A stretch of 32,014 nt of DNA from Spirochaetota bacterium (GCA_025061835.1 JANXAC010000018.1:1-32014), one strand, 5' to 3'. Shown: positions 1 to 32,014, numbered from the stretch's first letter. A program made the numbers and translations. The notes: a model not told the origin generated them from the letters alone.

Positions 1-298
1 GTTTCAATCCCTGAAAGGGTAGGTAAAAACCCTTCTCCTGTATTTCAAGCCTTTCTGCCTCATCACTCGGTTTCAATCCCTGAAAGGGTAGGTAAAAACC
101 CTGCTGTTGTGTTTCTTGTTTTGTCTGAAAATTTCCGTTTCAATCCCTGAAAGGGTAGGTAAAAACGCTGTCTCGGGTCGGAAGCAAAGTAAGCAAGCCC
201 TGGTTTCAATCCCTGAAAGGGTAGGTAAAAACTAAAAATACTAGAATGGGAGCTACTAGAAATTAGCAGTTTCAATCCCTGAAAGGGTAGGTAAAAAC
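1..298 (-). CRISPR. CRISPR array, leader-proximal end (5 repeats, 4 spacers), continues off left edge
   Basis: Five identical 30-nt repeats lie at 1-30, 70-99, 137-166, 203-232 and 269-298. On the + strand each begins GTTTCAATCC and ends GGTAAAAAC. The four spacers are 31-69 (39 nt), 100-136 (37), 167-202 (36) and 233-268 (36). Read on the minus strand, the repeat ends in ATTGAAAC, the 8-nt 5' crRNA tag typical of many type I-B and type III systems, and contains a short CCCT/AGGG stem. This orientation agrees with a minus-strand promoter at 369-397, so the spacer at 233-268 should be the newest. The window starts exactly on a repeat, so the array probably extends further left. No cas gene is visible, so the subtype is not fixed. 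ORFs called across the array are artefacts of the repeats. Confidence 0.97.
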
Positions 299-400
299 CA
301 TAACATAAATACAAAATATTTTGGTATTCAATTTGATATGTTTTAGAGCAACTATCAATTGCAAAAGTATTATAAACATTGAGATTACAACTTGCAACAT
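299..400 (-). promoter_or_regulatory. CRISPR leader with pre-crRNA promoter
   Basis: On the minus strand a TTGCAA -35 box (392-397) and a TATAAT -10 box (369-374) are separated by exactly 17 bp. The predicted start is near 362, about 63 nt before the first repeat at 298. The region is AT-rich and non-coding, as expected of a leader. It contains the palindrome CAAAATATTTTG at 312-323, followed by GGTAT, close to the first repeat. The boxes are read from sequence; promoter function is inferred. Confidence 0.75.
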
Positions 401-403
401 TTT

Positions 404-640
404 TTTCTGGAAACCTCCGATGCTGCAAAAACCCCTGGGGGTTTCCGGAAACGAACTTTTGGAGATACCAAAACATTTTGGTATCAGGAGATATGGTGAG
501 AACGAGGTTTTTGAGACAATTTGTGTAATCAAACACAGTTATACTAATCTAACTGGACGCAAAAATTTTTCAGACACTCAAAAAAGGTGGGGGGTTTCCG
601 GAAAAATCATACATAAACTACACAGAATGTCTCCTGATAC
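404..640. repeat. Cluster of inverted and direct repeats upstream of the CRISPR promoter
   Basis: The 15-bp word GGGGGTTTCCGGAAA occurs exactly at 437-451 and 590-604 and includes the palindrome TTTCCGGAAA. A degenerate inverted copy lies at 404-418, and 404-418 can pair with 437-451 over 15 positions (two G-U pairs, 18-nt loop). A perfect 10-bp inverted repeat with a 2-nt centre (GATACCAAAA / TTTTGGTATC) is at 464-485. An 11-bp inverted pair, GTATCAGGAGA at 481-491 and TCTCCTGATAC at 630-640, brackets the block. A 108-codon reading frame crosses the area on the + strand (321-647), but it runs through the palindromes and resembles nothing known. Operator or integration-related roles are possible but unproven. 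Confidence 0.6.
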
Positions 641-664
641 TAATTGATAAATTTTGGCAACATA

Positions 665-693
665 TTGACAATCAGATGTATAATTCATATACT
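665..693 (+). promoter_or_regulatory. Predicted sigma-70 promoter of fliG
   Basis: TTGACA (665-670) and TATACT (688-693) are separated by 17 bp. The expected transcript start near 700 lies just before GAGG (701-704) and the ATG at 712, giving a 5' UTR of about 12 nt. The in-frame ATG at 676 falls between the two boxes and so would be outside the transcript. Confidence 0.6.
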
Positions 694-711
694 ATAATTA
701 GAGGTTTGGAT

Positions 712-1797
712 ATGGGAGATACAGAGAAGGCAACAAAGGATAAAAAGTCAGAAGTTCAGCAGGCAATATCTCAACAGAAGAAGGATAAGAAACAGGCAAA
801 AGCACTCACAGGTAGAAGAAAGGCTGCTATCTTCCTTATAACAGTAGGACCTGAAGTATCCGCAGAAATATTCAAACACCTCAAGGAAGATGAGATAGAG
901 GAGCTTACATTTGAGATAGCAAGGACAGACAAAGTAGAACCTGACGAAAGGGAGAAGGTCCTAGCAGAGTTCCAAGAACTTATGATGGCACAGGAGTTTA
1001 TAGCACTCGGCGGTGTGGATTATGCAAGAGAAGTCCTTGAAAGAGCACTTGGAACGCAGAGAGCAATAGACATAATAAATAGACTCACATCATCACTACA
1101 GGTCAAACCATTTGACTTCGTAAGAAGAGCAGACCCACAGCACCTCGTGAACTTCATACAAGGCGAACACCCTCAAGTTATAGCCTTGATATTATCCTAC
1201 CTTGACCCTAAAAAAGCAGCAACCATACTATCATCGCTACCAGAAGAGATACAACCTGACATCGCTAAAAGAATCGCGCTTATGGATAGAACTACACCAG
1301 ATGTCTTGAGAGAGGTTGAGAGAATACTTGAAAGAAAATTATCAACACTAGCAAGTGAAGATTACACGCAGGCAGGTGGTATAGATGCTATTGTCCAGAT
1401 ACTCAATAACTCCGACAGAACTACTGAAAAGAATATCATAGAAGCACTTGAGGAAGATAATCCTGACCTTGCAGAAGAGATAAAGAAAAGAATGTTTGTC
1501 TTTGAGGATATAGTTCTCCTTGATGATAGATCCATACAGAAGGTATTGAGACACGTTGATCAACAGGACCTCGCTAAAGCACTTAAGCATACTGACCCAG
1601 AAGTCCAAGAGAAAATCTTCAGAAATATGAGTAAAAGAGCATCGCAGATGTTGAAAGAGGATATGGAGTATATGGGACCTGTGAGGTTGAAAGATGTTGA
1701 AGAAGCACAACAGAAAATAGTTAATATGATAAGAAAGTTAGAGGAGCAAGGAGAGATAATAATCTCAAGGTCTCCAGAAGACGAAATAATCGTCTAG
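712..1797 (+). CDS. fliG: Flagellar motor switch protein FliG
   Basis: FliG is the rotor protein of the C-ring. It couples to the MS-ring protein FliF, binds FliM, and takes torque from the MotA stator. The product is 361 aa from the ATG at 712, preferred because GAGG sits 7 nt upstream and a good promoter overlaps the alternative ATG at 676. A Lys/Gln-rich N-terminus of about 35 residues precedes the N-domain (GRRKAAIFLITVGPEVSAEI). The armadillo middle domain carries the diagnostic EHPQ at residues 152-155 (GEHPQVIALILSYLDPKKAA). The charged C-terminal torque helix lies in the segment MFVFEDIVLLDDRSIQKVLR, and the C-terminus (GEIIISRSPEDEIIV) resembles spirochaete FliGs. No other motor gene adjoins it. 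Its stop codon overlaps that of the opposing gene within a shared CTAG. Confidence 0.97.
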   Translation: MGDTEKATKDKKSEVQQAISQQKKDKKQAKALTGRRKAAIFLITVGPEVSAEIFKHLKEDEIEELTFEIARTDKVEPDEREKVLAEFQELMMAQEFIALGGVDYAREVLERALGTQRAIDIINRLTSSLQVKPFDFVRRADPQHLVNFIQGEHPQVIALILSYLDPKKAATILSSLPEEIQPDIAKRIALMDRTTPDVLREVERILERKLSTLASEDYTQAGGIDAIVQILNNSDRTTEKNIIEALEEDNPDLAEEIKKRMFVFEDIVLLDDRSIQKVLRHVDQQDLAKALKHTDPEVQEKIFRNMSKRASQMLKEDMEYMGPVRLKDVEEAQQKIVNMIRKLEEQGEIIISRSPEDEIIV

Positions 1798-4184
1798 TCT
1801 GTATATATCATCGTTAAGGTTATATCATCAATAATTCTTTTATTGAGAGAGTTTTCAAATATGTTGTTTGTTATAGTGTTCCAGATTGTTTCTGGCGATT
1901 TGTGTTGTTCTACTATTGACTTTATATACTGAATTTGGTCAAAGTCCTTAGTGTCCGTTGGAGTTATAATGTCAGTAAGACCATCGGAGAATATCAGGAA
2001 TATCATCCCCTTTTCTAGTTTCATTCGCAAGACTTCTGCATCTAAATTGTCAAATATTCCTATCAAACCCCCGCGAATAACTAACTCGGATACAGCCTTA
2101 CCATCATAGAACACAATCGGTGGATTACCACATCTTATTATCTCGGCTTCCGAAGTTTCAGTGTTTATTGTCATCCCAGAAAGTGTAAGAAAGAAGTTTT
2201 CAACACTAAACAACGGCTCGTTAGTCAGTATTTCGTTTATTAACTCTGCTGATTTGTGGATAGTAAGGTTATTCTTTATAACTTGGTTTATTAATGTGTA
2301 GCAAGTGAATGATATTGCCGCTGCGTTCAATCCCTTACCGCATATGTCTGACATCCAGTATGTGAAGTAGTTGTCTGTTTTTACCATTCCATATATGTCT
2401 CCTGCTAAATCTACCATTGGCTCCCAGTAGTTGATTATGTTAACTTTCATATCGGGTAAGTTAAGTGTCATAATTTTGTCAGTCTTTAGCAGGTTAATTT
2501 GTGAGTTTCTTAAGAGTTCAAACTCAAAATTTAGGACTCTTACCAGTTTCATAGAGTTTATCAGTGAAGAACTTTGAATATCTATCATAAACGATTCTGA
2601 TATCATCTTTATCTGGTCTATATCTGATTCCTTCAGAACCTTCATAGAATTGAGTCCAACCATACATTTGTTGTTGTCCATCTTGAAACCTATAACATAA
2701 TTTATGTTGAAGGTTTTAAAAATCTTCTCAAAATTTGAGTATCTCTTATCAAAGAAAACATCGTTTATACTTACTACTTCCTTATCTCCTAGACTGTCCC
2801 ATATCTCGCTGTGAGGTTTGTATGTTTCAAAGCCTTCCTCTGAGTAGATAATAGGATATTGAAATATTATTTTCACATCGTTTATGAAGTTAAACCTCTT
2901 CATTAATTTGATTAAAAGGTAATCTTTAAGGTTGTGGGTTTTTGGACTAAACTCTATGCTAGATACATCAAGTCTAGTTTCAAGTTTGTTCTGGACACTA
3001 TACCATATCACAAGTGAAAGGAAGAGGATAGATGGTATCCCATAAATACCGAATATGAAAAGTTGTTCTTGCGATACGTTTGATACTGAATTTGAGATGA
3101 TAAAAAAAACACCTAGTATTAAAACCGTCATAACTATTGAGAAAAATATTCTTTCCTTTGAGAGTTTGACATTATGGTCATTGACAACTGTGGCTATGAC
3201 AGGTGATACTACTACGAAGAATGTAAAGAATATTGATATTGGCAAGGTGTATATACTTATGCCTTGAATAAGGAAAATTATTGCTAGTATTAGGATAGGA
3301 ACGACCAGTGTCAATGCTACTATTTTTATCCTCTCTTTTTCTATTATGTTATTAGTGACTCTCCTCAAAAGCATCAGGTAGATAACACCTAGTATAACAT
3401 TCATTGCTATCAACAAATAGTTTAGTTTCACAAATGATATCAGAATGCTAGCATTATCAAAAGAGATAATGTAGCCTGTCAGTAGAATGAACGATAGCAT
3501 TATATTACCTACTATCACATACATCCACCACTTAAGCCTAGTGTAAGTCAAGTTGTAGAAGAATACGCTCAAAACTATGCCAATCGTACCAAAGGTTAGA
3601 TAGAGTAAGACTAGAAAGTTTTTTTTATTTACCAGATCAAGTCCAGTTATCACTAATAGTCCCATAACATTGAAGAGTAGTATTGATGATAAAAGCATTC
3701 GTATTCTGTTTTTTGTAAGTATTTCAAGGTTTCGTATGTATGTTATTGAGAGATAGTATGCTATTGAGAATAAAACGATTGCGAATAGCACTGGCGTTAG
3801 AAATGAAACAAGAAAGTCAAGATAACTCAACTCCTGAAGGCTAACTTCGGAGACATATTCGTATTCAGAGAAGAAAAAGGGATTGGAGAATTTTACCTTT
3901 ACGCTATTGGTATCTAAAGAGTTTATAAGGTCATAGAACTCCTTGTCATTTTTGACAGGAATACCGTTGACTTCTTTTACGTAGGATTGTGGAAAAACTT
4001 TTGTAAAAGATTCGGTTCTTAAAAACAAACCTATAGCATCAACACCTAACTGTCTAGTTACTAGGAATGGTGGTAGTTTTTTACCAAACAGATCCAAAGA
4101 GGTTATTATCTGATAGGTAGATAGTGCTAGAAAAAGTATATATAGAACAGTAACGAATCCAAACAGTATGTATTTAAATTTCAT
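1794..4184 (-). CDS. Membrane-bound SpoIIE/RsbU-type PP2C serine phosphatase
   Basis: This is probably a signal-transducing Ser/Thr phosphatase acting on an anti-sigma-factor antagonist. The 796-aa protein starts with a signal anchor (about residues 4-26). A PDZ-like segment of about 60 residues follows, containing VKEVNGIPVKNDKEFYDLI. Roughly nine to ten more hydrophobic helices extend to about residue 405, then a cytoplasmic linker that may be GAF-like, and a SpoIIE domain from about 570 to the end. Metal-binding motifs are visible: GDIYG (D596), SDICGKG (D613), FSDGLTD (D734) and DD786-787. The second Asp of the GGDxYD motif is Gly here, a change also tolerated in some family members. No anti-sigma factor or STAS partner is nearby. 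There is no Shine-Dalgarno; TATACT lies 7 nt before the ATG, suggesting a leaderless transcript. Confidence 0.88.
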   Translation of the reverse strand: MKFKYILFGFVTVLYILFLALSTYQIITSLDLFGKKLPPFLVTRQLGVDAIGLFLRTESFTKVFPQSYVKEVNGIPVKNDKEFYDLINSLDTNSVKVKFSNPFFFSEYEYVSEVSLQELSYLDFLVSFLTPVLFAIVLFSIAYYLSITYIRNLEILTKNRIRMLLSSILLFNVMGLLVITGLDLVNKKNFLVLLYLTFGTIGIVLSVFFYNLTYTRLKWWMYVIVGNIMLSFILLTGYIISFDNASILISFVKLNYLLIAMNVILGVIYLMLLRRVTNNIIEKERIKIVALTLVVPILILAIIFLIQGISIYTLPISIFFTFFVVVSPVIATVVNDHNVKLSKERIFFSIVMTVLILGVFFIISNSVSNVSQEQLFIFGIYGIPSILFLSLVIWYSVQNKLETRLDVSSIEFSPKTHNLKDYLLIKLMKRFNFINDVKIIFQYPIIYSEEGFETYKPHSEIWDSLGDKEVVSINDVFFDKRYSNFEKIFKTFNINYVIGFKMDNNKCMVGLNSMKVLKESDIDQIKMISESFMIDIQSSSLINSMKLVRVLNFEFELLRNSQINLLKTDKIMTLNLPDMKVNIINYWEPMVDLAGDIYGMVKTDNYFTYWMSDICGKGLNAAAISFTCYTLINQVIKNNLTIHKSAELINEILTNEPLFSVENFFLTLSGMTINTETSEAEIIRCGNPPIVFYDGKAVSELVIRGGLIGIFDNLDAEVLRMKLEKGMIFLIFSDGLTDIITPTDTKDFDQIQYIKSIVEQHKSPETIWNTITNNIFENSLNKRIIDDITLTMIYTD

Positions 4185-4274
4185 CGCGAAAGTATAATGA
4201 ATGTAAAGTATTTATTTTTCAACATTGGAAGTTTTGGTTTTACTTACTTTTCTTAAGATTTTGGTTTTTTATTT

Positions 4275-4302
4275 TTGAAAGTTATATTATTTAAAGTATA
4301 AT
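4275..4302 (+). promoter_or_regulatory. Predicted promoter of the beta-helix lipoprotein gene
   Basis: TTGAAA (4275-4280) and TATAAT (4297-4302) are separated by 16 bp. A GGGAGG ribosome binding site (4325-4330) lies 5 nt before the ATG at 4336. Confidence 0.6.
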
Positions 4303-4335
4303 AAATTCTAGAATGTAGTTTATTGGGAGGTATCT

Positions 4336-6027
4336 ATGAAATATTTTGTAGTATTGATGCCAACTGTTATTTCTTTGTTTTTGTTGGTAGGTTGTCAGTT
4401 GTTTTTCTTTCCAGGTGAGTATGAGGACTTGTTGTCTGGTGCTAGAAATTCTAATAAAAATACTGGTAGTAGTTTAAATACAACTTCCGCTGTTTATGTT
4501 TCGCCGAGTGGTAGTGATGCAAATTCGGGTTTTTCCAAAAACACACCAGTTAGAAGTATTCAGAAGGCTATTCAAATAGCAGTTCAGAATAATATAAGTC
4601 ATATTTACCTGTCAGTAGGAACATATACTCCTGGTAATGGACTTAACGCAACTAGTGAGTATAGTGGTGTTGTGTTAACTAATAATAACATCAGTATAAT
4701 TGGTGGCTGGGATAGTAACTTCAGTAGTATTGTAGGATATAGTGAGCTGAATGGTAATAATATTTTAAGACACGTTATGTATGTTGAGAATGTTAGCGGT
4801 ATAGTTTTAAGAAATCTTATGCTGAGAGGTGGTAATGCTAATGATAGTATGCAGACTAATCACATGATAGGGGGTGGTATCTACTTAAGTAATGTGTCTT
4901 ATTCTTCGTTAAGTAATCTTTTAATTCTTAGTAATAACTCGCTTTTAGGAGGAGGTTTTTATATGTTAGACTCTGATTACAACTCAATAATAGATATTGA
5001 GGTTTTCCAAAATAATGCTACTTTCTCAGGTGGAGGTGGTGTTATATCACTTTCTAGAAACAACTTTGTGAAATTGAAATCTCATGATAATGAAGCTTCT
5101 TATGGTGGTGGGTTGTATATTTATATGTCTTCTAATAACTTATTACAATTTGATGTTTCATATAACTATGCTAGTAACAGTGGTGGTGGGTTGTATATTG
5201 ATCAATGTTACTCAAACATAATAGATTGTAATATCTTCACGAATACATCTCAAGAAGGAGCAGGGATATATATGTTTCAATCGGTTTCCAATATCATAGG
5301 TGGTAATGTTTACAGTAATAACTCATCTAGTAGTGGCGGAGGAATAATGATAAATTCTTGTGTAGGTGATAAAATAACTTCAGATGTTTTTGACAACTTC
5401 TCTCAAAATAAGGGCGGTGGTATATATGTATTGTCTTCTGCCAATACTTTGATTGGTGGTAACGTTTATAAAAATATCTCCTCAAATGATGCTGGTGGAG
5501 TAAAGATTTTATCTTCTTCAATGGTTGAAGTCAGTGGTAATGTTTATGCTAATACAGCTAATTCAAATGGTGGTGGGATTTACTTATCGTCCTCTAGTAA
5601 TGTTAAGGTAGTAGGAAATGTTTATAATAACACTTCTCAAATTAATGGAAGTGGCATATATATTGATAACTCTCATAGTGTGTCAATAATCAACTCTCGT
5701 ATAACTAATAATAGGAATATGGCAACTAGTGCTTCTATTATACATCTTTATAACGGTGGATCCTTGAATAACTTTTTTATATCAAATTGTGTAATAAGTG
5801 GTGCTTATGGTGGGGCATTATCAGGTCAAATAGGTATATACGAAGATGGTAGTACTGATGTGACAGGTCACACGATAGCAAACAATACTTTCATAACTAA
5901 TGATTTGCCCTATTTGTATAGGAACTACCAAGATTTATTGATATCTAGGGATTCTTGGTGGAATATAACTAATCATACCCAAACAGGTGCGTCTGTTGCA
6001 TCAGGTAATAATGTTGGAAGTTATTAA
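4336..6027 (+). CDS. Parallel beta-helix repeat lipoprotein
   Basis: 563 aa. A hydrophobic signal peptide ends in a lipobox (LVGC, Cys20), so the mature protein should be lipid-anchored in the envelope. After a short Ser/Asn-rich spacer comes AVYVSPSGSDANSGFSKNTP, the DUF1565-like entry typical of right-handed beta-helix (pectate-lyase-like) proteins. Much of the rest consists of repeats of about 25-26 residues with the pattern NxSxxxGGGIYLxSSxNxxIxGNVYxN. The clearest units lie between about nt 5270 and 5690. Such folds occur in polysaccharide lyases, adhesins and phage tailspikes. No catalytic signature is evident, so surface binding or polysaccharide contact is as likely as catalysis. It stands alone, convergent with coaX. 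Confidence 0.85.
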   Translation: MKYFVVLMPTVISLFLLVGCQLFFFPGEYEDLLSGARNSNKNTGSSLNTTSAVYVSPSGSDANSGFSKNTPVRSIQKAIQIAVQNNISHIYLSVGTYTPGNGLNATSEYSGVVLTNNNISIIGGWDSNFSSIVGYSELNGNNILRHVMYVENVSGIVLRNLMLRGGNANDSMQTNHMIGGGIYLSNVSYSSLSNLLILSNNSLLGGGFYMLDSDYNSIIDIEVFQNNATFSGGGGVISLSRNNFVKLKSHDNEASYGGGLYIYMSSNNLLQFDVSYNYASNSGGGLYIDQCYSNIIDCNIFTNTSQEGAGIYMFQSVSNIIGGNVYSNNSSSSGGGIMINSCVGDKITSDVFDNFSQNKGGGIYVLSSANTLIGGNVYKNISSNDAGGVKILSSSMVEVSGNVYANTANSNGGGIYLSSSSNVKVVGNVYNNTSQINGSGIYIDNSHSVSIINSRITNNRNMATSASIIHLYNGGSLNNFFISNCVISGAYGGALSGQIGIYEDGSTDVTGHTIANNTFITNDLPYLYRNYQDLLISRDSWWNITNHTQTGASVASGNNVGSY

Positions 6028-6109
6028 AATGTTCTTAAAAGGTATTTTGAATATATCTTCTATAGTGCGATTTTGAAGTATATCTTGTCAGAGTAGTTTG
6101 AGGTTTTCT

Positions 6110-6895
6110 CTATGACTCTAACCTGCTTGCTATCAACTTGAGTCCTTTTAACATAAGTTCCTTGTCAATGAATTTGTTTGAAATATTTACCAACTCAAAT
6201 ATTTTGTCAGACAGCCCACCTGTGAAGATTACCTTGAAGTTTGAGTAATTAAGTTCTTTGAATATTTCGTTTATTACACCTTCAATGCCTTTTGCCAGAC
6301 CTAGTATTATTCCACTTCTCAAGCATTCTTCAGTAGTTTTGCCTACTACTCTTTTTGGAGTGTCTAGAGATATTTTTGGTATCTTTGAAGCTTTTTGAAA
6401 TATGGCATAGAGTGATGTTTGAATCCCCGGCATAATAACGCCGCCTAGATACGCACCATCTCTTAAGACATCAATCGTCGTAGCAGTTCCAGTATCAACG
6501 ATTATACAATCAGACCCGTATAGAACCTTTCCAGCGAGAGCATCAACAAGCCTATCACTACCAATCTCATTTATGTTGTTGTATTCAATCCTTATTCCTG
6601 TGTCTTCAGGTTTAACAAATACTGGTTCTACTCCAATCACATTTAGAATACCATACCTGAATTGAACATCCACTTCTGGAACAACACTTGATATTACAAC
6701 ACGAAATATCTCATCTCTACGCACATCAAAATAGTTGAGGATTGAGAATAGGTTTAGTGAAACTTCATCAATAGTGATCAAATGATTCGTTGTAATCCTA
6801 AAGTGTTTAAATTCAAAGTTATTCCAGTCATCCGTTGATATTCCGAAAACAACATTTGTATTCCCTATGTCTATACACAGAACTTTTCTACTCAT
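6110..6895 (-). CDS. coaX: Type III pantothenate kinase
   Basis: CoaX catalyses ATP-dependent phosphorylation of pantothenate, the first step of coenzyme A synthesis. At 261 aa the length is normal for the family. ASKHA-fold motifs are present: the phosphate loop IDIGNTN (D9), EIGSDRLVDALAG (the GxDR motif), and IIVDTGTATTIDV followed by GGVIMPGIQ. It is the last gene of the leftward unit gldG-like, pheT, hisZ, coaX. Its ATG overlaps the hisZ stop as ATGA, implying translational coupling. Type III enzymes are known to be insensitive to CoA feedback. Confidence 0.96.
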   Translation of the reverse strand: MSRKVLCIDIGNTNVVFGISTDDWNNFEFKHFRITTNHLITIDEVSLNLFSILNYFDVRRDEIFRVVISSVVPEVDVQFRYGILNVIGVEPVFVKPEDTGIRIEYNNINEIGSDRLVDALAGKVLYGSDCIIVDTGTATTIDVLRDGAYLGGVIMPGIQTSLYAIFQKASKIPKISLDTPKRVVGKTTEECLRSGIILGLAKGIEGVINEIFKELNYSNFKVIFTGGLSDKIFELVNISNKFIDKELMLKGLKLIASRLES

Positions 6896-7839
6896 GGTAG
6901 AATATCTAATGCAAAGCCCATAGCAGTTTGTAAATATCCAAATTTTTTTGTTAGATTATCATACCTTCCACCACTTACTATGTGTGTTGGTTGTTTGTCT
7001 GAAAACACCTTGAAGAATACTCCGCTGTAGTAATCCATATCTGGTGTAAGAATTGGGTCAAAGACTACATTCTCTTCTCCGAATGTATTCACAATAGTAT
7101 CAATATCTTTGAGAGTATCTTCACTGACTCCAGTGAGTGATAGAGATTTATTTTTAACACTCTCAATCCCATCTTCCAAAACGATGAAAACGAGTTCTTC
7201 TATGTTTTTATAGACATCTTTTTCAACAACCTTTTCAAGAGATGGTAAATCCTTGTTAGCGAGTAGGTATAGAACGATATCTCTATCTTCCTCTTCAACC
7301 TTGCTCACTATAGCGTCTATGATATTTGAAAAGTTAAAGACGAGTTTATATTCCTTAAGTAGATCGTGTTTATTTAGTGCTTGTATTATGTCTTTTAGTA
7401 TTTTGAACATACTTTTAATTTCTTCGTCGCTGCCACCGATTATTTCAATGCCAAACTGCTTTATCTGTCTTGGATACCATTTGAAACTCGGCTCTCTGAA
7501 TACATCGGAGTAGTAGAATAGTTTTACTGGTAATTTTAGGTTTTTTATTCTTGGTGCTAGAAATCTCACAATCTGTGTTGTTGTGTCATACCTTGGGACT
7601 ATGAAATCGTTTCCATCCTTGAATACAAAGAGTTCCCTAACACCACTTCCTAAAACCTTTTCATAAACTTCAAAGAAATCAAAGACAGGTGTATTGACCT
7701 CTTGGAATCCGTTTTGTTTTACTATTCCATACAGTTCTTCAATCAGTTCCTTCTTGCTGTCATACTCAAACGAGAAGCCTCTAGGTGCGCCGACGAGATC
7801 TCTCTTTGAAAGGAAGATGTTTTTGAGAAACTGTTTCAT
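6892..7839 (-). CDS. hisZ: ATP phosphoribosyltransferase regulatory subunit HisZ
   Basis: This class II aminoacyl-tRNA-synthetase paralogue lacks the anticodon-binding domain. In short-form histidine pathways HisZ is required for activity and histidine inhibition of HisG. The 315-aa protein shows HisRS-like motifs: PRYDTTTQIVR, YYSDVFREPS (motif 2), QFGIEIIGG, MDYYSGVFFKVF, GGRYDNL and AMGFALDILP (motif 3). The sequence ends directly after motif 3, which separates it from a full HisRS of more than 400 aa. A truncated or repurposed HisRS paralogue is the alternative. Both ends overlap neighbours by ATGA (pheT upstream, coaX downstream). No hisG or other his gene is in the window. Confidence 0.88.
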   Translation of the reverse strand: MKQFLKNIFLSKRDLVGAPRGFSFEYDSKKELIEELYGIVKQNGFQEVNTPVFDFFEVYEKVLGSGVRELFVFKDGNDFIVPRYDTTTQIVRFLAPRIKNLKLPVKLFYYSDVFREPSFKWYPRQIKQFGIEIIGGSDEEIKSMFKILKDIIQALNKHDLLKEYKLVFNFSNIIDAIVSKVEEEDRDIVLYLLANKDLPSLEKVVEKDVYKNIEELVFIVLEDGIESVKNKSLSLTGVSEDTLKDIDTIVNTFGEENVVFDPILTPDMDYYSGVFFKVFSDKQPTHIVSGGRYDNLTKKFGYLQTAMGFALDILP

Positions 7840-10250
7840 TGGACGCCTCTTATTGAGAAGCCGAGTTTTTCCTGAATATCTTTTATGATGTTAGTGAATA
7901 CGACCTTTATCTCAACTTCCTCTCTCACTTCATTAACCCATTGTAGTTTGAAAAGGATATTTACGCTTTTCATCCCTTCTGGTAGTTTAGGACCTTCGTA
8001 TATGTCCATTACCCTTACATCAGTTATCTCTAGATTTTGATTCTTTGTTTCGTAGTTTTGTATGAAATTGATAAGGTTTGAGGTATGATAGTCTTTGGGA
8101 ACGAGTATGGATATACTCTTCGTGGATGATGGTAATCTGTTGATGCCTTTGAATTCCACTTCTTTTCCGAGGTATTTTTCTAGTTTAGTTAGAGATATTT
8201 CACAGACAAGGGTATCTTGTATCTCTATTTGTTGTGAGATTTCAGGATGAACCTTACCTATATAGCCTAACACATCTCCTTCTACTACTATCTCACCTGA
8301 TATGTAGTTGTGTAGAAAATGTATCCTTCTTTGTCTAACTTCTGCTCTGATACCAAGGAATAGAAAGAGTTTATCTACTATCTCCTTTAGGTCGTAGTAT
8401 GAATAGCTACTTGTGTCAAACCAGTTTTCGTATTTATTACCATGGAGGACTATACAGACATTCTTCTCCTCTACGAAGCCTTCGGTGGAGTTTGTAAAAA
8501 CTCTTCCTACCTCAAAAAGTGATAGGTTTTTGACTCCGTTATTGATATTCCTCTTTACTGTCTTAAGAACATTTATCAGTAGAATAGGTCTTAATATTGT
8601 GTCTTCCGCTACCATAGGGTTTGATATGGTTATCAGTGATTGACTTTCTAACTTGAATGTTTCTACGTCTTTTTCAGATATGAAAGAAAAGTTCATCACT
8701 TCAGTAAGACCTTGAGATGATAGATTGTGTCTTATCAAACTCTCATACTTTAGTTGATTTGATGGTATTTCAGGGTTTTTGTCTATCCTTGGTAATGTAG
8801 ATGGTATGTTGTCGTATCCGTATATCCTTGAGACTTCTTCAAATATATCTTCTTCAATACTGACATCCTTTCGGTATGATGGAACTTTTAATGTTATCTT
8901 GTCTGCTTTCTGTTGGATTTCAAAACCTAAACTTATGAGTATTTGTTTTATCGTTTCATCTGGTATATCATCTCCGATATTGCTTCTTATTGAACTAAAA
9001 GAAGTTTTAATATAGGTGTCTTTTAGTGCTTTGGCATCTTGAGCCCTAACATCGTTGAATTGAGATACTTTTACATCTCCGAGTAGTGAGGTCGCTAGAT
9101 TTATAGCAAGTTCAGTTGTGTAGAAACCTATATCTCTTGAGAACCTATTTGATGACTCTGTTGATACTCCTATCTCTTTAACAGTTCTCCTTATGGAATT
9201 ATAGTCAAAGTAAGCACTCTCAAGGAGTATAGAAGTTGTCGTTTCACTTACACCTGTTTCTTCTCCACCTATTACTCCAGCAACTGCTACTGGCTTATTC
9301 TCATCTGCTATTACCATAGTTCCTTTTGGTAGGGTAATGTTTTCTCCGTTGAGAGCAAGTATAGTTTCACCATCCTCTGAAGGTCTTACTATGATCTTAC
9401 CACCTGCTAGTTTGTCGTAGTCAAATGCATGCATAGGTTGTCCTATCGCAAGCATAACATAGTTTGTAATATCAACTACATTGTTTATAGGTCTCTGTCC
9501 AGATAACAGAAGTCTATACTTTATGAGATCATCACTTTCTCTTATTCTAACATTTTTCAAAACTCTTGAGCAGTATCTATAACATCTGCTATCTTGTATT
9601 TCAATATGTGGTTTTGGTAGTTCTTCGTTGAACTTAAAATGTGGTAGAGGTTTGAGAGGAATGTTATATATAGAAGATAGTTCTCTTGCTATTCCTAGAA
9701 TGGACAGAACATCTGCTCTGTTTGAAGGAACTTTTACAGTGAATATATACTCTTCCTTCATAAATGGAGGTAGAATGTTTGAGAGTAAATCGGACCCAAT
9801 CTTCCAGTCGCTCGTTAGTTTCCAGAGTGTTTGACTTTCCTTCTCCAAGCCTAATTCATCCATAGCGAGTAGCATACCATTTGAGTTTATTCCTTCAATA
9901 TTTCTAACATCTACTAGGAAGTTGTCTTCCCCAACGATAGTTCCAGGATAACAATACACAACTTTATCTCCTTTCTTTACTGTTGTATCTGCTGTTATTA
10001 CTATCTTGTATTCATTATCTTTAACATCTACTTCACAGATAAAGTATTGTTGCTTTGTTGGATGTGGTGACAACTCCTCTATCCTTCCGATCACTACATT
10101 CCCGTCATAAAACTTTCTAATCTTAATATCTTCAACCTCTATTCCTGCTTTTGTTAGTTTTTCTGAGACCTTGTGAATGTTACCGTTTTCTTTGTCAAGA
10201 ATCTTATCAAGTTCAATAAAGTCGTTTAGCCAGCTGAAGGGGAACTTCAT
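7836..10250 (-). CDS. pheT: Phenylalanyl-tRNA synthetase beta subunit
   Basis: PheT is the beta subunit of the (alpha-beta)2 phenylalanyl-tRNA synthetase and contributes editing and tRNA binding. At 804 aa it has the full bacterial length. It begins MKFPFSWLNDFIEL. The EMAP-like tRNA-binding domain follows at about residues 45-155 (VVIGRIEELSPHPTKQQYF), then B3/B4 (editing), B5 (RSNIGDDIPDETIKQILISL), the catalytic-like core (RIYGYDNIP onward), and a C-terminal FDX-ACB domain (about 715-804). GAGGAGGT precedes the ATG and overlaps the end of the gldG-like gene. The usual upstream partner pheS is absent; a gldG-like gene holds that position. Confidence 0.97.
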   Translation of the reverse strand: MKFPFSWLNDFIELDKILDKENGNIHKVSEKLTKAGIEVEDIKIRKFYDGNVVIGRIEELSPHPTKQQYFICEVDVKDNEYKIVITADTTVKKGDKVVYCYPGTIVGEDNFLVDVRNIEGINSNGMLLAMDELGLEKESQTLWKLTSDWKIGSDLLSNILPPFMKEEYIFTVKVPSNRADVLSILGIARELSSIYNIPLKPLPHFKFNEELPKPHIEIQDSRCYRYCSRVLKNVRIRESDDLIKYRLLLSGQRPINNVVDITNYVMLAIGQPMHAFDYDKLAGGKIIVRPSEDGETILALNGENITLPKGTMVIADENKPVAVAGVIGGEETGVSETTTSILLESAYFDYNSIRRTVKEIGVSTESSNRFSRDIGFYTTELAINLATSLLGDVKVSQFNDVRAQDAKALKDTYIKTSFSSIRSNIGDDIPDETIKQILISLGFEIQQKADKITLKVPSYRKDVSIEEDIFEEVSRIYGYDNIPSTLPRIDKNPEIPSNQLKYESLIRHNLSSQGLTEVMNFSFISEKDVETFKLESQSLITISNPMVAEDTILRPILLINVLKTVKRNINNGVKNLSLFEVGRVFTNSTEGFVEEKNVCIVLHGNKYENWFDTSSYSYYDLKEIVDKLFLFLGIRAEVRQRRIHFLHNYISGEIVVEGDVLGYIGKVHPEISQQIEIQDTLVCEISLTKLEKYLGKEVEFKGINRLPSSTKSISILVPKDYHTSNLINFIQNYETKNQNLEITDVRVMDIYEGPKLPEGMKSVNILFKLQWVNEVREEVEIKVVFTNIIKDIQEKLGFSIRGVQ

Positions 10251-10260
10251 TATTACCTCC

Positions 10261-11931
10261 TCATACCACTTTCCTGCTTCTCACAAACCAGACTATCACA
10301 CCGGGAACTAAAACTAGTAGAGGAACAACAATAAGACTTAGGACAAGAACTAGGTTAGCATCTGCTGATGAAGGTATAACAACAGGTTCGCTTTTTATTG
10401 ACTTTGGTTTTATTCCAAGAAGTCCGCTTTCTCGTGATGCCCACTCAACGATGTTGAGTGCGAGTTCCAAATTTCCAGACATGCTTTCAATAAAGTAGTC
10501 AGATAGGAAATCAATATCTCCTATAATTACCATCTTGCCAACCTTTGTTGTATCTTCTTCTGATGTCTTTTCAATAGCGTATCCTAGGATGATTGGTGGT
10601 TTCATATCTTTGTCATCCATAGAGGCAGAGAGAGTCTCACTACCTTCAGGTATTGACACTTCTCCCCAACTGTCAGATGAAGAGGACATAATGTCGTAAT
10701 ACCTGTATCCGAGTTGCCCTTCAATGTTTTCCATTCTACTTATGCCCATCGCTGTTACGAGTTGTATTGGTAGTCCTTTTCTCTTTATGTCAGATGTAAG
10801 AGGGCTAAAATGAATGTAGGGAATTATGTAAAATAACCTTCCTACGTAGGGATTAAATCTTTCTTGGTCAAAAACAACATTGTTCTTGACATAGAAACCT
10901 AGTTTTGACAGTAAATAGTTTATTGAAAATGACCTATCGTAGGTCACACTACCTAGGATTGGTTCAAGAAGAATTATTACGCTACCACCGTTTGTGAAGT
11001 AAGTGTATAGTTTATCTTGAATTTCAATAGGGATTATTCTTCTCGGTGAGACAATTACAATTGCTCCTGCGTCATCTGGGATTTCTTTTGTTGTTGATAG
11101 ATTAAGTTCTTTAATTGTGAAGTTTGCTTTTTCAAGGTAGGACCTCCAAGTTTTGAAAGAGTATTCTACTTCAGCACCGGGAGCATCAGATAAGACTCTG
11201 TACTCTCCGTTACCTACCAAAAAGTATATAACCCTTGATGAACCAATTACGTTAAGTATGGCTGAAGTAACTTCTTCTTCAACTTTTATTCCAGTGGCTC
11301 TCGGACCATAGGAGGTTTGCTGGTATTCCACAAGAGACCCACCCCTTATGTATTTCTTGTTTTCTCCAGACTCAACTACGATCATTATACTCTCACCTTG
11401 AGGTAATTCGTATCGTTTTGCGGTAAGCGGATCTTTTATCGGGTCAATTGATACAAATGTAATCTTATCAGAATTCTTTGAATACTCCTCAAGTATCTTT
11501 TCAAGTTCGGTTGCTTCACCTTTCCTCGTAAAAAGTGTTATCTTTACTTCCTTGTTGAGTTTTTTTATAACCTCAAAGGTGTAGGGTGATAGCGAGTAAA
11601 GTTGTTCCGATGTTAGGTCTATCTTGAGTGATCTGTTGGATGCTAGGATGTATAGAACAACTAGTATGGCTAGAACAAGAACTATTATTGCGATATCCTC
11701 AACACCTCTGAATAGTTTTCCACTTTTTATATCTTCAAACACTCTCGTTCCAGCCCACAGGACCCAAACGATATTCAAAACGAGAAATACAAGTATTATT
11801 ACTACTCCAATGGACAAACCGAAGAAACTTACGAGAGGAATAAAGGTTATGGTAAGAAAAATTAGGGTTATTATACCTATCTTGTAGTTATTCTTTAGAA
11901 ACGATAATACATTTTTTAGAAACACTATCAT
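10261..11931 (-). CDS. GldG-like ABC-transporter auxiliary membrane protein
   Basis: This 556-aa protein has hydrophobic helices near the N-terminus (about residues 15-65 and 78-97) and one near the C-terminus (about 525-548). They flank a large extracytoplasmic region resembling the GldG/ABC_transp_aux family. The segment LTSEQLYSLSPYTFEVIKKL, followed by KITLFTRKG, is the characteristic opening of that domain; VIVSPRRIIPIEIQDKLYTY and GGSVIILLEPILG follow. In gliding Bacteroidetes GldG works with the GldA ATPase and GldF permease, but neither adjoins it here. It is the first gene of the unit running into pheT 10 bp downstream. AAGGAG lies 6 nt before the ATG, and TATAAT at 11949-11954 (minus) is a possible -10. 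Function is uncertain; membership of a Gld/Nos-type exporter is the best guess. Confidence 0.8.
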   Translation of the reverse strand: MIVFLKNVLSFLKNNYKIGIITLIFLTITFIPLVSFFGLSIGVVIILVFLVLNIVWVLWAGTRVFEDIKSGKLFRGVEDIAIIVLVLAILVVLYILASNRSLKIDLTSEQLYSLSPYTFEVIKKLNKEVKITLFTRKGEATELEKILEEYSKNSDKITFVSIDPIKDPLTAKRYELPQGESIMIVVESGENKKYIRGGSLVEYQQTSYGPRATGIKVEEEVTSAILNVIGSSRVIYFLVGNGEYRVLSDAPGAEVEYSFKTWRSYLEKANFTIKELNLSTTKEIPDDAGAIVIVSPRRIIPIEIQDKLYTYFTNGGSVIILLEPILGSVTYDRSFSINYLLSKLGFYVKNNVVFDQERFNPYVGRLFYIIPYIHFSPLTSDIKRKGLPIQLVTAMGISRMENIEGQLGYRYYDIMSSSSDSWGEVSIPEGSETLSASMDDKDMKPPIILGYAIEKTSEEDTTKVGKMVIIGDIDFLSDYFIESMSGNLELALNIVEWASRESGLLGIKPKSIKSEPVVIPSSADANLVLVLSLIVVPLLVLVPGVIVWFVRSRKVV

Positions 11932-11990
11932 TCGGATCTCCTTGTCAAATTATAATCAATTTTTAGGATAAACTTCCAACTGACAAAGTC

Positions 11991-12018
11991 TTGAAACTAT
12001 GAGTGTATATTGTATATT
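11991..12018 (+). promoter_or_regulatory. Predicted promoter of the feoA-like gene
   Basis: TTGAAA (11991-11996) and TATATT (12013-12018) are separated by 16 bp; an overlapping TATAAT lies at 12018-12023. Either choice places transcript start within a few bases of the ATG at 12032, so the 5' UTR is very short or absent. Confidence 0.5.
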
Positions 12019-12031
12019 ATAATTGATAGGT

Positions 12032-12259
12032 ATGACAAAACTGAGTGATACGAAGAGAGGTAATGTAGGATACATACTTAAGATAAATGGTGATAGACAG
12101 TTTAAGAAGAAACTTTTCGTTATGGGCATTCTAGAAGGTGAGAAATTTCTTGTTGAGAATGTGTCTCCTATGGGGTCTCCAATAGTAGTGAATGTGAAGC
12201 AAGCCAGAGTAGCACTAAGACGGGAAGAGGCAGAGAATGTTATTGTAGATCTTTCCTAA
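12032..12259 (+). CDS. FeoA-like small SH3-fold protein
   Basis: 75 aa from the ATG at 12032; a TTG at 12023 is possible but overlaps the promoter. The sequence follows the FeoA pattern: LSDTKRGNVGYILKI, then LFVMGILEGEKFLVENVSP, then GSPIVVNVKQARVALRREEA near the C-terminus. FeoA proteins are small cytoplasmic partners of the ferrous iron transporter FeoB, and the same fold is found in DtxR-type C-terminal domains. No feoB or feoC is adjacent, so a stand-alone or regulatory role is possible. The gene diverges from the gldG-like gene. Its TAA overlaps the opposing thiL stop within CTAA. Confidence 0.85.
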   Translation: MTKLSDTKRGNVGYILKINGDRQFKKKLFVMGILEGEKFLVENVSPMGSPIVVNVKQARVALRREEAENVIVDLS

Positions 12260-13257
12260 AAGTGTTTCCATCCCTTGTATTTTCTTTCATCTATCCTCTC
12301 GTCAAAGTATAATAGTTCAACTTCTTTTCCGTCGGTTATCTCACCGATTTCTGTAATTGGGGTATCTAGTTCAAGAGAGATTTTATGAACCTTATCAATA
12401 TCTTGGCTAGGTATGGTGAATATGAGTTCGTAGTCTTCACCACCAGATAGAGGGTATTTAAAAAACTCAACTAGGCTATCATACCTTTTTTCTTTTGACA
12501 TATAAACACTATATTCCTTACTTATTGGTATTTTGTTTATGTATATTCTAGCACCTACACTAGAACTTTGGGTTATGTGATTGACATCTTGAATCAGCCC
12601 ATCACTCAAGTCTATGCAAGAAGTTGCTATTTCTTTTAACTTGAGTCCAAGTTCTATTCTTGGAGTTGGTGATACATGTCTTGAAACAAGATAACTTTCT
12701 ATCTCCGATAGATGAGGCCCTTTACCTCTTTTGAGTAGTATCTCAAGTCCTAGTGATGAGTCTCCTATGTATCCACTAACAAATATCTTGTCACCGGCTT
12801 TCGTTCCTCTCCTCTCAAGAAGTCTGCCGAATGATCTGCCTACCAAAGTTATGGTTATGGTAAAATCCCTGCCTCTTGATACATTACCTCCACCTATATA
12901 TACGTTATACTTGCTAAAAACATCAACCAACCCTCTATACACATCAAGTATAAAATCCAATTCAAAGTAAGGTGGTATTATGAGTGATACGAGAGCATAT
13001 TTTGGTATCCCCCCCATCGCAGAAATATCACTCAGGTTTGAGACAGCACTCTTAACACCTATATCATACGCGGAAAACTTCTCTTTGAGAAAGTGTATTC
13101 CATCAACCATAGTGTCGGTAGTTATTATGGTGTTACCTTCACAGTCTCTAAAACCGAAGCAATCATCTCCATTAGGGATCGTAACTTCTTCTGGTATTCC
13201 TAGACTGTTGGTTATGTTCTTTATGTGTTCTATCAATTCAAATTCGTCGATTCTCAT
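12256..13257 (-). CDS. thiL: Thiamine-monophosphate kinase
   Basis: ThiL phosphorylates thiamine monophosphate to the active cofactor thiamine diphosphate using ATP. The 333-aa protein has the AIR-synthase-like metal/ATP motifs in order: NGDDCFGF, TTDTMVDGIHFL, SNLSDISAMGGIPKYALVSL, SGYIGDSSLGLEIL, CIDLSDGLIQDVNHI and SGGEDYELIFT. It is the second gene of a leftward pair; its ATG overlaps the stop of the FAH-family gene as ATGA. No other thiamine synthesis gene is in the window. Confidence 0.96.
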   Translation of the reverse strand: MRIDEFELIEHIKNITNSLGIPEEVTIPNGDDCFGFRDCEGNTIITTDTMVDGIHFLKEKFSAYDIGVKSAVSNLSDISAMGGIPKYALVSLIIPPYFELDFILDVYRGLVDVFSKYNVYIGGGNVSRGRDFTITITLVGRSFGRLLERRGTKAGDKIFVSGYIGDSSLGLEILLKRGKGPHLSEIESYLVSRHVSPTPRIELGLKLKEIATSCIDLSDGLIQDVNHITQSSSVGARIYINKIPISKEYSVYMSKEKRYDSLVEFFKYPLSGGEDYELIFTIPSQDIDKVHKISLELDTPITEIGEITDGKEVELLYFDERIDERKYKGWKHF

Positions 13258-14027
13258 AGTGGTCTCTTGCTAAAGTAATTTTTCAGAGCACCGATACCAT
13301 CTATCTCAATAACTATCTCATCGTTATCTTTCATCTCTCCAACACCTGGTGGAGTTCCGGTTGCTATTACATCACCCGGAAAGAGTGTCATAATCTTTGA
13401 TACAAAACTTATTATCTCTTCAACTCCAAAGATCATGTTGTTTGTTGTAGAGTTTTGCTTGAGTTGCCCGTTTAGATATGCTCTTATCCCTAGCCCTCTC
13501 CAGTCAGTCTCCGTTTCTATCCAAGGTCCTATAGGACAGAATGTGTCAAACGACTTTGCTCGTGTCCATTGACCGTCTTTGTTCTGATAGTATCTTTCAG
13601 TTACGTCATTAAGACATGTATATCCAAGAATACATTCTCTTGCTTCATCAACAGATACATTTTTACAAACTTTTGATATTACAACTCCTAGTTCTGCTTC
13701 ATAATCAACTCTCTTACAAAATTCTGGTGCTACTATGGTATCGTTATGACCTATAACCGTAGTTGGAGGTTTAAGGAAAAGAATAGGTTCTTCTGGTATA
13801 GGCATCTTGAGTTCTTCTGCGTGGTCTCTATAATTAAGTCCAACGCAAACAACCTTACTAGGTATCACAGGTGGTAGAATGTAGATACTATCCATCTTGA
13901 AACTTCTATCTTCAAACTCAAAATTCTCAAAAACATTTCCTTTGATAGGTATGACTATCTGGTTTTCAATGTCCAGAACTCCCCAATGTAATTTTTTATC
14001 CTCGGTTCTAAATCTAACTATCTTCAT
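13254..14027 (-). CDS. Fumarylacetoacetate hydrolase (FAH) family protein
   Basis: 257 aa. The short N-terminal domain is followed by the FAH fold: VVCVGLNYRDHAEELKMP, then EPILFLKPPTTVIGH. Metal ligands of the family are visible as the acidic pair in DYEAELGVVISK and the Asp of YTCLNDVTERYYQ. The C-terminal ATGTPPGVGEMKDNDEI is also typical. Members act as acylpyruvate hydrolases, oxaloacetate decarboxylases or hydratase/isomerases of meta-cleavage pathways; the sequence does not distinguish these. No aromatic degradation genes surround it, so an acylpyruvase or metabolite-repair role is the more economical inference. It is translationally coupled to thiL. No convincing Shine-Dalgarno precedes the ATG. 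Confidence 0.9.
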   Translation of the reverse strand: MKIVRFRTEDKKLHWGVLDIENQIVIPIKGNVFENFEFEDRSFKMDSIYILPPVIPSKVVCVGLNYRDHAEELKMPIPEEPILFLKPPTTVIGHNDTIVAPEFCKRVDYEAELGVVISKVCKNVSVDEARECILGYTCLNDVTERYYQNKDGQWTRAKSFDTFCPIGPWIETETDWRGLGIRAYLNGQLKQNSTTNNMIFGVEEIISFVSKIMTLFPGDVIATGTPPGVGEMKDNDEIVIEIDGIGALKNYFSKRPL

Positions 14028-14373
14028 AGTTTATAAGGTAAATATCTCTGGTGTCTTTTTTCAAATATAATCAGGTTAAGCCCCGTTAGACAAATTATTT
14101 GCACACTCTGTTTTGAAATACCGATAGTGAGTTTGTTTGATCTTTATGTATAGTTGGAGTGTTGGTTTTGTTTTTCAGGATTTGTCTCAAATCTATCTAG
14201 GTCTTGTTGTGATCCACTAGTCAATAGTCTTTGTTTTAGTTCTATGTCGTTTGTAATTGTCAATTTTGATTCATGTTGTGTTAATCTTCATAATATTTAA
14301 GAAGTTGGATTTTGTTATACAGAATTTTTTACGAAAACTTTTTTAGAAAAACTTATATCTAGGTGTGTTGTCT
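14028..14373. other. Divergent intergenic region, no gene recognised
   Basis: About 346 bp between the FAH-family gene and the lptA-like gene. It is AT-rich with frequent stops in all frames. No tRNA-like fold or clear terminator was found. It must hold the promoters of two divergent units. A TATATC at 14354-14359 could be a -10 for the rightward unit, but no good -35 accompanies it. Confidence 0.5.
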
Positions 14374-15639
14374 ATGAGGTTGGATAGAAGGAATTTGTTG
14401 AGATGCTATGGTAAGGTAATATCTGTGATAATCTTTATTTATTTGCTCTTCTTCATATTCGCTTACGCCCAGAAAACAACTCAACAACAAGATAAATCTT
14501 CTAGAGATACCAAAGATAAGATGGTGGTAGGTGGTGATGAAGGTTTTTTCAGAAAGTATTACACTAGGTTCAAAGGAAATGCTTATGTTGAGAAGGGTAG
14601 CACTAGGATGTTGGCAGAAGTGATTGAGTATTTTGAGACTAACAACTTTGCCATAGGTAGAGGTGATGTTGTACTCAAAGATAGTAAAAGTGGTATTAAT
14701 GTGTTCGGACAATATAGCGAATACTATGGAAATAGTAATATCATTATTTTTTACAACAATCCATATCTAGTGATTACGAATGATGGTATATTTCTAAAAG
14801 GTGAGGTTCTGATACTCAATCAGAATGATGAGTCTGTTGTTTCTAGAACAAATGCGTATATGTCCAATGCAAATATTCAGATGTTTTCAGACAACATCAT
14901 TGTTCTTTCAAAGTCAAACATAATAAGATTAGTTAGGAATTCAAAGGTAATTTCTTCAAACATCACGATTCACAGTGATAGAGGAGTTATAATAACCTCA
15001 AGCAACAAAAAAGCGAAAGAGAATGAAATATCGCAATATATAGGTATAGGTAGAGTGCTGATAATAGGTAGTAATTTTTCTTTAAGTTCAGACAATATTG
15101 TTATTAACTTTACCAACAATGAGGTTAAAGATTACACTGCAACAGGTAATGTAGTAATATCAAATACTAATAACATAGTTATGGCTGAATATTTTAGGTC
15201 AGAATTTGAAGGTGGTAGAGATGTTTTTCACATTGGTATGACTAATGTTGTTATAACGAACCTTGAGAATGGTGATACGGTTTATTCTGATTATCTCTTT
15301 GCAGATAAGAATAACAATTATGAACTCTTGAGTGGTAATGCTACTTATGTAATAGATAATGGTAGAACAAGGATAAAAGCTCAAACGATTGAGAGGTTTT
15401 TGGATATTAGTATTACTATGCTTAATAAGGATGTTGTCATTGATAGTGAGAATATAAGCATGATGAGTGAAATTGGTAAGTATGATGAGAAGATGAGGAC
15501 AATACAGCTAATTGGAAATCCAAGAGTTGTGAATGAAGATAGGATGGGAGTCTCTGCCAATGTAATAACTATCAACATTAACAAAAGGCAGGTTAAAATA
15601 GATAACGGCAACTACGGATATGTCATCCCCGGTATGTAG
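14374..15639 (+). CDS. LptA/OstA-like envelope protein
   Basis: About 421 aa from the ATG at 14374. GTG 14365 and TTG 14368 are alternative starts; AGG at 14361-14363 is the only Shine-Dalgarno-like sequence. A basic N-terminus and a hydrophobic segment (about residues 14-31) give a signal peptide or anchor. The remainder is a long series of beta-strand repeats of the OstA/LptA jelly-roll type: GNAYVEKGSTRMLAEVIEYF, then GRGDVVLKDS, ATGNVVISNTNNIVMAEYF and LIGNPRVVNEDRMGVSANVI. LptA-family domains bridge the periplasm for lipopolysaccharide export. The length, about twice that of E. coli LptA, suggests several tandem domains. It overlaps truA by 20 bp. Confidence 0.8.
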   Translation: MRLDRRNLLRCYGKVISVIIFIYLLFFIFAYAQKTTQQQDKSSRDTKDKMVVGGDEGFFRKYYTRFKGNAYVEKGSTRMLAEVIEYFETNNFAIGRGDVVLKDSKSGINVFGQYSEYYGNSNIIIFYNNPYLVITNDGIFLKGEVLILNQNDESVVSRTNAYMSNANIQMFSDNIIVLSKSNIIRLVRNSKVISSNITIHSDRGVIITSSNKKAKENEISQYIGIGRVLIIGSNFSLSSDNIVINFTNNEVKDYTATGNVVISNTNNIVMAEYFRSEFEGGRDVFHIGMTNVVITNLENGDTVYSDYLFADKNNNYELLSGNATYVIDNGRTRIKAQTIERFLDISITMLNKDVVIDSENISMMSEIGKYDEKMRTIQLIGNPRVVNEDRMGVSANVITININKRQVKIDNGNYGYVIPGM

Positions 15640-16372
15640 GAATATTAAACTCATGCTATCCTACGATGGAAGTGATTACAACGGTTGGCAGAAGCAGAAA
15701 AACACCAGAAATACAATTCAGGAGATACTGGAGTTTTCATTATCCAAGATGCTGAATGAAAAAGTATCTGTAATAGGAGCGGGTCGGACTGACGCGGGAG
15801 CACACGCAGTTAGGCAAGTTGCAAACTTCAAAACTACTAACTTATCAATCCCTCCAGAGAAGTTTAGAGTTATTCTCAATGGAATTCTTCCAGAAAGTAT
15901 AAGAGTTGTAAACTCCGAAGAGGTTGGATTAGATTTCAATTCAAGATACTCTGCGAAATTTAGAAAATACATTTACCTAGTGTTTATCGGTGATGAGAAG
16001 TACTATCCTTTTATTGGAAAGTATTCTTTGATTTCAAAGAGAAAGGATCATGATCTGAAGTTTTTGAGATTGTTAGCAAAGGATTTTCTAGGGGAACACG
16101 ATTTTCTGTGTATATCGTCAAAGAGAGAGTATAAGACAACTGTAAGGTTTGTTAAGAGTTTTAGGGTTTTTAGATTTAAGGACTTTATCGTTTTTTCAAT
16201 GACTGCGAATGGGTTTATGTATAACATGGCTAGGGGTATGGTTTCGGTTTTGCTAGAAGCAGAACGAAGGAATGATAAGAGTTTGGTTAGAAACATTCTA
16301 CTAGGTATAGAAAAGATTAAACCTACACTAGTTCCATCAAACGGCCTTTACCTACATAGAGTGTATTACTAA
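15620..16372 (+). CDS. truA: tRNA pseudouridine(38-40) synthase
   Basis: TruA isomerises uridines 38-40 in the anticodon arm of tRNAs. At 250 aa the length is typical. It opens NIKLMLSYDGSDYNGWQKQK, carries the catalytic Asp in GAGRTDAGAHA, then RKYIYLVF, and ends PSNGLYLHRVYY. The start at 15620 lies inside the lptA-like gene (20-bp overlap). It is needed to keep NIKLMLSYDG, because the next ATG at 15653 would cut the first beta-strand. Co-transcription with the upstream gene is likely. Confidence 0.96.
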   Translation: MSSPVCRNIKLMLSYDGSDYNGWQKQKNTRNTIQEILEFSLSKMLNEKVSVIGAGRTDAGAHAVRQVANFKTTNLSIPPEKFRVILNGILPESIRVVNSEEVGLDFNSRYSAKFRKYIYLVFIGDEKYYPFIGKYSLISKRKDHDLKFLRLLAKDFLGEHDFLCISSKREYKTTVRFVKSFRVFRFKDFIVFSMTANGFMYNMARGMVSVLLEAERRNDKSLVRNILLGIEKIKPTLVPSNGLYLHRVYY

Positions 16373-16690
16373 AAGTTTTACAATCTTTCACTCCTTCTAA
16401 AACTCTTAATAAGACATAATAGAAACTTCGGAATTTATTGAGCACTCTTGTTAAATCTGGCAAAATATTGATTATTGTTTTAGGATGTTTTTACTTGCTC
16501 ATAATATCTTTCAAAATTGTTGTTATCCTAAAAGAAATTGTTAATCAATTAACTTGAAGTATTTATGGTGTTTCTTAACTTTGGGGTTGTTTATTTTGAA
16601 TTTCAAGCAAAAATTTGAAGAAGTTTATTCGTATTAGTAACATTTTGACAATTTGATATATATAGATGTAGATTATAAGAATTTAAGTAT
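16373..16690. other. Intergenic region with inverted repeats and a promoter for the downstream gene
   Basis: About 318 bp with no gene recognised. A weak 7-bp inverted repeat (AGTTTTA 16374-16380 / TAAAACT 16398-16404) follows truA. A 9-bp inverted repeat TTTTAGGAT (16478-16486) / ATCCTAAAA (16525-16533) and the small palindrome GTTAAT-CA-ATTAAC just after it are more distinctive. TTGACA (16645-16650) with TAGATT (16669-16674, 18-bp spacing) is the probable promoter of the downstream gene. Confidence 0.5.
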
Positions 16691-17548
16691 ATGAAAAATA
16701 TTTTTCAAGCACTTTTTGTTGTATTACTTATTTCAAGTTTTTGTTATGGTGTTCCACCTTATATGAAGAATGAGATAGCAATTATTCCGCAGAAAGAGAA
16801 ACTTACACTATCACTTGAAATAATAAGGTACCAAAGAAAGTTACAAAATATGTCAAACTATAATATTCTCTCGGTTGAACTTGAAGGAGATTACACGCCT
16901 AATAACTTTATTGAAGTAGGTTTTGGTATACCGTATCTAAAAATTTTAGAGTCTTCTGATAGTGGTATTATTGGAGATATTGGTCTCTATTCAAAATTTG
17001 TGATATTAAGGGAGATTTTTTCAATACTAGATAACTTTCTATTACAGAACGCTTTAGTAATTAATATATACCTAGCTACAGGTATTAAGAAAGAAGATAG
17101 TTATAGAAACATAGGACTTCAGAAAGGTTTGTATTTCCCAATATCATCTGGTTATGCGGACATAGAAATAGGTAATACTGTTTCGGTTGTTGGAACTGTC
17201 TTTGGTATCTCTTTGTTTTTTTCATTTAACTCTGTATCATCAAAGATAGAGCCACCACTTGCTTTCAATGTTGAAAACGACCATCTTGTACTAGGTAGCA
17301 CTTTGGAAGGTTTTGTTTATTATTCAGAGGACCTAACGATAAAGTTGTTTTCAGAAATAACATATTTTCTACCTATTTCTGAAAGGTCAAAGTATCTCAA
17401 TATCCTTGACATAGGAGGGGGTGTTTGGGGAAAAGTTATTGATGTCTTTATAATAAAAGTTGGATACTACCAAAATTTTCTTATACCTATTGATATTGAA
17501 AAAACGTATGATAGTATTCTGATGGTAGAATTAGGAACTAGGTTTTGA
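16691..17548 (+). CDS. Predicted outer-membrane beta-barrel protein
   Basis: 285 aa, family not recognised. A signal peptide (about residues 1-20, ending SSFCYG) is followed by alternating polar/hydrophobic beta-strand segments, for example KLTLSLEIIRYQ, FIEVGFGIPYLKIL and IKVGYYQNFLIP. The chain ends ELGTRF: a C-terminal Phe after an amphipathic strand is the classical BAM recognition signal of outer-membrane barrels. There is no Shine-Dalgarno, and the predicted promoter leaves a UTR of only about 10 nt. The 3' end overlaps metF on the opposite strand by 11 bp. Confidence 0.7.
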   Translation: MKNIFQALFVVLLISSFCYGVPPYMKNEIAIIPQKEKLTLSLEIIRYQRKLQNMSNYNILSVELEGDYTPNNFIEVGFGIPYLKILESSDSGIIGDIGLYSKFVILREIFSILDNFLLQNALVINIYLATGIKKEDSYRNIGLQKGLYFPISSGYADIEIGNTVSVVGTVFGISLFFSFNSVSSKIEPPLAFNVENDHLVLGSTLEGFVYYSEDLTIKLFSEITYFLPISERSKYLNILDIGGGVWGKVIDVFIIKVGYYQNFLIPIDIEKTYDSILMVELGTRF

Positions 17549-18425
17549 AAGGTGCTTTTGATCTGAACATTGATACTATCTTTTCTATTGGTTTATTTCT
17601 GTTTAGAGTATATATGTGAATTTTATTAAATCCGTTCTTTATCAGGTCGTTTATTTGTTCTACAGCAACTTCAATACCAAGTTTTTCCATGTCTTCTTGA
17701 CTGTCTAGATATCTGACGAATTTATCTTCTAGTTCTTTTGGTATATGTGTTCCAACCTTTGATGCGAATGAAGATATCTGTTTGAAGTTTGTTATAGGCA
17801 TTATACCGGGTATTATAGGGTTGTTGATACCTTTGCTAATACAAACATCAATGAAGTTGTAGAAATAGGTGTTGTCAAAGAACATCTGTGTTATAGCAAA
17901 GTCTCCTCCGTTATCAAACTTTTGTTTTAGGTATTCTACTTCAAGTGGTATGTTTCTGTACTGAGGGTAGCCTTCGGGATAAGCACTTACACATATAGAG
18001 AAGGTGTTGGAAAAATGTCTTCTTATGAACCTGACTAATGTTAATGCATCTTTGAAGTATGATTTAGAAATATCAAAATTTGGCATATCCTTTGGGACAT
18101 CTCCTCTTAAGGCTAGGATGTTTTCAATACCGAGTTCTTTGTATGAGCTTATTATATTTAATACCTCTTCTTGTGAGTGTGTTAGTGCTGTAAGGTGTGG
18201 CATTACAGGAATCTTGTAGTTAGTTTTTATGAATTTGACTAGCTCGTAGGTTTGTGTTTTGGTGCTACCACCAGCACCGTAGGTTACTGAAACAAAGTCG
18301 GGGTGAATATTATTGTAAAAGTCAAAACTTGATATGAATTCTTCAAAGATGCTTGGATCCTTTGGTGGGAAGAACTCAAAGGATATTACCAAAGATTTGC
18401 TTTTTAGTAAGTCTGATGTTTTCAT
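17538..18425 (-). CDS. metF: 5,10-methylenetetrahydrofolate reductase
   Basis: MetF reduces methylene-THF to methyl-THF with FAD, feeding methionine synthesis or C1 metabolism. The 295-aa protein has the MTHFR TIM-barrel signatures: SFEFFPPKDPSIFEE near the N-terminus, then SVTYGAGGSTKTQTYELV, MPHLTALTHSQEEV, NILALRGDVPKD, FAITQMFFDNTYFYNF and IIPGIMPITN. It diverges from an FNR-family flavin reductase; in some anaerobes MetF works with additional electron carriers, but the link here is only positional. There is no strong Shine-Dalgarno. Confidence 0.95.
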   Translation of the reverse strand: MKTSDLLKSKSLVISFEFFPPKDPSIFEEFISSFDFYNNIHPDFVSVTYGAGGSTKTQTYELVKFIKTNYKIPVMPHLTALTHSQEEVLNIISSYKELGIENILALRGDVPKDMPNFDISKSYFKDALTLVRFIRRHFSNTFSICVSAYPEGYPQYRNIPLEVEYLKQKFDNGGDFAITQMFFDNTYFYNFIDVCISKGINNPIIPGIMPITNFKQISSFASKVGTHIPKELEDKFVRYLDSQEDMEKLGIEVAVEQINDLIKNGFNKIHIYTLNRNKPIEKIVSMFRSKAPFKT

Positions 18426-18438
18426 AGTGCTTCATAAA

Positions 18439-18468
18439 ATTATACTTTTTAATCCAGTTTATTAGCAA
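18439..18468 (-). promoter_or_regulatory. Predicted promoter of metF
   Basis: On the minus strand TTGCTA (18463-18468) and TATAAT (18439-18444) are separated by 18 bp, and the -10 ends 13 nt before the ATG at 18425. The predicted 5' UTR is therefore very short. Confidence 0.5.
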
Positions 18469-18537
18469 TTTGTGTTGGGGGATTGGGATTATCCAGATTG
18501 ATAAGAAGGAGGTATGTCATCAAGAGTCAAAAGATAT

Positions 18538-18565
18538 TTGATTTTTTTGTGGTAAGTTGTATATT
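18538..18565 (+). promoter_or_regulatory. Predicted promoter of the FNR-family reductase gene
   Basis: TTGATT (18538-18543) and TATATT (18560-18565) are separated by 16 bp. AAGGAGGT at 18587-18594 is a strong ribosome binding site for the ATG at 18598. Confidence 0.45.
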
Positions 18566-18597
18566 ATTAGTAAGAATTTTGGTATCAAGGAGGTAAT

Positions 18598-19341
18598 ATG
18601 GGGTCTGTAAAGAAATTATTTCAGGGTATAGTTAAGGTAAAGAAGATAGTTGATGAGGCTGATGGTGTTAAGAGTTTTTATTTTAGTATAGATGATTTTG
18701 AGTATGAGCCTGGTCATTTTGTTATGATTGCTTTACCAGAGGAAGCTGAGGATAAGAAGAAAAGGAGAGCATACTCCATAGCTACATCTCCGACGGAGAC
18801 AAAGAAAGATGGCTTGATAGGTATAACTATCAAATTAGTTGAGGGAGGATATCTTACTACTAGAGTTCATGATTCTTCAGTAATATACGAAGGTGCAGAT
18901 CTGTTTGTTGCAGGTCCATTTGGACATCCTATCTTCAGTAATCCACAAACGACGAAGAGTGTTGCTTTGTTCGCAGCAGGTAGTGGTGTTGTGCCTGTGA
19001 GGTCTGCTATGAAGTATATATATGATTCTATGCCGAATACTAAGGTTACATTGTTTTACAGTTTTAGGACGCCTAGAGATTTCATATACGAGAATGATAT
19101 GAAGGAAATGTTGAAGAGCCCGAACTTTAAGGGGTTTATAACCGTTACAAGATATGACGGCGATGACTGGAAGGGACTAAGAGGAAGGATAACAAGGGAC
19201 TTGATACTTGACAATATAACCGGTGAGGAAGATGTTTTCTATGCTTGTGGGAATACACCTTTTGTCAAAGAGATAGAAAATATAATAATTAATGAACTAA
19301 AAGTGGATAAGAGTAAGTTCAAATCTGAGGCTTGGGGTTAA
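18598..19341 (+). CDS. FAD/NAD(P)-dependent ferredoxin reductase-family oxidoreductase
   Basis: 247 aa, cytoplasmic. It contains the two-domain ferredoxin-NADP reductase fold. The FAD domain (about residues 1-105) has RRAYSIATSPTE, the flavin-binding RxYS motif, and a phosphate-binding segment near GGYLTTRVHD. The NAD(P) domain has FAAGSGVVPVRSAMKY (GxGxxP type) and FYACGNTPFVKEIE, ending EAWG as in many family members. There is no plant-type [2Fe-2S] cluster domain, so it should pass electrons between NAD(P)H and a separate carrier such as ferredoxin or flavodoxin; the partner is not identifiable here. It diverges from metF. Confidence 0.88.
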   Translation: MGSVKKLFQGIVKVKKIVDEADGVKSFYFSIDDFEYEPGHFVMIALPEEAEDKKKRRAYSIATSPTETKKDGLIGITIKLVEGGYLTTRVHDSSVIYEGADLFVAGPFGHPIFSNPQTTKSVALFAAGSGVVPVRSAMKYIYDSMPNTKVTLFYSFRTPRDFIYENDMKEMLKSPNFKGFITVTRYDGDDWKGLRGRITRDLILDNITGEEDVFYACGNTPFVKEIENIIINELKVDKSKFKSEAWG

Positions 19342-19417
19342 AGGTTCGTTGCTTTCCAGTAGTTTTAATTCACTGGTTTAAACATTTGAAGCTATTGTAG
19401 TTCGTTGGACTTAGAAC

Positions 19418-19446
19418 TTGAAATTTAGGGATGGATGTAATATTAT
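19418..19446 (+). promoter_or_regulatory. Predicted promoter of the tandem barrel genes
   Basis: TTGAAA (19418-19423) and TATTAT (19441-19446) are separated by 17 bp. They are followed by the strong site AAAGGAGG (19453-19460), 6 nt before the ATG at 19467. The alternative ATG at 19431 lies in the promoter spacer, which excludes it. Confidence 0.65.
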
Positions 19447-19466
19447 ATTTTGAAAGGAGGATAGGA

Positions 19467-20798
19467 ATGAGAGTGTTTATCAGTCTATTACTTGTGTTCG
19501 TGTTGTCAGGGGTAGTGCTTTCTCAACCTATCCAGCAACAGGAACAACAAGGATATCAACAGGAGTCTGCACCAAAGTTTGGTTTTGGGTTATCTTTTGG
19601 AACAGTTGTAATAAATGGTGTTACATATTTTCAGGTCAAGGGGCAACCTGATTTTGCCATCGGAAAGTTTGGCGTTGGTCTAGATATAAACCTTGAATTT
19701 GATGCGAACTGGAATATAAGAGCAACTGAATGGAACTCTTGGCAAGCAATCCTTTCAAAGATAAGATACTTAAGGTGGGCTCAAAAGGGTGAGAAACCAG
19801 TATATTTTAAGATAGGACAGATAGACGATGGGAGGATAGGAAATGGTTTTATTATGAATAATTACGATAACAATGTTAATTATCCAAATATAAAAAAGTT
19901 TGGTATAGCTTTTGACATTGACTTAGACTATGGAGGTATAGAGACTTTCGTTGATAATATCTTTGATTTTGACATAATAGGTTTAAGACCATTTGCTAGA
20001 CCATTGTATGGGACTCAAATACCTGTTCTTGATGGGTTTGAGATAGGTGGTTCGGTTGTTATGGACCTTGATCCTCTAAATCCAATTCCTCCGAAGGATT
20101 ACCCGTATCAGTTCTCTGATAGTCCGAATAGCACTAATAGGGTATTTATATTTGGTGTAGATGTTGGATTACCATTGATTCAACTACAGCCAGTGTTCAA
20201 TATGGAATGGTATGCTGATTTTGCGTATATTCTAGGTAAGGGAACCGGTGAAGCGACTGGACTTAAAGGTAGTATATTGTCATTCATACCTTACAACCTT
20301 GAACTTAGGATACTACAGCCTAAGTTCCTTCCTTCGTTTTTTGACTCGTTGTATGATGCGGAGAGATATATAATTATAGGTAATACCTATCTAACAAAGT
20401 ATGACCTATTGGATGGGATAACTAATGGATACTTTGGATGGCTTTTTACATCAGGTGTTAGTTTTGAGAAAATAGCGACTTTTTTGGTAACATTGGAAGA
20501 CTCGTTTGACGATACAACATATCCTAGAATGAGGATAACGCTGAATATAGATAGAGAACTGACTAAGATTGTTGCCTTCAGTTTAGTTTATGATAGGAAA
20601 AACATAGATGAATTTAGGGATATTTATACAACGGAATCAGTAGATGCTATACTTTTGACCAAGATTTCATACAAAGTTTCTGATATGGTTAGTATTGTTC
20701 TATCTTACCGAAGGACTTTTGATTGGTTTGAGGAAGGAGGACAAAAAGTTCTTAAGCCACTTGAGAGCACTTCAGTATCAACTGAAATTTCTTTCTAG
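19467..20798 (+). CDS. Predicted outer-membrane beta-barrel protein (paralogue of the barrel in the next gene)
   Basis: 443 aa from the ATG at 19467. A signal peptide (MRVFISLLLVFVLSGVVLSQ) is followed by a Gln-rich segment (QQQEQQGYQQ) and then a beta-rich chain ending in SFx-type strands with C-terminal Phe (TEISF), the BAM recognition pattern. The family is not recognised. It is clearly paralogous to the C-terminal half of the next gene: GNGFIMNNYDN versus GHGFLMDRYSN, FARPLYGTQIPVL versus FVRPIYGTPVL, and PSFFDSLYDAE versus PSYFDTMYDAQ, in the same order. The next gene starts 9 bp downstream, with its ribosome binding site overlapping this stop, so the two form an operon. A porin-like or envelope-organising role is plausible. 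Confidence 0.75.
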   Translation: MRVFISLLLVFVLSGVVLSQPIQQQEQQGYQQESAPKFGFGLSFGTVVINGVTYFQVKGQPDFAIGKFGVGLDINLEFDANWNIRATEWNSWQAILSKIRYLRWAQKGEKPVYFKIGQIDDGRIGNGFIMNNYDNNVNYPNIKKFGIAFDIDLDYGGIETFVDNIFDFDIIGLRPFARPLYGTQIPVLDGFEIGGSVVMDLDPLNPIPPKDYPYQFSDSPNSTNRVFIFGVDVGLPLIQLQPVFNMEWYADFAYILGKGTGEATGLKGSILSFIPYNLELRILQPKFLPSFFDSLYDAERYIIIGNTYLTKYDLLDGITNGYFGWLFTSGVSFEKIATFLVTLEDSFDDTTYPRMRITLNIDRELTKIVAFSLVYDRKNIDEFRDIYTTESVDAILLTKISYKVSDMVSIVLSYRRTFDWFEEGGQKVLKPLESTSVSTEISF

Positions 20799-20807
20799 GA
20801 GGATTTT

Positions 20808-22892
20808 ATGAGATATTTTACAATCTTTGTGTTAGCACTAATTGTTTCGGTTAGTATTGCATACGCACAATCTGACAAGTATCCTTTTGCTGAAGTAGTT
20901 ATGGGAGATGTTCAATATGCTATATCAGGTGATCAGACAAGACAACCTACGATTTATAAGAATTTGGATTCTGGTGTGACTATACCGTTATACTCTATCG
21001 TCAGAACAGGACCTGATGGTTATGCAGAGATAAAACTAGCACCTAATAAGACTGTGAAAATCTATAATTCTACTACTATATCTCTTTCTAAATTTCAAAC
21101 GGAAAGTACCGTTGATCTTGGGGCAGGTAAGTTGAGAGCTATATTCAAAAGACTCTCACAGTTTGATGAACTTAAAGTAAGAACTGAAACGGGTATTGCT
21201 GCCGTAAGAGGAACTGATTTTGGTATCATTTACAGTAAAGGACAAGGTAATATATCTCTTATGGAGGTGTTTGTAAGGGAAGGGATCGTTCAGCTAACTG
21301 CTGCTAATGGTAGAAGTGTTGAAATAAGGGAAGGTTTTTCTAGCACCATCAATAGCTATCTGGGAACGATTGAAATTGAAGAACCTAAACCTATTCAGTC
21401 ATCTGACTTTGATAGATACTTTTCTGAACCTCAACAGGTTCAACAACAGCCTGCTCAACCCCAACAACTACAACCACAGCAACCTGTCCAGCCGCAGCAG
21501 CCAACTCAGCCACAACAGCAACTACCTCAACAACAAGATTCAGTCCCACCAGATGCTATGCAACCTCAATTCAATTTTGGTTGGGAGATAAGCTCACAGA
21601 ATATAAATGGTTTTGTGTGGAATAAGATAGTTCTTTCACCAATACTAAGAGTTGGTAAGTTTGGGTTTGGATTATATCTGGTCAGCTACTGGGATGGTAA
21701 GAATAATATATACGATACTACAAAATGGTATAACTCTTACGAATACAACTTCGGGTTCAGTAGTGAAGGTTTCTTCATAACGGACTTCCTAGATGACCTT
21801 TTCAAGAAAGTTTTGTTCATAAGTTATGGTACCAAAGGTGAGAGTGTGTTCATCAGAATAGGTAGTATTCCAGATATGACACTAGGACATGGGTTCTTGA
21901 TGGATAGATATTCCAATATGTTAGGTTTTCCTGCGATAAGGAGGATTGGGTTCCAGTTTGACCTAGATTTTGGTTATTGGGGGTTTGAAAGTGCTATAGC
22001 TGACTTATCAAGAAGTAGGTTGTTTGGTGCTAGGACATTCGTAAGACCGATCTATGGAACGCCTGTTCTTGGTAATATAGCGATAGGTATCTCTGGTGTT
22101 GCAGACCTTGAGCCATTCGTTATATCCAACTATGCATACGAAGGTAATCCTACTGTGTTTTTGATCGGTTCTGATATTGACTTTCCTATCGTTGATGTAG
22201 GAGTCTTCTCATTAACTCTTTTTGCTGATATTGGAAAAGCAGGTATATACATAAATAAACTCACAGACAATCCATATCTGTACTTCATAGCACAACAAAA
22301 GAACTATTCAGAAGGGTTCAACCTTCTAAAGGGGGAGGGCTTCTCGGCAGGACTGAAAGGTATGATTGTAGGAATAATTCCTTATAGAATAGAGTATAGG
22401 AGGATAACAGGTCAGTTCATACCTTCCTACTTTGATACAATGTATGACGCTCAAAAAGAACTAAAACTCTTCCTACTAGTAGCATCTGAATTACCACCGT
22501 TTAACGGAATTCTGGGTTCAAGTGGATTCCAGGTCAGTAATATGCTTGACTTTAATATAACATACGAACAACTATGGCCAGAGGAGGATATAAACTTTTC
22601 AATAAACAGACTGATAGGTAGATTTAAGATAACGAAGGATATCGTAAAGACACTGACAGGAATACCTTCATACGCTACTGTCGTATATCAAAGAAATAAT
22701 ATACAGTCTGCTAGAGAATTCTTTGAGGATGTGCTGAGAGACTCATTCGTTACATTAGAGCTTGCCTACAGTATTGATCCAAACACGGATATATCAATAT
22801 CGTACAAAAGGTTTTATGTTTCATCCTTTGAGTATCAGGATAGTGTGTCAATTCAGTTAAAGTCTGCAGTGTTTGGTGAGATAGGAATGTAA
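20808..22892 (+). CDS. FecR-domain protein fused to an outer-membrane-barrel-like domain
   Basis: 694 aa. The signal peptide ends near AYAQ (residue 21). A FecR-type domain (about 25-190) follows, with VRTGPDGYAEIKL, VDLGAGKLRAIF, and VRTETGIAAVRGTDFGI, the FecR hallmark. A Gln/Pro-rich linker (about 207-245) leads to a C-terminal domain of about 445 residues homologous to the preceding gene product. FecR domains in TonB systems relay signals to sigma factors, but in many diderms they occur in secreted or outer-membrane proteins of unknown role. No FecI-type sigma factor is nearby. Unlike its neighbour, it ends EIGM rather than in Phe. AGGAGG precedes the ATG. Confidence 0.8.
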   Translation: MRYFTIFVLALIVSVSIAYAQSDKYPFAEVVMGDVQYAISGDQTRQPTIYKNLDSGVTIPLYSIVRTGPDGYAEIKLAPNKTVKIYNSTTISLSKFQTESTVDLGAGKLRAIFKRLSQFDELKVRTETGIAAVRGTDFGIIYSKGQGNISLMEVFVREGIVQLTAANGRSVEIREGFSSTINSYLGTIEIEEPKPIQSSDFDRYFSEPQQVQQQPAQPQQLQPQQPVQPQQPTQPQQQLPQQQDSVPPDAMQPQFNFGWEISSQNINGFVWNKIVLSPILRVGKFGFGLYLVSYWDGKNNIYDTTKWYNSYEYNFGFSSEGFFITDFLDDLFKKVLFISYGTKGESVFIRIGSIPDMTLGHGFLMDRYSNMLGFPAIRRIGFQFDLDFGYWGFESAIADLSRSRLFGARTFVRPIYGTPVLGNIAIGISGVADLEPFVISNYAYEGNPTVFLIGSDIDFPIVDVGVFSLTLFADIGKAGIYINKLTDNPYLYFIAQQKNYSEGFNLLKGEGFSAGLKGMIVGIIPYRIEYRRITGQFIPSYFDTMYDAQKELKLFLLVASELPPFNGILGSSGFQVSNMLDFNITYEQLWPEEDINFSINRLIGRFKITKDIVKTLTGIPSYATVVYQRNNIQSAREFFEDVLRDSFVTLELAYSIDPNTDISISYKRFYVSSFEYQDSVSIQLKSAVFGEIGM
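21427..21540 (+). repeat. CAA/CAG-rich low-complexity tract encoding a Gln/Pro linker
   Basis: The tract is made of CAA, CAG and CCA-type codons encoding repeats such as QPQQPVQPQQPTQPQQ. It links the FecR domain to the barrel domain and is the sort of tract prone to length variation between strains. Confidence 0.75.
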
Positions 22893-22912
22893 AGTATTAA
22901 GATAATCGTTAG

Positions 22913-22939
22913 AAGGGGATACCATTACGGTCTCCCCTT
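22913..22939 (+). terminator. Possible rho-independent terminator after the FecR-barrel gene
   Basis: An 11-bp stem with one mismatch (AAGGGGATACC / GGTCTCCCCTT) and a 5-nt loop begins 20 bp after the stop codon. The following bases (TACAAAGTTTTAGTTTT) are only moderately T-rich. A second small hairpin (CCTTC-TTTA-GAAGG) is at 22973-22986. The rest of the interval to 23121 shows no gene. Confidence 0.45.
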
Positions 22940-23121
22940 TACAAAGTTTTAGTTTTAAAGTTATTTTATCATCCTTCTTTAGAAGGTCTTTATGAATGAA
23001 AGTAGTTTGATGAAGTTTATAAGATCACTTACTATTGGGTATTTGAGTTTGGGTATTTAATATTCAAGAAGCGTTGAAGTGGTACTTTTATAGTATTTAA
23101 GGTAGTAGGAATGTGGGGTGT

Positions 23122-24399
23122 TTACCTTTTGTAGGTAGCCTTTATAAGTCCTACTAATTCGTTTTGTCTCTTTTTCCAGATGTCTTTTATTTTTGTATCA
23201 AGTTTTGGGTCATCTGCGTCAAGTCCGGTTGATTCAACTAGAGCACTTGTTGCTGGAGACCAAGTTAGAGCCATTTCAGGAACATTCGGCATAGGTATTG
23301 CTTCTTTCGCTGACTCTATGAATATCTGTGAGATTGGATCGTTTTTGACTTCAGAATATTGGTATGCTCCAACATTAGCTGGTGTTTGCTTACCAACTTT
23401 TGCGAATATTCTACCTGCTTGCGGACTCGTTATGAACTGCATAACCTTGAATGCTGCTTGTTTATTCTTGACATTAGAGGACATAAATATTCCTTCTACC
23501 GTGAGGAATGGTATTGCTCTTCTACCAGAACCTTTTATCCCTGGTAAATCATCTATTATGGGGAATGGTGCAACACCATAATTAATCTTAGGTGATATCT
23601 CTGCTCTAAACCACTGACCATTAACAACAAACAGAGCATTACCTGAATTGAATAATTCTGTAACGGTTGAACCATCTGCACCTACCTCTGCTTTTGGATC
23701 ACCGGTAGGATTTATAAGTTTCTTAAGCCTAAGGACATACTTTATAGAGTTATAAACTGGTTCTGTATCAAGGAGTGGAAAGTATTCGGTTCCTTTTCTT
23801 TTCTCAAATATTCTACCACCATATCCCTGTATCCACATCGTGTGATAGTAGAAGTTGCCCATGTCATACACGAATCCTCTTCTACCATAAGGACCTGATC
23901 TTGGGTCAGTGAATTTCTTTGCGAGTTCTATCAACTCGCTCCAGGTGTTAGGAACGGTTGATATGTAATTTTTGTTATAAAACAGGATCAGGTTCTTGAA
24001 GGACATAGGTAGTGCCCAGAGATTGTCATTATCGCCATAGACATAAGCCATAACCAGATACCTCGGGAATTGAGATATTATCTCTTTGGTTACGAAAGAG
24101 TCAACAGGAACGATGATGTTGTTGTTAGCCCATTCACCTGTAAAGTCTTGTGCGAATATAAACAAGTCTGGACCTTTGCCTAAAGGAACCATTGTCCTCA
24201 GCTTATCGTTTATCGCATCAAACGGCACTGGTAGGAGACTTATCTGGACATCAAAGTAAGTTATGTTGAAGGTATTAGCAACTTGCTCTATTGCCTTCTT
24301 CTCATCACCACGGTAGGCGTGCCATATATTAACCTTCACTTGTCCAAAAACAAATATTGTAAGAGACAGAAATATAAGTGTTGTTATTATTCTATTCAT
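23122..24399 (-). CDS. Sugar ABC transporter substrate-binding protein (MalE-like)
   Basis: 425 aa. A Sec signal peptide (ending VFGQ, no lipobox Cys) points to a soluble periplasmic protein. The solute-binding fold of family 1 is clear: VNIWHAYRGDEKKAIEQVAN, LGKGPDLFIFAQDFTGEWA, WALPMSFKNLILFYNK, NTWSELIELAKKFTDP, GNALFVVNGQWFRAEI, VEGIFMSSNVKNKQAAFKVM and MPNVPEMALTWSPA. The last resembles the MPNIPxMxxxW segment of maltose/maltodextrin-binding proteins, so an alpha-glucan ligand is likely but not proven. The permease and ATPase genes are not adjacent. AGGAGG lies 5 nt before the ATG. The gene diverges from recR. Confidence 0.93.
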   Translation of the reverse strand: MNRIITTLIFLSLTIFVFGQVKVNIWHAYRGDEKKAIEQVANTFNITYFDVQISLLPVPFDAINDKLRTMVPLGKGPDLFIFAQDFTGEWANNNIIVPVDSFVTKEIISQFPRYLVMAYVYGDNDNLWALPMSFKNLILFYNKNYISTVPNTWSELIELAKKFTDPRSGPYGRRGFVYDMGNFYYHTMWIQGYGGRIFEKRKGTEYFPLLDTEPVYNSIKYVLRLKKLINPTGDPKAEVGADGSTVTELFNSGNALFVVNGQWFRAEISPKINYGVAPFPIIDDLPGIKGSGRRAIPFLTVEGIFMSSNVKNKQAAFKVMQFITSPQAGRIFAKVGKQTPANVGAYQYSEVKNDPISQIFIESAKEAIPMPNVPEMALTWSPATSALVESTGLDADDPKLDTKIKDIWKKRQNELVGLIKATYKR

Positions 24400-24423
24400 G
24401 ATCTCCTCCTATATGATTCTAAT

Positions 24424-24450
24424 TTTATAGAAAGGATGCTTTTGTATCAA
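24424..24450 (-). promoter_or_regulatory. Possible promoter of the sugar-binding protein gene
   Basis: On the minus strand TTGATA (24445-24450) and TATAAA (24424-24429) are separated by 15 bp. The short spacing makes the call tentative. Confidence 0.35.
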
Positions 24451-24465
24451 TAAAAATTTTTGTAT

Positions 24466-25080
24466 ATGAATATCCTTCCAAATAGTGTAAAAGAGATGAT
24501 TGAGGTTTTGAGCGATATTTCTGGTATAGGTCCTAAAACTGCAGAAAGGATTGCGCTTTTCATTATAACTTCAAAGTCAGACATAATTTCAAGATTATCT
24601 AATGTTATTGAAAAGTTGAAAAATGAAGTAAAGGTGTGTTCTGAATGTGGTATGGTGTCTGATACAGATCCTTGTGTTGTTTGTTCCTCCCTGGAGAGAA
24701 ACAGAAAAGTAATATGTGTAGTTGAAAAGCCTAGTGATGTGTTAGTCATTGAGAAAACTGAACAGTATGATGGACTTTATCATGTTCTTGGTGGGGTTAT
24801 CTCACCACTTGATGGAGTTGGACCTGGAGATCTACCAATTAACAAACTGATTGATAGAATAAAGAAACTTGAAGTTGAGGAAGTATTTTTCGCACTTGAC
24901 CCAGACTCAGAAGGTGAGATAACTACTTCCTACATAGTATCACTCATTAGGAAGAGTGCTATTGATGTGAAGATTACATCAGTAGCTAAAGGTGTTCCAT
25001 TAGGTGGAAACATAGAATATTCGGATACACTTACACTTTCAAGAGCCATAAAGAACAGAAGTATTATAGACTCCTACTAA
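24466..25080 (+). CDS. recR: Recombination mediator protein RecR
   Basis: RecR works with RecO (and RecF) to load RecA at single-strand gaps. From the ATG at 24466 it is 204 aa; a TTG at 24460 is the alternative. The family plan is complete: a helix-hairpin-helix ISGIGPKTAERIAL, a four-cysteine zinc motif (C58, C61, C70, C73), and a Toprim domain with VICVVEKPSDVLVIEKT, LGGVISPLDGVGPGDL and ALDPDSEGEITTSYI. No Shine-Dalgarno precedes the start. The frequent partner genes dnaX and ybaB/ebfC are not next to it. Confidence 0.95.
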   Translation: MNILPNSVKEMIEVLSDISGIGPKTAERIALFIITSKSDIISRLSNVIEKLKNEVKVCSECGMVSDTDPCVVCSSLERNRKVICVVEKPSDVLVIEKTEQYDGLYHVLGGVISPLDGVGPGDLPINKLIDRIKKLEVEEVFFALDPDSEGEITTSYIVSLIRKSAIDVKITSVAKGVPLGGNIEYSDTLTLSRAIKNRSIIDSY

Positions 25081-25334
25081 TTTGGTTTCGTTAGGTAGAA
25101 TGCAACATTCTTTAAGCGAATTTTACTACTTAGTAAAGTAGTTTAGATTTCGTTGGGGGACTATTTTTGTATAAATCTGTGGATAGACTATATTCTACTT
25201 GAATTTCTAAAGACTCTTCGGATGAATATTGTCAGGGATCATACTCAAGGAATATGTTATGGTTTGATGTATGATCCTTTGCCGGGATAAAATATCGCAG
25301 ATAGTATTGAAGTTTGTGATTTTAGAATGTGCTA
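25081..25334. other. Convergent intergenic region with three hairpins
   Basis: About 254 bp between the 3' ends of recR and flgL. Hairpins seen: AGAATG-CAA-CATTCT (25097-25111), ACTACTT-AGTA-AAGTAGT (25125-25142), and the longer-range pair GGATCATAC (25236-25244) / GTATGATCC (25269-25277) with a 24-nt loop. The first could terminate recR; the tract after it is only partly T-rich. No reading frame of note was found. Confidence 0.45.
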
Positions 25335-26582
25335 TTATCTTAAGAAATTAAGTAATGAGAGTCCCATCAGTTTTGCTCCTACTTGTAGTCCTGCTTGGTG
25401 TGTTAGTTCAAGCATTCTAAGTTCAATTACGGTTTGTGGTATATCTGTTGCTTGAGTTTTTGCTAGGATGTCCTTGACATAGACTATGTCCGTATTTAAT
25501 CTGATATTCACAGTCTTAAGTCTTTCTAATCTTGCTCCGACTTCTGCTCGGTATCTTAAGAAGTTATCTAAACCGTTGTCAATCATGCTAAGGTCCTCAC
25601 CTCCTAGATTCTGTTGTCTTCCAGCGAACATGTCATCTCTTATCTTTATGAGAACATCAAAGAGAGACATAACGAATATTTTTGCTTCAGGGGTGTAGTT
25701 AAGGGGTGCGGGAGCGCCTTTTCTTATGATTCCAAGCCTTTCCATAACATCGCCATCGCCTACATCTTCAATAGCAATATTGTGAGGAATGGTGCTTTCT
25801 AAAACAAAGAAATTATTGCCTGTTGAGTTATCAATATAAGCCTTAACTGGCATCTTTAGTTCGTTTATTCTATCAACTATCGTCTCAAGAGTGTCTCCTT
25901 TATAAACCTTTACCTCAACACCATTTATCTTGAAAGACATATCCCTATCCACCACAAAACCAGTTCCTGGTGTTGATGATCTTATTATCATATTTTCAGA
26001 TGCGAATAGTCTATTGCCGTTGAGATTTATCTGAACAAAGTCAGTGGTATCAGCCTGTCTGAATATAATTCCATCATCTCCCATATATACAACCTTTTTA
26101 ACTACTTCATAATCAAGATCCTCTGAGAGACCGTATTCAACTCTGAACGGAAGGTCTGTTTTATATCCTCCGTAGAGGTTAGTTTGCTTGTAATACGAGT
26201 TTGCAATACTAACAAGTTCCCTTATGAGTTGATCAACTTCTATCGCCATCTTCTTAGTATCGTCCTTTGTGTATGTTCCGTTTGCTGCCTGGACTGTAAG
26301 TTCCCTTATCCTTTGAAGTATGTCTGTGGCACTTTGAAGTGTTGAGTCTATTAGGTTGAGCTTCGCTTCACCTTCTTCAATGTTGGCTATGAATGTCTCT
26401 ATCTCTTTTATTCTACTTTGGAACTGCATTGATGTGGTTGTGCCTACAGGATCATCTTCTGGTATCCTTATCTTACTCATACTCGTTAGATCCGTTTGTC
26501 TCTTGTTCATCTCAACCATTCTGTCCTTGAGATAGAAGAGAAATTCGTTTGATATGGAATTTTGAGTTACTCTACCTATCAT
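25335..26582 (-). CDS. flgL: Flagellar hook-associated protein 3 (FlgL)
   Basis: FlgL forms the second hook-filament junction ring between FlgK and flagellin. The 415-aa protein has the flagellin-like N-terminal coil: MIGRVTQNSISNEFLFYLKD, SKIRIPEDDPVGTTTSMQFQ, LNLIDSTLQSATDILQRIRE and VQAANGTYTKDD. The matching C-terminal coil ends LTHQAGLQVGAKLMGLSLLN-FLR. The variable middle region is about 200 residues. It is distinguished from flagellin by the LYGGYKTDLPF segment, typical of FlgL. GGGAGG precedes the ATG. Unusually, flgK, fliW and csrA are not next to it. Confidence 0.93.
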   Translation of the reverse strand: MIGRVTQNSISNEFLFYLKDRMVEMNKRQTDLTSMSKIRIPEDDPVGTTTSMQFQSRIKEIETFIANIEEGEAKLNLIDSTLQSATDILQRIRELTVQAANGTYTKDDTKKMAIEVDQLIRELVSIANSYYKQTNLYGGYKTDLPFRVEYGLSEDLDYEVVKKVVYMGDDGIIFRQADTTDFVQINLNGNRLFASENMIIRSSTPGTGFVVDRDMSFKINGVEVKVYKGDTLETIVDRINELKMPVKAYIDNSTGNNFFVLESTIPHNIAIEDVGDGDVMERLGIIRKGAPAPLNYTPEAKIFVMSLFDVLIKIRDDMFAGRQQNLGGEDLSMIDNGLDNFLRYRAEVGARLERLKTVNIRLNTDIVYVKDILAKTQATDIPQTVIELRMLELTHQAGLQVGAKLMGLSLLNFLR

Positions 26583-26714
26583 ACAAACCTCCCTGTTTAG
26601 TTTGATCTACCGTCATGGTAGAAATCAATAACTATGTTCGGAATAAAGACCTATATCTCAAGTTTAACTTAAATGAGTTTTTCTCGGTTAGTTTAATTTG
26701 ACAAACGAAGGAAG

Positions 26715-26879
26715 ATGTGTTCTATATTAAGACTAATTGTGAGTGGTATGTTTAATTCCATTATTCCAATAATTTTTGGTGTATTAGTGTTAAAAATCTT
26801 TGATGTTGTTTCATTTGATGAGGTAAGATATTCTTTGAAGAAGGAAATTCCAAATGTATCTAGCAACAATATTCATTAA
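26715..26879 (+). CDS. Possible 54-aa membrane microprotein upstream of the prepilin peptidase
   Basis: An ATG at 26715 opens a 54-codon frame ending TAA at 26877-26879, overlapping the prepilin peptidase gene by 26 bp. The product begins MCSILRLIVSGMFNSIIPII and has one hydrophobic segment (about residues 5-28) followed by a charged tail. AAGGA lies only 2 nt from the ATG, which is close for a ribosome binding site. No family is recognised. It could be a chance frame in the gap between flgL and the peptidase. Confidence 0.25.
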   Translation: MCSILRLIVSGMFNSIIPIIFGVLVLKIFDVVSFDEVRYSLKKEIPNVSSNNIH

Positions 26880-27327
26880 CCTAGTAGTTTTTACTATCTT
26901 GTCAGTGTTTGATATTAAACACAGGATAGCGCCTAATTACATTACCATACCTTACATGTTATTTGGAATAGGTATCCTTTTCATTGATCATACGAGAATT
27001 CAATATCTTCTAAATACACTTGAGGTAAGTGTCATTCTGGTTATATTGTTTATATACTCAAGGTTAAGGGGGAAGAACCTGACAGATATGTTCGGAGGAG
27101 GTGATGTTAAAGTGTTGATAGGTTTTTCACTTATGAGTGATTTTTATACATTTAATCTATCGTTGATAACAGGAACTCTTATAGGGATAATTTGGGCTAA
27201 AGTGAATTCAAAAAACTCCATACCGTTTATTCCATTTCTGTCCAGTGGGTATGTGATTGCCTTAGTAGTAGATTTTGTAATCAAACAGGTTAGATTTGGA
27301 TGGTATCAAGTGTCATCATTACTATAA
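26854..27327 (+). CDS. Short prepilin peptidase-like (A24 family) membrane protease
   Basis: 157 aa, about six hydrophobic helices. The two catalytic aspartates of type IV prepilin peptidases are present in context: FDIKHRIAPN (D20) and FGGGDVKVLIG (D84, the GxGD motif); a typical IPFIPFL-like segment follows near residue 129. The N-terminal methyltransferase domain and Cys-rich loop of PilD are absent, as in archaeal FlaK/TadV-type short enzymes. It should cleave class III signal peptides of pilin-like proteins; no pilin gene is nearby. AAGGAA lies 7 nt before the ATG. The last 38 bp overlap the ZIP transporter on the other strand. Confidence 0.88.
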   Translation: MYLATIFINLVVFTILSVFDIKHRIAPNYITIPYMLFGIGILFIDHTRIQYLLNTLEVSVILVILFIYSRLRGKNLTDMFGGGDVKVLIGFSLMSDFYTFNLSLITGTLIGIIWAKVNSKNSIPFIPFLSSGYVIALVVDFVIKQVRFGWYQVSSLL

Positions 27328-28087
27328 ATCCAACCATAGCACCAATTGTTGATATATCGGTATTCCCTGAAAGTTGAGATTCTGGTATGACCTCCTCTAT
27401 CACTACAAAAAACATCGCACCAGCGGCGATACCTAGCGAGATTGGAAGCAGTTGAGGGAAGCTAACGATAAAGAGTAAACCTACTACTCCACCTACTACT
27501 TCTGAAAAACCTGACAAAACACTGTAAATAAAACTCTTGATTTTGCTTATTCCGTAAGCTAACATAGCGACAGCCAAAGCCAGTCCTTCAGGTATGTTCT
27601 GGATACCTATACCGACAGCAACAGGTATGCCACTATACTCTGGTATTAGTCCCATAGCGCCGAGTGCTACTCCTACCGCAAAACCTTCTGGTATATGATG
27701 TAATGTCATTGCTAGGTAAAGCAATGTCACTCTTCTAAAATTGGAGGGAATTCCTTCCACATTATCTGAACCAATGTGAACATGAGGAAGTATACTGTCT
27801 ATGGCTTTTACCGTCACTCCCCCAAGTATGAATGCCGTACCTCCAACAATCCAGCCTGGTAGGTTAAAAAAATTTGATATTTCAACGGAAGGTATCAGAA
27901 GAGACCATATACTTGCTGCTAACATTATACCACCAGAAAGACCAAGTAGAAAGTCAAGAACCTTTCTATTGATTACAGGAAATATAAAAGATAGAGCTGC
28001 ACCTAGGTTGTTAAGCATCCAAGTGAAAAGGACACCTAAGGTTACTAGAGTAAGAGGATTTATGTTTTTAAGTATCTCTGGTGTCAT
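27290..28087 (-). CDS. ZIP family metal transporter
   Basis: 265 aa with about eight membrane helices. It imports divalent metals (zinc, possibly iron or manganese) across the inner membrane. The two signature metal-binding helices are visible: MTLHHIPEGFAVGVALGAMG (HxxPEG) and GIGIQNIPEGLALAVAMLAY (NxPEG). The loop between helices 3 and 4 holds His residues (LPHVHIGSD). A helix near the end carries FFVVIEEVIPES. It is closest in pattern to the GufA-like branch. There is no Shine-Dalgarno; a TATATT lies 10 nt before the ATG. Confidence 0.93.
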   Translation of the reverse strand: MTPEILKNINPLTLVTLGVLFTWMLNNLGAALSFIFPVINRKVLDFLLGLSGGIMLAASIWSLLIPSVEISNFFNLPGWIVGGTAFILGGVTVKAIDSILPHVHIGSDNVEGIPSNFRRVTLLYLAMTLHHIPEGFAVGVALGAMGLIPEYSGIPVAVGIGIQNIPEGLALAVAMLAYGISKIKSFIYSVLSGFSEVVGGVVGLLFIVSFPQLLPISLGIAAGAMFFVVIEEVIPESQLSGNTDISTIGAMVGFIVMMTLDTIQI

Positions 28088-28194
28088 GGGATTATTGAAT
28101 ATAGAATTATGTATATAAAAAGAGAATCAATACAACTAAAAGGTTTTCATTGAAGTAAAGTCTAGGATTAACAATTAGGGATAATCTGTCATTG

Positions 28195-28223
28195 TTGAAA
28201 ATGCATTGGCCTTTATTTATATT
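28195..28223 (+). promoter_or_regulatory. Predicted promoter of the lipoprotein/GH13 operon
   Basis: TTGAAA (28195-28200) and TATATT (28218-28223) are separated by exactly 17 bp. AGGAGA (28232-28237) lies 7 nt before the ATG at 28245. Confidence 0.6.
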
Positions 28224-28244
28224 ATTTTGGTAGGAGATTAGGTT

Positions 28245-29771
28245 ATGAGGTATTGTGTGAGCATATTTAGTTTTTTTGTTGCGGTTGCGCTTTTCTCTTG
28301 CTCTCAGAACCCGACTGTTCAACAGAATGTTGTGAATGTTAATCAAACAAACCAAATCTTCTCTACAAATTATATCAGCAATACAAACACGGTTTATCAT
28401 ACTAACACGAACTATATAACCAACACAAATACAGTGAATCTCGTTACTAACACAAACTACTACACGAATGTGCATAATCAAACAAACTATGTTTATGGTT
28501 TAACATCAAATGTAAGTTTTTCACTCGTTGGGATAACTGAGTCTGCTATAATTCAACCTTACCATTTAGTTGAAGGAGTTTTGGAAGGTGGCTTTTCGTA
28601 TAATGATGTTGATAAATTCTATCTCATCGTTACTAACAATAGTTTTTCAAACAATTTTCAGTTCTATTCTCTTTCAAATTTCACAGGTGTAATCTCCGCA
28701 CCAAGTCATAATAATATCCATGTTTTGATAACTCTTATATCTAAGTTGAACTCTTCATACACCGTAGGTATAAATCTTAAAATTTCAAACATACCGATAG
28801 TTAAAATAACAAGTATTCAAGGTAGTTATATTGCTACATTTTCGGATACTAATATAAATGGTTATGTTGATATATCTGATCCTGATGGTATAACTAATAT
28901 AAGCGTTATAGTCTCAAATTCATCTGGTGTATTTACAAACACGGCTACTACAAACTTGATTTCATCTTGGACAAATGTTGTGAAGAGAATTCAGTTTTTA
29001 TCAATTCCTAATTTATCTGGTGGATATAACTATGTTAAGGTGAGAGCAGTTTCTTCTAGTGGTATAGTTGGTGAGTCTAGAACGATAACTATTCTCAAGT
29101 CACTTTTCACGATAGATGGTCTCTATGATAGTGGTTGGAATGATGCCAAACTTGTTGCTAGTGCTAGTGGTGTTAATCCTTACACCAATTTGGGAATTGC
29201 TAGGATGAGGGTAACGAATGATGGACATTTCCTATACATATTTGTGAGCAACTATAATGTTCCGAACTTAGGTGATAACGGTTTGAAGTTAAGTATATCA
29301 ATAGACACAAACTCAACTAGTGGTCTTACAAACGATGCGTGGGTTGGACTTGCTCAAAAAGGTAGGTTTATATACATGCCGACAAACGGTAGGTATCCTG
29401 ACATACAGATACAAATGAGGTTGCGACAAACGAATCAAATAAATGGTGCAGGTATATATCTTGCAGTGGTTGGAACTACAAACTTCTGGACAAACATTGC
29501 TAATACCTGGGTACCTGGGAATGATAAGGGAGTTATGTTTGGAATTAATAATGCTTTCGGTTGGGAGGTTGCCTTGCCTCTAGGTTTAGTGGGAATTCAG
29601 AATGGTTCCGTTTTGAGGTTCATAGCAGTTCTTGGAAGACCTGATGGAGATGAAAGAAATAGTGCACTGCATGTTTTACCAGAAAGTCCTTTGAATGAGA
29701 TAACCACAAACGATGGTTTCTTCACGAATGTTATAAGAGTGTGGAGTGATAGTTATACTGTTTCGTATTAA
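28245..29771 (+). CDS. Lipoprotein with Asn/Thr-rich tether and carbohydrate-binding-like C-terminal domain
   Basis: 508 aa. The signal peptide ends in LFSC (Cys19), a lipobox. A low-complexity tether follows (about residues 38-85; TNTNYITNTNTV and variants). The middle region (about 90-280) is beta-rich and unrecognised. The C-terminal part (about 287-508) begins FTIDGLYDSGWNDAKLVAS and continues HFLYIFVSNYNVPN, IDTNSTSG and GWEVALPLGLVG. This pattern resembles the DOMON/CBM9-like domain at the end of some amylases, pullulanases and glucodextranases. The next gene, a lipoprotein glycoside hydrolase, starts 11 bp downstream with its ribosome binding site overlapping this stop, so a surface glucan-binding partner is a reasonable inference. 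Confidence 0.72.
   Translation: MRYCVSIFSFFVAVALFSCSQNPTVQQNVVNVNQTNQIFSTNYISNTNTVYHTNTNYITNTNTVNLVTNTNYYTNVHNQTNYVYGLTSNVSFSLVGITESAIIQPYHLVEGVLEGGFSYNDVDKFYLIVTNNSFSNNFQFYSLSNFTGVISAPSHNNIHVLITLISKLNSSYTVGINLKISNIPIVKITSIQGSYIATFSDTNINGYVDISDPDGITNISVIVSNSSGVFTNTATTNLISSWTNVVKRIQFLSIPNLSGGYNYVKVRAVSSSGIVGESRTITILKSLFTIDGLYDSGWNDAKLVASASGVNPYTNLGIARMRVTNDGHFLYIFVSNYNVPNLGDNGLKLSISIDTNSTSGLTNDAWVGLAQKGRFIYMPTNGRYPDIQIQMRLRQTNQINGAGIYLAVVGTTNFWTNIANTWVPGNDKGVMFGINNAFGWEVALPLGLVGIQNGSVLRFIAVLGRPDGDERNSALHVLPESPLNEITTNDGFFTNVIRVWSDSYTVSY
28356..28499 (+). repeat. Asn/Thr-rich coding repeat (tether) in the first lipoprotein
   Basis: Degenerate repeats of the words ACAAAC, AATACA and TATAT-type codons encode runs of TNTN with spaced Tyr and Val. 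The tract matches in style the one at 29870-30050 in the next gene. Confidence 0.65.
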
Positions 29772-29782
29772 GGAGGTAATGT

Positions 29783-32014
29783 ATGAAGTTTGTGTATGTT
29801 TTTGTAGTTATTATCTTGTTCCTATTTTTACACAGTTGTGGTAATAATCCTACTGTTCAAGAAACTAGGACAAACTACAACCAGGTCAATAACACAAACT
29901 ATACATATATTACGAATAACTACACTAATACTAATTACACTTACATTAACCAACCTGTGTATGTCTGGGTGACTAATTATTCTACAAGTAATGTTACATT
30001 CTATATAACAAACACTCATTACATAGATACCAATACTAATCAAATCTTTATTTCTATTTCAAATGTTTATATCGCTCCTCCTAATGATCTTTGGGTGTAT
30101 GTATATACGAACTCTAAAATAAATTCTTGGGCTTCTCCACAGTTGTATTACTGGGTAGTGGGTACAGTAATAAACGGTGCCGTTAATAGACTATCAAATC
30201 ATAATGAGTTTGTAGTGTTCAGACTTACGAACATAGATTTTGCTACTAGTAAAGTTGGTATAAAACTACGAAAAGATGCTAGTTGGTCCGATCAGGAACC
30301 TATAAAAAGTGAAAATGGACCTATGTATGATAGAATAGTATCAATTCCTATTTACAGTATCACAAACTCAACAACCAATTCAACAACTAATACCGTTAGC
30401 GGAACCAATTATATAACCAACAGAATAGCAACTATAATATCATCACCGGACAAGATATACGTACATTCTCCTGCTAACTGGTGGGAGTCATTCCCTTACT
30501 TCTTTGAGAGTGAGACAAATCTATACAGAGACCCTCCAACCAATGCTGTCTTTGAATGGTTTGGAGCTAACTATCAAGGTGGTGGTGTTACTTACTTCTT
30601 ATTCTATGGACCTAACTTAAGGAGAGTTTGGGTGGCAGGAGACTTCAGTGGATGGCAAAGGACGAATATGTATCTAAGCAGAGACAGAGTGTGGTGGTGG
30701 ACTATACTTTCAAACACTTCCCCTGGACAGAAGTATAAGTTTGTTATAGAAAAATATAACGATCCATACCTACACTGGATTTCAGACCCGGGAGCAAAGA
30801 AGAATATCTACTCACCTGCTATGGATACATCTGGTAATGAGTCTGTCATAATAGACCACTCATCTTACACGTGGCAATCTTCTTCTTGGCAAAGACCTGG
30901 GTATGAGTATTACATTATCTATCAAATCCATATAAGGACCTTTTACACAAACGGACCTGGGGATTACTATGGATGGGGAACTTTTGAAACTGCTATAAAT
31001 AGGTTTGATTACCTCACTAACTTAGGTTTCACTGCGATTGAGCCGTTACCGATAAATGAGTTTGCTGGAGACCAATCCTGGGGATACAACTATGTGCTAT
31101 ACTACGCTCCTGAAACTGCGTATGTTGGAACAAACTTAACAACAGTAAATACTTTCAAGAAGTTTGTTGATGAAGCACACAAGAGAGGGATGGCCGTTAT
31201 ACTTGACCTTGTATTTAATCACATAGGACCTGGTGATGATATCATAGCAGCTTACGACCCTGCTATTGATTGGAACAATCCACAAACATATTGGTATTCA
31301 GGTTCTACGCCTTGGGGACCAAGTTTCAACTATTCAAATCCGATTGTCAAAAAGTTTCTGATAGACAGTGCTAAATACTTTATGAAGTTCTACAAGATAG
31401 ATGGATTTAGGTTTGATGCGACATATTTTATAGCTTACAACAACTTCTCTTCACCAGGAGGTAGTTTCTTGTACGACATGGCTATACAACTGAGACAGTT
31501 CGCTACCAACGATGGTAACGGACCTAATTTAATGCTTATAGCGGAGAACCTACCGACTTGGAATTGGATTACGCATAAGAATAGTGGTAGGCAGGATGCT
31601 CAATGGAATGTTGACCTAGCTCATGAACTTAAGAAGATGTTTAAAACTACTCCCCTTGACCTTAATATGAGCAGTTTAGGTAATTACATTCTCGCTAGTG
31701 CGTTAGATAATGGACTAGATAACCAAAATCCTTACGGCTTGATTGCTGTTCAGTATCTATCATCTCACGATGAAGTAGCCAATGGTAAAAGGAGACCTGC
31801 TGCAGACTTAAAACATAGAGGTTGGGGTAATGGTGAATATGATGCTCAATATCAAACGCTCACGGGACTTGCGACTGCTATCTTTGCAAGAGGAATACCT
31901 ATGATATTTATGGGCGACGAGATACTTGAAGGGTTCTATTCAGGAGATCAAGAGTGGTTTAGAGATGATGTGCCGATAAACTGGTCTAAGATAGGGAACA
32001 CAAGAGTCACAAAT
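29783..32014 (+). CDS. Lipoprotein GH13 alpha-glucan hydrolase (amylase/pullulanase-like), 3' end cut by window
   Basis: 744 codons, open to the right edge. AAGGAGGT precedes the ATG. Domain order: signal peptide with lipobox LHSC (Cys19); Asn/Thr/Tyr-rich tether (about 30-90); a CBM41-like segment (about 105-180; DLWVYVYTN, then VGIKLRKDASWSDQEP); a second TN-rich linker; a CBM48-like domain (about 270-370; VWVAGDFSGWQ); then the GH13 barrel. The four conserved regions are DLVFNH (475-480), GFRFDA with nucleophile D545, IAENLP with acid/base E588, and SSHDE with H662-D663. WGYNYVLYYAPE is reminiscent of the pullulanase YNWGYDP motif. CBM41 plus CBM48 favours a pullulanase-like debranching enzyme, but an alpha-amylase cannot be excluded. 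It should act on starch or glycogen at the cell surface or in the periplasm. Confidence 0.9.
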   Translation, partial: MKFVYVFVVIILFLFLHSCGNNPTVQETRTNYNQVNNTNYTYITNNYTNTNYTYINQPVYVWVTNYSTSNVTFYITNTHYIDTNTNQIFISISNVYIAPPNDLWVYVYTNSKINSWASPQLYYWVVGTVINGAVNRLSNHNEFVVFRLTNIDFATSKVGIKLRKDASWSDQEPIKSENGPMYDRIVSIPIYSITNSTTNSTTNTVSGTNYITNRIATIISSPDKIYVHSPANWWESFPYFFESETNLYRDPPTNAVFEWFGANYQGGGVTYFLFYGPNLRRVWVAGDFSGWQRTNMYLSRDRVWWWTILSNTSPGQKYKFVIEKYNDPYLHWISDPGAKKNIYSPAMDTSGNESVIIDHSSYTWQSSSWQRPGYEYYIIYQIHIRTFYTNGPGDYYGWGTFETAINRFDYLTNLGFTAIEPLPINEFAGDQSWGYNYVLYYAPETAYVGTNLTTVNTFKKFVDEAHKRGMAVILDLVFNHIGPGDDIIAAYDPAIDWNNPQTYWYSGSTPWGPSFNYSNPIVKKFLIDSAKYFMKFYKIDGFRFDATYFIAYNNFSSPGGSFLYDMAIQLRQFATNDGNGPNLMLIAENLPTWNWITHKNSGRQDAQWNVDLAHELKKMFKTTPLDLNMSSLGNYILASALDNGLDNQNPYGLIAVQYLSSHDEVANGKRRPAADLKHRGWGNGEYDAQYQTLTGLATAIFARGIPMIFMGDEILEGFYSGDQEWFRDDVPINWSKIGNTRVTN
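29870..30050 (+). repeat. Asn/Thr/Tyr-rich coding repeat (tether) in the GH13 lipoprotein
   Basis: Repeated ACTAAT/ACAAAC/TATACA-type codons encode TNYTYITNNYTNTNYTYIN and similar. It directly follows a lipoprotein N-terminus that shares the string NPTVQ with the upstream gene product. Confidence 0.6.

Follow-up and report, generated by a model that had tools for sequence, protein, structure and literature searches.

A phylum-wide pair of predicted outer-membrane barrels in spirochaetes, one carrying a FecR domain, and its genomic tie to an SprA-like giant protein

Two neighbouring genes of a Spirochaetota bacterium, here called A and B, encode two predicted outer-membrane β-barrels, the second of which carries a FecR arm; together they represent an ancient pair that extends throughout the spirochaete phylum and is tied by gene neighbourhood to SprA-like and PorU-like proteins in two phyla. 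As to what the pair does, we tentatively favour a role as outer-membrane partners of an SprA-like translocon, a reading that draws on gene neighbourhoods and homology. The window analysed, 32,014 nucleotides long, is the whole of contig C18 of a 1.8-Mb genome.

Both genes lie on the plus strand. Gene A (19467-20798, 443 residues) starts with the ATG at 19467, preceded by an AGGAGG ribosome-binding site at 19455-19460, and gene B (20808-22892, 694 residues) starts with the ATG at 20808 after an intergenic gap of 9 bp, as given in the preliminary description. Because each gene has an AGGAGG site of its own, and that of B (20797-20802) overlaps the stop codon of A, the two very probably share one transcript. 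Promoter and terminator scans of the A/B region returned no more than shuffled sequence gave. Elsewhere in the window, a secreted solute-binding protein is encoded at 23122-24399 on the strand opposite to A and B, and an open reading frame of 508 residues at 28245-29771 has no Pfam match.

Protein A consists of a signal peptide, a short Q-rich N-terminal stretch and a barrel-like chain ending in EISF, and gives no Pfam match with hmmscan. In B, the signal-peptide helix (residues 2-22) is directly followed by a periplasmic domain with a FecR match (PF04773, residues 65-153, positions 21000-21266; hmmscan, 40.7 bits, the cut-off being 24), then by a Gln/Pro-rich linker (residues 200-252, positions 21405-21563) and a C-terminal barrel domain (residues 253-694, positions 21564-22889) ending in EIGM. 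The FecR domain and the linker are thus confined to B, as had been proposed. The linker is 40% Q and 21% P over residues 200-251 and is predicted to be disordered (pLDDT < 50 at 211-252 in AlphaFold2); it is of low complexity in every B, with a composition that varies from Q/P here to KD repeats or E/P elsewhere. The two proteins align over 436 columns at 29% identity (blastp, 159 bits, E 1e-46), and the A and B family profiles match with an hhalign probability of 100 (E 2.7e-74), so that by sequence comparison their paralogy is far beyond chance. The three landmarks read earlier from the sequence do occur in the same order in both, as GNGFIMNNYDN and GHGFLMDRYSN, RPLYGTQIPVL and RPIYGTPVL, and PSFFDSLYDA and PSYFDTMYDA (A and B, respectively), but the consensus offered for the second (RPxYGTxxVL) is approximate, its internal spacing differing by two residues.

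Structure prediction of each protein singly gave a barrel fold. The AlphaFold2 model of A is a β-barrel with a pLDDT of 83.4 and a pTM of 0.81 (31 sequences), and the weaker model of B (pLDDT 76.4, pTM 0.56; 13 sequences) has a well-formed FecR domain, a disordered segment at 211-252 and a C-terminal barrel. Foldseek found 177 PDB matches for A at E ≤ 0.001, and all 50 of the 50 listed are outer-membrane barrels, with TM-scores of about 0.4 at most among the matches listed; the class is therefore clear, and the topology is one without a close solved relative. A sequence search of the PDB with the A profile returned nothing meaningful. The best structural matches of the B barrel are of the AlgE and OprD types, a likeness in structure only, at low TM-scores and about 10% identity. 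The FecR part of B resembles the periplasmic domain of PupR (6ovk_R, 3.1 Å over 137 columns) and also a Parabacteroides anti-sigma factor (4m0h), the two matches spanning 3.1-3.5 Å over about 140 columns. Beyond the signal peptide, most members of both families lack any hydrophobic helix, only two Bs reaching a Kyte-Doolittle value of 2 over 19 residues. A C-terminal Phe is found in 56 of 60 A homologues and in 46 of 60 B homologues, nearly all of the other Bs ending in another hydrophobic residue. The contrast drawn previously between the terminal Phe of A and the terminal Met of B is accurate as an observation, but the Met is a lineage variant to which no meaning attaches. With a signal peptide, a barrel fold, a hydrophobic or aromatic C-terminus and no later helix, A and B are by prediction outer-membrane β-barrels.

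A search across the spirochaetes with the A profile, a check that had been suggested, showed relatives to be present in 132 of the phylum's 393 genomes and in 92 of its 168 genera. The genome studied here has uncultured Spirochaetes and Brevinematales as its closest named relatives and accordingly belongs to a spirochaete of that class. Among the loci read, 52, from 27 families, have B after A in the same orientation, at gaps of -89 to 109 bp (mostly 0-33 bp), which bears out the idea of a conserved unit. All partner Bs group in a single clade (support 100/100) in a carefully built tree of 47 barrels, and in a wider but quicker tree (81 rows) 34 of 36 Bs agree with such a clade. When A and B of the window and those of a genus mate were forced together, the resulting recent-duplication topology cost 92 log-likelihood units and was rejected by the AU test (p 6.6e-96). 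The B clade and this rejection make the duplication older than the phylum's families; the sequences thus describe one ancient A/B duplication whose copies have stood side by side since; of the earlier proposal of gene duplication, the relationship holds and the local tandem event does not. Outside the phylum, A relatives occur in Ignavibacteria, Melioribacteraceae and one Chlorobiota bin, and no FecR-barrel partner was found adjoining them in these loci. Since A relatives outside the phylum are bare, the FecR domain may have been gained on the B branch. At two loci (L070, L071) an A-like gene is followed by a larger open reading frame (934 and 778 residues) with a weak B-type barrel and no FecR match, possibly a variant of the pair.

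The gene directly upstream of A is, repeatedly across the phylum, that of a giant secreted protein, about 1400-1800 residues long when complete, for which no meaningful match was found in Pfam, NCBIfam or the PDB. Compared with SprA from two ignavibacterial genomes, its profile gave an hhalign probability of 99.9 (E 9.5e-35, 945 columns), against 1.8%, 0.15% and 1.1% for the control profile pairs, and in hmmsearch it retrieved the ignavibacterial SprAs at 8e-45 and 4e-17, while shuffled SprA, reversed SprA and PorU were all absent. By these profile comparisons the giant is an SprA homologue over a large part of its chain; a relationship to PorU was considered and discarded (hhalign 1.1%). SprA is the giant translocon of type IX secretion and has so far been described as special to Bacteroidota. 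The spirochaete giant differs from it in being shorter (about 1400-2000 residues) and in having no Pfam SprA_N match, neither among 13 giant members nor in the genome studied here. Surveys and reviews treat the type IX system as limited to Bacteroidetes (PMC4793230, PMC7463736). A literature search of incomplete coverage found no published report of spirochaete SprA homologues, so that an SprA-like protein in spirochaetes is likely, if not certain, to be new.

In 21 loci from 14 families the gene that directly precedes A is the SprA-like one, a few of these genes being fragments and the weakest match being that at L065 (E 3.5e-4). The family as a whole is present in 179 of 393 spirochaete genomes, namely in 71 of the 84 with a pair-type A (A match at E ≤ 1e-40) and in 108 of the 309 others (Fisher p 1.5e-16, uncorrected for relatedness). 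The association has exceptions in both directions: in six families (f10, f15, f18, f21, f24, f28) the pair occurs with no SprA-like protein detected, and many lineages, including f12, f20 and f22, have an SprA-like protein and no pair. Examples are the SprA-like proteins of about 1140-2100 residues encoded at L176:3754-7173 on the minus strand and in G080, G290 and G199 of f22. Neither the genome studied here nor any other of its class has an SprA-like gene next to the pair; its own SprA-like protein, of 1894 residues, is encoded on contig C12 (L173:3474-9158, minus strand) and not on C18. That gene adjoins a SNF2 helicase gene, and curated family models miss its product.

A second association is seen in Ignavibacteria, where both SprA and PorV are found: in 15 of 20 loci the gene of the A relative comes just after that of a PorU-like C25 sortase, from which a short T9SS-tail gene sometimes separates it. 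The SprA-like and the PorU-like linkage both lie outside the window, which is why they had been missed. A is not itself a PorV: profile against profile, hhalign gave 0.45%, and neither A in its own genome nor the ignavibacterial A homologues in theirs are among the proteins matched by the PorV/PorQ model (NF033709). In the ignavibacterial loci (L083-L102) two further genes stand close to the A relative and are conserved in 8-10 loci, one of them HAD-type phosphatase-like and the other encoding a 600-residue protein with a phosphodiesterase-like N-terminus and a BamB-like C-terminus.

Gene neighbourhood has to be read with some care, because mutL, as named from sequence motifs, is an equally constant neighbour, found downstream of B in 29 spirochaete loci (L050, L121-L128, L131, L134-L139, L150-L151 and others), and linkage alone is no proof of shared function. 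This order of an outer-membrane gene and a DNA-repair gene is odd yet very stable. Two other connections were dropped. Chemotaxis genes upstream of the pair are restricted to families f10 and f21, and a link to lipid A disagrees with the presence of the pair in families for which no LpxC was detected, as it does with the absence of the pair from f14, which is nearly always LpxC-positive.

The only curated model with a meaningful match to A is NF047543, for ImpL63 of Leptospira (hmmscan, 1.2e-11; 44 bits, far short of the 1000 set as the curated cut-off), which the ignavibacterial A relatives match at 1e-20 to 1e-22. ImpL63-type proteins of the phylum are homologous to the A family along the barrel (hhalign 99.7%, E 2.8e-27, 391 columns), but are longer and encoded by single genes with no FecR-barrel neighbour. 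Although it has a name, the ImpL63 model is functionally uncharacterised. The three ImpL63-type proteins at L067, L068 and L069 have a signal peptide and no later membrane helix, at odds with "cytoplasmic membrane protein" in the model's name, and two of the three end in Phe. In Leptospira work ImpL63 serves as an inner-membrane marker, is missing from Triton X-114 outer-membrane extracts and is poorly labelled at the surface (PMC2698987, PMC2780356). The predicted barrel fold of the related A does not fit the inner-membrane label and so puts it in doubt; judging from homology, an outer-membrane barrel held by the cell wall would likewise remain with the protoplasmic cylinder, as ImpL63 does.

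In the role that we tentatively favour, A and B would together make up an ancient outer-membrane unit of spirochaetes, as its two subunits, exported by Sec and then presumably inserted by BAM as β-barrels, A as a plain barrel and B as its paralogue, with a flexible linker joining the FecR domain to it in the periplasm. Encoded by a common transcript, the two would most likely function jointly, perhaps in a hetero-complex, and would serve as accessory barrels of the SprA-like giant, itself distantly related to the type IX pore. In SprA of Bacteroidota, PorV docks on the lateral opening, which Plug seals (PMC10994853). A and B may dock on or gate the SprA-like pore in roughly the same way, and the FecR domain may act as a periplasmic docking or tethering arm; binding of A to B, service to the pore and this role of the FecR domain are all inferred. 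What the spirochaete arrangement has in common with SprA-PorV and SprA-Plug is a giant SprA homologue encoded beside smaller outer-membrane barrels, although by profile A and B are unlike PorV.

A different reading, possible if doubtful, makes A and B an ordinary pair of porins or substrate channels in which the FecR domain serves only to anchor B, either to the cell wall or to some partner in the periplasm, much as OmpA-type domains do for other proteins, and treats the SprA-like linkage as a matter of common outer-membrane housekeeping with no function in common. The top Foldseek matches, to general and substrate-specific porins and AlgE, fit such channels, but the similarity to any single porin is weak (TM-scores of about 0.5 at most). 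A secreted sugar-type solute-binding protein, encoded at 23122-24399 in the window, stands beside the pair in seven loci from two families of the class, on a side that varies among them, whereas no transporter was found as a constant neighbour outside the class among the loci surveyed. The six families that have the pair and lack a detected SprA-like protein speak for a porin pair, which does not account for A having SprA-like and PorU-like neighbours in two phyla. Distinctly less probable is an envelope tether, in which the FecR domain would grip peptidoglycan or another periplasmic structure and hold the outer membrane around the periplasmic flagella. Every B has a FecR domain and a long flexible linker, and the absence of the ImpL63 kin from the detergent-extracted outer membrane would fit cell-wall attachment (PMC2698987, PMC2780356). 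Against such a tether, A has no periplasmic domain, the ImpL63 relatives have no FecR domain, and no peptidoglycan-binding motif was found. To our knowledge, FecR domains are not established as peptidoglycan binders.

It is very improbable that B instead regulates an ECF sigma factor in the manner of FecR, with a receptor barrel of its own as part of the same chain. The PF04773 match and the structural match to PupR connect B with the cell-surface signalling regulators FecR and PupR, but, unlike these, B is exported whole on a signal peptide, is fused to a barrel, has no fecI neighbour and contains neither a cytoplasmic anti-sigma part nor an internal membrane helix. The genome encodes four FecR proteins, B included, and no ECF sigma gene or TonB-dependent receptor was found near any of their genes, sigma matches lying on contigs C1, C2, C4 and C23 and receptor matches on C4, C1 and C27; the surmise that the pair is not tied to TonB/FecI signalling is therefore upheld. 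The other three FecR proteins resemble membrane-anchored or exported envelope proteins: one (L109, G000:C17:27577-27876) is membrane-anchored, with more than 730 residues and a repeat-rich, propeller-like C-terminal part, and L108 and L111 are two further envelope proteins. The closest NCBIfam matches of the FecR part of B are the models for Leptospira LipL45, Lsa33 and Lsa19, which have no barrel and whose cut-offs B falls far short of. As for a recent local tandem duplication in one lineage, of no wider meaning, the adjacency of two paralogues would agree with it, but the tree, the AU test and the same pair in 27 families rule it out almost entirely.

The outer membranes and secretion routes of spirochaetes are poorly understood. 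A wider reading, which at present we consider unlikely, is that the phylum has SprA-based translocation of its own, apart from type IX secretion of Bacteroidota, with A and B in place of PorV and Plug, and that ImpL63 belongs to the same family of outer-membrane barrels. The kinship with ImpL63 puts at stake the fractionation control of Leptospira work, and an SprA-like giant of such wide occurrence, often clustered with the barrel pair, makes an SprA-based spirochaete translocon directly testable.
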